In this document: one piece after another, positions 1 to 57,525 of the stretch | Layout: every line of letters begins with the position of its first letter | How positions within the stretch are numbered: the first letter of the stretch is position 1 | Source of the DNA: Akkermansia muciniphila | GTDB taxonomy: Bacteria > Verrucomicrobiota > Verrucomicrobiia > Limisphaerales > BJHT01 | Length of the DNA: 57,525 nt | Reading direction: 5' to 3' | Assembly: GCA_945861535.1 (NCBI GenBank) | Contig: CAMAUZ010000048.1 | Location: 1-57,525, forward strand | Position numbers and translations under genes: made by a program | Notes under the pieces: model-generated | What the model was told of the DNA's origin: nothing | The model's database searches: none | The model's input: the letters and a program-made list of their open reading frames with translations, nothing else

Positions 1-2
1 TG

Positions 3-266
3 TGCGGGCGGCCGCTGCTCGTCTCCAACGCGGCGGCGGAACTCGCGCGCGCCTCGGGCTGCGCCGTGGTGCCGGTGGTCATCATCCGGCGCGGCGACGG
101 CTACGCGGCGCAGATTCTACCGGAGGCCATTTACGACCGCGCCGCGCTCGGCAACCGCGAGCGCCGCCGCGGGTTCACGCAGGAAATCCTCCGTGCGTTC
201 GAGCCGTGGCTGCGCGAACATCCTGACCAATGGTATCACTTCGTCCCCATCTGGCCGCGCCCGTGA
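3..266 (+). CDS. LpxL/HtrB-like lysophospholipid acyltransferase, C-terminal part
   Basis: Only the last 87 codons are present; the 5' part lies outside the window. The visible part reads PLLVSNAAAELARASGC, then VVPVVIIRRGDGY, and ends with WLREHPDQWYHFVPIWPRP. This matches the C-terminal half of lipid A-type lauroyl/myristoyl acyltransferases, which end in a P-x-Q-W-x-W/F-x-x-x-x-W pattern. The family transfers an acyl chain from ACP to a lipid at the inner membrane. The neighbouring LolA-like, FabZ-like and AMP-ligase genes suggest a dedicated lipid or polyene pathway rather than housekeeping lipid A synthesis, but that is inference. The catalytic HX4D motif would be upstream and cannot be checked. 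Confidence 0.72.
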   Translation, partial: CGRPLLVSNAAAELARASGCAVVPVVIIRRGDGYAAQILPEAIYDRAALGNRERRRGFTQEILRAFEPWLREHPDQWYHFVPIWPRP

Positions 267-279
267 AATGCTATCGCGA

Positions 280-354
280 AGCGGAGCGCCGAGCATCGCT
301 CGGCCGGATGCCGCAGCGCACCCGCTCTTGCCGAGCAATGCTCGGCGCTCCGCT
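280..354. repeat. Palindromic element N (24-bp arms) carrying the lolA start codon
   Basis: The arms at 280-303 and 331-354 are inverted copies with one mismatch. The core word is AGCGGAGCGCCGAGCAT. The right arm contains the ATG at 338 chosen for the LolA-like gene, so its first five codons or so are repeat-derived. Confidence 0.8.
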
Positions 355-1015
355 GCTCTTCCTCTTCTTCGCCGTCGTTTCCCTCCCCGCCGCCGACACC
401 AACGCCATCGTCAACGCCTGGCTCGCCGCGCAGACGAACCTCCTCACCTGGCAGGCCGACTTCACCCAGACGCGCGCGTTGAGCACGCTCACGCAGCCGC
501 TCACCGCGCGCGGACGCGTGTGGTTCGCCGCGCCGCGCCGCTTCCGCTGGGAACTCGGTGAGCCGCCGCAGACCATCGCCGTGCGCCAGCCCACTGAGGT
601 GCTCATCCTCTACCCGCGCCTCAAACGCGCCGAGCGCTACCCGCTGGACGCCGCGAGCGCCGGTCCGTGGAAGGACGCCATGGCGCTGCTCGACGCCGGC
701 TTCCCGCGCAGCCGTGCCGAGCTGGATGCGACCTTCGCCATCGCCGCACTCACGGAGACCAACGGCCTGCACACGCTCGCGCTCCAGCCGCGGTCCGCCT
801 CGGCGCGCAAGCTCATGCCGGAAATCCAGCTCACCTTCAGCCTGCGCGACAACGTGCTTCGCGCCACGCAGCTCCGCTTCACCGACGGTTCACTGCTGCG
901 CAACGACTTCACGAACGTCGTGATGAACCAGAAGCTCGACGACGCGCTCTTCCAGCCCGTCATCGGCGCGGATTACCAAGTGAGCCAGCCAACAGCGAAG
1001 GGAGAGAAGAAGTGA
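338..1015 (+). CDS. LolA-like outer-membrane lipoprotein carrier protein
   Basis: A 225-residue secreted protein. The reading frame is open from 230, but the ATG at 338 is preferred because it begins directly with a signal peptide (MLGAPLLFLFFAVVSLPAA). The mature part has LolA features: an early WQADFTQTRAL segment, a GRVWFAAPRRFRWEL strand pair and a late LRFTDGS strand. LolA-type proteins shuttle hydrophobic ligands across the periplasm. LolA paralogues are regular members of aryl-polyene-type clusters, which fits the flanking acyltransferase and dehydratase. The last four bases overlap the next gene (GTGA), indicating translational coupling. The start lies inside a palindromic repeat, so the N-terminus needs experimental support. 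Confidence 0.78.
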   Translation: MLGAPLLFLFFAVVSLPAADTNAIVNAWLAAQTNLLTWQADFTQTRALSTLTQPLTARGRVWFAAPRRFRWELGEPPQTIAVRQPTEVLILYPRLKRAERYPLDAASAGPWKDAMALLDAGFPRSRAELDATFAIAALTETNGLHTLALQPRSASARKLMPEIQLTFSLRDNVLRATQLRFTDGSLLRNDFTNVVMNQKLDDALFQPVIGADYQVSQPTAKGEKK

Positions 1016-1449
1016 ACGACGCGGACACACTCGCCAAGGCACTGGCCTTCCTGCCGCACGGGCCGGAGTTCCGCTTCGTGGACCGGCTCACTGCGCTGGA
1101 GCCGGGCGTGCGCGGCGAGGGCGAATACACCGTGCGCGGCGACGAGCCGTTCCTGCGCGGCCATTTCCCCGGCGACCCGATGATGCCCGGCGTGCTGCTC
1201 GTGGAAGCCGCCGCCCAACTCGCCGGCATCGTCGCGCAGAGCGACCCGAACCACGCGCCCATGCCCGGCCTCAAGCTCACTGCGCTGCGCGGCGTGAAAA
1301 TCCTCGGCACCGCGCGGCCCGGCGAAACCATCTGTCTTCGTGCCGAATTGAAAGCGCGGCTCGGCAACCTCGTTCATGCCACGGCCACCGCGATGGTCGG
1401 CGGGAACATCGTGCTCCAGACGGAAGTGACGCTGGCGGGAGGGGCGTAG
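1012..1449 (+). CDS. FabZ-like 3-hydroxyacyl-ACP dehydratase (hotdog fold)
   Basis: A 145-residue protein starting at a GTG that overlaps the upstream stop (GTGA), with GGGAGAGAAGAA as a good ribosome binding site. Residues 51-70 read HFPGDPMMPGVLLVEAAAQL, the FabZ active-site helix, with catalytic His51 and Glu65 in the expected places. The family dehydrates 3-hydroxyacyl-ACP to trans-2-enoyl-ACP. The length is typical for FabZ. Being coupled to a LolA-like gene rather than lpxA/lpxD suggests a role in a specialised polyene or fatty-acid pathway (inference). Confidence 0.85.
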   Translation: MNDADTLAKALAFLPHGPEFRFVDRLTALEPGVRGEGEYTVRGDEPFLRGHFPGDPMMPGVLLVEAAAQLAGIVAQSDPNHAPMPGLKLTALRGVKILGTARPGETICLRAELKARLGNLVHATATAMVGGNIVLQTEVTLAGGA

Positions 1450-1552
1450 CCGCCAATCCGTAGGCGGGCTGAACACGCTTCCGAATGGAGCGGCACTCCT
1501 TCCAAGCCAATAAACTGTTTACAGCTCATCCGGCCCTCGCTATCCACTGCCC

Positions 1553-2170
1553 ATGATTTCCATTCGTCAGCTCCGGCTGTTCTCCTGCCTGGCGGCATTG
1601 CTCACTTGCGGCTGCAATATGGCCTTCCATGTGAAGGTCCAGTCGGACCCGCTCAAGCGGCCCGCCTTTGTCCGGGCAGGCGAACTGACGGTCGGTGAGT
1701 TGAAAGACACGCGGACGGTCGGCGACAAGGGCGTGGTCGGCGTCGCTAGGAATGGATTTGGCGTGGACGTGGGTGTCCTGCGAATCAAAGACGCCCGCTT
1801 GGAGGCCGTGCTCAAAGAGCTTGTCGTCAACGCGCTGAAGGAGGCTGGCTATAAATCGGCATCCCCGAGTGACGCCAGCGCCAGCAGCCGCCGCCATGTG
1901 CTGGAAGGGGAGATCAAGGAATTCTGGTTGGATGGCTCCGGCTGGAGTATCTGGAACCAGGTGACGTTGGTGTTGCGGCTCCGCGAGCGCGCCGGCGGAG
2001 CCGTCGTGTGGGAACGGGAGGTCAAGGGCCGGGAGGACACGCCCCATTCGATTGGCATCTGGCAGTCATCGCAGCAGTCCATCCGGGAAGCCCTGGCCAT
2101 CGCCCTGAACGCCGCCGTGGTGGAATTCACCTCCGAGGAGTTCCACTCCAAGGCGACGGCAGGCAAGTAG
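1553..2170 (+). CDS. YajG-like lipoprotein
   Basis: A 205-residue protein with a lipoprotein signal: MISIRQLRLFSCLAALLTCGC, acylated Cys probably at residue 21. Downstream, a strand with VGELKDTR, a later VLKELVVNALKEAGY helix, and LEGEIKEFWLD resemble the YajG family of outer-membrane lipoproteins with a helix-sheet fold. The substrate and partner are unknown. It is monocistronic, 103 bases after the dehydratase gene, and convergent with the AMP-ligase. The family call is by eye and only moderate. Confidence 0.5.
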   Translation: MISIRQLRLFSCLAALLTCGCNMAFHVKVQSDPLKRPAFVRAGELTVGELKDTRTVGDKGVVGVARNGFGVDVGVLRIKDARLEAVLKELVVNALKEAGYKSASPSDASASSRRHVLEGEIKEFWLDGSGWSIWNQVTLVLRLRERAGGAVVWEREVKGREDTPHSIGIWQSSQQSIREALAIALNAAVVEFTSEEFHSKATAGK

Positions 2171-2250
2171 CGCCTGGCAGGACTCAGCGGAGGCTTTGCT
2201 CCGTTCGGCCGTAAGCGTGTGCCTCAGTTGTTTCACGCCCTGCCTAGGCG

Positions 2251-3501
2251 CTACCATTCGCTTCGCCACTCCGCCCGCGAGAGCTTCCCGCGGGCGTTGA
2301 CTTCGAGTGCTTCCACCAGCCGCCACTCGCGCGGGATTTGCCAGTCGGGCAGGCGGGCGTGGAGGAATTGGCGGAGCTGCTCAATGGTGACTTCCTCCCG
2401 CGTGGCGACCACCGCCGCCACTTCGTCGCCGCGCGCGGCGTCCTCGCTGGGCCGGCCGAGCACGAGGCACTCGCGCACGGCGGGGTGCGCCAGCAGCGCC
2501 TGCTCAATGGTCTCTGGCGCGACCTTGCGGCCCGCCACGTTGATGAGGTCGCTCGCGCGTCCGCGCAGGAACACGCCGCCGTCGCGCAGCTCTACGAGGT
2601 CGCTCGTGCGGAAGGTGCCGCCGCCCAGCCGCGCGTCCGGGTCCGGCCAGTAGGTTTCCCCCACGTTCGCGCCGTTCACGACCAGACAGCCGTCCTCACC
2701 GCGCGACAGCTCGACGTTCCGCATCGCCGTGCCGATGAGGGAGGCGTCCGTGCGCGGCGTGTCGCTGGCGTCGTAGGCGATGCCGCCGCATTCCGAGGAG
2801 CCGAGGAAGTTGTGCAGTTTCAGCCCGCTGCGCTCGAAGACGGCTTGTTCCAGCGGCAGCGGCAGCGGCGCGCCGGCGGAGATGGCGAGGCGGAGGTTCG
2901 CCGGAATCGCACCCGCCTCATGCCATGCGCGCCAGAGCGCGGGGACGGCGGGGAGCGTCCAGTTGTCACCGGTCGCGGCGGCCTGGCGCAACGCCTCCGG
3001 CAGCGCGCCGGGCACGAGCACGAGCGGGATGCCGTGCAGCAGCAGCGGCAGCACGAGGTTCGAGAAGCCGTAGGAGTGCGCGAGCGAGATGACGCCGAGG
3101 TTCGGCGAGTCGCGACGCAGGCCCATGGTGGCGACGATGTTCTCGGGGTCGGCGGCGAGTTGCGCTGCGGAGAACGCGACGTGTCGCGCCGCGCCGGTGG
3201 TGGCGGAGGTGGTCTTGAGCAGTGCGATTTTTTCCACGGGCGGCGGGCTGAGGACGGGCGGTGCGCCTTTTTCCAACGGGCAGATGACCTGTCCGAAGCG
3301 CCAGGCGCGCAGCACGGTGAAGATGAAGTCGGGACCGTTGCCGGTGGGACACGCCAGGCGGCCGGCGTCGCGGGGCGCGCGGGCGGACTCGGTGCCGGCG
3401 GCGAGCTGGGCAAAGGTCCAGCGGCGTTTGGTGGCGAGATCGCGCAGGGCGATTTCTCCGGCACAGTCGCGCGCCACGGTGCGCCAGCGTTCGTAAAGCA
3501 T
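2251..3501 (-). CDS. AMP-binding acyl/aryl-CoA (or ACP) ligase, ANL superfamily
   Basis: A 416-residue adenylate-forming enzyme. Visible ANL motifs in order: a degenerate phosphate-binding loop TTSATTGAARH (about 97-107), GSSECGG (234-240), TSDLV (299-303), GRASDLINVAGRKV (314-327) and the C-terminal catalytic lysine in NARGK (K406). The enzyme activates a carboxylic acid with ATP and passes it to CoA or an ACP. It is shorter than most acyl-CoA synthetases, like the stand-alone ligases of aryl-polyene clusters. Together with the dehydratase, LolA-like and GT2 genes it suggests starter-unit activation for a polyene lipid (inference). The ATG at 3501 is the natural start. Confidence 0.8.
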   Translation of the reverse strand: MLYERWRTVARDCAGEIALRDLATKRRWTFAQLAAGTESARAPRDAGRLACPTGNGPDFIFTVLRAWRFGQVICPLEKGAPPVLSPPPVEKIALLKTTSATTGAARHVAFSAAQLAADPENIVATMGLRRDSPNLGVISLAHSYGFSNLVLPLLLHGIPLVLVPGALPEALRQAAATGDNWTLPAVPALWRAWHEAGAIPANLRLAISAGAPLPLPLEQAVFERSGLKLHNFLGSSECGGIAYDASDTPRTDASLIGTAMRNVELSRGEDGCLVVNGANVGETYWPDPDARLGGGTFRTSDLVELRDGGVFLRGRASDLINVAGRKVAPETIEQALLAHPAVRECLVLGRPSEDAARGDEVAAVVATREEVTIEQLRQFLHARLPDWQIPREWRLVEALEVNARGKLSRAEWRSEW

Positions 3502-3546
3502 TGCCTGCTTGGTAGCGGCCTCCTAGCGTCGCGACAAGCTTTGCCC

Positions 3547-4326
3547 ATGCATTCTTCGGAGCCGCCCCCATTCAACGACACCGCAGCGAGTGGCGGGTCC
3601 GCGGTCGCGTACCGGGCGCGGGACTTCGACTTTCACCGGGACACCTTCGCCTTCGCCAACGAGACGCGGTGGAGTTACGCGGTGGATGCCGTGACGGGCC
3701 GGCAGGTGGCGACGACGCGACCGTGCGAGCCGGAGTATTCGTTGCGGTGTTTTGTGGTGGTGCGCGCGGCGCGGCAGTTCTGGTTGCACGCGCGCTTCGA
3801 GCCAGCGCGGCCCGCGCCGGATGAGGCGACGTGCCGGGGGCTGATTCGCGCAGTGGTGGGCCGCAGCGCGCAGACGGCCTCGGGGTCGGGGGCGAAGGTG
3901 GTGATTCCGGGTTACGCCAGCCTGCGCGAGTTCAGCGTCGCGCGGGAAGCGCTGCTGAAGGCCGGGTGCGGCGGGGTGTGGCGGAGCTATTTTCAGCGCG
4001 GAAATTGGCGGATGGTGCTGCCGTTTCCGCGCGCGCTGCAGGCGTCCGAGGCGGCGTGTCTGGCGGCGGCGCTGCGGGGCGGCGCGCTGCCGATTGTCCA
4101 TGTGCTGCGCTTTCCACAACTGACGATCAACCACACGCTCCTGCTACTTGGAGCGCTGGAAACGCCGGGTGCCATTGAGTTTCGTGCGTATGATCCGAAC
4201 CTTCCGGAGCGGGAGGTTCCGCTGACGTTTGAGCGGGCGACGCGGACATTCACGCTGCCGTCGCTGCCGTATTTCGCCGGCGGGCGGGTGGATGTGTACG
4301 AGATTTACCGGGGGTGGATTTATTGA
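3547..4326 (+). CDS. Conserved hypothetical protein with a C39-peptidase-like C-terminal half
   Basis: A 259-residue soluble protein starting at ATG 3547, divergent from the ligase with 45 bases between them. I do not recognise the full family. The C-terminal part has a bacteriocin-type cysteine peptidase look: a strand with TINHTLLLLGAL (His at about 196), then FRAYDPNLP (Asp at about 216), a spacing typical of the His and Asp/Asn of C39-like folds. No convincing catalytic Cys in a Q-x-x-x-x-C context is visible, so it may be inactive or only share the fold. There is no signal peptide or membrane segment. The gene is followed by palindromic element A1. Confidence 0.5.
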   Translation: MHSSEPPPFNDTAASGGSAVAYRARDFDFHRDTFAFANETRWSYAVDAVTGRQVATTRPCEPEYSLRCFVVVRAARQFWLHARFEPARPAPDEATCRGLIRAVVGRSAQTASGSGAKVVIPGYASLREFSVAREALLKAGCGGVWRSYFQRGNWRMVLPFPRALQASEAACLAAALRGGALPIVHVLRFPQLTINHTLLLLGALETPGAIEFRAYDPNLPEREVPLTFERATRTFTLPSLPYFAGGRVDVYEIYRGWIY

Positions 4327-4347
4327 GGAGTGCCGCAGAGCGGGGAG

Positions 4348-4444
4348 TTGTAGGAGATGACGTGAGGAGTCCTCTGACCTTTTCCACGAGCGCAGCGGGG
4401 TTGGGAAAAACGAGGTTAGAGGCTTCTCACGTCGTCTCCTACAA
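4348..4444. repeat. Palindromic element A1
   Basis: Inverted arms at 4348-4380 and 4413-4444, about 28 of 32 bases matching, core TTGTAGGAGACGACGTGAG. It fills the gap between two convergent genes, and the right arm contains the stop codon and last codons of the membrane protein gene on the minus strand. Confidence 0.85.
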
Positions 4445-4802
4445 GCGGAGTCGCGGCCTTGGGCTTGGGCCGGTAGAAGGCGAGGCCGAAGAAGAGCGCG
4501 CCGCAGCCGTTGACGCCCATCGTGTAGCCGAGTTTGTAGTTCACGCCGGTGTTGTGGGGCGCGTAGATGGCCACGTCCTTGCCGAGCAGCAGCGTGGGCA
4601 GCGTGGCCGGCATCAGCGCGCCGTGGGCGAACCCCCACCAAAATCCCGCCTGCAGATCCGGCCGCGTGCGCCGCGCGCTCCAGTCCATCGCCGCGCCCAT
4701 GAGGTAGGCCATCAGGACGAAGCCTGCGATGCGCGCGAGGACGCCGCCGAATTTGCGGGCGGGCGAGACCGCGACGGGCGCGACGGGGATGGCGTTGTTC
4801 AT
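4416..4802 (-). CDS. Small membrane protein of unknown function
   Basis: A 128-residue protein with a hydrophobic segment GFVLMAYLMGAAM near residues 25-40, a second around FWWGFAHGALMPATLPTLLLG and a third near ALFFGLAFY. No family recognised. The start ATG overlaps the stop of the upstream GT2 gene (ATGA), so the two are co-translated. The last residues (GDDVRSL) are encoded inside the right arm of palindromic element A1, so the C-terminus is repeat-derived and the ancestral stop was probably elsewhere. It may assist the GT2 enzyme at the membrane (inference from coupling only). Confidence 0.6.
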   Translation of the reverse strand: MNNAIPVAPVAVSPARKFGGVLARIAGFVLMAYLMGAAMDWSARRTRPDLQAGFWWGFAHGALMPATLPTLLLGKDVAIYAPHNTGVNYKLGYTMGVNGCGALFFGLAFYRPKPKAATPLVGDDVRSL

Positions 4803-5539
4803 AGCGGCGCAGGGTGTTTTTGCGGGCCCGCCGCGGGCAAGTGGAATCCTCCGCGGCCGGCCGCCCGCGCCTTCGTGAATTCGCCGCGCGCCCGCCACAG
4901 CCACACGAGCCAGCGCAGCGTGTCGCGGCCCGGCCGGACCTTGCTGCGCTCGGACTGATAGCGACTGCGCACCGGGAGAAACTCGACGCGGTGGCCGGCG
5001 GCGAGGCACGCGACGAGCATCTCGGATTCCACCTCGAAGTGCGCGCATCGCAGCGGGAGCGTCGCCCACACGGACAATCTCACGAGCCGGAAGCCGCATT
5101 GCGTGTCGGGCAGCGCGGTGTCGCTCAGCCACGACAGCACGGCGCTCATGAGGCGGTTGATTCCGCGGCGCAGCGGCGGCATCGCGCCGGGTGCGGCCAT
5201 GCGGTTGCCGATGACGAGGTCGGCGCGATCAGCGGCCAGCGCGGCGAGAAAGGCGGGAATGTCCTCGACCGCGTGCTGGCCGTCGCCGTCGAGCAACAGC
5301 GCCCACGCGCAGCCGAGTTCGTGGGCGCGGCGGAGGCCGCGTTGCAACGCCAAGCCCTTGCCTTGATTCACGGCGGACGAGAGCACCTCCGCGCCGGCCC
5401 GCCGCGCCGCCGCCGCCGTGTCGTCGGTCGAGCCGTCGTCCACCACGAGGACGCGCGGCAGATGCGCGCGCACGGCCACGACCAGCGGGCTGATGGCGGC
5501 GGCCTCGTTGCAACAGGGGATGATGACGGCGCAATCCAT
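4799..5539 (-). CDS. GT2-family glycosyltransferase (dolichyl-phosphate-mannose-synthase-like)
   Basis: A 246-residue GT-A enzyme. It opens with VIIPCCNEAAAI, followed by VLVVDDGSTDDT (Asp34/Asp35, nucleotide binding), NQGKGLALQRGL and LLLDGDGQH (DxD-type metal site at 84-86). These are the motifs of DPM1-like GT2 enzymes, which move a sugar from a nucleotide donor to a lipid carrier. GT2 genes are frequent in aryl-polyene-type clusters. It overlaps the downstream membrane protein gene by four bases. The C-terminal tail (KARAAGRGGFHLPAAGPQ) is low complexity. Confidence 0.85.
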   Translation of the reverse strand: MDCAVIIPCCNEAAAISPLVVAVRAHLPRVLVVDDGSTDDTAAAARRAGAEVLSSAVNQGKGLALQRGLRRAHELGCAWALLLDGDGQHAVEDIPAFLAALAADRADLVIGNRMAAPGAMPPLRRGINRLMSAVLSWLSDTALPDTQCGFRLVRLSVWATLPLRCAHFEVESEMLVACLAAGHRVEFLPVRSRYQSERSKVRPGRDTLRWLVWLWRARGEFTKARAAGRGGFHLPAAGPQKHPAPL

Positions 5540-6135
5540 GAGCGTTGCCGTAGCTATTCAGCCGCCGGAGCGCCGGCTTCCAACCGGCTCACGCCGTGAG
5601 CCGCCCGGAATGGTGGAGCCAGAAAAATACTGCTTACGGTTCAGGACCAATTCCACGCACAGGGAGAAGCTTACTGCCACCTTATTCGGACGGCGGGGGC
5701 GGGCTGGAAGCTCGCGCTGGAGTTCGGAAATAATGCCCTGCCCGCGCGCGGCACCGTCGGCAGGAAACTGGAAAAGGCAGTTGCGACCACGAAAACACGG
5801 ATGACACGAAAGGCGCAAAAAAGGGCCGGATCGCGGTTGGGTGGGGCCGCCAAGGCGATCTGGCTTCACTATCCGCCGCGGGGCGCTGACGAGTCCGGAT
5901 TTACCGGGGTTTCCGGGTCGCGACGGCGAATTTCGCCGGAAACCGGGGCCGGTAGCGAAAGTGAGGTTAGCCGCGCGGCGGTTCTGCCGATAACCGGAAC
6001 AACGTGTGAGCAATTTTCGGATCAACGATTTCAGCCGGCCACGCCGGGAACGGCGCGACCTCTGCGCGCCACCGCGCCCGGGCCGGACGCATCACCGCGC
6101 GCGCCGATCCGTGCCGCACGTCCCCTCCTTCTGAC
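5540..6135. other. Intergenic region between divergent genes, two small hairpins
   Basis: About 600 bases without a convincing gene. Directly after the GT2 start side lie a 5-bp hairpin at 5572-5588 (GCCGG/CCGGC around CTTCCAA) and an overlapping 7-bp hairpin at 5586-5602 (GGCTCAC/GTGAGCC). At about 5787-5821 there is one arm resembling family E (ACCACGAAAACACGGATGA). An imperfect palindrome GGTTTCCGG...CCGGAAACC lies at 5908-5944. Promoters for both flanking units must lie here, but I cannot point to a box. Confidence 0.5.
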
Positions 6136-6978
6136 ATGGCAGCGCAACTGACAAACCTCGAGTGCGGGCAACTGCAGCAGACCATCGACATGTTCGAGGT
6201 CATCACGCAGTCACAGCCGCAGGATTGTCAGTCGCTGGAAATCCTGCGCGAATCCTACGCCAAGCTCGCCCGCGACCAGGACGTGTTGCGCACCTCCAAG
6301 CGCATCGCCCAGGCCTACGTGGGACTGGGGCAGCTCTCCGCCGCGATCCTCGAATACGAGAGCATCCTCCAGCGGCAGCCCAACGATCCCGACGTGCTGC
6401 AGGCGCTGGCCCGGCTCGACAGCAGCTCCAACACGATGGTCGAGGCGACGGTGGAAATCTCCTCCTTCCGCGCGCCCAAATCGTTGTTTGGCGCGCCGAA
6501 GGGTGCCGACGGCCGCGCGGCCCCGGCGGAGATCGATGACGGCCGGTTGACCATGCGGAAGCTCTTCCTGGACGCCAAGCTCATCCAGGAGGCCGACTTC
6601 AACCGTTGCTGGATCTCGCCCGACACGGCCGACACCGGGCAGGTGAACGAACCTTTCATCCAAATCCTCGCCGACCGCGGCCTGCATCCGCTCGACAAAT
6701 CGCTGAAGCTCCTCTGCGAAAAAGCCCGCGTCGGCTACCTCCCGGTGGACAAGTGCGACATCGACATCGAGTGGGCGCGCAGTTTCCCGCGCAAGGTCTG
6801 CCAGCGCTGGTGCGTGCTGCCCTTCGACCGCATGAGCAAGTCGATCCTCGTCTTCACCGCCAACCCGTTCAACAAGCAGGCCACGAAGGAACTCGAGGCC
6901 ACGCTCAAGGGCAAGATCGTCTGGTATCTCACCCAGCCTCCGGAGTTGGTCAAATTTCACCGGAAGGTCTTCCGCTGA
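6136..6978 (+). CDS. TPR plus MshEN (GspE N-terminal) domain protein, type IV pilus/T2SS-related
   Basis: A 280-residue protein. Residues about 10-95 form TPR-like helices (LAR..VLRTSKRIAQAYVGLGQLSAAILEYESIL). After a linker, residues about 130-280 look like the N-terminal MshEN/GspE_N domain of secretion ATPases: TMRKLFLDAKLIQEADF, PFIQILADRG, a catalytic-free ending with LPFDRMSKSILVFTANPFN. It has no Walker motifs. MshEN domains can bind c-di-GMP or interact with the inner-membrane assembly protein. It ends nine bases before the PilB/GspE-type ATPase, so the two are one transcription unit. A split or duplicated regulatory N-domain for that ATPase is the likely role (inference). Confidence 0.72.
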   Translation: MAAQLTNLECGQLQQTIDMFEVITQSQPQDCQSLEILRESYAKLARDQDVLRTSKRIAQAYVGLGQLSAAILEYESILQRQPNDPDVLQALARLDSSSNTMVEATVEISSFRAPKSLFGAPKGADGRAAPAEIDDGRLTMRKLFLDAKLIQEADFNRCWISPDTADTGQVNEPFIQILADRGLHPLDKSLKLLCEKARVGYLPVDKCDIDIEWARSFPRKVCQRWCVLPFDRMSKSILVFTANPFNKQATKELEATLKGKIVWYLTQPPELVKFHRKVFR

Positions 6979-6987
6979 CCCGCGCCT

Positions 6988-8730
6988 ATGCCTGCCATCA
7001 AATCCCTGGGCGAACGCGTCGCCGACGCGCTGATCGAGGACGGCCTGCTGCCCAAGACCAAGGTCGAGGAACTCCTCGAGTTGCAGAAAAAAGACGGCAC
7101 GCGGCTGCTCAAGCTTCTCGCCGAAAAAGCGCTCGTCAACGACATCGACCTCGCCGTCGCCACCGGCCGCGTCCTCAACACGCCACCCGTCAATCTCCCC
7201 CGCATCGGCATCCCGCCCGAGGTCGCGGGCCTCATCTCGAAGGAACTCGCCAAGACCTACTGCGTCCTGCCGGTGTCGCGCCTCGAGACCAAGCTCTTCC
7301 TCGCGATGGCCGATCCGCTGAACGTCCTCGCCATCGACGAGGTCCGGCGTATCACCAAGCTCGAGGTCAGCCCGCTCATCGCCCCCGAAAAAGCGATTCT
7401 CGACAAGCTCAACAACCTCGATCCCGGCCGCAACGCCAGCATGGAGGAAGTCATCAAGGCCGCCGAAAAACAGGCCGAGCTGGAAGCCGAGGCCGACGGC
7501 GCGCAATTGATCGCCGAGGAAAATGACAAGCTCAGCGCCGACCAACTCGCCGCCGCTGGCGAGGAAGTGCCCGTCGTCAAGCTCGCCAACCTCATCCTCG
7601 TCCAGGCCGTCAAGGACCGCGCCAGCGACATCCATATCGAGCCGTTTGAGAAAATGGTGCGCCTGCGCTACCGCGTGGACGGCGTGCTCATCGACGCGAC
7701 GCCGCCGCCGAAGAATCTCCAGATGGCCCTGATTTCACGGCTCAAAATCATGTGCAGCCTCGACATCGCCGAGCGCCGCCTGCCGCAGGACGGCCGCATG
7801 AGGATGAAAGTCGGGAGCAAGGACATCGACCTGCGCGTGTCGTTCATGCCCACGGTCCACGGCGAAAAAGTCGTCCTCCGCGTCCTCGACAAATCCAATC
7901 TCACCGCCAGCCTCGACAAGCTCGGGATGGATGCGCACACCTTCAAACGCTTCAAGGAAGCCGTCGATGCGCCCCACGGTTTGATCCTCGTCACCGGTCC
8001 GACCGGCTCGGGCAAGACCACCACGCTTTACTCCGCGCTCAACGAACTCAACAACCCCGACTACAACATCATCACCGTCGAGGACCCGGTGGAGTTTCAG
8101 ATTCCCGGCATCAACCAGGTGCCGGTGAAAAAAGAGATCGGCCTCACCTTCGCCACCGCGCTGCGCTCGATCCTGCGCCAGGACCCGGACATCGTCATGA
8201 TCGGTGAAATCCGCGACTCCGAGACCGCCGAGATTGCCGTCGAGGCCGCGCTCACCGGCCACCAGGTCCTGAGCACGATGCACTGCAACGACGCCGCCGG
8301 CGCCATCTCGCGCCTCGACGACATGGGCATCGCGCCCTTCCTCATCTCCTCCTCGCTCCTGCTCACCTGCGCCCAGCGCCTCATGCGCCGCATCTGTCCC
8401 GCGTGCAAGGAGCCGATCACCTATCCGGCCAAAATGTTCGAGGACCTCAACATCGAGCGGAAATTCTTCGATGGCGTGCAGCTCTTCCGCGGCCGCGGCT
8501 GCGACCGCTGCAAAAACACCGGCTACACCGGGCGGCTGGCCATCATCGAGGTCATGCCGATCTCCGATGAGATCCGGAAGCTCATCATCAAGCGCGTGAG
8601 CGCTATGGAAGTCGCCAAAGTCGCCGAGGCCGAAGGCATGAAAAACCTCCGCGTCGTCGCCCTCGACAAAGTCCGCGACGGCGTGTCCACCCTCGAACAA
8701 GCGCTGCTGCTGACGGCGAATAATCACTAG
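6988..8730 (+). CDS. Type IV pilus / type II secretion assembly ATPase (PilB/GspE family)
   Basis: A 580-residue ATPase. The N-terminal MshEN domain (about 1-150) is followed by a charged linker and the motor domain. Walker A is GPTGSGKT (residues 337-344), Walker B lies in DIVMIGEIRD, and the zinc-binding cysteines are CPAC and CDRC in the C-terminal part, all typical of extension ATPases. The SDIHIEP Asp/His box is also present. The protein polymerises pilins from the inner face of the cytoplasmic membrane. No other pilus genes are close by, so the pilM-Q and pilin genes must be elsewhere. It is co-transcribed with the upstream TPR/MshEN gene. Confidence 0.93.
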   Translation: MPAIKSLGERVADALIEDGLLPKTKVEELLELQKKDGTRLLKLLAEKALVNDIDLAVATGRVLNTPPVNLPRIGIPPEVAGLISKELAKTYCVLPVSRLETKLFLAMADPLNVLAIDEVRRITKLEVSPLIAPEKAILDKLNNLDPGRNASMEEVIKAAEKQAELEAEADGAQLIAEENDKLSADQLAAAGEEVPVVKLANLILVQAVKDRASDIHIEPFEKMVRLRYRVDGVLIDATPPPKNLQMALISRLKIMCSLDIAERRLPQDGRMRMKVGSKDIDLRVSFMPTVHGEKVVLRVLDKSNLTASLDKLGMDAHTFKRFKEAVDAPHGLILVTGPTGSGKTTTLYSALNELNNPDYNIITVEDPVEFQIPGINQVPVKKEIGLTFATALRSILRQDPDIVMIGEIRDSETAEIAVEAALTGHQVLSTMHCNDAAGAISRLDDMGIAPFLISSSLLLTCAQRLMRRICPACKEPITYPAKMFEDLNIERKFFDGVQLFRGRGCDRCKNTGYTGRLAIIEVMPISDEIRKLIIKRVSAMEVAKVAEAEGMKNLRVVALDKVRDGVSTLEQALLLTANNH

Positions 8731-8754
8731 CGGGCCGGCCCGCCCGCGAGTGTC

Positions 8755-8850
8755 TTGTACGAGACGACGTGAGGAGTCTCTAACCTCTTTTTGCCCAACC
8801 ACGCGCCTCCCACCGACAAGGTCAGAGCCTCGTCACCTCGGCTCCTGCAA
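8755..8850. repeat. Palindromic element A2
   Basis: Inverted arms 8755-8786 and 8819-8850, more diverged than in A1 and A3 but sharing the ACGTGAGGAGTCTCTAACCT words. It lies 24 bases after the PilB-type stop codon and may double as a terminator. Confidence 0.7.
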
Positions 8851-8864
8851 AGCCCCGCCGGCGT

Positions 8865-9220
8865 AAGCTCAAAGGCTAAAGCTCAAAGCTCAAGGGAAGT
8901 GATCAAGCGAATCCAAGCACCAAGGCGTCACGTTTCCGTGAGGGCAACAGGAGCGCGGCCTTCAGGCCGCAGAAACGTGCGTGCTGCAGGGGGCGGGCGA
9001 ATTCTCCGCACTGCTTCTAAAGACTCACCAAACGGTGAACGGAGGTGCCCGCTCGGACTTTTGGAAGCGCTCGCTGCGGGCGGGCGTTTCTGCGGCCTGA
9101 AGGCCGCGCTCCTGACGCGTTGGTCCCGCCGACGCCCCGCGCGAAACTTCCATCGCGCCCCGCATGGTGCTTGGCGCTTGGAGTTTCCCTTGAGCTTTGA
9201 ACTTTGAGCTTTGAGCTTTT
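8865..9220. repeat. Element B1: heptad-arm pair enclosing element C1
   Basis: The left arm (8865-8926) and right arm (9165-9220) are inverted. Read towards the outside, each is TTCCC followed by four heptads. Right-arm units: TTGAGCT, TTGAACT, TTGAGCT, TTGAGCT, then T and C tracts. Left-arm units: TTGAGCT, TTGAGCT, TTAGCCT, TTGAGCT. Between the arms sits palindrome C1. The right arm ends 35 bases before the GT4 start at 9256. Confidence 0.85.
8948..9114. repeat. Palindromic element C1
   Basis: Perfect 30-bp inverted arms at 8948-8977 and 9085-9114. Each arm contains the hairpin GCGGCCTTCAGGCCGC. The 107-base spacer is homologous, in opposite orientation, to that of C2 at 47138-47304. Confidence 0.9.
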
Positions 9221-9255
9221 TTCCCCCCACCAAATCCCGACACTGCCGCCACGAC

Positions 9256-10446
9256 ATGAACCGGGTGCTTTTTATTGATCATGTGGACCGCATCCTCGGC
9301 GGAGCGCAGGTCAACCTCCTCGAGCTGCTGCCCGAGCTGCTCGGGGAGCCGTCGCTGCGCGTCGCGTGTGCGTGCGCGCCTGCCGGGCCGCTGGGCCAGC
9401 GCCTGCGCGAACTCGGCGTCGAACAATTCCCGCACCAGCTCCCGGCCGCCGCCGGCGCGCTGCGCGTGGTCGGTCGCGGCTTTTCTCCCCTCGGCATGCT
9501 CCGCGCCCACGTCGCGCTGCGCGAGGCCCAACGTGGATTGGAAAAAACCCTCGCCGCGTTTCAGCCCGCGGTCGTGATTTCCATTCCGAACAAAGACCAC
9601 TTCTGCGCCGCCGCCGCGTGCCGGCGCGCGGGCGTGCCCTCGGTCTGGTGGGTGAATGACATCGTCTCCGCGCAGTTCTTCTCGCGCCTCGTGCGCGCGG
9701 CGTTTTTGTTCCGCGCCAAACGCAGCGCCGCGCAGGTCGTGGTCGTTTCCGATTTCGCCCGCCGCGCGCTGCTCGACCAGGGCCTGCCCGCTGCGAAAGT
9801 CCGCACGATCCACAACGGCATCCCGCTTGCCCGCTACGCCCGCACGCCACCGGGCCATCTGCACCGGCTTCTGAAGCTCGCGCCCGACGAGCCGCTCGCG
9901 GGCATCGTCGGCCGCTTCACGCCGTGGAAGGGGCAGGACTTTTTCCTGCGCCTCGCCGCGCGCTGGGTGCGCAAAAACTCGCACGGGCATTTCGTTTTGG
10001 TCGGCCAGGCCTTCAACGACGAACAGGCGTTCGAGACCGACCTGAAACAGTTCGTCGCCACGCACGGACTCGGCGCGCGCGTTCACTTCGTCCCGTTTCA
10101 AGCCGCCGCCGCCGCGGTCTTCAGCGACCTGTCCTTGCTGCTGCATTGCTCGACCTCGCCGGAGCCGTTCGGTCGCGTGATCGTCGAGGCCATGGCCGCG
10201 GGCACGCCCGTGATTGCGGCCCGCGACGGCGGCGTGCCCGAGATCATCACGGACGGCGTGGACGGCTTGCTCGCGTCACCGGGCGATCTCGAATCCTATC
10301 TCGCCGCGCTGTGCAAACTCTGGGCCGCACCGCCGAACCCCGCACTCGCCGCCGCCGCGCACCGCACCGTCGCCGAGCGCTTCTCCATCGCCCGCGTGAA
10401 GATGGAGTTTCTAAAACTCCTCGCCGACGTGAACGCCGCCGCATGA
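9256..10446 (+). CDS. GT4-family glycosyltransferase
   Basis: A 396-residue GT-B enzyme. The ATG at 9256 is preferred over upstream in-frame codons because the Rossmann strand MNRVLFIDHVDRILGGAQVNLLELL starts there and the upstream codons fall in or beside repeat element B1. Further motifs: VSDFARRALL, AGIVGRFTPWKGQDFFL (donor-site loop) and the EX7E region PEPFGRVIVEAMAAGTPVIA. Such enzymes build exopolysaccharide or O-antigen chains on a lipid carrier in the cytoplasm. The stop overlaps the next GT4 start (ATGA), so both are translated together. Donor sugar cannot be predicted. Confidence 0.87.
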   Translation: MNRVLFIDHVDRILGGAQVNLLELLPELLGEPSLRVACACAPAGPLGQRLRELGVEQFPHQLPAAAGALRVVGRGFSPLGMLRAHVALREAQRGLEKTLAAFQPAVVISIPNKDHFCAAAACRRAGVPSVWWVNDIVSAQFFSRLVRAAFLFRAKRSAAQVVVVSDFARRALLDQGLPAAKVRTIHNGIPLARYARTPPGHLHRLLKLAPDEPLAGIVGRFTPWKGQDFFLRLAARWVRKNSHGHFVLVGQAFNDEQAFETDLKQFVATHGLGARVHFVPFQAAAAAVFSDLSLLLHCSTSPEPFGRVIVEAMAAGTPVIAARDGGVPEIITDGVDGLLASPGDLESYLAALCKLWAAPPNPALAAAAHRTVAERFSIARVKMEFLKLLADVNAAA

Positions 10447-11660
10447 ACCCCGCGCGCCATTTCATTTTCCTGACGCTCGGATTTCATCCCGACCAGGTCG
10501 GCGGCGCGTTTCGTTACGTGGCCGAAGTGGCCACGCGGCTCGCTGCGCGCGGGCATCGGGTGGAAGTCATCTGCCCGAACGCCGACCACCAACGCCCCGC
10601 GCCCGAGACGCGCCGCGGCGTGACGCTGCTGCGCTTTCCCAATGGCGAGGGTTTTTTCTGGACGAACTGGCGGCGCGAAAACGCCGCGGCCCGCGGGCTT
10701 CTCCACGCCTGTCTCGCCAACGCCGGCCCCGCCGCGCGCCCGCTCGTCGTCGTGTGCCACGCGTTCCTCGCTCCGGCCGCGGCGGATGCGCCCGCGCCGC
10801 AGGTGGCGCTCTTCACCGGGCCGTGGGCGGAGGAGTTTTTGTTCTCACGCCAGGCTCGCCGCCGCTCGCTGCCCAAGCGCTGTTTCGACACGCTCGTCGC
10901 GGAGCGACTGCGTGCCGTCGAGCGCGCCGGACTCGTGCGGGCGCGGCGCATTCTCACCATCAGCGAGTACTACGTGGCGCAGTTGCCGCAGTGGCATCCC
11001 ATCGCGCTGCCGCCCGTGACGATGATGTCCGGGGGCGTGGACGCGGAGACATTTTGTCCCGTCACCGTCCGCGCCGCCGTGCGCACGAAACTCGGTCTCG
11101 CGCCGGACGAGTTGGTTTTCCTCACCGTGCGCCGCCTCGATCCGCGCATGGGCTTGCTCACGCTGCTCGAAGCGTTCGCCGTCGCCCGGCGCGAGCATCC
11201 GCAGGCCCGGCTGTGGCTCGCGGGCACCGGGCCGCAGCGTGACGAACTCACGGCCCGCGCCGCCGCGCTGGGGCTTGGCGAAGCCGTGCGCTTCCATGGT
11301 TTTGTGCCCGACGCCGATCTGTCCGACTGCTACCGCGCGGCCGACTGCACCGTCGTGCCGTCGCTCGCGCTCGAAGGTTTCGGATTGGTGACGGCGGAAT
11401 CGCTCGCGTGCGGCACGCCCGTGCTCGGCTCGGATTCCGGGGCCACGCCCGAACTGCTCGCGCCGCTCGGGCGGCACCTGCTGTTCCCCTCCGGCTCCGC
11501 CGAATCGCTGGCGGATAAACTCGGCGAAGTGCTCGCCAGCCCCGCGTCCCTCCCCGCCCGCGAACGCTGTCGCGACTACGCGGTGCGAGCCTTCTCCTGG
11601 GATCGACCCGTGGCCGCGCTCGAACAGGCCGCTGTGGAACTAACCGGACCCATGCGATGA
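10443..11660 (+). CDS. GT4-family glycosyltransferase
   Basis: A 405-residue GT-B enzyme. It starts MNPARHFIFLTLGFHPDQVGG, includes ILTISEYYVAQLPQW, VFLTVRRLDPRMGLLTLLEAF (the V-x-R-L-x-P-x-K/M-G loop) and LEGFGLVTAESLACGTPVLG (EX7E site), and ends near 11660. It is coupled by a four-base overlap to the preceding GT4 gene. The pair probably adds successive sugars to one repeating unit (inference). The 970-base gap behind it is filled by repeats D1 and E1, then a third GT4 gene follows on the same strand. Confidence 0.87.
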   Translation: MNPARHFIFLTLGFHPDQVGGAFRYVAEVATRLAARGHRVEVICPNADHQRPAPETRRGVTLLRFPNGEGFFWTNWRRENAAARGLLHACLANAGPAARPLVVVCHAFLAPAAADAPAPQVALFTGPWAEEFLFSRQARRRSLPKRCFDTLVAERLRAVERAGLVRARRILTISEYYVAQLPQWHPIALPPVTMMSGGVDAETFCPVTVRAAVRTKLGLAPDELVFLTVRRLDPRMGLLTLLEAFAVARREHPQARLWLAGTGPQRDELTARAAALGLGEAVRFHGFVPDADLSDCYRAADCTVVPSLALEGFGLVTAESLACGTPVLGSDSGATPELLAPLGRHLLFPSGSAESLADKLGEVLASPASLPARERCRDYAVRAFSWDRPVAALEQAAVELTGPMR

Positions 11661-11689
11661 ATTTGGAAGCGGTGTTTGGAAATTGAAAA

Positions 11690-12616
11690 CCACGGATGCA
11701 CACCGATAAACACGGATGAAAACCGCTTTCTTCAGCCCGACCGAGTGCCTCAGCCGTAGCCAATGCGGAGCCCGGCCGGTCCCCGTTTGCAGTGCCTGGG
11801 GCGGCAAGCAAGCGGCGGAACATGCCGACGACCTAGGTACTGCCTACGCACCGCCTACGCACTGCGCGCGGGCACGCCCCGTTCCCGTCCCGGAGGGACG
11901 CCGGAGGAGATTAGCCGGGGGCAAGTCCGCTCCAGCGGACGCCGCCCCCGGAAACGGTGCCGCTTGGCTCCGTGCCCCAGCGGGGCATCGAAGAAACAGG
12001 CCTGCGGCGACGAGTGCTGGCGGAAAGGCTGCGGGGTGGACGCCGCCAAAAATTTCTTCGATGCCCCGCTGGGGCATGGCCCGTTCGGGGGCGCAACCGG
12101 GGGCCGCGCCCGCTGCGCGGACTTGCCCCCGGCTAATTTCCTACGGAATCCCTCCGGGACGAAGAGCAAGGCGGTGGAGTCAATTCTTGCATCGTGGGCT
12201 GACGGCCAAGGCGGCGGCAAAATCCGCGCGCGCCGCGAGGATTTTACGGTCGCACGGACGGTTAGTTCAGCCCGCCGCCAATTCGTCTCTTTCCATTCCC
12301 TTGCCCCAGATTCCCCTGCCCAATTCGGCCCTGCTCGCAGCGGCTCCGTCCCGCGCCACCAACCAAATTACCCCTGTTCCGCCACGCCCGGAGCGCCCAC
12401 TCCGGGACCAGAGTTTTAGAATTTTCCGGTGCTCCTCTCCTCGTTCAAGCGCTGCGACCGGGACGGTCGCGCTCCGCTTTGGTGGCGGCTCCGCCGCTCT
12501 GTGGGCACCGTGGGTCCGTGCGCCTCTCGGTAGTGGCGACGGCGTTGGCACAGCTCAGCCGCAGCGCCGGTCAGGCCCCTTTCACCCCCGTGTTCATCCG
12601 TGTCCATCCGTGGTTA
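11690..12616. repeat. Family E arms (E1) bracketing the 11661-12632 gap
   Basis: Inverted words of about 28 bases: CCACGGATG...ACACGGATG at 11690-11718 and the reverse complement (CGTGTTCATCCG, CCATCCGTGG) at 12588-12615. The E words lie close to the ends of the gap, and element D1 lies between them. The 12162-12587 part has no convincing gene, only GC-rich open frames; 12440-12520 shares words with the D flanks. Confidence 0.65.
11886..12161. mobile_element. Palindromic element D1, 276 bp
   Basis: Outer inverted arms of 45 bases (11886-11930 and 12117-12161) start with CGTCCCGGAGGGACG and contain TTAGCCGGGGGCAAGTCC. A perfect inner inverted pair of 24 bases (11973-11996 and 12053-12076) contains CCAGCGGGGCATCGAAGAA. 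The core length equals that of D2 and D3 exactly, and homology fades out over roughly another 100 bases on each side. No transposase is encoded; it behaves like a MITE-type element. Confidence 0.85.
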
Positions 12617-12632
12617 AACACCAGTTCCTAGG

Positions 12633-13757
12633 ATGAAAATTCTCGAACTCGGCAAGTTCTACTTCCCGCACAAAGGTGGCATCGAAACGCTGCTGCGCGC
12701 GTGGTCCGAGGGCTTCGTGCGGCGCGGCGCGGAAGTCGATTGCGTGGTGGCGAATGATGCTGCGCGGACGGTCCACGAGGTGATCAACGGCGTGCGCGTC
12801 CACCGGCTGGCCAGCTACGGCACGGTGCTCTCGACTTCGGTTTGCCCAGCCTATCTCGCGGCCACGCGCCGGCACGCGGCTGATCTTTGGCATGTTCAGT
12901 TTCCCAACCCATTGGCCGATATTTCCAGCATTGCGGGTGATCGCACGACGCCGCTGGTCCTGAGCTACCACTGCGATGTGGTGCGGCAGGCGGCCGTGAT
13001 GCGGTTTTACCGGCCCGTGCTGAACGCGCTGCTGCGCCGGGCGACGCGGATCGTCGTGTCCACGCCGCAGCATTTGGAGTATTCGCCGTGGCTCGCGCCG
13101 TATCGCGCCAAGTGCGAGGTGATCCCGTTCGGGATCAATCTCGCGGCGCTGACGCTCACGCCGGAACACGAACGCCGCGTCGCCGAGCTGCGCCGCGAAG
13201 CCGGCGGCCGGCCCATCGTGCTGAATGTCGGGCGGCTCGTCGGTTACAAGGGACAGCGGTATTTGATTGAGGCCTTGCGCGAGCTCGACGCGGTCGCGTG
13301 GATCGTGGGCACCGGCCCGCTCGAAGCGGAACTGCGCCGGCTTGCGGGCGAACTGGGCGTCGCCGACCGCGTGAAGCTCTGGGGCGGCGTGAGCGACGCA
13401 GAGCTGCCGGCGCTGTTGCATGCGTGCGACGTGTTCGCGCTGCCGTCGATCACGGCGGCCGAGGCGTTCGGCATTGTGCAGGTGGAGGCGATGGCCTGCG
13501 GCAAACCGGTGGTGAGTTGCGCGTTGCCATCGGGGGTAAAATTTGTCAATCAACACGGCGTGACGGGACTGCTGGTCACTCCTGCTGACCGTGCGGCGCT
13601 GGCCGCCGGGATACGTTCGCTCCTGGAGGATGCCAACTTGCGCCAACGCCTCGGGGCCGCCGCGCGCACCCGCGCCGAACGTGAGTTTGCGGAAGACGTG
13701 ATGGTGGACCGTTATTGGAATTGCTTCGAGCGGGTGCTCGCAGCACGGAAATCGTGA
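12633..13757 (+). CDS. GT4-family glycosyltransferase
   Basis: A 374-residue GT-B enzyme starting MKILELGKFYFPHKGGIETLL. It has LVLSYHCDVV, VIPFGINLAAL, VLNVGRLVGYKGQRYLIEAL (donor-binding loop) and the EX7E site EAFGIVQVEAMACGKPVVS. This is the pattern of mannosyl/rhamnosyl GT4 enzymes of surface polysaccharides. Its stop codon overlaps the GTG start of the phosphoglycosyltransferase gene (GTGA), so chain initiation and elongation enzymes are co-expressed. Confidence 0.88.
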   Translation: MKILELGKFYFPHKGGIETLLRAWSEGFVRRGAEVDCVVANDAARTVHEVINGVRVHRLASYGTVLSTSVCPAYLAATRRHAADLWHVQFPNPLADISSIAGDRTTPLVLSYHCDVVRQAAVMRFYRPVLNALLRRATRIVVSTPQHLEYSPWLAPYRAKCEVIPFGINLAALTLTPEHERRVAELRREAGGRPIVLNVGRLVGYKGQRYLIEALRELDAVAWIVGTGPLEAELRRLAGELGVADRVKLWGGVSDAELPALLHACDVFALPSITAAEAFGIVQVEAMACGKPVVSCALPSGVKFVNQHGVTGLLVTPADRAALAAGIRSLLEDANLRQRLGAAARTRAEREFAEDVMVDRYWNCFERVLAARKS

Positions 13758-14914
13758 GGACTTATCTCGCCATGTTTATTCTGTCGGCCCTCGGGGCGTG
13801 GTTCGCCACGCCGTGGGTGCGCCGGCTGGCATGGCGGTATGGCGTGCTCGACCAACCCGGCGATCGCAAGGTCCACACCGAGCCGATGGCGCGTCTCGGC
13901 GGGCTGGCGGTCTTCATTGGTTTCTGCCTGCCGTGGCTGGGCTTTCTCCTGCTGAAAAATCGCGTCGCGGGCATCTTCGCCGAGTATTGGGAAATGTTCT
14001 GGGCGCTGCTGGCCGGATCGCTCGCCATGCTGCTGCTCGGAGTTTACGACGACCTCAAGGGCCTGAAGGCGACGCCCAAGTTTCTCGTGCAGACGGCGGT
14101 GGCGGTGACGCTCTACTACGCCGGTTTCAAGATCACGCGTCTGACCAATCCCTTCGGCCCCGCCATCGAGCTCGAATGGCTCGCGCTGCCCGTCTCGGTG
14201 CTCTGGATGGTCGGCATCACCAACGCGATCAACCTGCTCGACGGCATCGACGGCCTCGCGACCGGCGTCACCGCGTGCATCGCGATGTCGCTGGCGTTGA
14301 TCAACATCGTGTACGGCAATGTCATCGTGGCGCTGCTGACGCTCGCGCTGGCCGGGGCGTGCTTCGGTTTCCTGCCGTTCAACTCGTCGCCGGCGCGGAT
14401 TTTTCTCGGCGACACGGGCAGTTTGTTCATGGGTCTGATGCTGGCGTGCATCGGGATTCTGTCGCTGTTCAAGGCGGCGACGGCGACCTTCATCCTCGTG
14501 CCGGTGTTGATTTTCGGCGTGCCGTTGTTCGACACCGTCGCCGTGATGCTCGGGCGGCTGGTGCGAAGAAAACCGCTGTTTGAAGGCGACAAAACGCATG
14601 TGCATCACCGCTTGCTGCGCGCGGGCATGACGCACAAGGAGGCCGCGTTTTATCTCTACGCCGTCACGCTGCTGCTCGCGGGCGTGGCCATTTTCATCAG
14701 TTTCAATCAAAGCGCCGAGGGCTTCTGGTATTTCGGCACGCTCGGGTTGTTGGTGGCCACGGGTGGCTGGCTGGCGTGGCGGCTGCGCGCCTTCCGGCGG
14801 CCCACGACGCGGGACCGCGAGACGACAACGGGGGACCTCAAGGCGGCTGCCGCGATTGCGCCGGTCGCAAGCGAATCATGCTCGAACTCGAAGAAGCCCT
14901 GTCCCGTATCCTGA
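13754..14914 (+). CDS. WecA/TagO-like undecaprenyl-phosphate N-acetylhexosamine-1-phosphate transferase
   Basis: A 386-residue polytopic membrane enzyme of the MraY/WecA family. I use the GTG at 13754 (overlapping the previous stop) because members often begin with an RTYLA-type first helix; ATG 13772 is the alternative. Motifs: GDRKVHTEPMARLGG (loop 1), GVYDDLKGL (Asp pair), NAINLLDGIDGLATG, FLGDTGSLFMG and HVHHRLLRAGMTHKEA (His-rich loop). It loads the first sugar-phosphate on undecaprenyl phosphate and so starts a surface polysaccharide. The 3' end overlaps the moeA start by 37 bases, and its last residues (SESCSNSKKPCPVS) look unconstrained. Confidence 0.9.
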   Translation: MRTYLAMFILSALGAWFATPWVRRLAWRYGVLDQPGDRKVHTEPMARLGGLAVFIGFCLPWLGFLLLKNRVAGIFAEYWEMFWALLAGSLAMLLLGVYDDLKGLKATPKFLVQTAVAVTLYYAGFKITRLTNPFGPAIELEWLALPVSVLWMVGITNAINLLDGIDGLATGVTACIAMSLALINIVYGNVIVALLTLALAGACFGFLPFNSSPARIFLGDTGSLFMGLMLACIGILSLFKAATATFILVPVLIFGVPLFDTVAVMLGRLVRRKPLFEGDKTHVHHRLLRAGMTHKEAAFYLYAVTLLLAGVAIFISFNQSAEGFWYFGTLGLLVATGGWLAWRLRAFRRPTTRDRETTTGDLKAAAAIAPVASESCSNSKKPCPVS

Positions 14915-16086
14915 CGCGGATGCCCGGCCCGCGGCGGGAGACCGCCCCGCTCGAAGCCGCGCTCGGCCGCATGATTCTCGACACCGTTGCCGCGCCCATT
15001 TCCCTGCCTCCGTTCGACAACTCCGCGATGGATGGCTACGCCGTGCGCGCCGCCGACGTTGCTGGTGCCAGCCCGGAGAATCTCCGCTCGCTGCGGCTGA
15101 TCGGGCGCACTGCGGCGGGCGAAGTTTTCGGCGGTGAGGTCGCGGCGGGGACATGCGTGCGGGTGTTCACCGGTTCGCCGCTGCCGCGCGGCGCGGATGC
15201 CGTCGTGATGCAGGAGGACACGCGCACCGACCCGCAAGCGCTGGGTGAAGTCGCTTTTCTCGACGCCGCGAAACCGTGGGAAAATGTCCGCTTCGCCGGC
15301 GAAGACGTGAAAGCGGGCATCACCGTGGCGAGCGCGGGCGAACGCCTTTCCACCGGCCGCGCGAGCCTGCTGGCAGCGCTCGGGATCAGCACTGTCGCCG
15401 TCGGGCGTCAGCCACTGGTGAGCCTGCTGGCGACCGGCAGCGAACTCCGCGAGGCCGGGCAACCGCTCGCGCCCGGCCAGATTTACGAGAGCAACCGCCT
15501 CGGTCTCGGCGCGTTTGCCGCACTGGCGGGCGGGCGTCCGCAGCGTTTCCCGCTCGTGAGCGACACCCTCGCGGGCACGCGCGCCGCGCTCGCGGAGGCG
15601 TTCGCGCAGTGCGATGTGGTGGTGACTTCCGGCGGCGTGTCCGTGGGGGAATTTGATTTCGTGAAGGACGCCTTCACCTCGCTCGGCGGCGAGTTGGATT
15701 TCTGGAAGGTCGCCATCCGCCCCGGGAAGCCCTTCGTCTTTGGCCAGCTCGGGGAGAAATTTCTCTTCGGCGTCCCCGGCAATCCGGTCTCGGCACTCGT
15801 CACCTTTTTCCTGCTGGTCCGCCCCGCCCTCCTGCGCTGGCAGGGTGCCCGCGATCTCTCGCCGCCGACGCATCCCGGCATTCTGGCGGAACCCCTGCTC
15901 AACCGCGGCGACCGCCGCCATTTCATCCGCGTGACCGTCGATCCCACCGGCTCTGTGCGTCCTTCCGGCGTGCAAGCCTCCCACTTCCTCTCGTCGCTGG
16001 CCGACGCCCACGGCCTGGTTGATGTTCCGCCCGCAACCACTCTCGCCGCCGGCCAGCCTGTGCGCGTACTGCGCTGGGACGATTGA
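14878..16086 (+). CDS. moeA: Molybdopterin molybdenumtransferase MoeA
   Basis: A 402-residue protein. The start at ATG 14878 (MLELEEALSRIL) is set by the conserved N-terminal helix. It contains PPFDNSAMDGYAV (MoeA signature), GEVAAGTCVRVFTGSPLPRGADAVVMQED, TGSELREAGQPLAPGQIYESN, and the MoCF-like active site VVTSGGVSVGEFDFVKDAF with KPGKP-type IRPGKPFVFG and GVPGNPVSALVTF. MoeA inserts molybdate into adenylylated molybdopterin in the cytosol. The length is standard. It overlaps the WecA-like gene, an unusual link of cofactor synthesis and polysaccharide genes that is probably only transcriptional. No other Mo-cofactor gene is near. Confidence 0.95.
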   Translation: MLELEEALSRILTRMPGPRRETAPLEAALGRMILDTVAAPISLPPFDNSAMDGYAVRAADVAGASPENLRSLRLIGRTAAGEVFGGEVAAGTCVRVFTGSPLPRGADAVVMQEDTRTDPQALGEVAFLDAAKPWENVRFAGEDVKAGITVASAGERLSTGRASLLAALGISTVAVGRQPLVSLLATGSELREAGQPLAPGQIYESNRLGLGAFAALAGGRPQRFPLVSDTLAGTRAALAEAFAQCDVVVTSGGVSVGEFDFVKDAFTSLGGELDFWKVAIRPGKPFVFGQLGEKFLFGVPGNPVSALVTFFLLVRPALLRWQGARDLSPPTHPGILAEPLLNRGDRRHFIRVTVDPTGSVRPSGVQASHFLSSLADAHGLVDVPPATTLAAGQPVRVLRWDD

Positions 16087-16173
16087 GCACGCCCCGCCCG
16101 CCGAGCGACACCCCGCCTCCAATCCGATCCTACTCTGACAAGTCAGCCGCGAAGCATTTCCAAGGAAATCCCT

Positions 16174-16285
16174 AAACCACTAACCGGCACTAACCGGCAC
16201 TAATAAGACACCCGGCCCACCCGACTCCCCAAATTGCGACCTGACTTGGTTCCCATTAGTGCCGGTTAGTGCCAGTTAGCGGTTT
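16174..16285. repeat. Palindromic element M1 with iterated TAACCGGCAC words
   Basis: Inverted arms 16174-16204 and 16255-16285, 29 of 31 matching. Each arm repeats the decamer TAACCGGCAC (or a one-base variant) in tandem. It lies between the convergent moeA and the 16309-16662 gene and could serve as a two-way terminator. Confidence 0.85.
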
Positions 16286-16308
16286 CCAATCCGTCCTCCG
16301 GCGCTGAG

Positions 16309-16662
16309 TCAGACCCCGAAATACTTGATGGCAAGTTGCACGCCCTTGTCGAGAGCGGCGGTCACCTTGACGGCGACTTTCATGGCGTGAACGAGCTTAT
16401 CAATATCCTGCTTGAGCTGTTCGACCTTCCCTATCACGGCTTCCACCTTGCCAGCCGCCGCCTTGAACGCCGCCGTGTTCGACTCCAAGTCTTCCCGCTG
16501 CAGTTGGGTCAGGATGTCAAAGACCACTTCCTCGGCCCCATAAATGCGATCCTTGGCCTCGATGGTGGAAGCCGCCCAGTAAGCCTCGGTCAGGCTGTCG
16601 TAGAGTTCCTGCACGGCGTCCAGTGTTTCCTTGCGGGACGGGGTGTTTTTGGTTTTTGCCAT
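16309..16662 (-). CDS. Small helical protein of unknown function
   Basis: A 117-residue, mostly alpha-helical protein: MAKTKNTPSRKETLDAVQEL, a DSLTEAYWAASTIEAKDRI helix, and a heptad-like stretch with FKAAAGKVEAVIGKVEQLK and DIDKLVHAMKVAVKVTAAL. No known family recognised, no signal peptide. It lies 48 bases downstream of the lipoprotein gene on the same strand and is likely its partner. The amphipathic C-terminal helix could pack against a coiled-coil partner (inference). It ends 23 bases from palindrome M1. Confidence 0.6.
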   Translation of the reverse strand: MAKTKNTPSRKETLDAVQELYDSLTEAYWAASTIEAKDRIYGAEEVVFDILTQLQREDLESNTAAFKAAAGKVEAVIGKVEQLKQDIDKLVHAMKVAVKVTAALDKGVQLAIKYFGV

Positions 16663-16710
16663 AAGTAGGTTTTAGTTTGAGTTGGTTGGTTATGAGTTAG
16701 GAACGGACAG

Positions 16711-17643
16711 TTATTTCTTCTCCAGGGAATCGTAGAATTTCTTGACCCGTTGCGCCTCGGCGGCCAGTTCCCGGATACGGGCATCGATCTCCACCTTGTT
16801 GTCAGTGAAGACATCCAGCAGTCGTCCGTGCGCCTGTCGCAGCGCCGTGATGCTTCGCTCCATCGCGGCATAGGTCGCATCCGCCTCGCGGGCCTCGATC
16901 ACCAGATGCGCCAGCGCTCCGATCGCCTGCCGCTTGGCCTGCGGCTCGAAGCGGCTGTCCCGAATGTACTTATCCTCGGATATCTGCAACTGGGTGTATT
17001 GATTTCTAACGATCCGGCGCAAGGCCTGCAAATCCTTGGCGAGCGCGGCGGTGATCGCCTCAACGTGCGGATCCATCTCGCGGACGGCGGCCCGGACGCC
17101 CTTCTCCCGCTTGATCCGAATGAACCATTTGCCGAGCGCGCTCACCGCGGTCGTCACCGCGCGCAGTTCGTTGGCCTCCAGCACGCGCTCGCCACTGAAG
17201 GTTTTGGTGGTGCCGATGGAACTGTTCACCTGGCCAAGACCCTCGCCGAATTTCTTCGTCGCCTCATCGAACTCATCCAACTGTTCGTTCCCCATCATGA
17301 CTGCGAGCTTCTGACCGTAGAGTGCGAGCGCATCCAACACGGACTCCCGTGCCTGGCGGGAATCCGCTGAGAACAAGGTCTGGAATTTGTCAGGACGGAA
17401 GCCCGCCGTGTCATAACTCACCACGGACCGCAGCACCTGCACGTCGTAATACTTACGCTCGGCGGTGTCATAGGCCGTCTTGGTGTTGCCCGCCGCCAGC
17501 GTGGTGGCTTCCGAGAAGGCATTGATGCGGGTCAGCGCGGCGTCCGTGGAGACGCAACCAGCCAGCATAAAGAGGCCGAGCGCCGCGATGCCAGTCGCAC
17601 AGAGTCGTAACAGGGTTTTGGAGGATTCGTAGTTGGCTTTCAT
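16711..17643 (-). CDS. Coiled-coil lipoprotein of unknown function
   Basis: A 310-residue protein. The frame is open further upstream, but ATG 17643 gives a clean lipoprotein signal (MKANYESSKTLLRLCATGIA, then LFMLAGC, with the acylated Cys at about residue 30). The rest is long helices: AERKYYDVQVLRSVVSYD, EREKGVRAAVREMD-like charged stretches, and a C-terminal DARIRELAAEAQRVKKFYDSLEKK helix. There is no known enzyme motif. Membrane-anchored in the periplasm by prediction. Together with the following small helical protein it forms a two-gene unit whose function I cannot name. Confidence 0.65.
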   Translation of the reverse strand: MKANYESSKTLLRLCATGIAALGLFMLAGCVSTDAALTRINAFSEATTLAAGNTKTAYDTAERKYYDVQVLRSVVSYDTAGFRPDKFQTLFSADSRQARESVLDALALYGQKLAVMMGNEQLDEFDEATKKFGEGLGQVNSSIGTTKTFSGERVLEANELRAVTTAVSALGKWFIRIKREKGVRAAVREMDPHVEAITAALAKDLQALRRIVRNQYTQLQISEDKYIRDSRFEPQAKRQAIGALAHLVIEAREADATYAAMERSITALRQAHGRLLDVFTDNKVEIDARIRELAAEAQRVKKFYDSLEKK

Positions 17644-17916
17644 AAGAGTAGTACTCGGTTTTAGGGAACACACCCGGACTTGTGTCCCGACAGAAAGCGG
17701 CACGGCTCGGAGGGCTTTACGTCGGGGAACACTTTCGATTGTGCATATTCGGTTCTCCCCGTCCAGCATCCATTTCAAAATCGCCGCGGCGACGGGTCTC
17801 TCCGGGCCTTGCGCAATGGTTAGTCAGCACAAAGGGAGATTACCGTCGGCCCCCCGGTGCCTTGGTATTCGCAGCAGCGGCTAAGCCGTTTCTATTCGGA
17901 TGATTTCGGAATTGAG

Positions 17917-18044
17917 ACCACAGAGCCACGATGAACACAGAGAAGAACGAGGGACGGCGTCGGTTTCAGGAAGTTAACAATCGGCGAACGACGAGCGACT
18001 CGCGAGTTCTTGGTTTTCTCTGTGTTCATCGTGTCTCTGTGGTG
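17917..18044. repeat. Family E pair (E2)
   Basis: Inverted arms at 17917-17946 and 18017-18044, words ACCACAGAG and GATGAACACAGAGAA. The 70-base spacer has no gene. The 273 bases before it (17644-17916) must carry the promoter of the lipoprotein gene; I see no further structure there. Confidence 0.8.
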
Positions 18045-18328
18045 CAAACGAATCAGTCCGCCTGAAACGTTACGGCTAAGTACGCCAGAGGATTGGTGGA
18101 ATCCAATAGGTCGCCACCGCAGAAATTGCCTTCCCCACTACCCAACCTGGCGGCTTGTCGGACTCAGGGGTTTTTCACTCAAGAACGAGTGTTTTAGACC
18201 ACCAAAACAACCCTCACTAAAAATCAGGGTCGGTTATTGGGCATTTGTGAGCTTCCTGGTCTCTACGTCCGGCAGACTTGTTGGCGGTTCCTTGGCGACC
18301 GGGTTTTGCCGGGTGTGGCGTGGTTGGC
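18045..18328. other. Intergenic stretch without recognisable feature
   Basis: Between repeats E2 and L1. Base composition is slightly more AT-rich than the surroundings. No convincing gene, repeat or promoter box was seen. Confidence 0.4.
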
Positions 18329-18420
18329 GCGCGGCGTTCACGCCGCTTCACCGTGGGAACGCCGGAGCGGGTTCGCACATGCTTGGGGCGACGCCCGCTG
18401 AAGCGGCATAAATGCCGCGC
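18329..18420. repeat. Palindromic element L1
   Basis: Inverted 22-bp arms at 18329-18350 and 18399-18420. Each arm is itself a hairpin: GCGGCGTTCACGCCGC on the left, GCGGCATTTATGCCGC on the right. The arm differences keep each hairpin paired. A lone copy of the right-arm word occurs at about 49289-49303. Confidence 0.8.
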
Positions 18421-18617
18421 TCCCGCAGCGATCGTGGCGCGACCTCGCCGCCCTGACCTCGCTTTTCACCAACTTCTTCCAAGGGTGCCGGCGGTCGGCG
18501 TTGCGCATGGACAGGCGTGGCAGGCTGCGGCAGTTTCGCGGCGACTTAACCCGATGACTGCCCGCGTGGGCGCTGGTGGGTTGACGGGTTTGGGTCGGAA
18601 ACACGGAGCATTTGAGC

Positions 18618-19709
18618 ATGAACTATCGCATTGGATTTTCAGTGGTGGCCCTGGGTGTGACGCTGGCGGGTCTGGTGTCGGTGCCGGCGGCGCAGGTTGT
18701 GTTGGTGGCCGGCGGCGGCACGGGGACGGTCGGGGGCGTGGCCGCGACGCAGTTTCATTTGCGGGAGCCGTTCGGCGTGGAATTCGATCCGGCGGGCGGG
18801 TTGGTGATTGTCGAGATGGCGCTCGGCCAGCGGGTGCATCGCGTGGATGCCGCCGGCATTCTGACCACCATCGCCGGAACCGGAACCAAGGGAGACTCGG
18901 GGGACGGAGGGCCGGCGACGAAAGCGCAGTTCAATGGCATCCACAATCTCGCCATCGCGCCGAACGGTGACATTTATCTGGCGGACACCTGGAATTGCCG
19001 CGTCCGCAAGATCGACGCCAAGACCGGGGTGATCTCGACGGTCGTCGGCACTGGGGAGAAGGGATACGGCGGCGATGGCGGTCCGGCGGTGGCGGCGAAA
19101 GTCGGCGGCATTTACTGCGCGACGTTCGATCCCAAGGGCGAGCGGCTTTATCTGGCCGACCTCCACAATATGCGCGTGCGCGTGCTGGAGCTGCAGACCG
19201 GGATCATCAAACTCGTCGCGGGCAATGGGAAAAAGGGCGTGCCCGCGGACGGCGCCCTGGCCGTGGATTCGCCGTTGTCCGACCCGCGCGCGGTCGCGGC
19301 GGACCGGCAGGGCAATGTCTATATCCTTGAGCGCGGCGGTCACGCCCTGCGCGTGGTGAATCGTCAGGGCGCAATCCGCACGGTCGTGAATGCGAGCGGG
19401 CGGGCGGGCGCGACCGGCGACGGCGGCCCAGCGTTCGCGGCCACGATGAACGGTCCCAAGCATCTCTGCATCGACCTCCAGGACAACGTCGTCATCGCCG
19501 ACGCCGAGAATAATCTGATCCGCAAATATCTGCCGCGCGAGGAGCGCATCGTGCGCGTCGCCGGCACTGGCAAGAAGGGTTCCGCCGGCGTCGGCGGGCC
19601 GCCGGAGAAGGTTGAGTTGAACCGGCCGCACGGGGTTTACGTGGCGGCGTCCGGCGTGCTCTACATCACGGACAGTTACAACGAACGGGTCCTGAAAATC
19701 GTCGAGTGA
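18618..19709 (+). CDS. Secreted NHL-repeat beta-propeller protein
   Basis: A 363-residue protein. ATG 18618 is chosen over TTG 18612 because GGAG at 18605-18608 is correctly spaced. It has a signal peptide (MNYRIGFSVVALGVTLAGLVSVPAAQ) and about six NHL-type repeats, recognisable by recurring units such as PFGVEFDPAGGLVIVE, IHNLAIAPNGDIYLADT, TIAGTGTKGDSGDGGPA and VVGTGEKGYGGDGGPA. These GTG-x-G-GDGGPA loops are typical of NHL propellers in planctomycetes and verrucomicrobia. The role is likely ligand or protein binding outside the cytoplasm. Its stop overlaps a possible GTG start of the next gene. Confidence 0.85.
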   Translation: MNYRIGFSVVALGVTLAGLVSVPAAQVVLVAGGGTGTVGGVAATQFHLREPFGVEFDPAGGLVIVEMALGQRVHRVDAAGILTTIAGTGTKGDSGDGGPATKAQFNGIHNLAIAPNGDIYLADTWNCRVRKIDAKTGVISTVVGTGEKGYGGDGGPAVAAKVGGIYCATFDPKGERLYLADLHNMRVRVLELQTGIIKLVAGNGKKGVPADGALAVDSPLSDPRAVAADRQGNVYILERGGHALRVVNRQGAIRTVVNASGRAGATGDGGPAFAATMNGPKHLCIDLQDNVVIADAENNLIRKYLPREERIVRVAGTGKKGSAGVGGPPEKVELNRPHGVYVAASGVLYITDSYNERVLKIVE

Positions 19710-19744
19710 CGCACACCGCCGCGCGTCGCCACACCTTCACGCTG

Positions 19745-20590
19745 ATGAAATTTTGCCGCTGGTTATCATTACCCTGTCTCGTGCTGGGCGGCGCGTGCTG
19801 GCTCGCGGCTGGCGCGTTGGCGGCCGCGGAACTGCCCGCGTTCACGCCGGGCAAGCAGACCATCCAGTTCACCGAATCCGCGCTGCAATCGGCCGCTGAT
19901 GAGGTGAAGTCGCGGCTGCACTCGATCGAGGAACCGGGGCCGTTCGACATCACGCGCGAGAAGTTTCAGATCATCGTGCCCAAGACCTACACGCACGCGG
20001 AGCCGTGGGGGCTGTTCATCTGGATCAATGCCGGCGACGCCCCGAATATTCCCGCAGACTGGGAGCCCGTGCTGGCCGCGCGCAAGCTGCTGTTCGTCGG
20101 CGCGTTCAAGTCCGGCAACCCGCGCAGCATCTTCGACCGCGTGCGCCTGGCGGTGGACGCGAACATCGGGATGCGCCGCAAATTCAACGTCGATGGCCGG
20201 CGCGTGTACGTCTCGGGCTTCTCCGGCGGCGCGCGCGTGGCGAGCATGATCGGCGTCGGCTACGGCGACATGTTCAGCGGCGCGATCCCGTTCATGGGCG
20301 TGAATTTTTACACCGAGCTGCCGGCCGGCGAGGGGAAGAAATTCAACGTCAGCTATCTGCCCGACGACGAGGTGCTCGAACTGGCGAAAAAGAAATGCCG
20401 CTACGTCCTCGTGACCGGCGAGAAGGACTTCAACCGCCTGAACACGCGGTCCGCGCACGAGCACGGTTTCAAGAAGGAAGGCTTCGCGAACGTGCTCTAT
20501 CTCGAAGTGCCCGCCCTCGGCCACGCGCTGCCGGGCGCGAAAACGCTGGAGCAGGGGATCGAGTTTCTCGATGTGGGCAAGGGGCGCTGA
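19745..20590 (+). CDS. Secreted alpha/beta hydrolase (PHB-depolymerase/esterase-like)
   Basis: A 281-residue protein. ATG 19745 starts a signal peptide (MKFCRWLSLPCLVLGGACW...AAGALAAA); a GTG at 19706 overlapping the previous stop is the alternative. The nucleophile elbow is VSGFSGGARVAS (G-F-S-G-G), followed by a plausible acid in LVTGEKDFN and a His near LEVPALGHALPGA. This is the arrangement of family-1 esterases and depolymerases, although the lid and substrate are unknown. It is probably co-transcribed with the NHL-repeat gene. Its stop codon is directly followed by repeat B2. Confidence 0.75.
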   Translation: MKFCRWLSLPCLVLGGACWLAAGALAAAELPAFTPGKQTIQFTESALQSAADEVKSRLHSIEEPGPFDITREKFQIIVPKTYTHAEPWGLFIWINAGDAPNIPADWEPVLAARKLLFVGAFKSGNPRSIFDRVRLAVDANIGMRRKFNVDGRRVYVSGFSGGARVASMIGVGYGDMFSGAIPFMGVNFYTELPAGEGKKFNVSYLPDDEVLELAKKKCRYVLVTGEKDFNRLNTRSAHEHGFKKEGFANVLYLEVPALGHALPGAKTLEQGIEFLDVGKGR

Positions 20591-20786
20591 GCGGGGCGGG
20601 AAAAGCTCCAAGCCTAAAGCTCAAAGCTCAAGGGAAACACCAAGCACCAAGCCCCAGGGACTACGGGCTACGCTCCTGCTCCGAGCCTGACCGCCACGCC
20701 GGGCCCGCCCTGCTGCTTGAACCCCCTTGTTCCTTGGAGCTTCCCTTGAGCTTTGAGCTTTGGGCTTGGAGCTTTCCCCGCCCCGC
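20591..20786. repeat. Element B2: heptad-arm pair
   Basis: Arms 20591-20636 and 20741-20786 are inverted with 44 of 46 matches, the best-preserved B pair. Heptads right: TTGAGCT, TTGAGCT, TTGGGCT, TGGAGCT; left: TTGAGCT, TTGAGCT, TTAGGCT, TGGAGCT. The left arm begins at the base after the hydrolase stop codon, and the right arm ends 43 bases before the kinase start. Confidence 0.9.
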
Positions 20787-20829
20787 CTGAGCGCTTTACG
20801 GCGCGGGCGATTCCACTAAGCTCCCCGCG

Positions 20830-21927
20830 ATGACCAATGACCCTTCGCCCAAGTCCTTCACCCAGCTTCTCCGGGAGGAGTTGCAGGCGCGCGGCGAGGC
20901 TCCGTTGATCAAGGTCATTCCCGGCGGCGAAACGATTTTCCAGGAGGGCGATCCCGGCGACGGCCTCTACCTCATTCTCGAGGGCTTGGTGCAGATTTCC
21001 GCCATCGTCGGGCAGTCCGAGCGGCGCGTGTTGTCCCAGTTTGGGCCGGGCGAATTTTTCGGCGAAATGGCCGTGATCGACAACGCTCCGCGGTCGGCCT
21101 CCGCCATCGCGGACAAGGACTCGCAGCTGCTGTTTGTGTCGCATGACGAGATGCTGGAGTTAATGCAGCAATGCCCGGCGCTGGCGGTCGCGCTGCTGCG
21201 GGATTTCAGCCATCGGATGCGCGAGTTCAACCGGCAGTATGTGCAGGAAATTCTCCACGCCGACCGCCTGACGATGCTCGGCCGCTTCGCTCGGTCGATC
21301 GTGCATGACCTCAAGAATCCGCTGAACGTCATCGGCCTGGCGGGCGACATGGCGGCGCTGGACAAAGCCACGCCGGAGATGCGCCGCGAGGCCCGCAAAC
21401 GCATTCACCAGCAGGTGGACCGGCTCTCGCACATGGTGAACGAACTGCTGCGGGTGACCGAGGGCACCAAGCAAAGCTCGCTCGAACCGGGCGATTTCGC
21501 GGCCTACTTCAACAGCGTCGTCGAGGAGGTGCGCGAGGAACTGGGTGACCGGCAGGTGGTTTTGGAAATCCAGAATCCGCCGCCCGCCGTCACGCTCCGT
21601 CTCAATACCGCGCGGCTGCACCACGTTTTTTTCAACCTCTTCAACAACGCCGCCGACTTCATGCCCCGCGGCGGGCGCATCATGGTGCGCTTCCGGCAGA
21701 CGCCGCGTGAACTCATCGCCGAGGTCGAGGACACCGGCCCCGGTTTCTCGGCGGAAACGGCGCGCAAGCTCTTCACGCCGTTCTTCACGCAGGGCAAGCC
21801 CAACGGCACCGGCCTTGGTCTCTCGATCTGCAAAAACATCATCGAAGACCACGGCGGAAAAATTCAGGCGCGCCGCGAGGAAGGCCGCGGCGGAATATTT
21901 TGCATCACGCTGCCGGTGCCCGAGTGA
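20830..21927 (+). CDS. Cyclic-nucleotide-binding-domain sensor histidine kinase
   Basis: A 365-residue soluble kinase. Residues about 25-135 form a cNMP-binding jelly roll (GGETIFQEGDPGDGLYLILEG, FGPGEFFGEMAVIDNAPRSASA). The H-box is SIVHDLKNPLNVIGL with phospho-acceptor His159. The ATPase part has FFNLFNNAADFMP (N box), VEDTGPGF (G1), LFTPFFTQGKPNGTGLGLSI (F and G2). There is no membrane segment, so it is a cytoplasmic sensor, and no response regulator lies next to it. The cNMP pocket signature (R in PRSAS) is present, so nucleotide binding is possible; which nucleotide is unknown. Confidence 0.9.
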   Translation: MTNDPSPKSFTQLLREELQARGEAPLIKVIPGGETIFQEGDPGDGLYLILEGLVQISAIVGQSERRVLSQFGPGEFFGEMAVIDNAPRSASAIADKDSQLLFVSHDEMLELMQQCPALAVALLRDFSHRMREFNRQYVQEILHADRLTMLGRFARSIVHDLKNPLNVIGLAGDMAALDKATPEMRREARKRIHQQVDRLSHMVNELLRVTEGTKQSSLEPGDFAAYFNSVVEEVREELGDRQVVLEIQNPPPAVTLRLNTARLHHVFFNLFNNAADFMPRGGRIMVRFRQTPRELIAEVEDTGPGFSAETARKLFTPFFTQGKPNGTGLGLSICKNIIEDHGGKIQARREEGRGGIFCITLPVPE

Positions 21928-21953
21928 GTTCGGTGCTGGCCGGCCGCCCAACC

Positions 21954-22133
21954 TTGTAGGAGTCGAGGTAACGAGACTCTGACCTTTTCCACGCGTGAAC
22001 CGGACTGAGTTCCGTGGGCGAGCTTGGGCGAAGCGTGTGGAACGGGAACTGGGTTGCCAGACGCGGCTTGGGGTGTTTTTGGGCGGGCCAGTCGTGGAAG
22101 GAGGTTAGAGTCTCGTTACCTCGACTCCTACAA
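21954..22133. repeat. Palindromic element A3
   Basis: Inverted arms 21954-21985 and 22102-22133, 31 of 32 matching, core GGAGTCGAGGTAACGAGACT. The spacer is 116 bases. It separates the convergent kinase and ABC ATPase genes. Confidence 0.92.
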
Positions 22134-22148
22134 GGGAGGCGCGCCGAG

Positions 22149-22961
22149 CTATTTGGCGGGGGGAGGTTTGGTGAGGTCGTGGAGGACGTTGGGTTTGTTT
22201 GCGGGGGCGAGGGGGTGGGTCAGGGGATGACCCACGGCGGCTGGCGGGTTGGGCGCGGCCGCGCAGTGGAGATCAGTGCGGAGGGTTTGGAGGAGGCGGG
22301 CGGCGGTGGTGGGCGGGAGGACGGGAGCGAGGAGGTGGAGGGCGTCGGGATGGGCGAGGAGTTCGGCGAGGGTGCCGGTGGCTTGGTGGCGGCCGGCGTG
22401 GAGGAGGGTGAGGCGGTGGCTGCGGGGATGGATTTCAGTGAGACAGCGGGCGGTGAGGAGGATGGTTTTTCCCTGGGTTGCGAGGGTGGTGAGGAGTTGT
22501 TCGAGGTCGGCGCGGGCGGCGGGTTCAAGGCCGGAGAAGGGGGCGTCGAGGAGGAGGAGGTTGGATTTTCTAACGAGGGCGTGGGCGAGCAGGGAGCGGC
22601 GCTGGGCGGCGCTTTGGATTGGGTCGGAGGCGGGGCGGGGGCGCGCGGGCGGGGATAATTTTCTCAACCACGAGATGACGCCGGTGCCGGGTGTCGGGTG
22701 GTTGGCGTGTTCGGGGACGTAGCCGATTTTGGCCTGGGCGGTGCGCGAGCGCGGGGAGCGGCCGAAGACGCGGACGGTGCCTTCGGTGGGGCGGAGGTGG
22801 CCGGCGAGGAGTTGGAGGAGGGCGGTTTTGCCGGAGGCGGCGGGGCCGAGAAGGGCGTGAATTTCCCCGGGGCGCAGGTCGAGGGTGAGGTCGTGGAGGG
22901 CGCGGGTACGGTAGTCGTCGAAGGTGAGGGTGACGTGGCGGAGTTGGGCGAGCGGGGACAC
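22149..22961 (-). CDS. ABC-type ATP-binding protein with degenerate catalytic motifs
   Basis: A 270-residue ABC domain. Walker A is intact (GPAASGKT, 39-46) and Walker B core LLLLD is present (135-139). However the residue after the Walker B Asp is Ala140 instead of the catalytic Glu, the signature LSGGQ is replaced by QSAAQRR (116-122), and the switch His position is Arg172 (ILLTARCLTEI). The domain can probably bind ATP but hydrolysis looks impaired. The C-terminal 80 residues are Pro/Ala/Leu-rich without known motif. No permease gene is adjacent. It may be a regulatory or decaying subunit of a Gld/Nod-type exporter; function unknown. Confidence 0.75.
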   Translation of the reverse strand: MSPLAQLRHVTLTFDDYRTRALHDLTLDLRPGEIHALLGPAASGKTALLQLLAGHLRPTEGTVRVFGRSPRSRTAQAKIGYVPEHANHPTPGTGVISWLRKLSPPARPRPASDPIQSAAQRRSLLAHALVRKSNLLLLDAPFSGLEPAARADLEQLLTTLATQGKTILLTARCLTEIHPRSHRLTLLHAGRHQATGTLAELLAHPDALHLLAPVLPPTTAARLLQTLRTDLHCAAAPNPPAAVGHPLTHPLAPANKPNVLHDLTKPPPAK

Positions 22962-22996
22962 GGGCGCGGGGGGATGAAATCAAAAACCGGAATTTT

Positions 22997-23086
22997 AGCT
23001 GCGGATGGCCACGGATGGCCACGGATGGGAAGGGGCGGGTGCGAAGCTGATTTTCATCCGTGTTGATCCGTGTTGATCCGCGGCTG
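22997..23086. repeat. Family E pair (E3)
   Basis: Left arm 22997-23030 with tandem GGATGGCCACGGATGG words; right arm about 23052-23086 with tandem TCCGTGTTGATCCG words. Inverted and imperfect. It lies between the ABC ATPase start and the glgB stop. Confidence 0.65.
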
Positions 23087-23142
23087 CTTGGTTCTGACTG
23101 CTTTCTTTTTCGTAGTGGAATTCAGCGCAAAGGGGCGGTGGA

Positions 23143-25353
23143 TCAGGCAACGGCGGGCGCGTCGGCGCGGAAGACGATGAGGGAGAGCGGCGGGAGGGTG
23201 AACTCGGCGGAGCAGGGCTGGTTGTGGCTGGGCTGGGCTTGCGTGGTGACGCCGCCGAGGTTGCCGACGCCGCTGCCGGCGTAGATCGCGGCGTCGCTGT
23301 TGAGAAGTTCGCGCCAGTGGCCGCCGGTGGGGAGGCCGAGGCGGTAGTTATACCGCGCGGCGGGAGTGAGGTTCAGCACGACGAGGAGCTGGCTGGTGCG
23401 GTCGGAGTTCTGGCGGATGAAGGAGAGGATGCTTTGTTCGGTGTCGGAGCAGTCGATCCAGAAAAAGCCGCTTGGGTCGAAATCGCCCTGCCAGAGCGCG
23501 GGGTGCGCTTGATAGAGACGGTTGAGGTCGGTGACGAAGCGCTGCGTGCCGGCGTGGAATGGGCCGGCGGCGAGGAGTCCCCAGTCGAGTTCGGCGTTGG
23601 CGTTCCATTCGCTGCGCTGGCCGAACTCGCCGCCCATGATGAGCAGTTTTTTTCCGGGGAAGGTCCACTGGTAGCCAAGGAGGGCGCGGAGGTTGGCGAA
23701 CTGCTGCCATTCGTCGCCGGGCATTTTGTTCACGAGCGAACCTTTGCCGTACACGATTTCGTCGTGCGAGAGCGGGAGGACGAAGTTCTCGGTGTGCTGG
23801 TAGAGCGTGGCGAAGGTGAGGTCGTGCTGGTGGTATTTGCGATGGACCGGGTCGCGATGGAAGTAGTCGAGGGTGTCGTGCATCCAGCCCATGTTCCACT
23901 TGAGGGAGAAGCCCAGACCGCCGAGGTAGGGCGGGCGCGTCACTTGCGGCCAGGCGGTGGATTCCTCCGCGATGGTAAGGACGCCGGGGTGCTCGGTGTG
24001 GACGAGGTGGTTGAATTTGCGGAAGAAATCGACGGCCTCGAGGTTTTCGCGGCCGCCATACTTGTTCGGAATCCATTCGCCCTCTTTGCGCGAGTAGTCG
24101 AGGTAGAGCATCGAGGCGACGGCGTCCACGCGCAGGCCGTCGATGTGATAACGCTCGAGCCAGAAAAGGGCGTTGGCGGTGAGGAAATTGCTCACTTCAT
24201 GGCGGCCGTAATTGAAGATGAGCGTGCCCCAGTCCTGATGCGCGCCCTTGCGCGGGTCGGCGTGTTCGTAGAGCGCGGTGCCGTCGAATTGCGCGAGCGA
24301 CCAGTCGTCGCGCGGGAAATGCGCGGGCACCCAGTCCACGATGATGCCGATGCCGGCCTCGTGCAGGGCGTTGACGAGAAACTGAAAATCATCGGGCGTG
24401 CCGAAGCGGTTGGTCGGCGAATAAAAGCCGGTGACCTGATAGCCCCAAGACGGGTAGTAGGCGTGCTCGGCGACGGGGAGAAATTCGACGTGCGTGAAGC
24501 CGAGTTCGCGGACGTGCTCGATGAGGGCGGGGGCAAGCTCGCGGTAGCTGAGGGATTCGGCGGCGTTCTTCTTTTTCCACGAGCCGAGATGGACTTCGTA
24601 GATGCTGATGGGCGAGCGAAGGGAATCTTGTTGGCGGCGGCGGTCGAGCCAAGCTTGGTCGTTCCACTGAAATTTTTGGGTGTTCCAGACGATGGAGGCG
24701 TTCTTCGGCGCGGCCTCGAAGAAGAATCCGTAGGGGTCGGTCTTGAGCACGATCTGCCCGTGGGTATTACGGATTTCGTATTTGTAGAGCGTGCCTTCGC
24801 CGACGCCGGGGAGGAAGATTTCCCAGACACCGGACGAGCCGAGATTGCGCAGCGGATGGACGCGGCCGTCCCAGTTATTGAATTCACCGACGACGCTGAC
24901 GCGCTGGGCGTCGGGTGCCCAGACGGCGAAACTGGTGCCGCGGACGCCGTCCACTTCGCGGAGGTGCGCACCGAGTTTGTCGTATATGCGGTTTTCGTTG
25001 CCCTGACCGAAGAGGAAGAGGTCGGTCTCGCCGAGACTGGGGAAAAATGAGTAGGGATCGCGTTGCTGGCGGCGGTGCCCGTGCGAGTCGGTGACGGCGA
25101 GGTCGTAGGCGTAAACGTGCGTGGCATCCTTGGTGGTGCCCTCGAACACGCCGGCGGGATGGATGCGCTTGAGCTTGAAGCGCGGCTGGCGCGGATCATG
25201 GATGGGAATGACCTCGACGCTGCTAGCGTGCGGCGCAAACGCGCGGGCGACGAGGCCGGAGCCGTCGCCAAGCGGGTGCATGCCGAGCAGTTGATGCGGA
25301 TGGCTGTGGCGCGCCTGAATGAGGCTCTCAAGTTCCGAATTGCTCAGAATCAT
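23143..25353 (-). CDS. glgB: 1,4-alpha-glucan branching enzyme GlgB
   Basis: A 736-residue GH13 enzyme. ATG 25353 (MILSNSELESLIQ) is preferred; the frame is open upstream to 25461 without conserved residues. Domains in order: N1 and CBM48 (to about 230; FAVWAPDAQRVSVVGEFNNWDG), catalytic barrel with YEVHLGSWKK, DGLRVDAVASML (nucleophile Asp410), LTIAEESTAWP (acid/base Glu463), LPLSHDEIVYGKGS (transition-state Asp), and C-terminal beta domain. It introduces alpha-1,6 branches in glycogen in the cytosol. No other glycogen gene is adjacent. The length matches the GlgB type with two N-terminal modules. Confidence 0.96.
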   Translation of the reverse strand: MILSNSELESLIQARHSHPHQLLGMHPLGDGSGLVARAFAPHASSVEVIPIHDPRQPRFKLKRIHPAGVFEGTTKDATHVYAYDLAVTDSHGHRRQQRDPYSFFPSLGETDLFLFGQGNENRIYDKLGAHLREVDGVRGTSFAVWAPDAQRVSVVGEFNNWDGRVHPLRNLGSSGVWEIFLPGVGEGTLYKYEIRNTHGQIVLKTDPYGFFFEAAPKNASIVWNTQKFQWNDQAWLDRRRQQDSLRSPISIYEVHLGSWKKKNAAESLSYRELAPALIEHVRELGFTHVEFLPVAEHAYYPSWGYQVTGFYSPTNRFGTPDDFQFLVNALHEAGIGIIVDWVPAHFPRDDWSLAQFDGTALYEHADPRKGAHQDWGTLIFNYGRHEVSNFLTANALFWLERYHIDGLRVDAVASMLYLDYSRKEGEWIPNKYGGRENLEAVDFFRKFNHLVHTEHPGVLTIAEESTAWPQVTRPPYLGGLGFSLKWNMGWMHDTLDYFHRDPVHRKYHQHDLTFATLYQHTENFVLPLSHDEIVYGKGSLVNKMPGDEWQQFANLRALLGYQWTFPGKKLLIMGGEFGQRSEWNANAELDWGLLAAGPFHAGTQRFVTDLNRLYQAHPALWQGDFDPSGFFWIDCSDTEQSILSFIRQNSDRTSQLLVVLNLTPAARYNYRLGLPTGGHWRELLNSDAAIYAGSGVGNLGGVTTQAQPSHNQPCSAEFTLPPLSLIVFRADAPAVA

Positions 25354-25549
25354 GGGGGCAGGATAGGGGGTGCAACGGGGGCGGAAAGGATTTAATCCGG
25401 CAGGGCGGGAAATCGGACTTTCGCTCACGGTTCCCGTGTCGTTTTTGCTGAAGATGCTCATTTTCCCGTGTCACGCCGATGACCGGGAAAAACAGGTGGA
25501 ACCACGAAAAGCACGCCCTAGGTTCATGCACGCCGCGGACGGAGGTTAC

Positions 25550-25605
25550 GGACGCGCGCAACGCGTCCCTACCGGGATTTGGTAGGGCCGCGCTGCCGCG
25601 CGGCC
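25550..25605 (-). terminator. Three adjacent hairpins after the PQQ/cytochrome gene
   Basis: GGACGCG/CGCGTCC with loop CGCAA at 25550-25568, CCCTACC/GGTAGGG at 25567-25587, and GGCCGCG/CGCGGCC-type at about 25586-25605. They lie 30-85 bases downstream of the minus-strand stop at 25635. No U-tract is obvious, so termination activity is an inference. Confidence 0.45.
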
Positions 25606-25634
25606 GTCACCTTTCCGCGCCCCCCGGTCCGCGA

Positions 25635-28532
25635 TCACTGCAACGCACTCAGGAACTCCAGCAGGTCCGCCGCCTCGGGCGCGGTGAGGCTTTGCAGGAG
25701 GCCTTCGGGCATGAGCGAGATGCGCTCGGTGCGGGTGCTCGCGATTTCTTTGGCGGGGATTTTCGCCAGCTCGCCGCCGGCCATTTTTAACGACAGCTCG
25801 GCGGGCGTTTGCGCGAGGAGGAAGCCGCTCTTGGATTCCTTGTTGGTCAGCTCGACGGTCGTGAGCTGCCATTGCGGGTCGATGAGTTTTGAGGGGAAGC
25901 GGAGTTGTTCGAGCAGGTCCGGGCGTTTCCATTTCTTCGCAATGTGGCTGAGGTCGGGGCCGAAGTCGGTGCCTTCGTTGTTGACGCGATGGCACGCGGC
26001 GCAGACGGCGGCGAACAAGACCTTGCCGCGCGCGGCGTCGCCTTTGCGGGCGAGCAGGGCCTCGGGTTGAAAATGATCACCGAGCACCTGGCGGCGCTGG
26101 GCTTCGGGCAGGAAGCGGTCGAAAAGATCGCGTCGCAGCGGATCGAGCAGCGCGCTGCCTTTGGCGATGGCCTGCGTCCGCAGCGCGCCGGTGAGCGAGC
26201 CGTCCGCTAGCGCGAGGGCGACGCCGAACGCGCCGCTGGCCGAGGCGAGCAGCGGGTCGAGTTGCGCGGCGTCGCCGGCTTTGAGCTTGGTGAGCGCGCT
26301 GCGTTCGGTTTCGCGCAGGGCGCGCGTCGCGGCGCTGCCGTCTTTCCACGACTCCCGCATTTTCGCGATCCAGTCGCGCACGAGGACCAGGCCGCGGTCA
26401 TCGACGAGCTTGCCGCCGAGATAGGGCATGTGGCCGCGGCCCTCGGTGGCCATGCGATAGAGCAGCACGCTGCGCTCGGGATCGCCGGGCGCGATGACGC
26501 GCGCGTCGGCCAGGCCGAGATCGCCGCGCGACGGGCTGGCGTGGAGCAGGCGGGATTCCTTCAGCTCTTTCTCGATGTTCATGAACGCGGGCACCGCGCC
26601 GCCGCCGTTGAAGCGATGGCAGGTGCCGCAGTTGGCGTGCAGATACGAGCGGGCGCGGACCTCGAGCGTGCCGTGCGGGCCGAAGGGGTCGGTGAACTTC
26701 GGCTCGGCGGGTGTGAGGCCGAGGCGGGTCATGAGATCAATCTGCCGGCCGGTGGCTTCGGGCGTGACGCGGTCGAGCTGCACGAGGCTGAAGCCGGGCG
26801 CGTAATTGTCCCACGGGTTGTGGCAGCGCAGGCACTCGACGCGGCTGAAGAAACGCCACTTCTGCTGGCGTTCGCCGCCGGGGGCGGCGGCGTCTTTCAC
26901 GCGGAACACGGCCTCGTCGCCGCGCGCGGGAACCAGTTCGGCGTCGGTTTGCGCGTCGTTCCAGCGATAGGAGTAAGCGCCCCATTGCAGGCCGTCGTGG
27001 TGCAGCACCTGCGTCTCAATGCGGCGGCGCGTGGCGGGATTGCCGCGTTCAAGTTCGAGCGAGTAGGTCTTGGCCAGCACGCTGTCTTTCGGAAACACCC
27101 AGCGGTTGGCGGCGAGGATGCCCATTTCTTTTTCCGCGAGGGAGATTCCCTGCCGCTCGGGCACGGCGGCCCAGCGTTCGGAAGTTGCATGATCGGCCCA
27201 GCGCGGGGCGTTGATGACGTAGGGCAGCACGCCGGGTGCGGGCGTTTGTTGCGCGGCGTTGGCGAAGAGACCGGTCTCGCTGAGCCGGCGCGGGAAGTTG
27301 GTTTGCTTGCCGGCGTCGGGATTGCGCCCGAGACGGAAGAGGCCGCCCGAGGCGTGGTCGCAGATGAGCAGTTCGTTGTCCGGCGTGATGCCGAAGCCCG
27401 CGGTCATCAGCGTGCTGTGGCACAGCTCGCGCGTCTCGGTGACTTTGTCGCCCTGCGCGCGCAACGACCAGAACGTCCCCATTTGGTAGTCGCAGTAGAT
27501 GTAGGCACCCGCGAGTTCCGGCAGTTTTTTTCCGTGGTAAAATTCGCCGCCCGTGATGCTCGCGGCCTCTTCGTGCGAATGCGCGATCAGTGGCGGGAGG
27601 ATGGGCGTCGGGCCGCGCAGGCGGTCGGGGCGCACGTCCTGTTTGCCGCCCTCGGTGATGCTCCAGCCGTAGTTCCCGCCGCGCTGGATGCGATAGATCA
27701 TCTCCCACAATTCCCAGCCGACATCGCCGACATAGAGTTCGCCCGATTTCGGATCAAAGCTCATGCGCCACGGATTGCGCAGCCCGTAGGCCCACACTTC
27801 GCCGCGCGCGTTGGGCGTGGTGACGAACGGATTGTCCTTGGGAATGCGGTACGTCAGGCCCGACTCGGGATGATCCACGTCGATGCGGAACACGCTCGAC
27901 AGGCCCTTGCTGAGGTCCTGCCCGCTGACGAGGCCGTCGGCCGGGTCCGCCGAGCCGCCGTCGCCCGCGCCGATATAGAGCATGCCATCCGGGCCGAAGC
28001 GGAGGTTGCCGCCGTTATGCCCGCCCGCGAGCCAACTGAAAATCACCTTGCCGCTCGCGATGTCCACCTGCGGCGGATTCGCCTCGTTGACGCGGAAACG
28101 CACGATGCTGGTGCCGTTCTCGCGATTTTTCTTCCCGTGCAGTTCGCGCACGAGGAAGACGAAGATGAAGCGGTTCTCCGCAAACTTGGGATGGAACGTG
28201 AGGGCGTAGGAACTGCGCACCTCGCGGTCAAATTGTTTGAACTCCGCAAACGGCTCGGCCTGCTCGACGCCCTCGGTCGCGCGAAACGAAAACGCCTTGC
28301 CCTGCTCTTCGATCAACACCATGCGGTCCGTGCCGGGCAGCGTGGCCGCCTCGACGGGCTTGGTGAACGTGAGGTTCGGAAACGCCCGCTCGACGCGGTA
28401 GGGCAGGGGCGGCTCGGGCGTGCCCTGGATGCGCGACGTGGTCCACGGCACGCGCGGTTGGGCGGGGGCGAGGGCGGGGGCGAGGAGCAGCAGTGCGGGG
28501 AGCAGCCGGCGGGCGAGTGATGTGGGATTCAT
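25635..28532 (-). CDS. Secreted PQQ-type glucose/sorbosone dehydrogenase fused to multi-heme cytochrome c
   Basis: A 965-residue exported protein. ATG 28532 starts a signal peptide (MNPTSLARRLLPALLLLAPA). Residues about 30-430 are a soluble-glucose-dehydrogenase-type beta propeller (GGHNGGNLRFGPDGMLYIGAGDGGSADPA split over two blades, YGLRNPWRMSFDPKSGELYVGDVGW). Then three c-type heme motifs follow: CLRCH (about 567), CGTCH (about 633) and CAACH (about 842, inside a cytochrome c domain ending GTDFGPDLSHIA). This fusion is common in planctomycetes and verrucomicrobia. It probably oxidises a sugar or alcohol in the periplasm and passes electrons to the hemes; the substrate is unknown. Diverges from the DUF1592-type cytochrome gene. 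Confidence 0.88.
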   Translation of the reverse strand: MNPTSLARRLLPALLLLAPALAPAQPRVPWTTSRIQGTPEPPLPYRVERAFPNLTFTKPVEAATLPGTDRMVLIEEQGKAFSFRATEGVEQAEPFAEFKQFDREVRSSYALTFHPKFAENRFIFVFLVRELHGKKNRENGTSIVRFRVNEANPPQVDIASGKVIFSWLAGGHNGGNLRFGPDGMLYIGAGDGGSADPADGLVSGQDLSKGLSSVFRIDVDHPESGLTYRIPKDNPFVTTPNARGEVWAYGLRNPWRMSFDPKSGELYVGDVGWELWEMIYRIQRGGNYGWSITEGGKQDVRPDRLRGPTPILPPLIAHSHEEAASITGGEFYHGKKLPELAGAYIYCDYQMGTFWSLRAQGDKVTETRELCHSTLMTAGFGITPDNELLICDHASGGLFRLGRNPDAGKQTNFPRRLSETGLFANAAQQTPAPGVLPYVINAPRWADHATSERWAAVPERQGISLAEKEMGILAANRWVFPKDSVLAKTYSLELERGNPATRRRIETQVLHHDGLQWGAYSYRWNDAQTDAELVPARGDEAVFRVKDAAAPGGERQQKWRFFSRVECLRCHNPWDNYAPGFSLVQLDRVTPEATGRQIDLMTRLGLTPAEPKFTDPFGPHGTLEVRARSYLHANCGTCHRFNGGGAVPAFMNIEKELKESRLLHASPSRGDLGLADARVIAPGDPERSVLLYRMATEGRGHMPYLGGKLVDDRGLVLVRDWIAKMRESWKDGSAATRALRETERSALTKLKAGDAAQLDPLLASASGAFGVALALADGSLTGALRTQAIAKGSALLDPLRRDLFDRFLPEAQRRQVLGDHFQPEALLARKGDAARGKVLFAAVCAACHRVNNEGTDFGPDLSHIAKKWKRPDLLEQLRFPSKLIDPQWQLTTVELTNKESKSGFLLAQTPAELSLKMAGGELAKIPAKEIASTRTERISLMPEGLLQSLTAPEAADLLEFLSALQ

Positions 28533-28795
28533 GGGTGACAGACAGGAACACGCGGGGTGCGGCGCTTTCAAACGAAAAATCGCGGCCGGAGCGCGGGCGG
28601 CCCGCCGGCGAGTTCGCGCGCCCGGCGTCGCACAGCCCCGGAGTGCGGCCGGCCCCGGCCGCAGCGACGTCCGCACGCACGGAGAGTGTGGCAATTGCCG
28701 TACGCCCTGCTGCGCTCCACCTTCCTGCGCCCGGGGACGGGCGCACTCCGGCCTTTACCGGTCGCCGCTGAACCGCCAAGTTCCGTCGCGAGTCT
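28533..28795. promoter_or_regulatory. Divergent promoter region of the two cytochrome genes
   Basis: The 263-base gap must hold both promoters. It contains GC-rich imperfect palindromes (around 28650-28670, GGCCGGCCCCGGCC, and 28730-28760, CGCCCGGGGACGGGCG). I cannot identify boxes with confidence. Confidence 0.35.
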
Positions 28796-31363
28796 TTGAA
28801 GCCGCTTGTGAGCATCTGCTACTTCACCCCTGACTACGGCCCGCGCGGCGCGTTGCGTCGGCCGCGTTGGGCGGCGCTTTTTCTTCTCTGTGCCGTCTGG
28901 CTCGTGCGCGTTTCCGCACTGGCCGCCGCGGCTCCCCATGCGGAGTTTCAGAAGACCGCCGCGGTCTTCCTCGAAAAACACTGCATCGAATGCCACGGCG
29001 GCAAGACCACCAAGGGCGATCTCGATTTGGTGAAGCAGGACAAATCCGACGCGGCCATCCTGACGAACCGCAAGGTGTGGATGAACGTCGTCAACCAGAC
29101 CACCTCCGGCGAAATGCCGCCCAAGAAAAAAGACCGTCCGCCGCTGACGGAAATCGAGGGTTTCGCCCGCGCCATCGAGTCGGCTTTTGACCGCGCCGAA
29201 GCCACGATGAAGCCCGACCCCGGCCGCGTCACCGTCCGCCGCCTCAACCGCACCGAATACAACAACACCGTGCGCGACCTGCTCCTGGTGGACTTCAATC
29301 CGACCGAGGATTTCCCCGCGGACGACATCGGCCACGGCTTCGACAACATCGGCGATGTCCTCACCATGTCTCCGCTGCTGATGGAGCGCTATCTGACCGC
29401 CGCCGAGGCGATTGCCCAGCGCGTGATTCCGGCGAAGGCGGCACCGCCGTCCACCCGCCATCTCTCGGGCCGCTACCTGCGCCCGAACAATGCCAAGACC
29501 TCCGAGGGCCGCTTCCGCGTGCTTGATCCCACGCACGCCGAGGCCGTTCACTCCGGTCCTTTTTTCTCGCCTGGCGACTACCTGAAATTCGCCGCCGACG
29601 CCGACCTCTTCTTCCGCGCCACGCTCTACGCGGAGCCGCAGGGCAAATCTCCCGCCCCCGTGCGCGTGGCGTTGTTCATTCAAGGCCCGGACCTCAAAGA
29701 CGTCTCGACTGAAGCGGAGATCGCGCAACTCCTGGGCGCGGGCCTCGCGCCGACTCCGCCGAAAGCCCCCGCGAAGGCTCCGGCGAAAATCGAGAAGCCG
29801 CTGCCGCTGAAAATTCTCAAGACCTTCGTCATCACCGCCCGCACCGCCGCAAAACCGCAGGTCATCGAAGTGCCCATCAACCGCATGGGCGGCATCACCG
29901 GTGCGGGCATTGCCCTTCTCAAACCGCCCGCCGGCGACACTCCGGCCAAACTCCACATCGAACGCCTCTGGAGCGAAGGCCCGCTCGACACCCGCCCGCC
30001 GTCGCAAGTCATGCTGCTCGCCGCCACCTCACCCAAACAACCGCGCGCCGTGCAAACGCGTGAAGTCCTCACGCGCCTCCTCACCCGCGCCTATCGCCGT
30101 CCCGCCAGCGCCACCGAGGTCGCCGCGATGACCCGGGTCGTGGACCGCGCCACCGCGGCCGGCCGCACGTGGGAAGCCGGCCTGCAGCAGGCCATCGTCG
30201 CCATTCTCTGCTCGCCCAAGTTTCTCTTCCGCCTCGAACTCGACGACCGCCCCAGCACGCCCGAGGCGCATCCCATCGACGACTTCCAGCTCGCCTCGCG
30301 CCTGAGCTACTTCCTCTGGAGTTCGATGCCCGACGACGAACTCTTCGCGCTCGCCGCGAAAAAACAGCTCACCGCCAATCTCGACGCGCAGGTGCAGCGC
30401 CTGTTGAAAAGTCCCAAGGCCGAGGCGCTCGTGCAGAATTTTGCACTCCAATGGCTCCAGCTCCGCCGCCTCCAATCCTTCGCGCCGGACCGCAAACTTT
30501 TCCCCGGCTTCAGCGAACCGCTGCGCGCTGCGATGCTGCGCGAGACGGAACTTTTCTTCGGCGAAATCGTCCGGGAAAACCGCAGCGTGCTCGAACTGCT
30601 CGACGGGAATTTCACCTACCTCAACGCCGTCCTCGCCAAGCACTACGGCATCGCCGACACGGTCGGCAACGCGGTGACCGCGAAGCCGAAGGAGAAGCTC
30701 CCCGGCGGAGTGGGGTTTCGCGGTGAGACCTTTGTCCGCGTGTCGCTGCCCACGGCCGAGCGTGGCGGATTGCTCACGCAGGCCAGCATTCTCACCGTGA
30801 CCTCGAACCCGACGCGGACCTCGCCCGTCAAGCGCGGCCGCTGGGTGCTCGAGCAGCTCCTCGGCACGCCGCCGCCGCCGCCCCCGCCGGGCGCGCCCGA
30901 ACTCGAGGCGCAGCAGGAACTCACCGGCACGCTGCGCCAGCGCATGGAGCAGCATCGCGCGAATCCCAACTGCGCCAGTTGCCACACGCAGATGGATGCC
31001 CTCGGTTTCAGCCTCGAAAACTTCGATGCCATCGGCGCCTACCGCACCACCGACGGGCCGCTCCCGATTGATGCCTCGGGCACGCTGCCCGACGGCAAGT
31101 CCTTCAACGGCCCGGCAGAGTTGAAAACCGTGCTCAAAGACAAACGCGAACTCTTTGTCCGCAATCTCACCGAGAAACTCCTCACCTACGCGCTCGGTCG
31201 CGGCCTCGAATACTACGACTCCCGCCCCGTGCGCCGCATCAGCGCCGATCTGGCGAAGCAGGAGCACCGCTTCTCGGCGCTGGTTTCTGGCATCGTGAAG
31301 AGCGACGCCTTCCGGCTGCGGCCCGGCACGGAGGCTGCGGCGCAGACGGCCGGGGGGAAGTAA
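28796..31363 (+). CDS. Planctomycete-type cytochrome, DUF1587/1595/1592/1588/1585 protein
   Basis: An 855-residue exported protein. TTG 28796 or GTG 28808 may be the start; both leave the signal peptide RRPRWAALFLLCAVWLVRVSALAA. The first heme site is CIECHG (Cys63-His67). RRLNRTEYNNTVRDLL is DUF1587, LSYFLWSSMPDDELFALA is DUF1592, GGLLTQASILTVTSNPTRTS with RGRWVLEQLLGTPPPPPP is DUF1588 with a second heme site (NCASCHTQMD), and LTEKLLTYALGRGLEYYD is DUF1585. The domains come in the usual order. The family is abundant in PVC polysaccharide degraders, with unproven function, often beside a DUF1552 gene, which is absent here. Confidence 0.9.
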   Translation: MKPLVSICYFTPDYGPRGALRRPRWAALFLLCAVWLVRVSALAAAAPHAEFQKTAAVFLEKHCIECHGGKTTKGDLDLVKQDKSDAAILTNRKVWMNVVNQTTSGEMPPKKKDRPPLTEIEGFARAIESAFDRAEATMKPDPGRVTVRRLNRTEYNNTVRDLLLVDFNPTEDFPADDIGHGFDNIGDVLTMSPLLMERYLTAAEAIAQRVIPAKAAPPSTRHLSGRYLRPNNAKTSEGRFRVLDPTHAEAVHSGPFFSPGDYLKFAADADLFFRATLYAEPQGKSPAPVRVALFIQGPDLKDVSTEAEIAQLLGAGLAPTPPKAPAKAPAKIEKPLPLKILKTFVITARTAAKPQVIEVPINRMGGITGAGIALLKPPAGDTPAKLHIERLWSEGPLDTRPPSQVMLLAATSPKQPRAVQTREVLTRLLTRAYRRPASATEVAAMTRVVDRATAAGRTWEAGLQQAIVAILCSPKFLFRLELDDRPSTPEAHPIDDFQLASRLSYFLWSSMPDDELFALAAKKQLTANLDAQVQRLLKSPKAEALVQNFALQWLQLRRLQSFAPDRKLFPGFSEPLRAAMLRETELFFGEIVRENRSVLELLDGNFTYLNAVLAKHYGIADTVGNAVTAKPKEKLPGGVGFRGETFVRVSLPTAERGGLLTQASILTVTSNPTRTSPVKRGRWVLEQLLGTPPPPPPPGAPELEAQQELTGTLRQRMEQHRANPNCASCHTQMDALGFSLENFDAIGAYRTTDGPLPIDASGTLPDGKSFNGPAELKTVLKDKRELFVRNLTEKLLTYALGRGLEYYDSRPVRRISADLAKQEHRFSALVSGIVKSDAFRLRPGTEAAAQTAGGK

Positions 31364-31428
31364 CTGGTAAAGGCGGGATTTCGGAACCCAGGCACGAAGC
31401 GAATCTGAACGACGCAGTGCGTCCCCCC

Positions 31429-31565
31429 GTAGCGCAGGCTTCCAAGCCTGCTGTATCGCAGGTTTCTAAACCTGCGGCCGCTGGAATTTTTTCGTGCGCC
31501 CGAATTGGCCGACGCCCTGCCGACTTAGAAGTCGGCGACACAGCAGGTTTGGAAACCTGCGCTAC
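31429..31565. repeat. Palindromic element F1
   Basis: 137 bases starting GTAGCGCAGG and ending in the reverse complement CCTGCGCTAC. It contains four short hairpins: GCAGGCTTCCAAGCCTGC, GCAGGTTTCTAAACCTGC, CCGACTTAGAAGTCGG and GCAGGTTTGGAAACCTGC. Their stems differ in sequence but stay paired. It lies between convergent genes. Confidence 0.9.
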
Positions 31566-31581
31566 AGTGAGGTCCACTCCT

Positions 31582-32592
31582 TCAAGCCCGGACGAGGACC
31601 GCGGCGGCGCGCGCGACGACGGCTGCGGGCGTGATGGCGTGGAGGCACTCGAGGTCGGGCTGGTGGGAGCAGGTGCTCTTAAGGCACGGCGCACAAGGCA
31701 GGGGGACGCGCAGCACATTTTCGAACTGCTGGTAGGGGCCGGTGCGGGCGGGGTTGGTCGGGCCAAAGAGCGCCACGGTCGGGCGGCGCAGGGCGGCGGC
31801 GAGGTGCATGGGGCCGGTGTCGTTGGTGATGCAAAGTTCGCTGTGGCGGACCCATTCGACCATTTCCGGCAAGGTGGTTTTTCCCGTTAGATTCACGCAC
31901 GCGTCCGGGCTGGCGGCGTGGATGATGTCGCCCGCGGGCCGGTCGCCGGGGCCGCCGATGATGGCGAAGCGCACGGCGGGGAAATGTTGCGCGAGCTGGC
32001 GGACGACGCTGGCGAAGGCTTCCGCGGGCCAGCGTTTGTTCGACCACCGGGCCCCGGGGACGAGTGCCACCCAGCGGGCGGCGGGAAAGGCGGCGGTCGG
32101 GTCCGCCACGCCGGGGTGAAGCGGGAGCCAGTCGAACTCGCGGGCGGTGGGAACGCCCAGGTGCGGGAGCACGGCGAGGTACCAGTCCACGGCGTGCGCG
32201 TCCGGCGCGGGGCGGGGAACCGCGACATCGTAGAGCGCCGCCGCGCCTTCGCGGCCCGAATCGAGGCCGATGGTGAACGCGCCGTTGGCGAGCCACGCAT
32301 GGCTGGCGCTGCGGGCGAGGCCTTGGAGATCGATGACCCAGTCGAAGCGGTGGGCGCGCAGGGTGCGGATTTGCCGCAGCCAGTCGCGCCAGCCGTGGGT
32401 GGTTTTCCAGAAGTGGCGGTGGAACGGGAAAATCCCGTGCAAATCGGGATCGCCGTCGAGCAGGGGCCGGAGGTCGGCATTGAGCCACCAGTGAACTTCA
32501 GCATGGGGATGCTGAAGTTTGAGGAGCCGCAGGACGGGGAGCGCGTGGACGACATCCCCAAGGGAACTGGGCTTGAGGATGAGAATTTTCAC
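31582..32592 (-). CDS. GT9-family (heptosyltransferase-like) glycosyltransferase
   Basis: A 336-residue GT-B enzyme. GTG 32592 is used because VKILILKPSSLGDVVHALPVL is the conserved first strand of heptosyltransferases; the frame extends upstream without conserved sequence. The C-terminal half has ALVPGARWSNKRWP and the signature TNDTGPMHLAAALRRPTVALFGPTNPARTGP (split here). GT9 enzymes add heptose to the lipopolysaccharide inner core at the cytoplasmic face. The final Cys cluster (CAPCLKSTCSH) is typical. It is 63 bases downstream of the phosphoesterase gene. Confidence 0.88.
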   Translation of the reverse strand: MKILILKPSSLGDVVHALPVLRLLKLQHPHAEVHWWLNADLRPLLDGDPDLHGIFPFHRHFWKTTHGWRDWLRQIRTLRAHRFDWVIDLQGLARSASHAWLANGAFTIGLDSGREGAAALYDVAVPRPAPDAHAVDWYLAVLPHLGVPTAREFDWLPLHPGVADPTAAFPAARWVALVPGARWSNKRWPAEAFASVVRQLAQHFPAVRFAIIGGPGDRPAGDIIHAASPDACVNLTGKTTLPEMVEWVRHSELCITNDTGPMHLAAALRRPTVALFGPTNPARTGPYQQFENVLRVPLPCAPCLKSTCSHQPDLECLHAITPAAVVARAAAVLVRA

Positions 32593-32655
32593 CGGAGAAA
32601 AACCACCGTGCGGCCGGACGGCCAGAGTCGTTGGCCGAGTTCGGCGGGCCACCAC

Positions 32656-33378
32656 CTACTTGCCCAGCGCGAGACGGTCGGCGAGACGGTCCGGCAACCC
32701 GGCCGCCCGAATCTTCAACTGCGTCGTCGCGATGTCGTAGTCCAGCCGCCGCAGTTCGACCGAGTTTTCCTCGAGATCGTACACGACATAGGCGGACCGG
32801 GGGTTGCCATCGCGCGGCTGCCCGACGCTGCCGACATTGATGAAAAATTTCTTGCCGGGTTCGATGCGGAACTTGGTGTAGATGCCGCCGCGGACGCTGT
32901 TGTCGCGCACGAACGCCACGGGCACATGGGTGTGGCCGTGAAAGCAGACGCTGGTGTTCTGGTAGGTGAGGCTGGCGGCGGCGGCGAGCTTGTCGAAGAC
33001 GTAGCCCCAGCGCCGCGGGCCGTCGAGCGTGGCGTGGACGATGGAGAAGCTGGCGACCAGGCGGATGTAGCGCAGATCCCGCAGCCACTTCATGTCCTCG
33101 TTGGTCAACTGCTGGCGGGTCCAGGTGACGGCTTCGGCGGCGTTGGGGTTGAAGCCCTCGAGTTCCATGTCCACCGAGCAGTACTCGTCGTGATTGCCCT
33201 TCACACACGGCATGCCCATGTCGCGGATGATGTCCAGGCACTCCTTGGGATTGGCGTTGTAACCGACGACATCGCCGAGGCAGGCGTAGTGGGTGCAACC
33301 CATCTTCTTGGCGTCGGCCAAGACCGTCTCGAGCGCCTCAAGATTGCCGTGAATGTCTGCTAGAATCGCGTATCTCAT
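32656..33378 (-). CDS. Calcineurin-like metallophosphoesterase (YfcE/MJ0936-like)
   Basis: A 240-residue enzyme with all five metal-binding blocks: LADIHGN (Asp8, His10), CLGDVVGYN, VKGNHDEY, SIVHATLDG and FHGHTHVP. These coordinate a two-metal centre that hydrolyses phosphoesters. The short form without extra domains is typical of small bacterial phosphodiesterases with unknown natural substrate. It lies ten bases downstream of the acylphosphatase gene, so the two are co-transcribed with the GT9 gene behind them. Confidence 0.88.
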   Translation of the reverse strand: MRYAILADIHGNLEALETVLADAKKMGCTHYACLGDVVGYNANPKECLDIIRDMGMPCVKGNHDEYCSVDMELEGFNPNAAEAVTWTRQQLTNEDMKWLRDLRYIRLVASFSIVHATLDGPRRWGYVFDKLAAAASLTYQNTSVCFHGHTHVPVAFVRDNSVRGGIYTKFRIEPGKKFFINVGSVGQPRDGNPRSAYVVYDLEENSVELRRLDYDIATTQLKIRAAGLPDRLADRLALGK

Positions 33379-33388
33379 CGAAACTTTG

Positions 33389-33667
33389 TTACGCCACTAT
33401 TTCAAATCCGCTTAGTTTTCCCAGGGGCTCACCCCACCCGATTTCTGTTCCCCGGATAAATCTGCGCAACCCGGATTCGGTGATCGCCAGCAGAAATGCT
33501 TCCAGTTCGTCCCGTTCGCCTTCCGCCACCAGTTCGACCCGGCCATCGCTCAGGTTCCTCACCGTCCCGACCACCTCGTAGCCGGCGACCAAGGATTTCA
33601 CCGAGTACCTAAACCCGACGCCTTGCACGCGGCCGGAGTAGAACATCTGAACGCGCTGTCTGGCCAT
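33389..33667 (-). CDS. acyP: Acylphosphatase
   Basis: A 92-residue protein of standard length. ATG 33667 begins MARQRVQMFYSGRVQGVGFR. The signature GRVQGVGFRYSV holds the catalytic Arg20, and GTVRNLSDGRVELVAEG holds the catalytic Asn38. It hydrolyses acylphosphates such as 1,3-bisphosphoglycerate or carbamoyl phosphate in the cytosol. It stands first in the minus-strand unit with the phosphoesterase and GT9 genes. Confidence 0.93.
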   Translation of the reverse strand: MARQRVQMFYSGRVQGVGFRYSVKSLVAGYEVVGTVRNLSDGRVELVAEGERDELEAFLLAITESGLRRFIRGTEIGWGEPLGKLSGFEIVA

Positions 33668-33941
33668 ATGGGATTCGCCTGATTGGTGAGCGACTCTGGA
33701 CGAACGGCGGTCATCATCCGGCAAACTTCCAAATCGGCAAGCCACAACTTTTTTCGCGGTACATTTCCCGGTACATCGGCAGGTTGGCAGGTTGGCGGCG
33801 AACCAAATGGTGCCGGGCGAAAGCCTGCGGCGGCGGCGGCGGCGTCGAGGCCGGATGCTTTTCCAGCGCCCGCTGGTTCGAGTACGCGCTGCGTCCGGGG
33901 ACCGGCTGCGCTCGTGCGCTGTGCAGTTGCTCGCCGCCGGG
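33668..33941. other. Gap between pgi and acyP
   Basis: No gene seen. It contains GCAAACTTCCAAATCGGCA at about 33720-33738, which looks like a worn half of a family F hairpin, and a GGCGGC-rich run at about 33829-33845. Confidence 0.4.
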
Positions 33942-35534
33942 TCAGCCGACGATTTGAAACATGACCTCGCCGGGACCCGGCCCGCCGCTCGGGCGCAGGC
34001 GGCCGTTGGCGGCGAGGTGGGTACAGATTTTGAAGACGGTTTCGGCGGCATCGGGGCAGTTGATGGCGGCGGCGAGTTGCGCGGCGGTGAAGGTTTTTCC
34101 CGGCACGCTGGCGAGGTGGGCGAGCACGCGGCCTTGGAGGGTGATGACGGCGGTCGCGGCCTTTTTCCCGGCTTCCACGCCGGGCTGATGATAGGCGTTG
34201 ATGTTGACGAGCGACGCGTAGAGGCCGACGGCGCGTTCGAACAGCGCGATGAGCACGCCGACGGTGAAGGCCGAGCTGTCGCGCACGGTGAGCGTGACGC
34301 TCTGGCGGCCGTTCTCGAACAGCGCCTCGCGGGTGCCGAGGAAGAAGCCGCTCAGATAATCGCCGCTGGTCACGCCCGGCTCGACTTCCATGCTGGTGCC
34401 GGCGCGGTCCTGCAGCACTTCCACGAACACGACGAAGAAGTTCAGCACGCCCTCGCGGAGCTGCTGCACGTAGGCGTGCTGGTCGGTCGAACCTTTGTTG
34501 CCGTACACGCTGATGCCCTGGTTCACCACGCGGCCATCGCGGTCGAGTTCCTTGCCGAGCGATTCCATCACGAGCTGCTGGAGATATTTCGAGAGCAGTT
34601 CGAGGCGGTCTTTGTAAGGCAGCACGACCATGTCCTTGGCGCCGCGGCCGTCGGTGAGGAAATGCCACATCAAGGCCAGTTGCGCGGCGGGATTCTGCGC
34701 CGTGTTCGCCTGGCGCGTGATTTCGTCGCAGGCGCGCGCGCCCGCGAGCATGGCGTCGATGTCGAGGCCTTGCAGCGCGGCGGGGAGCAGGCCGACGGCG
34801 CACATCACGCTGGTGCGGCCGCCGACCCAGTCCCACATCGGCAGGCGGCGCAGCCAATTTTTCGCGGTCGCATGTTTGTCCAGCTCGCTGCCAACGCCGG
34901 TGACGGCGACGGCGTGTCGGCCGAAGTCCAGGCCGGCGCGCGACCACGCGGCGGCGGCTTCGAGCATGCCGTTGCGCGTTTCCTTGGTGCCGCCGCTTTT
35001 GGAAATCACCACGGCGAGGGTCTGACCAAGCTGCCCGTGCAATTGCCCGAACACCTTGTCCATGCCGTCGGGGTCGGTGTTGTCGAAAAAGAAGGGCCGC
35101 AGCTTGTCGGTCGCGGGCTGGCTGAGGGCGTTGGCGACGAACTGCGGTCCGAGCGCCGAGCCGCCGATGCCGATCACGAGCACGTTTTGGAAGCGACCTG
35201 CCGCGCCGGCGACGCGACCGGCGTGAACGTCCGCGGCCAGGGCTTTCACCGCGGCGAGGGTGTCTTCGATTTCGCGGCGCAGCGTCGGCTCGGGTGCGCG
35301 GGCGGCGTTGCGCAGCCAGTAATGGCCGACCATGCGTTTTTCATCGGCATTGGCGATGGCACCGCGCTCGAGCGCCGACATCTCGGCGAAGGCGCGTTGC
35401 ATCGGCAGTTCCATGCGCGTGAAGAAATCGTCGGGGAAATTCACGCGGCTGACATCGACCGCGAGGCCGAGCGTGGGGAATGAGGCGCAGTGTTTTTGGA
35501 AGCGGGACCAGAGGGTAGTGGCGGTGGGATTCAT
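33942..35534 (-). CDS. pgi: Glucose-6-phosphate isomerase, long cyanobacterial-type
   Basis: A 530-residue enzyme. Motifs: [20 protein letters not shown] (phosphate binding), [36 protein letters not shown] (PGI signature region), [19 protein letters not shown] with catalytic Glu and His, and [15 protein letters not shown] with the catalytic Lys. It interconverts glucose-6-P and fructose-6-P. The last about 65 residues ([21 protein letters not shown] onward) look like a winged-helix-type extension, as I remember from cyanobacterial Pgi of similar length. ATG 35534 fits the family N-terminus ([11 protein letters not shown]). Confidence 0.95.
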
Positions 35535-35652
35535 AAAGTGTGGCCAAAGTTAGTGGAGTTGGTTGAGAGGGAGGAGGTTTTTAGGTTCCGGTATCTGGCG
35601 TTGAAGGCAGCCGGTTCTGCATGTCTCCCCGACTTCCCGATTGTGCCCGTTC

Positions 35653-35932
35653 CCCTCTCATTAGCACCCGGCTTCACAGACTGTGTGAAAACCCCGTTGC
35701 TTCCCTGTAGCCGCCGACGTGAGGAGGCGGATTTCCTCGCATTTCCGGGACGTCTAATCCGCCTCCTCACGTCGGCAGCTACGTTTTCACACAGTCTGTT
35801 CAGCCGGGTGTCAGGGGCGGAGTGTCTGAGAAACCGTTTCACCGGTTTTCCCCTCGCGCATGGGCAGCCGTTGAGACGGCTGCGGTTTTCCGCGTCGCCA
35901 ACACCCGGTTGAAGCCGGGTGCTAATGAGAGG
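35653..35932. repeat. Three-level nested palindrome (family O enclosing element A4)
   Basis: Outer arms: CTCTCATTAGCACCCGGCTT at about 35654-35673 and its reverse complement at about 35912-35931. Second level: GACTGTGTGAAAAC at about 35679-35692 with GTTTTCACACAGTC at about 35783-35796. Innermost: A4 at 35707-35782. A separate hairpin CAGCCG/CGGCTG stands at 35866-35883. The whole pgi-uxaE gap is built of these. Confidence 0.8.
35707..35782. repeat. Palindromic element A4
   Basis: Inverted arms 35707-35732 and 35757-35782, one mismatch in 26, word GCCGACGTGAGGAGGCGGAT. The same word begins A5 at 41631. It shares ACGTGAGGAG with A1 and A2. Confidence 0.9.
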
Positions 35933-35984
35933 GCGGCGGCGAGAGACACGAGTGAGATAAAAGCTGCGCGCTTTCTGTCTTTGG

Positions 35985-37235
35985 TTAGCCGATGAAAAGC
36001 GGCTTGAGGTGCCGCTCGTACAGATTCGCGATCACGTTTTTCGCGACGACGGCTTCGTTGGCTTTCAGCAGGTCCGTGTAGCGGGTGCCGGCTTTGGCGG
36101 CGAGTTTGAAGGAGACGTGGAGGAGTTGGCGGACGTTGGCGTTGAATTCGGGATGACCGGGGATGTGGCGCAGGGCGTTGGCAAGCTGTGGGCCGGTCCA
36201 GGCGTTGACCGTGGCGGCGCTGGGGAGCTTGGCGCGGTTGATGTCGATCACGCTGGCGTAGGGCGCGCACAGTTCGTCCACGTGCGCGAGGGCGTAGGCG
36301 TAAATCTCCTTGGCCAGCGCGAGGCCGTCGCCGCCGGCCTCGGCGAGGCCGATGAGTTCTTCGAGCCAGGTCGTGCCGGCGGTCTTGAGATGCACTCCCG
36401 CGCCGGTGCGCGCGAGGGCGCGGCGGATGATCGGGTAGAGGCTGAATTTGTCGCTGCCGCTGTGGACGCTGAGCTTCAGATTTGCGGGCAGGCCGTAGCG
36501 CGCAACGGCGTGGGCGATGACGGCGAGGTCGTCATTGAACTCGCGCTCGAACTGCGCGAGGTCGCCGACGTAATCCACGCCCTTGTTGAAACGCCCGGTG
36601 AACTTCGGCGCGATGGTTTGCGCGCGGACCTTTTCGTCGGCAAGCGCGGCGAGGATGATGAGCAGCTCCGGCGGCGTTTGCGGCGCGTCGGTTTCGTCCA
36701 TGGAGACTTCGGCGATGATGTTCCCCTCACCCTTCGTGCCCGCGATGTAGCGATAGATTTTCCCGGCGTCCTGCGCGGCGAGGAGATACTTGGCAGCGAC
36801 GCGCTCGACGTCCGCGCGGGTCGTCGTGAACGGGGCGCTGACGCCCGCGATGCTCACGGTGCCGATGAGTTCGGGATGGCGGGCGACGAAAGCGGCGACG
36901 TCGGCGGGCGCGGCGGGTTTGCCGATGGAGTCGGCGACATCAATGGTGAAAAAATCCGAGCACGGCATGAACCGATCGACCGTTTCGAGGCGGATGTGGT
37001 CGGCATCGACGTGCCAGCCCTGCGTCCAGCCGAGCACCTTCACCGCGGCCTGCGCGGCGTCGAACACGCTCTGCGGCTCGGAGCCGATGAAGGTGTGTTC
37101 GCGGTTGGATTTGTTCCACACGGGCACGACTGCGACGCCCTGTGCGGCGGCGCGTTGGAAGGCTTGAAGCTGGGCCTTGGCCTGATGCGCGAAACGGTCG
37201 CCCACGCCGATGGTGAATTTTTCGAGAGTCAACAT
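35985..37235 (-). CDS. uxaE: UxaE-like tagaturonate epimerase family protein
   Basis: A 416-residue protein. ATG 37235 (MLTLEKFTIGVGDRFAHQAK) is set by the conserved start; upstream codons lie in and near repeat B3. Conserved-looking blocks: GVGDRF, VVPVWNKSNREHTFIGSEP, HVDADHIRLETVDRF, DFFTIDVADSIG, and KLSVHSGSDKFSLYP, with several His, Asp and Glu residues suited for metal binding. UxaE converts D-tagaturonate and D-fructuronate in galacturonate/glucuronate use. No other uronate gene is adjacent, so it works with genes elsewhere. Family assignment is from memory of the motifs. Confidence 0.75.
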   Translation of the reverse strand: MLTLEKFTIGVGDRFAHQAKAQLQAFQRAAAQGVAVVPVWNKSNREHTFIGSEPQSVFDAAQAAVKVLGWTQGWHVDADHIRLETVDRFMPCSDFFTIDVADSIGKPAAPADVAAFVARHPELIGTVSIAGVSAPFTTTRADVERVAAKYLLAAQDAGKIYRYIAGTKGEGNIIAEVSMDETDAPQTPPELLIILAALADEKVRAQTIAPKFTGRFNKGVDYVGDLAQFEREFNDDLAVIAHAVARYGLPANLKLSVHSGSDKFSLYPIIRRALARTGAGVHLKTAGTTWLEELIGLAEAGGDGLALAKEIYAYALAHVDELCAPYASVIDINRAKLPSAATVNAWTGPQLANALRHIPGHPEFNANVRQLLHVSFKLAAKAGTRYTDLLKANEAVVAKNVIANLYERHLKPLFIG

Positions 37236-37443
37236 GTGGGTCGGAGAGTAGCGAAGCGGAAGCGGGGGGAGAAAGCTCAAAGCGGAGGAAGCTCGAATCG
37301 TAAGAAGCTCAAAGCTCAAAGTTCAAAGCTCAAGGGAAGGAACAAGAGCCAAGCACCACGCGGGACGCGGCTGCGGTCGAACCTGCGGTGGACGGTGGAT
37401 TTGTGCGCTTGCCGCGACGAGAACCGATCGTAATCTTCCCGCC

Positions 37444-37641
37444 ATGAGCGTGGAAGAAATAAAGCACAGCATCACCGCCCTCTCGCCAACTGAGCAGAAC
37501 GAGGTGTCGGCCCTCCTTTTTCACCTGCGACACGCGGCGGACGCGGCTTATCAGGAGCGCGTCAATTCCAGACTCGCCGATCGCGATCCATCGCATTGGC
37601 TCACGCCGGAAGAATTCGAGCGCCAGCTTGATCAGCGGTAA
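37444..37641 (+). CDS. Putative antitoxin-like small protein
   Basis: A 65-residue acidic helical protein (MSVEEIKHSITALSPTEQNE, then LLFHLRHAADAAYQERVNSR, ending LTPEEFERQLDQR). This composition and the C-terminal E-E-F-E-x-x-L helix resemble small antitoxins of type II systems, including addiction-module components with a short helical N-terminus. The stop is eight bases before the following RelE/ParE-like gene, the usual antitoxin-first order. No DNA-binding domain is obvious. The call rests mainly on context. Confidence 0.6.
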   Translation: MSVEEIKHSITALSPTEQNEVSALLFHLRHAADAAYQERVNSRLADRDPSHWLTPEEFERQLDQR

Positions 37642-37649
37642 CTCTTTTC

Positions 37650-37904
37650 ATGCGGCCCTGTGAGGTTTACCTTCATTTTGGCCTGTTGGATGCCGTCCCC
37701 AAAAGCGGCAGCCAGCGCCGAAAAATCATGGCGTTCATCAATGGCCTGAGAAACGAGCCGTACACCCGTGGCGATTTCACTGACAGGGATGTTTCTCTCC
37801 GCGAGCGGCAGATCAAGATAATCGGCGATTACGCGGTCACGTTCTGGTTCGATGCCCCGGTTCAGATCGTGATGGTTGTGGACATTGGGCCGGCGGATCA
37901 GTGA
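37650..37904 (+). CDS. RelE/ParE-like putative toxin
   Basis: An 84-residue basic protein: MRPCEVYLHFGLLDAVPKSG, RRKIMAFINGLRNEPYTRGDFT, LRERQIKIIGDYAVTFWFD, and VQIVMVVDIGPADQ. The helix pair followed by strands with ReikiigdYavtfw and a final vvdi strand is the RelE/ParE fold pattern. RelE-type members cut ribosome-bound mRNA, ParE-type members poison gyrase; which applies cannot be told. It is preceded closely by the putative antitoxin and the pair is bracketed by inverted B arms. Confidence 0.62.
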   Translation: MRPCEVYLHFGLLDAVPKSGSQRRKIMAFINGLRNEPYTRGDFTDRDVSLRERQIKIIGDYAVTFWFDAPVQIVMVVDIGPADQ

Positions 37905-38016
37905 GCGCCGAACCACCCTGTCGGCCAAGCGTGCCCGCGACCCTGCAAGGAGCTTGGTCCTTGCAGCTTCCCTTGAGCTTTGAGCTTTAGCCTTGGAGCT
38001 TCCCGCCGCGCGCCGT

Positions 38017-39876
38017 TCAGGCGTCGCGTGTCACCGGCGCGCTCTCCGCCAGGGCGGCGGGCACTTCGGCGGCTTCGATGGCGTCGATGCGGTAGTGCTT
38101 TTTCACGGAGTCCAGCTCGAACTCGACGACGTCGCCGACCTTGTGGTTGAGGAGGGACTGGGCCATCGGGGTGAGGTAGCTGATGACGTTGTGGTCGGGA
38201 TCGTAATCCCACGCGCCGAGGATCGAGTAGGTCTCGGCGTGCTTGGCGTTGAGGTCGGTGACCTTGACCTTGCAGCCGACGCCGATGACGTCGGTCTTGA
38301 GGTTGGCGAAGTCGGTGCCGCGGGCGCGCAGGAGCTGGGCCTCGAGCTCGGTCTTGCGGCGCATGAGGAACTTCTGCATTTCCTTGGCGGCCTTGTACTC
38401 GTGGTTCTCGCGGAGGTCGCCGTAGCTGCGGGCGATGGCGATTTCCTTGGAGTTGGCGGGGACTTTCTTTTTGACGAGTTCTTCGTACTCGTTCTTGCGC
38501 CGCTCAAGGCTGGGCCAGGAGACGATGAGGTTGGCTTCCTGTTTGCTCTGGTCGCCGGAGATCATGCTCTGGACGCCGGGGAAGCTCTTGACGATGCGCC
38601 CGAAGAGCGAGCGTTTGTCCATGTCATCGAAGCTGGTGGAGAGCTGCAGGGCGCGCGTGAGATCGCGGATGATCTCGATGTCGGCGGAGCCGATGAGTTC
38701 GACCAGCAGCGTCGGGTCGGCCATGATGAAGTCGCGCAGGCGGTTGGACTTTTTCTCGTTGAAGGCGTCGCGTTCCATGACGGTGAGCATGGCGCGGAAG
38801 ACTTCGGGGCCGAGGATGTCGGCGAAGGAATCGGAGCGCTCCTTGGCGAGCCAGAGGAGGAGTTCGCTGCTGGCCTGATGCTGGCTGATGAGGCGCGCGA
38901 GGGCTTCCTTGAGGGCCTCGAGTTTGCCGCCGTCGATCAGGGTGTCGGCGCATTCGCCGCAGAGTTTCGCGGAGACGGTGTTCATGAAACCCAGAACCGA
39001 AGCCACCCAGGTGTCGGGGTTGGATTCCTTGAAGTGCTGGAGCGCGCGCTTGTGCTTGGCGGCGGGCATGGCCTCGAACAGGGCGCCCGGCCGGTTGTGG
39101 TTGGCGAGAATTTTGTGGGTGGTGATCTCGCCCTCCTGGGCGGCCAGACCGGCGGCGGCGCGGATGTCATCGCGCACGAAGATGGCCTCGAGGGCGAGCG
39201 ATGTCTGGGTGCGCTGATGGCTGGCGATCTCGACGTTGAGCGCGGGCAGGACTTCGGTGGCGGCGGCGACTTTGTCCTTGATGTCGGCGATGTTTTTCAG
39301 GATTTCGCCGGCGACGGTGAGGCGGGCTTTCAGGCCCTTGGCGGCGCGGAATTCCTGGAGCAGGCGGTCCTGCAGCGACACCTCGACGGCCTGATAAATG
39401 ATCGGCTCGGCCTTCTTGAGCGGCACCTGGAAATGGCCGTCCTTTTTCATCTCGCGCTTGGCGGCTTCCCACCATTTCTTCCAGTCGTCGGCGATGACGT
39501 CCGGCACGAGCACGCCCATGATCTGGTCCTGGGTGGCCTGGCCGCCGAAGCTCAGGAGCACGATCTTGATGAGGTCGAGATGGTGGAGGGCGGCGAGCTG
39601 GCGCAGCGCGGGCAGGTCGGAGGCTTTGCGCGCGAGGATGTGCTCGGTGGGGATCGGCTTGAGCGATTCGGCGGCGAAGGCGAGTTCCATCGGGTGCCCG
39701 GCCTTGCCCTTGAAATCAATGATCAGCCGGCCGAGGACGGTGTCCACGGTGGTGATCCGGCCAAAGCCCCAACTGCGGTGAAAGCAATACCCGCCCTTGG
39801 CCAGCACGAGCAGTGCGTCGATGTGTTGGCGGCCAATTTTTTCAGCGGCGACGAGTCGTTCCAATTCTTCTTTCAT
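38017..39876 (-). CDS. greA: Long GreA/GreB-type transcription elongation factor (chlamydial-like)
   Basis: A 619-residue protein. ATG 39876 (MKEELERLVAAEK) is preferred over the open upstream frame. The N-terminal part of about 460 residues begins with a domain having HRSWGFGRITTVD and is otherwise helical; the last about 160 residues are a complete GreA/B unit: coiled coil with the acidic tip GDLRENHEYKAAKEMQ, then the FKBP-like domain (YDPDHNVISYLTPMAQSLLNHKVGD). Gre factors rescue backtracked RNA polymerase. Chlamydiae carry a similarly enlarged GreA, so this form may be a PVC trait. The role of the extension is unknown. Confidence 0.85.
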   Translation of the reverse strand: MKEELERLVAAEKIGRQHIDALLVLAKGGYCFHRSWGFGRITTVDTVLGRLIIDFKGKAGHPMELAFAAESLKPIPTEHILARKASDLPALRQLAALHHLDLIKIVLLSFGGQATQDQIMGVLVPDVIADDWKKWWEAAKREMKKDGHFQVPLKKAEPIIYQAVEVSLQDRLLQEFRAAKGLKARLTVAGEILKNIADIKDKVAAATEVLPALNVEIASHQRTQTSLALEAIFVRDDIRAAAGLAAQEGEITTHKILANHNRPGALFEAMPAAKHKRALQHFKESNPDTWVASVLGFMNTVSAKLCGECADTLIDGGKLEALKEALARLISQHQASSELLLWLAKERSDSFADILGPEVFRAMLTVMERDAFNEKKSNRLRDFIMADPTLLVELIGSADIEIIRDLTRALQLSTSFDDMDKRSLFGRIVKSFPGVQSMISGDQSKQEANLIVSWPSLERRKNEYEELVKKKVPANSKEIAIARSYGDLRENHEYKAAKEMQKFLMRRKTELEAQLLRARGTDFANLKTDVIGVGCKVKVTDLNAKHAETYSILGAWDYDPDHNVISYLTPMAQSLLNHKVGDVVEFELDSVKKHYRIDAIEAAEVPAALAESAPVTRDA

Positions 39877-39926
39877 AGGTGTTTCAAATGGCTCGCCCCG
39901 GCGAGCGCAAAGGGCATCATTAGGTC

Positions 39927-41231
39927 GTGCTGAATCAGAAACCAAGGGAAATTGCCGCCGAAGTGTTGTTGCGTCGCGAACGCGGCACGGACTTTGTCGA
40001 AAACCTGCTCGACGCGGCGCTGGCCCAGGCCCGGCTGGCGCCCGCCGATCGCGGCCTTTGCCAGGAGCTCGTGTATGGGGCCGTGCGCTGGCAGGGCGCG
40101 CTCGACTGGCTGATCGTCCGCAAGGCCCCGGGCCGCACGCAGAAGGCGTTGTTGCAGGTCGCGCTGCGGCTGGGGCTGTACCAGATGTTCTGGCTCGGGC
40201 GCATTCCCGATCACGCCGCGGTTCACGAGACCGTCGAAACCGCCAAGCGGATGGGCTGCGGTCCGCAGGCGGGCTTCTTGAATGCCGTCCTGCGCGGCTA
40301 CGCGCGCGAACGCGACGAAACCATCGCCCTGCTCGCGGAACTCAAAATCAAAGACCCTGCCATCGGTTGGTCGCATCCGCAGTGGTTGTGGGAACGCTGG
40401 CTGAAGCTCTGGGGTGCCGAATCGGCCACGCGTCTCCTCGAGTGGAACGACTCCCCGCCCCCGACCTACGCGCGCGTGAACACGCTGCGCACGACCGCCG
40501 CCGCGCTGGCCGAGAGCTGGCGCGCAGAAGGAGTGGCCTTCACGCCGTGTGCGTGGGACTGGACCGGCGACGATCTGATGTTCCGTCTCGATGACCATTC
40601 GTCGCTGGCGGAACTGCCGAGTTTTCGCGCGGGTGATTTTTACGTGCAGGACCCGAGCACGTTGCTCGCGGTACAACTGCTCGAACCACGGCCTGGCGAG
40701 GAAATTCTGGACCTGTGCGCCGCGCCTGGCGGCAAGACGACGTTCATCGCCCAGCGCATGGGCAATCAGGGCAGCGTCGTCGCCACGGACGCGCACGCGG
40801 ACCGGTTGGCGTTGATCGAGCAGAACTGCCGCCGACTCGGCGTCACTGGCGTGCGCACGCTGCTCGCGGGCGAACTGCCCGCCACGCAGACCTTCGACCG
40901 CATCCTGCTCGACGCGCCGTGCTCGAACACCGGCGTCCTGCGGCGGCGTGTCGAGTTGCGCTGGCGGCTGCAACCGGCCGAGTTGGTGCGGCTCGCCGCG
41001 GCGCAGGCGCGTCTGCTCGGACAAGCGGCGACGCGCTTGAAGCCCGGCGGCACGGTGGTTTACAGCACCTGCAGTCTTGAACCCGAGGAGAACCACGCCG
41101 TCGTGGCGCAATTCCTCGCCACCAACTCCGGCTTCCGGCTCGAAGCCGAGCGCCAGCTCACGCCGTTCGCGGAAGGCGTGGACGGGGCGTATGTCGCGCG
41201 GGTGCGGCGGGATGAGGCGAGACCGGAGTGA
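39927..41231 (+). CDS. rsmB: 16S rRNA (cytosine-967-C5)-methyltransferase RsmB
   Basis: A 434-residue protein with GTG start at 39927, divergent from the long greA with 50 bases between. An N-terminal NusB-like RNA-binding domain (about 1-140) is followed by the Rossmann methyltransferase: LDLCAAPGGKTTFIAQ (SAM binding), DRILLDAPCSNTGVLRRR (Cys motif IV) and VVYSTCSLEPEENHAVV (nucleophilic Cys motif VI). The two-cysteine pattern is that of m5C enzymes. The length is standard for RsmB. Confidence 0.93.
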   Translation: MLNQKPREIAAEVLLRRERGTDFVENLLDAALAQARLAPADRGLCQELVYGAVRWQGALDWLIVRKAPGRTQKALLQVALRLGLYQMFWLGRIPDHAAVHETVETAKRMGCGPQAGFLNAVLRGYARERDETIALLAELKIKDPAIGWSHPQWLWERWLKLWGAESATRLLEWNDSPPPTYARVNTLRTTAAALAESWRAEGVAFTPCAWDWTGDDLMFRLDDHSSLAELPSFRAGDFYVQDPSTLLAVQLLEPRPGEEILDLCAAPGGKTTFIAQRMGNQGSVVATDAHADRLALIEQNCRRLGVTGVRTLLAGELPATQTFDRILLDAPCSNTGVLRRRVELRWRLQPAELVRLAAAQARLLGQAATRLKPGGTVVYSTCSLEPEENHAVVAQFLATNSGFRLEAERQLTPFAEGVDGAYVARVRRDEARPE

Positions 41232-41236
41232 CACTA

Positions 41237-41485
41237 ATGAATCAGCCCCGAAAAATATTCTGTTCTCGTTGCGGCGCGGCTTTCCAATGCGGCCCGGAGG
41301 CGGGTTGCGCGGAGTGTTGGTGCGCGGCGTTGCCGCATGTCGGCGTGGTGGCGGGGCCGGAGGAGGATTGCCTGTGTCCGGCATGTCTCGGGGCGGAGAT
41401 CGCGATCAGGGAAGCTGCTCGAGCAGCGGCGGGACCGTCACCGTCCCGGAGCGCGGGCGTCCCGCCCGCAGCTGCTCTGACGTGA
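41237..41485 (+). CDS. Cysteine-rich CWC-type small protein
   Basis: An 82-residue protein. ATG 41237 (MNQPRKIFCSRCGAAFQCG) is preferred over GTG 41228. Cysteines follow the CWC pattern: FCSRCGAAFQCG, CAECWCAALP and DCLCPACLG, probably a structural zinc or metal cluster. Function of the family is unknown. The conserved part ends near residue 60; the last about 16 residues (PSPSRSAGVPPAAALT) are encoded by palindromic element I1, which also supplies the stop codon. It follows rsmB within six bases. Confidence 0.75.
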   Translation: MNQPRKIFCSRCGAAFQCGPEAGCAECWCAALPHVGVVAGPEEDCLCPACLGAEIAIREAARAAAGPSPSRSAGVPPAAALT

Positions 41486-41554
41486 CGGGGTAGGATGGAA
41501 GTCCCAAGCGCCCCGTCTGCGGGGAGCCGCTGCGGCCCGGAGGGCCGCGCTCCG
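41448..41554. repeat. Palindromic element I1
   Basis: Left arm from 41448 (CGGAGCGCGGGCGTCCCGCC) and right arm 41527-41554 (ending GGCCGCGCTCCG). The arms are inverted overall, each with its own small hairpin. It provides the C-terminus of the CWC gene. Confidence 0.8.
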
Positions 41555-41570
41555 ATTCCAAGCGCGCCGG

Positions 41571-41619
41571 TGAGCCGTTCGCACGCTCCACCGGCGCGCT
41601 GGGGACAGACGCGCCCTAC
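41571..41619. repeat. Element H3 (left arm truncated)
   Basis: The right arm at about 41590-41619 (GCGCGCTGGGGACAGACGCG, then CCCTAC) is intact. The matching left arm begins only at about AGCGCGCCGG (41560), so part of it is missing next to element I1. Confidence 0.65.
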
Positions 41620-41630
41620 CATCTCCCCCC

Positions 41631-41712
41631 GTAGCCGCCGAGGTGCGGATCGGGCGCGGGCATGGGCGTTCACCGCGCTCCAAGCCGTCCGCCTCCTCAC
41701 GTCGGCGGCTAC
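41631..41712. repeat. Palindromic element A5 (diverged left arm)
   Basis: Left GTAGCCGCCGAGGTGCGGAT at 41631, right arm 41685-41712 ending ACGTCGGCGGCTAC. The right arm matches A4 almost perfectly. It ends three bases before the glmM stop codon at 41716. Confidence 0.75.
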
Positions 41713-41715
41713 ATC

Positions 41716-43104
41716 CTATTCCCCGACGTGGCGCTTGATGGCGTCGCAGATTTTGCGCGACCAGGATTCGAGGACACGGTCGTCGCGGCCTTCGATGAGC
41801 AGGCGGGCCTTGGGTTCGGTGCCGGAGTAGCGGAGCAGAACGCGGCCGCCGTCGGGCGTCACCTCGGCCTCGGCCTGGGCGACGAGTTCGAGGACGTCGG
41901 GGAATTTGTCGAAGGGGCGTTTTTCGCGCACGCGGACGTTGGTGACGCGCTGCGGGAAGCGTTTCCAACACCGCGCCAGCTTCGAGAGCGAGGATTCCCG
42001 GGCTTTCATGATGCGCAGGATTTGCAGGGCGGAAACGAGGCCGTCGCCGGTGGTGCTGAAGTCGCCGAAGATCATGTGGCCGCTCTGCTCGCCGCCGAAG
42101 TTGAAGCCGTTGCGGAGCATTTCATCGATCACGTATTTATCGCCGACCGGCGTGCGGATGACGTGGCCGCCGGCCCCTTTGATCGCGGCATCCAGGCCGG
42201 CGTTGCTCATCACCGTGGTGACGAGCGTGCTCTTGGCGAGCGTGCCCTGCGCGAGCATGTCCAGGCCGGCGATGGCCATGATGTCGTCGCCGTCGATGAG
42301 TTCGCCTTTTTCATCGCAGAGGATGAGGCGGTCGGCGTCGCCGTCGTGGGCGATGCCGATGTGCGCGCCGTGCTCGCGGACTTTGCGCAGGAGCAGCTCC
42401 GGGTGCATCGAGCCGCACTCTTTGTTGATGTTGGTGCCGTCGGGTTGGTTGCCGTACACGAAGACTTCCGCGCCGAGTTCGCTCAGGACGCACGGGGTGG
42501 ATTTGTACGCGGCCCCGTTGGCGCAATCGACCACGATGCGAATGCCTTCGAGGGTGAGGCCGCGGGGAAAGGAGGCCTTGGCGAACTCGATGTAGCGGCC
42601 CAGCGCGTCGTCGATGCGCATCGCCTTGCCGATCTCCTTGGCGGTCGGGCGGATGGTTTCGATGTCGCCGCTGAAGACGAGGTCCTCGATCGATTTCTCG
42701 ACGGTGTCGTCGAGTTTGTAGCCGTCGGCGCGGAAAAATTTGATGCCGTTGTCATCGTACGGATTGTGCGAGGCGGTGATGACGATGCCGGCGTCGGCGC
42801 GCAGGCTGCGAGTGGCGTAGGCGACGCCGGGCGTGGGCAGAGGGCCGATGAAGAGGACATCAACGCCCATCGAGAGCACGCCGGAGGAGAGGGCGTTTTC
42901 GAGCATGTAGCCGGAGAGGCGCGTGTCTTTGCCGATGACGATTTTGTGGCGGCCCTTGCCGCGCGAGGTGGTCTCGAGATTTTTGAAAACGTGCGCGGCG
43001 GCGCGGCCGAGCTTGAGGGCGGTCTCGGCCGTCACGGGTTCGATGTTGGCGGTGCCGCGGACACCGTCGGTGCCGAAGATGCGTTTGTTGTTCTTGGTGC
43101 TCAT
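41716..43104 (-). CDS. glmM: Phosphoglucosamine mutase GlmM
   Basis: A 462-residue alpha-D-phosphohexomutase. FGTDGVRGTAN opens the protein, the phosphoserine loop is TASHNPYDDNG (Ser112), the metal loop AHDGDADRLILCDE, the sugar-binding loop FGGEQSGHMIF and the phosphate loop LLRYSGTEPKARLLIEG. It converts glucosamine-6-P to glucosamine-1-P for UDP-GlcNAc and peptidoglycan. It is the last gene of a five-gene minus-strand operon, six bases after ybbR. The cdaA-ybbR-glmM order is the classic c-di-AMP operon; in other bacteria GlmM and CdaA bind each other. Confidence 0.95.
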   Translation of the reverse strand: MSTKNNKRIFGTDGVRGTANIEPVTAETALKLGRAAAHVFKNLETTSRGKGRHKIVIGKDTRLSGYMLENALSSGVLSMGVDVLFIGPLPTPGVAYATRSLRADAGIVITASHNPYDDNGIKFFRADGYKLDDTVEKSIEDLVFSGDIETIRPTAKEIGKAMRIDDALGRYIEFAKASFPRGLTLEGIRIVVDCANGAAYKSTPCVLSELGAEVFVYGNQPDGTNINKECGSMHPELLLRKVREHGAHIGIAHDGDADRLILCDEKGELIDGDDIMAIAGLDMLAQGTLAKSTLVTTVMSNAGLDAAIKGAGGHVIRTPVGDKYVIDEMLRNGFNFGGEQSGHMIFGDFSTTGDGLVSALQILRIMKARESSLSKLARCWKRFPQRVTNVRVREKRPFDKFPDVLELVAQAEAEVTPDGGRVLLRYSGTEPKARLLIEGRDDRVLESWSRKICDAIKRHVGE

Positions 43105-43110
43105 GTCAGT

Positions 43111-43518
43111 TCATTTCGGTTCGAGAGGCGGGGCGGGCAGACGCTTGACCACCACTTCCTCGGGATCAATCGAGATCAGGCGCGTGCCATCGGGCGCCCG
43201 GACTTGGATGCGTTTGCGCTGTCCGTCGGCGTCCACTTTCACATCCGTCAGACTCACGAAAATCTCGATCTGATCTTCGCGCAAACTTTGCAGCACCGCC
43301 GGGTCGCCGCGCAGCCTCACCTGCACCGTCCACGGCTCGACCTTGTAACTGAACGGCTCCTCAGACGACACCTTTAGCTCGATGGGCAGGCCGGGAAAAT
43401 CGCGCTCGACCAGCGTCGCCTCGGGCGGAGTGGCCTGCCGGATGGAGAACCACAGAAACGTCGCGGCCAGCAGCGACAGGAACTTCGCCTTGAAATTGGT
43501 GAACAGCAGGTCGCGCAT
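43111..43518 (-). CDS. cdaR: YbbR/CdaR-like regulator of diadenylate cyclase
   Basis: A 135-residue protein with one N-terminal membrane anchor (KAKFLSLLAATFLWFSIRQ) and a single YbbR-like domain (FPGLPIELKVSSEEPFSYKVEP, VRLRGDPAVLQSLREDQIE). Firmicute CdaR proteins usually have three or four YbbR repeats; this is a minimal one-domain version. It probably sits in the membrane with its domain outside and modulates CdaA. Spacing of six bases to both neighbours shows tight operon coupling. Confidence 0.82.
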   Translation of the reverse strand: MRDLLFTNFKAKFLSLLAATFLWFSIRQATPPEATLVERDFPGLPIELKVSSEEPFSYKVEPWTVQVRLRGDPAVLQSLREDQIEIFVSLTDVKVDADGQRKRIQVRAPDGTRLISIDPEEVVVKRLPAPPLEPK

Positions 43519-43524
43519 GGCCGG

Positions 43525-44373
43525 TCAGGTGGAGTGGCCGCTGCCCGGCGTCGCCGCCCCGGACTCGGGCTTCAACAGCACGTCGAGCCGCGCCTTCAGG
43601 GTCTCGGCCCAGGTGCGCGACTTGGTCGCCGGCACCAGCACGGAGGTGAGAAACGCGCGCAGGGCCTCGGAGGTGACGCCCCGCGTGAACTGCCCTTTGT
43701 ACGCATACGAAATCGCACCCGTCTCCTCGGACACCGCCACGACCAGCGCGTCGGTTTCCTCGCTCAACCCGATGGCGGCGCGGTGCCGCGTGCCCATGGA
43801 CTTGCTCAAATCCTTGCGCGGCGTGAGCGGAAAAATACACGCCGCGTGCGTGATGCGGTTGCCCTTGATGATCACGCCGCCGTCGTGGATCGCGTTGTTC
43901 GGAAAAAAAATCGTCTCGAGCATCTCGGGCGTCGCCTCGCAATCCACCACGATGCCCGACTCGACATCCTCATGGACGGGAATGGTCTGCTCGATGGCAA
44001 TGAGCGCGCCGATGTGGACCTCCGCCAGGCGTTCGACGGTCTGGATGATGACCTCGATGTTTTCGCGCCGTTCGCGGGTGATGTTGCGCAGCGAGAGATT
44101 GCCCAACTCGGTGAGGAGGCGCCGCAGTTCGGGCTGAAAAATCACGAGCACCGCGATGGTGGACACGGCGAAAAACGCGCGCAGCAGCCAGTTCAACACC
44201 TCGAGTTTGAGCGCCGTCGTCAGCACCGTCAGCGCCAGCAGGAAGAACATGCCCGCGACCGCCGGGGCCGCGCGCGTGGTGCGCAGGAAGTTGTAGCCGT
44301 GGTAGATCACCACCGCGAGCACGGTGATCTCCAAGGCCGGGCGCCATAAATTGATGAGGCTGTTCCAGTCCAT
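43525..44373 (-). CDS. cdaA: Diadenylate cyclase CdaA (c-di-AMP synthase)
   Basis: A 282-residue membrane enzyme. Three N-terminal hydrophobic segments (ITVLAVVIYHGYNFL, AVAGMFFLLALTVLTTAL, LLRAFFAVSTIAVLVIF) are followed by the DAC domain. The first catalytic motif is NNAIHDGGVIIKG (Asp164-Gly-Gly166) instead of the usual D-G-A, and the second is GTRHRAAIGLSE (Arg196-His-Arg198), intact. SEETGAISYAYKG follows. It condenses two ATP to c-di-AMP. The C-terminal tail is Ala/Gly-rich. It starts three bases after folP and precedes ybbR and glmM. Confidence 0.92.
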   Translation of the reverse strand: MDWNSLINLWRPALEITVLAVVIYHGYNFLRTTRAAPAVAGMFFLLALTVLTTALKLEVLNWLLRAFFAVSTIAVLVIFQPELRRLLTELGNLSLRNITRERRENIEVIIQTVERLAEVHIGALIAIEQTIPVHEDVESGIVVDCEATPEMLETIFFPNNAIHDGGVIIKGNRITHAACIFPLTPRKDLSKSMGTRHRAAIGLSEETDALVVAVSEETGAISYAYKGQFTRGVTSEALRAFLTSVLVPATKSRTWAETLKARLDVLLKPESGAATPGSGHST

Positions 44374-44376
44374 TGC

Positions 44377-45222
44377 TTACCTGCCGCACTGGTGAATGGC
44401 TTCGGTCATCCGCACCGCCTGCACCGTGGCCAAAACGTCGTGAACGCGGATGATCTGCACTCCCGCGGCGACCGCATGGCAGGCGCACGCGAGAGCCGCG
44501 GGGAGGCGTTGTTCCACCTCCGCCCCGAGGAGTTTTCCGAGAAACGATTTCCGGGAAACCCCGAGGAGCAGTGGGCGCGCGAAGCTTCTAAAACCCGGCA
44601 ACGCCGCGAGCAACTCCAAATTGTGCCGCAGCGTTTTTCCGAAGCCGATGCCGACATCCAGCACCACATTTTCGTCGGGAATCCCGGCCAACCGGAAGCG
44701 CGGCAATCGTTCCGCAAAAAATCCGCGCACGTCGCCCACCACATCAGCATAAACCGGCTCCCGCTGCATCGTTTGCGGCGTGCCCTGCATGTGCATTGCC
44801 ACGTAGCCCGCGCCCGCGTCCGCGACGATCCGCCACATCGCCGTCGCGTCGTCGGTGCGATTGGCCGCGATGTCGTTCACCACGCTGGCCCCGGCGCGCA
44901 GGGCCGCGCGGGCCACGCCGGGTTTCTGCGTGTCGATCGAGAGCGGGACTTTCACCACCGGCGCGAGGGCTTCGAGGACAGGGAGCACGCGGCGCAGTTC
45001 CTCGGCTTCGTCCACCGGCGCGGCGTTCGGGCGCGTGGATTCGCCGCCGATGTCGATCAGGTCTGCGCCCTCGGCGATCAACGTCAGCGCGTGTTTCACC
45101 GCCGCGTCAGCCGCCAGAAACCGTCCGCCGTCGGAAAAGGAATCCGGCGTCACGTTCACGATGCCCATCACCAGCGTCGGGCGCGGGAAGCGGAACTCGA
45201 AATTGCACGCGCGCCAGATCAT
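44377..45222 (-). CDS. folP: Dihydropteroate synthase FolP
   Basis: A 281-residue TIM-barrel enzyme. ATG 45222 overlaps the upstream ATP-grasp stop (ATGA). Motifs: LVMGIVNVTPDSFSDGG (signature 1), DLIDIGGESTRPNA (signature 2), PLSIDTQKPGVARAAL, VNDIAANR, AMHMQGTPQTMQ, LDVGIGFGKTLRHNLELL, LLGVSRKSFLGKLLG. It joins p-aminobenzoate with the pterin diphosphate in folate synthesis. Placement directly before cdaA links folate and c-di-AMP genes in one transcript. Confidence 0.95.
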   Translation of the reverse strand: MIWRACNFEFRFPRPTLVMGIVNVTPDSFSDGGRFLAADAAVKHALTLIAEGADLIDIGGESTRPNAAPVDEAEELRRVLPVLEALAPVVKVPLSIDTQKPGVARAALRAGASVVNDIAANRTDDATAMWRIVADAGAGYVAMHMQGTPQTMQREPVYADVVGDVRGFFAERLPRFRLAGIPDENVVLDVGIGFGKTLRHNLELLAALPGFRSFARPLLLGVSRKSFLGKLLGAEVEQRLPAALACACHAVAAGVQIIRVHDVLATVQAVRMTEAIHQCGR

Positions 45223-46142
45223 GGTTTTGCAGCGATCAAGCCCTGCGCACCCGCGACGAGCTGTTCCGCGAGCGCCGCCACCAGCGCGTCGGGCACGCCG
45301 TTCTGCGGACTCGCGGACTGCGTGAGAAGATGGCACTGGTCGTTCACGTAATCGATCAGCACGAATTCGCCCGCCTCGGTCAGCGCGATTTCGCTCGAGA
45401 AAAACTGCATCCCCGTCAGCTCCGCCACGCGCCGCACCAGCGTCTCGAGTGCGTCGAGTTTCCATTCCGCGTGCTCGGCGTCGGTGACGAGCCGGTAGCG
45501 GTCGGTGAAGCAATTCCACCAGCACAACCACACGCGGCCGAACGCGTGATAGACGCGGAAATACACCGGCTCGGCGTCCGTCATGCGCGGCGTGATGCGG
45601 CGTTGCAGCAGGTAGCGCGGGTCCGGCCACGCGGTGCGCGAGCGCTCCAGATCGGCCTCGCCCGTCGCCTCGAGCAGCACGCCGCGCCGCCCGTAGCCGA
45701 GGCTCGGCTTGATCACGAACGGCGTTCCCAGCGCCTCCCGCTCGGCCGCGGACAGCTCGAACTTGTCCACCTGCTCCGCCGGCACAATGACCGTCGGCGG
45801 CACGTTGAGGCCCGCGGCGACGAGGCGCGGATGCAATGCCGCCTTGTCGAACGCCGCGAGCGCGAAGTCCGGCGGATCGATCACCTTCGTCCCGCGCTCG
45901 TGCGCCAGGCGGACGAGGCGATGATAAACATCCGTCGCGTCGTGATGTTCGCTGTGCATGTTGAGCAACACGCGCGGCCAGACCTCGTCGGCGCGGAGCA
46001 GTTCCAGGAAGCGTTCGACAAACAGCGGTTCGATCAGGAAAAAATTCAGCCCCGCCCGGGCGCACTCCTGCTGCACGCGCTGGATGAAAAAATCATCCGC
46101 GTCGAGCTTGTGCGTCATGACCAGATCGAAAACCCGCGCCAT
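45219..46142 (-). CDS. ATP-grasp domain protein of unknown substrate
   Basis: A 307-residue protein starting MARVFDLVMTHKLDADDFFI. ATP-grasp hallmarks: VDKFELSAAEREALGTPFVI with KPSLGYGRRGVLLEATGE (ATP-binding lysine and Gly-rich loop), YLLQRRITPRM, and the metal ligands in SSEIALTEAGEFVLIDYVND (Glu, then Asp-Tyr-Val-Asn-Asp). These enzymes ligate a carboxylate to an amine or thiol. The substrate cannot be told. As the first gene of the folP-cdaA-ybbR-glmM operon, a pterin, folate or cell-wall related ligation is a reasonable guess. Confidence 0.78.
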   Translation of the reverse strand: MARVFDLVMTHKLDADDFFIQRVQQECARAGLNFFLIEPLFVERFLELLRADEVWPRVLLNMHSEHHDATDVYHRLVRLAHERGTKVIDPPDFALAAFDKAALHPRLVAAGLNVPPTVIVPAEQVDKFELSAAEREALGTPFVIKPSLGYGRRGVLLEATGEADLERSRTAWPDPRYLLQRRITPRMTDAEPVYFRVYHAFGRVWLCWWNCFTDRYRLVTDAEHAEWKLDALETLVRRVAELTGMQFFSSEIALTEAGEFVLIDYVNDQCHLLTQSASPQNGVPDALVAALAEQLVAGAQGLIAAKP

Positions 46143-46239
46143 GCTCGCACTATTTTTGTGCCACCCCGCGAAGTCAACGCTGCGGGCCGTGCGACCGAAT
46201 TTCGGGGTGTGATCGAAAGTGGGAGACGCAAATCATGTG

Positions 46240-46316
46240 GTAGGGCGCGCCTGTCCTCAGCGCGCCGTTTCGCGTGTGCACAGGTCCGCGGCGCGCTGAG
46301 GACAGACGCGCCCTAC
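46240..46316. repeat. Palindromic element H1
   Basis: Inverted 28-bp arms 46240-46267 and 46289-46316, word GGCGCGCCTGTCCTCAGCGC. A second copy of about the same length is H2 at 52906-52980. Confidence 0.88.
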
Positions 46317-46330
46317 CCGCCGCCGCCGCA

Positions 46331-46398
46331 CCCCTTGCTCCTTGTCGCTTGCTCCTTCCCTTGAGCTTTGAACTTTGAGCTTTGAGCTTCCCCCCCCA
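46331..46398. repeat. Element B4: single heptad arm before frr
   Basis: TTCCC, then TTGAGCT, TTGAACT, TTGAGCT, TTGAGCT, then a run of C. It points to the frr start 62 bases ahead. No partner arm was found upstream; H1 lies where it might have been. Confidence 0.85.
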
Positions 46399-46460
46399 AC
46401 TACCGCGAAAATCACACAACCCTATACATCCCGCGCCTGCTTTGCTAAACATGCGGCCCT

Positions 46461-47021
46461 ATGGCACTGGACGATGTTTTATTGGATGCGGAAGACAAGA
46501 TGCTCAAGACCGAGGAGCATGTGGTCAAAGAATTCAGCAGCGTGCGCACCGGCAAGGCGTCGCCGTCGTTGATCGAGAACGTGCTGGTCGAGGTGTACGG
46601 CTCCCAGATGCGCCTGCGCGAGCTGGCCGGCATCTCGACGCCGGAGCCGCGGATGCTGATGGTGCAGCCGTGGGACGCCGGCACGATTGGCGCGATCGAG
46701 AAAGGGATTCAGAAGGCCAATCTCGGCCTGAATCCCGCCGTGCATGGAAAATTTCTCCGCATCGTCCTCCCCGACCTGAGCACCGAGCGTCGCCTCGAGT
46801 TCGTGAAGGCGATCAAGAAAATGGCCGAGGACGGCCGCATCGCCATCCGCCACATCCGCCGCGATTCCCTCGAGGCGTTGAAGAAGGAAACCAAGGCCGG
46901 CGGCGTCACCGAGGACGACGAGGAGAACGCCGAGAAGGAAATCCAGAAGCTCACCAACGACTACATCCAGAAGATCGACAGCCACCTGGCCCACAAGGAA
47001 AAAGAGATCATGACGGTGTAG
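46461..47021 (+). CDS. frr: Ribosome recycling factor
   Basis: A 186-residue protein of standard length. EFSSVRTGKASPSLIENVLVEVYG, LMVQPWDAGTIGAIEKGIQKA, PDLSTERRLEFVKAIKKMAEDGRIAIRHIRRDSLE (given in parts) are typical RRF blocks, with a two-domain L-shaped fold expected. It splits post-termination ribosomes with EF-G. pyrH, the usual upstream neighbour, is absent; instead B4 fills the upstream region. Confidence 0.95.
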   Translation: MALDDVLLDAEDKMLKTEEHVVKEFSSVRTGKASPSLIENVLVEVYGSQMRLRELAGISTPEPRMLMVQPWDAGTIGAIEKGIQKANLGLNPAVHGKFLRIVLPDLSTERRLEFVKAIKKMAEDGRIAIRHIRRDSLEALKKETKAGGVTEDDEENAEKEIQKLTNDYIQKIDSHLAHKEKEIMTV

Positions 47022-47036
47022 GCGGGGTGGTTCGGG

Positions 47037-47057
47037 GTGGCGACGGCTCGTCGCCAC
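47037..47057 (+). terminator. Perfect hairpin after frr
   Basis: GTGGCGAC, loop GGCTC, GTCGCCAC, 15 bases after the frr stop codon. No T-run follows, so a terminator role is plausible but unproven. Confidence 0.45.
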
Positions 47058-47137
47058 AAGCTGGATGGCGACGAGCAGTGGCCAGCCCGGGAGTCTGGAA
47101 ATTGAACGTCCAAGCCGCGTTTATGCGGTCAGCGCGA

Positions 47138-47304
47138 CAGGAGCGCGGCCTTCAGGCCGCAGAAACGCCCACCCTCAGCGACCGCTCCAAACACTCCGAA
47201 CGGGCACCTCGACTCACTGGTTGGTGAGTCTTCAGAAACAGTCAGGAAAACTCGCCCGCCCCAGGCAGGACGAGCGTCTCTGCGGCCTGAAGGCCGCGCT
47301 CCTG
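47138..47304. repeat. Palindromic element C2
   Basis: Inverted arms 47138-47167 and 47275-47304 identical in core to C1 (GCGGCCTTCAGGCCGC). The spacer matches the reverse complement of the C1 spacer by eye over most of its length, so C2 is the same element in opposite orientation. Confidence 0.9.
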
Positions 47305-47537
47305 TTGCCCTCACTGGACAGTTGCGCCCAAGGGCTTGGTGGAATGAGCCACCCCGGTTCCCGGCCAGAAGATTTTTCAAACTCAATGCGGTCGCGTCTC
47401 CGCGGCCCGGTCGCCCGTATTCCGCTTCCGTCCTCCTCTGCGCTACCACTCTGCAAATTCCTCGCGCGCCGCGAGGATATCACCGCTGCCGGGCCGCCGC
47501 CCGAGGGCTGAAAAATTGTCGCCAACGCTTTGCTCTT

Positions 47538-47813
47538 CGTCCCGGAGGGACGCCGCAGGAAATTAGCCGGGGGCAAGTCCGCGCAGCGGACGCGGCCCCC
47601 GGTTGCGCCGCCGAACGGGCCATGCCCCAGCGGGGCATCGAAGAAGTTTTTTGGGGCGGCGTCCCCGCAGCACTTCCGCCACCCCGCGTCGCCTCGGGCC
47701 ATTTTCTTCGATGCCCCGTTGGGGCACGGAGCCAAACGGCACGATTTCCGGGGGCGGCGTCCGCTGCGGCGGACTTGCCCCCGGCTAATCTCCTCCGGCG
47801 TCCCTCCGGGACG
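47538..47813. mobile_element. Palindromic element D2, 276 bp
   Basis: Same outer arms (CGTCCCGGAGGGACG, TTAGCCGGGGGCAAGTCC) and inner 24-base pair as D1, core length identical, opposite orientation. No gene is seen in the rest of 47022-48064. At 47930-48050 an imperfect inverted pair with TTCCTTCCCATCTCTGCGG-like words follows. Confidence 0.85.
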
Positions 47814-47929
47814 GGGACCAGGCATCCCCACCTCGCGGTGCGCACGCCGTGCGGAGATCGTCAGAATATTCCATTGCTCCCTTCACTCTCGCCGCGCTGC
47901 ATCCGGGGACCGGTCGCGCTCCGCTTCCG

Positions 47930-48050
47930 CAGCGGCTTTCCCCCTCTGCGTTCCTTCCCATCTCTGCGGTGTTCTGTGGAACCGCTCTCCCGTCCGCAGC
48001 GCTTATCGAAACACCGCAGAGATGGGAAGGAACGCAGACGCGGAAACCGC
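47930..48050. repeat. Inverted repeat with CTCTGCGTTCC / GGAACGCAGA words
   Basis: Left CCTCTGCGTTCCTTCCCATC at about 47952-47971 and its near reverse complement GATGGGAAGGAACGCAGA at about 48019-48036, then ACCGC words on both sides. It resembles a diverged family E pair next to D2. Confidence 0.65.
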
Positions 48051-48064
48051 CGACTCGCGGAGTC

Positions 48065-48943
48065 CTACTCAAACGCCAGCACCTTCAACCCGGTCTTCTC
48101 CCCGATGCTCTGCGCGATGGCCTGAAGCTCCGCCGCCGACAGCTTCGTCGCGAACGCCTCGGGCGTCGGCCGCGCGACGGTGTAGGCGTGGACTTCTTTG
48201 ATGCGACCGCCCGCACGAACAATGTCGTTCAAGCGCTGGCAGTACGCGTCGAGTTCCGCCGCGGACATCGCCTCGCCATGCACCTTGAGGAAGAGGCTCT
48301 GGATGACGATGGGCCGCGCCAGCGCGGTCTCGAGAAGGTTCTTGAGGATGCGCTCGAACTTGATGCTCGTGCGGTTGACCAACCGGAAATACGCCTCGGT
48401 GCCCGCGTCGAGCTTGGCCCAGACCTCGCCCTGATGCGCATCCATGATCGCGAGGCCGCGCTTCACGTCGGCCTTGTCGAGACCGGCGGCGTCGGTGATG
48501 AGCACGAGCTTGGTGGCGGCGAGGCCCTCCTGCTGCTTCACGTCGGCGACGATCTGCACGCACTCGGCGAAGTTGTGGATCATCGTCGGCTCGCCGTCGC
48601 CGCTGAACGCGATGTCCTTCACGTCGCGCGTAAGCCACGGGACTTCGTTGAACTTCGGCTCCTTCGCCAGCCCGCCGTCGCGCGCGAAGCGGATCATCGC
48701 CACCAGTTCATCGCGCATCTGCTTGAGATCGACCTGCGAAACCTTGCCCGGCAGTCGGCGGTCCACCTCGCAATAGATGCAGTCGAAGTTGCAGACCTTG
48801 TCGGGGTTCAAGTTCACACCGATGGACAGCCCGCGCGAACGCCGCGAGATGACAGGGTAAACGAACGTGAAATCGCTGAACTGCCGCGAGTGATCTTGCA
48901 CCGTGGCGAATGTGTTTTTGATCTGAAGGGTTTCCCCGGACAT
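48065..48943 (-). CDS. Radical SAM protein
   Basis: A 292-residue enzyme. SIGVNLNPDKVCNFDCIYCEVD holds the CxxxCxxC cluster (C-N-F-D-C-I-Y-C), and IAFSGDGEPTMI is the GGE-like SAM loop. AKLDAGTEAYFRLVNRTS and RPIVIQSLFLKVHG follow, as in the COG0731-like group of Fe-S oxidoreductases. The reaction is unknown. ATG 48943 is the only good start. It is convergent with frr across a 1-kb repeat-filled gap. Confidence 0.82.
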   Translation of the reverse strand: MSGETLQIKNTFATVQDHSRQFSDFTFVYPVISRRSRGLSIGVNLNPDKVCNFDCIYCEVDRRLPGKVSQVDLKQMRDELVAMIRFARDGGLAKEPKFNEVPWLTRDVKDIAFSGDGEPTMIHNFAECVQIVADVKQQEGLAATKLVLITDAAGLDKADVKRGLAIMDAHQGEVWAKLDAGTEAYFRLVNRTSIKFERILKNLLETALARPIVIQSLFLKVHGEAMSAAELDAYCQRLNDIVRAGGRIKEVHAYTVARPTPEAFATKLSAAELQAIAQSIGEKTGLKVLAFE

Positions 48944-49053
48944 GGGCGGAAACTAACGCGCAGCGTGGGCGGAGGGAACGACTAATATTGGCGGGCGCGA
49001 CTGGAGGGCGCATCGCAGTTTCTTGCGCGCGGCTTGGCGTCCGCGCCAGCCGG

Positions 49054-49187
49054 GTGGGGCAGGCATCCGTGCCTGCCAGTTGGCGGGGCATCCCTGCCCC
49101 GGGTTCCCGGTTTCGCGGGGGTGGTCGGCCATGGAAACGGGCGGCAGGGATGCCGCCCGAACTGGCAGGCATGGATGCCTGCACCAC
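49054..49187. repeat. Palindromic element G1
   Basis: Begins GTGGGGCAGGCATCCGTGCC and ends GGATGCCTGCACCAC. It holds four small hairpins: GGCAGGCATCCGTGCCTGCC, GGGGCATCCCTGCCCC, GGCGGCAGGGATGCCGCC, GGCAGGCATGGATGCCTGCC. Stems vary but remain paired. Confidence 0.88.
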
Positions 49188-49562
49188 CCCGCCCGCGCGC
49201 GTGCCGCCGCAGGTTTCCTCGACCACACCACCCGTGCCTGCCGAAAGTTGCCGGAAACTGAGATGCGCCCGCGACCAGAGAGCGGCATTTATGCCGGTTC
49301 GGCGTGGGACGGTCCGGGCGCGGGGCACGCCTGATTTCCCCGCCTTCCGCGCCCGGTTGGCCGCATGCGACCGCGTGCGGCCCCGCGTTGTCCCCACCAT
49401 CCGCCAGGCCAATTTGGCCCAGCGCCAGGAGCCATTTTGCGACGACTTCGTGCCCGCGACGTTCCTGACCAGCACGACGGAGAAAGCCAGCCGCCGGGCC
49501 TGTTTTTCCCGGCACCTGACCGCCGGCTGTTTCCTCGGCCAGATGTTCAAGCCGCGGACGGC
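49188..49562. other. Gap between G1 and trpD without convincing gene
   Basis: Open frames on both strands here are Arg-rich without known motifs. A lone L-type hairpin word (AGCGGCATTTATGCCG) lies at about 49288-49303. The stretch may be eroded repeat sequence. Confidence 0.4.
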
Positions 49563-50684
49563 TTATCGCGGTGCGGTGGCGAGCTCGGCGAGTTTGCGCG
49601 CGGCGCGACCGTCGGCGAGCACGGTGGCGGCCAGGTCCCAGCCCTCGGCCATCGTGCGCGTGCGGGCGGCGACGAAGAGCGCGGCGGCGGCGTTGAGCAG
49701 GACGGCGTCGCGTTTGGGGCCGCGTTCTTCGCCGTGCAGGAGGCGGCGGATGATGGTGGCGTTGGCGTGGCGGTCCGCGCCGGCGAGGTCGCTGAGCTGC
49801 GCGGGGAGCAACGGGAAATCCTCCGGCGACACGACGGACAGGGAGAAGCCGCGGTCTTGGTAAAACTCGGCGACGGTGTTCGGGCCGAGGGTCGAGAGTT
49901 CGTCGAGATGCGCGGGGCCGGCGCCCGGCGCGGCGTTGGGCGCGGCGTTGGGTGCGGACACATCATTGCTCGCGGTTGCCAGCGCCGCGTTCGGCACTTC
50001 GCCGCAGACGACCATGCCGCGGCGGAGGCCGAGGGATTGCAGCACGCGCGCCATCGGTTCGCAGAGCTGCGGGCGCGGCACGCCGACGAGCTGCGCGGTG
50101 GGGCGCGCCGGATTCAGCAGCGGGCCGAGGAAGTTGAAGATGGTGCGTTGTCCGCGCTCGGCGCAGAGCTTGCGCGCGGGGGCGATGTGCCGGAAGGCGG
50201 GGTGATATTTCGGCGCGAAGAAGAAGGCGAAGCCGTGTTCGCGCAACGAGCGCGTCGCCTGCTCGGGCGTGAGTTCCACGGGGATGCCGAGGGCCTCGAG
50301 GACATCCGCGCTGCCGGCTTGCGAGGTGATGGCGCGGTTCCCGTGCTTGGCCACGGTGACGCCCGCCGCAGCAGCGACGATGGCGACGGTGGTCGAGATG
50401 TTGAAGGTGTTCAGCCGGTCGCCGCCGGTGCCGCAGACATCGAGGATTTCGCCAAACTGCCGGGTCGCGGGATCAATCGGCGGCGCGATGGATTTGTCGC
50501 GGAGCGCGCGGGCGAAGGCGGCGATCTCGGCGGTGGTTTCGCCCTTGAGCGCGAGCGCGGTCAGGAAATCCGCTTTGCAATCAGGGGTGACTCGTTCATC
50601 AATCAATTGCCCCACGGCCGCGGCCACCTGGGTTTCCGAAAGCGCTTGGGCGCGGCCGAGTTGGTCGGTGAGAGAAGTTAGCAC
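49563..50684 (-). CDS. trpD: Anthranilate phosphoribosyltransferase TrpD
   Basis: A 373-residue enzyme. GTG 50684 (VLTSLTDQLGRAQ) is chosen; upstream in-frame codons are encoded by repeat F2. Motifs: ILDVCGTGGDRLNTFNISTT (PRPP binding), VAKHGNRAITSQAGSADVLEAL, NFLGPLLNPARPTAQLVGV. It joins anthranilate and PRPP in tryptophan synthesis. An Ala/Pro-rich insertion (SAPNAAPNAAPGAGP) sits between the dimer and catalytic lobes near residue 270. It stands alone, away from other trp genes. Confidence 0.93.
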   Translation of the reverse strand: MLTSLTDQLGRAQALSETQVAAAVGQLIDERVTPDCKADFLTALALKGETTAEIAAFARALRDKSIAPPIDPATRQFGEILDVCGTGGDRLNTFNISTTVAIVAAAAGVTVAKHGNRAITSQAGSADVLEALGIPVELTPEQATRSLREHGFAFFFAPKYHPAFRHIAPARKLCAERGQRTIFNFLGPLLNPARPTAQLVGVPRPQLCEPMARVLQSLGLRRGMVVCGEVPNAALATASNDVSAPNAAPNAAPGAGPAHLDELSTLGPNTVAEFYQDRGFSLSVVSPEDFPLLPAQLSDLAGADRHANATIIRRLLHGEERGPKRDAVLLNAAAALFVAARTRTMAEGWDLAATVLADGRAARKLAELATAPR

Positions 50685-50760
50685 GGGCGGATGGTAGGAC
50701 AGCGGTGGCCGTCGCCAAAGGGGAAAGTGCGCCGCGCGGGCGCTTCCGGGCACGGCCCCC

Positions 50761-50916
50761 GTAGCGCAGGTTTCCAAACCTGCTGTATCGCCGATTTCCA
50801 AATCGGCAGGGGCTGCGGGATTTCGAGCGCGTGCGACCGGCCGTGGCGTTACGGGTGGCCGGGGCGCCCGCGGGTTTGGAAACCCGCGATACAGCAGACT
50901 TGGAAGTCTGCGCTAC
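50761..50916. repeat. Palindromic element F2
   Basis: Starts GTAGCGCAGG, ends CGCTAC. It holds GCAGGTTTCCAAACCTGC, CCGATTTCCAAATCGG, a CGCGGGTTTGGAAACCCGCG hairpin and GCAGACTTGGAAGTCTGC. The stems differ from those of F1 in a paired manner. Confidence 0.9.
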
Positions 50917-50944
50917 ACGGGGCGGTGCGCGGGTGCGCCGGACT

Positions 50945-51081
50945 TGTGGGTCAGGCTTCCAGCCTGACAGTTGGGGCGGCATCCTTGCCGCCCGTTCTCC
51001 CGTGGGAGCGTGCGGGGCGGCGAAATTGGAACACGGGGCAGGGATGCCCCGTGAACCGGCAGGCAGGGATGCCTGCCCCAC
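50945..51081. repeat. Palindromic element G2
   Basis: Follows F2 after 28 bases. It contains GTCAGGCTTCCAGCCTGAC, GGCGGCATCCTTGCCGCC, GGGGCAGGGATGCCCC and GGCAGGCAGGGATGCCTGCC. It ends 37 bases before the MacA-like start. Confidence 0.88.
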
Positions 51082-51118
51082 CCGCAGTTCGGAAATTTTT
51101 TAAGCATCTCAAAACACA

Positions 51119-52468
51119 ATGGCTGACGCAGGAAAAGGCGGTTCGGGTCGGTGGCTGGTCGTCCTGGTGGTGCTCGCGCTGGCGGGCGGCGGCTGGTGGT
51201 ACTGGCGGGGAGCGCCGCCGGCCGAGGTGCAGTACCGCGTGGCCACCGTCGGTCGCGGCGCGCTCACGCAGGCGGTGACGGCGACAGGCCAGCTCAACCC
51301 GGTGGTGAACGTCCAGGTGGGCAGTCAGGTGTCCGGGATCATCGAGAAAATCATGGTGGATTTTAATTCGCGCGTGTCCTCCAACCAGGTCATCGCCCAG
51401 CTTGATCCGGCCACCTTCCGCGCCAACGCCAACCAGGCCGAGGGCGAGCTGGCCAACGCCCGCGCCAGTCTCGAACTGGCCACGATCAACTCCCGGCGCG
51501 CCCAGGACCTCCTCCGAGCGCGGCTCCTCGCACAAGCCGACGCGGACAAGGCGCTCGCCGATCTGCACCAGGCCGAGGCGCAGGTGAAGATTCGCGAAGC
51601 CTCCCTTGAGAAGGCCAAGGTGGATCTCGCGCGCGCCACGATTTATTCCCCGATCGACGGCGTGGTCATCTCGCGCAACGTGGACGTGGGCCAGACCGTC
51701 GCCGCGAGTTTCAGCACGCCGACGCTGTTCCTGATCGCCAACGATCTCGCCAAGATGCAGATCGACGCGATGGTGTCGGAGGCGGATGTCGGCGGTGTCG
51801 AGTTGGGGCAGGAGGTGAATTTCACGGTGGATGCGTTTCCGTATCGCACGTTTCAGGGCCGCGTCGTGCAGGTGCGCAATGCGCCGACCACGGTGCAAAA
51901 CGTCGTCACCTACGACTGCGTGATCGAGGTGAACAACCAGGACCTGAAGCTCAAGCCCGGCATGACGGCGAACGTTTCGGTGGTCGTCGCGCAGCGGCCG
52001 GATGCGGTGAAAATCCCCAATGCGGCGTTTCGATTCCGTCCGGCGGAAACGGCGGACGCGAAGAAATCCGGCGCGGCGGGCAAAGGCACGAACCAGACCG
52101 CCGAGGCTGGTGGCCGGATGCGTGAGGGCGGCGGCGGGGGGGGCGCGAGCGGTGCGGGGCGTCCGCCGGGAATGGGTGCAGGCGGTGGCCGTCCGGGCGG
52201 TCCGGGGCGGACGGAACCACGGTCGGCGCGAACCATTTACGTGCTGCCCGCCAGCGCGAGCCGCAATGAGGACGGCACGACGAATGGCAAACCGCAGCCG
52301 GTGCAGGTGAAGACCGGCATCAGCGACGGCGCGTTTACGGAGATTCTCGAAGGCGTGAAGGAAGGCGACACGATCGTGACCGGACAGACCGTGACCGGTG
52401 CGGACGCGGCGAAGGCCCCGGCGGCGAATCCGTTCGGCGGCGGCAGCTCGGGGATGCGGCGTTATTGA
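51119..52468 (+). CDS. macA: MacA-like periplasmic adaptor (membrane fusion protein)
   Basis: A 449-residue protein with one N-terminal membrane helix (WLVVLVVLALAGGGWWYW). It has the lipoyl/barrel layout of HlyD/MacA adaptors: TGQLNPVVNVQVGSQVSGII, a long alpha-hairpin with NARASLELATINSRRAQDLL and AEAQVKIREASLEKAKVDLA, TIYSPIDGVVISRNVDVGQTV, and a final domain after DLKLKPGMTANVSVVV. A Gly/Arg-rich insert (about residues 335-365) is unusual. It links a MacB-type ABC exporter to an outer-membrane channel. The macB genes lie 2.3 kb downstream, after an unrelated gene and several repeats. Confidence 0.9.
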   Translation: MADAGKGGSGRWLVVLVVLALAGGGWWYWRGAPPAEVQYRVATVGRGALTQAVTATGQLNPVVNVQVGSQVSGIIEKIMVDFNSRVSSNQVIAQLDPATFRANANQAEGELANARASLELATINSRRAQDLLRARLLAQADADKALADLHQAEAQVKIREASLEKAKVDLARATIYSPIDGVVISRNVDVGQTVAASFSTPTLFLIANDLAKMQIDAMVSEADVGGVELGQEVNFTVDAFPYRTFQGRVVQVRNAPTTVQNVVTYDCVIEVNNQDLKLKPGMTANVSVVVAQRPDAVKIPNAAFRFRPAETADAKKSGAAGKGTNQTAEAGGRMREGGGGGGASGAGRPPGMGAGGGRPGGPGRTEPRSARTIYVLPASASRNEDGTTNGKPQPVQVKTGISDGAFTEILEGVKEGDTIVTGQTVTGADAAKAPAANPFGGGSSGMRRY

Positions 52469-52490
52469 GCGGAGGTTTTTTTGCCACGCA

Positions 52491-52520
52491 TGAAACGCGG
52501 ATGAAACACCGGGAAACAGA
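52491..52520. repeat. Single family E-like arm
   Basis: GCATGAAACGCGGATGAAAC in the gap behind macA. No partner arm close by. Weak match only. Confidence 0.35.
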
Positions 52521-52537
52521 AAGCGTGAGCGCGGACG

Positions 52538-52644
52538 CGGAGCGCGGGCGTCCCGCCCGCAGCGGCAACGTAGCTCCGGGGTGCCTGGGATTTTTTATCG
52601 CCTCTGAAAGTGCGGAGCCGCTGCGGCCCGGAGTGCCGCGCTCC
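52538..52644. repeat. Palindromic element I2
   Basis: Left GCGGAGCGCGGGCGTCCCGC at 52538, right arm ending GTGCCGCGCTCCG at 52644, length and words as I1. Second copy of family I. Confidence 0.82.
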
Positions 52645-52676
52645 GGGGGCGAAACAGTGCGCGAGCCTCTTGGTAT

Positions 52677-52903
52677 CAATCGTTGCGTAAGTCTGTGCCG
52701 GGACTGCGGTAACAAGCAGCGCGTCCGTCTCCCTCGCCCCGTGACGCACGAACGGGGAGAGGGCCGGGGAGAGGGGTGCTTCCCCACTGCGAGCCGCCCG
52801 ACATTGCGGAGCGCCTCCTCTCCCCGACCCTCTCCTCCGTTCCGAACGGAGGAGAGGGAGCCGGAGGCCCCAGTGCGGACTGCACGAACTTTCGCAAAGA
52901 CTG
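52677..52903. repeat. Element K1, enlarged by an inner palindrome
   Basis: Outer parts match element K2 (CAATCGTTGCG..., AACAAGCAGCGCGTCCGTCT, CACGAACGGGGAGAGGG). The middle holds extra sequence with CTCTCCTCCGTTCCGAACGG and the reverse complement behind it. By comparison with K2, an additional palindromic piece seems to have entered the element. Confidence 0.7.
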
Positions 52904-52905
52904 AC

Positions 52906-52980
52906 AGGGTGCGTCTGTCCTCAGCACGCCGCGTGCGGTGCGAATGTCCCACCGGCGCGCTGGGGACAGACGCGCCCTAC
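52906..52980. repeat. Palindromic element H2
   Basis: Left AGGGTGCGTCTGTCCTCAGC at 52906, right arm about 52951-52980 ending GACAGACGCGCCCTAC. Same family as H1 and H3. Confidence 0.82.
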
Positions 52981-53079
52981 CAGCGACCGCCGGTTCCAAG
53001 GTTCCCTCTGCCAGCATTGGCTTCGTTTCACCAATGATCAGCGTCAGTTCATTCAATTGAAGCTCAGTTTCCTTTTCCC

Positions 53080-54042
53080 ATGAAAGCCATTGTTGTTCGC
53101 CAGACTGGTGCCCCCGACGTGATGCGTCTCGAGACCGTTCCCGACCCGCAGCCCGCGGCGGGACAGGTGCTCGTGCGCGTGCGCGCGGCGGGCGTGAATC
53201 CCGTGGACACCTATATTCGCAGCGGAGCGTATGCGCGCGCGGCGGGGTTGCCGTACACGCCCGGCCTTGATGCCGCGGGCACGGTCGAGGCCGTGGGCGC
53301 GGGCGTCACGGCGTTCGAGGCCGGCGAGCGCGTGTACACGGCGGGCGCGTTGACGGGCGCGTACGCCGAGCTGGCGCTGTGCGAGGTCGGGCAGGTGCAT
53401 CGGCTGCCGGACGCGTGCTCGTTCGGTCAGGGCGCGGCGCTGGGCGTGCCGTATGCCACGGCGTATCGCGCGCTGTTTCACAAGGGCCGAGCGGTGGCGG
53501 GGCGCACGGTGCTGGTCCACGGCGCGAGCGGCGGCGTGGGCACGGCGGCGGTGCAGCTCGCGCGCGTGGCGGGCCTGCGCGTGTTCGGCACGGCGGGCAG
53601 CGAGGCGGGCCGCAAACTCGTCGCGGCGCAGGGCGCGCATGAGGTGCTCGATCATCGCGACCCGGATTATTTGAAACGGCTGATGGAACTGACCGGCGGC
53701 CGCGGCGTGGACCTGATTCTCGAAATGCTCGCCAACGTGAACCTCGCCAAGGACCTCACCGTGCTCGCGCAGTTCGGCCGCGTCGTCGTCATCGGTAACC
53801 GCGGCACCATCGAGATCAACCCGCGCGACACGATGATGCGCGACGCGACCATCCTCGGCATGACGCTTTTCAACGTCAGCCCCGCCGAGCTGGCGAGCAT
53901 CCACGAGGCGCTGTTTGCCGGTCTGGAAAACGGCACGCTGCGGCCCGTGGTGGGAAAAGAACTGCCGCTCGCCGAAGCCCCGCGCGCCCACGAGGACGTG
54001 CTGAAAGCGGGCGCGCTCGGGAAGATCGTGCTGGTGCCGTGA
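53080..54042 (+). CDS. NADPH:quinone oxidoreductase (zinc-free MDR family, QOR-like)
   Basis: A 320-residue enzyme. VRVRAAGVNPVDTYIRSGAY is the QOR N-terminal signature, AGERVYTAGALTGAYAELAL follows, and VLVHGASGGVGTAAVQLAR is the NADPH-binding Rossmann motif. No zinc ligands are present, typical of quinone or enone reductases. It sits between macA and the macB ATPase gene, separated from both by repeats, so it is probably expressed independently. Substrate unknown. Confidence 0.9.
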   Translation: MKAIVVRQTGAPDVMRLETVPDPQPAAGQVLVRVRAAGVNPVDTYIRSGAYARAAGLPYTPGLDAAGTVEAVGAGVTAFEAGERVYTAGALTGAYAELALCEVGQVHRLPDACSFGQGAALGVPYATAYRALFHKGRAVAGRTVLVHGASGGVGTAAVQLARVAGLRVFGTAGSEAGRKLVAAQGAHEVLDHRDPDYLKRLMELTGGRGVDLILEMLANVNLAKDLTVLAQFGRVVVIGNRGTIEINPRDTMMRDATILGMTLFNVSPAELASIHEALFAGLENGTLRPVVGKELPLAEAPRAHEDVLKAGALGKIVLVP

Positions 54043-54227
54043 TTGCGCCTATGGAGTTGCAACCGCCATTGGAACCGCAGAGACGCGATGAACACAGCGG
54101 AGGCGGAGTCGCCACCAAGGCGGAGCGCGACCTTCCCGGTTGCAGCGAGTGGGGTGGCAAGGGAGAGGTGGAATACTCTGACTGCTTTCGCATGGCGTAC
54201 GCGCTGCGGGCGGGAACGCCCGGTTCC

Positions 54228-54503
54228 CGTCCCGGAGGGACGCCGGAGGAGATTAGCCGGGGGCAAGGCCGCCCCAGCGGACGCCGCCCCCGGAAACCGA
54301 GCCGCGTGGCTCCGTGCCCCAACGGGGCATCGAAGAAAATGGCCCGAGGCAACGAGCGGTGGCGGAAATGCTGTGGAGAGGACGCCGCCAAAAACTTCTT
54401 CGATGCCCCGCTGGGGCATGGATCGTTCGGCGGCGCAACCGGGGGCCGCGCCCGCTGCGCGGACTTGCCCCCGGCTAATTTCCTGCGGGGTCCCTCCGGG
54501 ACG
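54228..54503. mobile_element. Palindromic element D3, 276 bp
   Basis: Same arms and inner pair as D1, same orientation, identical core length. Homologous flanks reach about 54070 on the left and about 54590 on the right. No gene is seen in 54043-54736 apart from these repeats. Confidence 0.85.
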
Positions 54504-54588
54504 GCGAGCCAAGCGTTGGCGACAATTCATCAGTCGTCGGCCGACGGCCACGGCTGCACCAAAATCCCCGCGGGCCGTGAGAATTTTT

Positions 54589-54723
54589 CGCGGAGCGCGG
54601 CTGTGTGCGCGGAGCACCAGCCGCAGCGGGTTGGCCGCAAGGAACGCCTCCAAATCCCACGGGTGCGGGCGCGGTTTCGGGGCCGCTGCGGCTGGTCCTC
54701 GGCGGACACAGCCGCGCTCCGCG
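54589..54723. repeat. Palindromic element J1 abutting the MacB ATPase start
   Basis: Inverted arms at 54589-54629 (CGCGGAGCGCGGCTGTGTGC, then ...CACCAGCCGCAGCGG) and 54682-54723. It ends 13 bases before ATG 54737, so the ribosome binding region follows the arm directly. Confidence 0.82.
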
Positions 54724-54736
54724 GGCACGGCTTAGC

Positions 54737-55498
<762 letters not shown>

Positions 55499-55530
55499 AA
55501 ACATGCACCACGGTTAGGAGTGGAATGAGA

Positions 55531-55974
55531 GCGGGGGGAGAAGCTCAAAGCTCAAAGTTCAAAGCTCAAGGGAAGGAACAAATCTCAAGCTCCACGGTGA
55601 CATTCCCGGCGCGGGAGAAGGTTTGTGGAACGAGGTTTTCGGCGGGCCGCCGAAAACGGCACGCCAGCGGCGTGCGCTCCCCGGGCGTGCCGGAGGCACG
55701 CGAGATATTGGTCATTGCGAGAGTTGGTGCCGTCCGCACCGGGGCCTCCGTCTCCCTCTCCCCGTTCGTGCCTCACGGGGCGAGGGAGACGGACGCGCTG
55801 CTTGTTACAACGATCCGGGCACGAACTTTCGCAACGATTGGAAAACGCCACCCTCCGCACGCGGTCTGCGGTTCGCCGCGGCTCTCCACTTCCGCTTCAC
55901 ACTTCGCTTTGCACCTTGGCCCTTGGCCCTTCCCTTGAGCTTTGATCTTTAATCTTTGAGCTTTTCCTCCCCCG
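55531..55974. repeat. Element B5: heptad-arm pair enclosing element K2
   Basis: Left arm 55531-55593, outward heptads TTGAGCT, TTGAACT, TTGAGCT, TTGAGCT. Right arm 55911-55974: TTGAGCT, TTGATCT, TTAATCT, TTGAGCT, then T and C tracts, ending two bases before the permease ATG. K2 and other GC-rich sequence lie between. Confidence 0.8.
55712..55843. repeat. Element K2
   Basis: Contains CTCCCTCTCCCCGTTCGTGC and its near reverse complement, with AGCGCGTCC / GGACGCGCT words at the end. It matches the outer part of K1 in opposite orientation. Confidence 0.75.
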
Positions 55975-55976
55975 CC

Positions 55977-57194
<1,218 letters not shown>

Positions 57195-57525
57195 TGGTGA
57201 TGGGTGGCGGGTGACGGCAGGGCAGGGGCGGAGAGGCTGCTCGCGGCGAGTCGTGGCGGGCACCGCGAGCTGGGAGCATACGGACCAGCGCGCTGTTCGG
57301 CGTCCTCTCGCTGCAACCGGGGAAAATTTTCCAGGCCGGAAATCTTCGCTGAGAACCAGTGAACCGGCTGCGGTTGCCCAAATCCCCACGTAAGGAATGG
57401 AAAACCCGGTCCTCGCCCTTGTTGACAAGGGTTTCAGGCGCTTCGACATGCAATACCGGTTGTCTGCAACATAAAAACGTGCGGCAGCCCTGTATTTATT
57501 GATCAGAACTGCATTTCGCAGTTCC
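57195..57525. other. Terminal intergenic stretch with a hairpin at the window edge
   Basis: No gene seen. A hairpin GAACTGC, loop ATTTC, GCAGTTC lies at 57506-57524, possibly the start of another repeat that is cut off by the window edge. Confidence 0.45.

Follow-up and report, generated by a model that had tools for sequence, protein, structure and literature searches.

Element D, a repeat found three times in the window (the whole stretch of 57,525 nucleotides analysed here, which is contig C48 in the 169-contig, 7.94-Mb genome of an uncultured verrucomicrobial bacterium), is likely a non-autonomous, REPIN-like mobile element composed of two REP-like units arranged head to head, which would be mobilised by a Y1 enzyme. 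The element probably spread through the action of an IS200-type single-strand DNA transposase whose own gene is flanked by similar repeats. An earlier note on this DNA had read D as a constrained, non-genic structure; D is indeed repeated, non-genic, strongly foldable and bigger than its core, but it is not an RNA of fixed length conserved as a whole, and the pattern it shows matches miniature mobile DNA in the form of REP doublets.

The three window copies, D1 (11886-12161, forward strand), D2 (47538-47813, reverse strand) and D3 (54228-54503, forward strand), are each 276 bp long and align without gaps at 90.6-92.8% identity, and the alignment bears out both the inversion of D2 relative to D1 and D3 and the reality of the 45-nt outer arms. 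The inner pair, described earlier as perfect in every copy, is so in D1, but it carries one mismatch in D2 and D3 (CCAACGGGG vs CCGCTGGGG). A repeat finder recovers the window copies as matches of 338-341 nt at 87-90% identity, far above chance, and the homology noted beyond both core ends extends, in most copies genome-wide, over a module of at most about 130 bp on the left and one of about 100 bp on the right. These modules lie at 11752-11849 (left) and 12162-12245 (right) for D1, at 47840-47926 (left) and 47436-47537 (right), both on the reverse strand, for D2, and at 54102-54227 (left) and 54506-54587 (right) for D3. In most copies the right module contains AAAATCCTCGCGGCGCGCGAGGATTTT, a hairpin resembling a bidirectional terminator (window 12217-12256, 47453-47496 and 54559-54590); the same hairpin also stands alone elsewhere in the genome, at C35:12912, C7:21568, C92:3525 and C54:21044. 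Other repeats in the window include AAGCTCAAAGCTCAAAGTTCAAAGCTCAAGGGA-type sequences on both strands, some in inverted pairs (9156, 20588, 20712, 37290, 37939, 46327, 55526 and 55901), a hairpin repeat CAGGAGCGCGGCCTTCAGGCCGCAGAAACG at 8938 and 47128 that is part of the 210-nt inverted repeat I3, and GTAGCGCAGGTTTCCAAACCTGC hairpin arrays at 31424 and 50756.

A search of the genome (G000) with D1 located D in at least 40 places, 39 complete and one partial (E 1e-141 to 1e-45), a lower bound inasmuch as 40 of 165 candidates were scored. The earlier note had taken the 276-bp length to be fixed and free of indels, and had named further copies of variable length as the observation that would speak against its reading. 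Such copies exist: 14 of the at least 40 are exactly 276 bp long and 29 fall within 273-279 bp, the rest being 283-313 bp (seven at 311-313 bp) or partial, and the uniform length describes one length class within a genome-wide range of 273-313 bp. More than 20 copies are present in a congener, G001 (Verrucomicrobiota bacterium LBMAG hypo.bin2), and in the GTDB species collection, scanned with the window's own genome left out, the exact 21-mer ATTAGCCGGGGGCAAGTCCGC occurs only in this congener and in the groundwater MAG NC_groundwater_1053. The tag plus stem, ATTAGCCGGGGGC, is found 170 times genome-wide (83 forward, 87 reverse), with no occurrence of the reversed control. Among the first 100 sites listed, 88 form 44 facing pairs and 12 tags are unpaired; 43 of these 44 pairs are spaced 179-276 bp apart, with clusters at 190 (the gene-flanking type), 212-217 (the 276-bp class), 250-252 (the 311-bp class) and 270-276 bp.

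Each half of D consists of a small outer palindrome, hp1 (GTCCCGGAGGGAC), about 10 nt of spacer, the tag ATTAG, a main hairpin, hp2 (CCGGGGGC...GCCCCCGG), that abuts the tag, and then a small hairpin, hp3 (TGCCCC-ARC-GGGGCA), followed by TCGAAGAA; the second half carries the same parts in reverse arrangement. D1 forms a complete doublet with its tags pointing outward. In the left unit of D1, on the forward strand, hp1 is CGTCCCGGAGGGACG (11886-11900, a covarying stem), the tag is GATTAG (11909-11914, corresponding to the GTAG of REPs), hp2 reads CCGGGGGC-AA-GTCCGC-TCCA-GCGGAC-GCC-GCCCCCGG (11915-11951), and hp3 is TGCCCCAGCGGGGCA (11973-11987). The right unit, on the reverse strand, has hp3 at 12062-12076, hp2 at 12097-12132, the tag ATTAG (CTAAT on the forward strand) at 12133-12137 and hp1 at 12148-12161. 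D2 and D3 are likewise complete doublets, with tags at 47562-47566 and 47785-47790 and at 54251-54256 and 54475-54479, respectively. The two halves of an element are usually unlike, one having GTCCGC...GCGGAC and the other GCCCGC...GCGGGC in hp2; this heterodimeric make-up is seen in 43 of 52 doublets. The CGTC-tagged REP superfamily was also considered, since D begins with CGTCCC, and was set aside: CGTC forms part of the outer palindrome, and what stands conserved and unpaired beside the main hairpin is the tag ATTAG.

A single strand of D1 is predicted to fold as one long hairpin (z -15.3 as DNA, -16.4 as RNA). The covariation check suggested in the earlier note gave opposite answers for the two kinds of pairing. 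Across 37 copies, the long arm-to-arm pairing shows no covariation, with changes on both sides in 6 cells vs 7.9 in shuffles. Among 84 aligned single units, the local hairpins have both-side changes in 38 cells vs 12.2 in shuffles, and none of 500 shuffles reaches any of the five measures used. The commonest hp2 change, T-A to C-G, tracks the two arm types and may reflect few events; other changes are scattered and include A-T and G-C at the same hp2 pair, two hp1 pairs and neighbouring hp2 pairs. Of 111 units, 89 have the variable hp2 base in a Watson-Crick pair inside its own arm, against a shuffled mean of 50; across arms this base is mostly mismatched. Because the local hairpins covary and the cross-arm pairing does not, what is conserved is the individual REP unit.

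Nine matches to Y1_Tnp are present in the genome, and one of these genes ties D to a candidate enzyme. P0001, an HUH/Y1 transposase gene encoding 148 aa (C29:9372-9815), lies amid seven ATTAGCCGGGGGC units laid out like D, and its flanking arms match those of D at 95-97% identity over a 39-bp stretch that starts with hp1, includes the tag and ends at the foot of hp2. The congener has an orthologue whose protein is 98% identical and whose gene is similarly flanked. The association has a limit that counts against our preferred explanation: the P0001 flanks share the tag and stem foot of D, but differ at the top of hp2, and in the genomes examined no transposase gene was found flanked by the exact hp2 of D (GTCCGC...GCGGAC). 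A second transposase, 47% identical to P0001 (C29:62860-63291), is bracketed by ATTAGCCGGTGGT units, whose tag is dispersed in 70 copies with 28 facing pairs, against 0 and 1 for the reversed control. For a third Y1 enzyme, at locus L061 (C15:35548), the flanking AATAGCCAGGGGT units carry a tag with only three exact copies genome-wide; this system may be young or inactive. Among 387 Verrucomicrobiota genomes, 82 contain relatives of P0001. Among the 29 relatives that were fetched, TAG directly precedes a perfect hairpin with an 8-bp stem at 44 sites in 21 loci, 36 of these sites having an hp1-like palindrome upstream; the next-best trinucleotide, AGC, which overlaps TAGC, does so at 10 loci, and the median is 5. 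Related loci in other Verrucomicrobiota (L163, L171-L174 and L186) carry an exact GTAG.

P0001 clears the cut-offs of Pfam Y1_Tnp and of the NCBIfam IS200/IS605 model. In all 21 aligned relatives, H55, H57, W94, Q95, G97, Y98, Y114, Q118, H121 and H122 are invariant, giving the motifs HxH, WQxGY and Y---Q--HH; this invariance is taken from the 21-sequence alignment, as a wider motif table chose its reading frames partly by the same motifs. The predicted structure (pLDDT 88) matches the TnpA proteins of ISDra2 and IS608 (E about 1e-9, 25-28% identity) and, far more weakly, the Escherichia coli RAYT 4er8 (E 5e-4, 11% identity). The YIxxNP-type Y motif of class 2 RAYTs (TnpAREP) is absent from the 21 aligned sequences, all of which have Y---Q--HH, the motif given for TnpAY1 subclass 1.2, a group treated in a 2018 paper (PMC6006769). 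The WQ pair, which in class 2 enzymes is linked to the reading of GTAG, is also present (W94 and Q95). The signature, short core and predicted fold, together with a low copy number, support a putative assignment of P0001 to subclass 1.2.

D copies differ in presence between the two congeners, a sign of turnover. At the congener's orthologous sites, whose flanks are about 90% identical, D1, D2 and D3 are all absent, and a further copy, at C38:52167, is common to both genomes; three of four testable copies are therefore missing from the corresponding sites, which are not clean empty ones (a copy at C38:45870 falls outside the count, as the congener contig ends there). In place of D1 and D3, the congener has a different inverted-repeat element, GGTGACTTGTCACC/GGCGACTTGTCGCC (L208:412-559 and L210:568-739), which was seen at congener loci only and at none of the loci fetched from the window's genome. 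At the D2 site, it lacks a block of about 500 bp (47435-47950) that comprises D2 and both flank modules and that in the window is bounded by the 8-bp direct repeat CCTCTGCG (47435-47442 and 47943-47950); a larger unit may have inserted here, or the block may have been deleted between short repeats. A block so bounded is not the expected insertion mode of IS200/IS605 or RAYT systems, and it counts against our explanation, as does the lack of a target duplication signal across 48 copies and the presence of another palindromic element at the congener's D1 and D3 sites.

These observations invite the proposal that D is a MITE, that is, an internally deleted DDE transposon whose arms are terminal inverted repeats and whose mobile unit is the whole block, about 500 bp long and flanked by an 8-bp target duplication. 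The long inverted arms, the flank modules that accompany most copies and the congener's lack of a D2 block with CCTCTGCG on both sides would all suit such an origin, which we nonetheless regard as unlikely: the ends of the D2 block are not inverted repeats of each other, the arms of D match the flanks of a Y1 transposase, no DDE gene with ends of that kind came up in an analysis directed at Y1 genes, and direct repeats flanking the 48 copies are not in excess (mean 8.8, vs 8.5 for mismatched pairs), the 8-bp repeat being found at D2 only. Left and right modules fused without an intervening D, as an empty arrangement would appear, were not found in the window's own genome.

A further possibility is that D, whatever its origin, is kept as a host function at the 3' ends of genes, through termination, mRNA protection or gyrase/IHF-type binding, the roles proposed for E. 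coli REP/BIME sequences. According to a simple gene caller based on codon usage, 35 of the 40 copies overlap no predicted gene, the other five overlapping long open frames that are possibly miscalled; D1 lies between glycosyltransferase genes, D2 downstream of a ribosome recycling factor gene, and D3 between a zinc dehydrogenase gene and an ABC ATPase gene. Among 32 classifiable copies, 20 are located between tandem genes (15 antisense to the genes), 10 between convergent genes and only 2 between divergent genes, and the right module often holds the terminator-like AAAATCCTCGCGGCGCGCGAGGATTTT hairpin, two points in favour of such a role. However, the placement by itself also fits promoter avoidance, the depletion of divergent sites is modest when set beside a window sample in which 6 of 35 gene pairs are divergent, and at one and the same gene the congeners differ in their copies; we therefore consider retention for a host function improbable as the explanation of D. 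That D is a structured non-coding RNA with the long hairpin as its functional form, as the earlier note supposed, is the least credible proposal and very improbable, for although the predicted fold is highly stable (z -15 to -16), the long pairing lacks covariation in 37 copies, an Rfam scan gave no family match at the gathering score, copy length varies and all three window sites differ in presence between congeners.

Returning to D as a REPIN-like element served by a Y1 enzyme, we envisage the following course. The element has the layout of the repeats around P0001 and may be viewed as that locus reduced to its two ends, with the gene left out. In a single-stranded state, for example on the lagging-strand template, each unit would fold its own hairpins; the Y1 enzyme would then read the tag and the foot of the hairpin, and would cut and rejoin the strand beside the tag-hairpin, and doublets could thereby be copied or moved into new intergenic places. 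We infer recognition, cleavage and mobilisation of D by the P0001 enzyme in particular. Such a system would assign a defined DNA substrate to single-strand transposases of a poorly understood class, with two enzymes in one genome each having its own tagged repeat family. It would also offer a direct comparison, testable in vitro, for how an IS200-type transposase becomes a REP-servicing enzyme, and for annotation it accounts for part of the repeated intergenic DNA in this bacterial group.

REPINs are REP doublets that form hairpins (Bertels and Rainey 2011, PMC3116915). D resembles these elements and BIMEs in having two inverted tagged palindromes with outward tags, placed between genes and tied to a Y1 transposase gene, in the predominance of inverted doublets over unpaired tags (44 facing pairs vs 12 in the sites listed above) and in the frequency of heterodimers; around the gene itself, P0001, stand seven units that match in tag and stem and differ in the top of the hairpin. 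The differences are that each half of D carries three hairpins, that the tag is ATTAG rather than GTAG, that the partner is not a class 2 RAYT, and that doublets measure about 276 bp, vs spacings of 71 and 110 bp in Pseudomonas fluorescens (PMC3116915). We file D as a variant of the REP/REPIN kind because it has the facing doublets, intergenic dispersal and flanked Y1 gene, but its tag, ATTAG, places it outside the strict GTAG superfamily, and its partner, without YIxxNP, is no class 2 RAYT. Repeats of the GTAG superfamily are reported to be abundant in Opitutus terrae, another member of the Verrucomicrobia (Di Nocera 2013, PMC3733652). With them D shares a tag set at the palindrome foot, right before a GC-rich hairpin, HH dimers, units flanking tyrosine transposase genes and high intergenic copy number (170 tags), and exact GTAG occurs in other Verrucomicrobiota relatives; ATTAG, however, lies outside the published variants GTAG/GTGG/GYRG, and D has a third hairpin as well as an additional palindrome, CCCGGAGGG, on the outer side of the tag and about 10 nt from it. 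The O. terrae family (PMC3733652) is here compared with D by description, not by sequence. A literature search returned no further paper on this repeat/enzyme system, part of which may be known already through the O. terrae GTAG repeats, the enzyme class not having been noted.

On the enzyme side, TnpAY1 proteins of subclass 1.2 are described as close to IS200/IS605, low in copy number, generally without terminal secondary structures and mostly from Cyanobacteria and Bacteroidetes (PMC6006769). P0001 resembles them in its Y---Q--HH motif, its length of about 150 aa, its low copy number and its proximity to IS200/IS605 TnpA in sequence and predicted fold, and differs in belonging to a type that, in Verrucomicrobiota, is surrounded by tagged hairpins having large dispersed families. 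IS200/IS605 elements such as IS608 and ISDra2 have the same HUH/Y1 enzyme fold and subterminal hairpins, whereas in the D system the gene type is approximately single-copy, the doublets number in the dozens and the recognition units include a TAG tag. We put at even chances the broader proposal that the subclass 1.2 Y1 proteins of Verrucomicrobiota drive a REP system of their own, with tagged units of three hairpins each and doublets of about 240-340 bp, that would represent a domestication, whether independent or transitional, of an IS200-type transposase.
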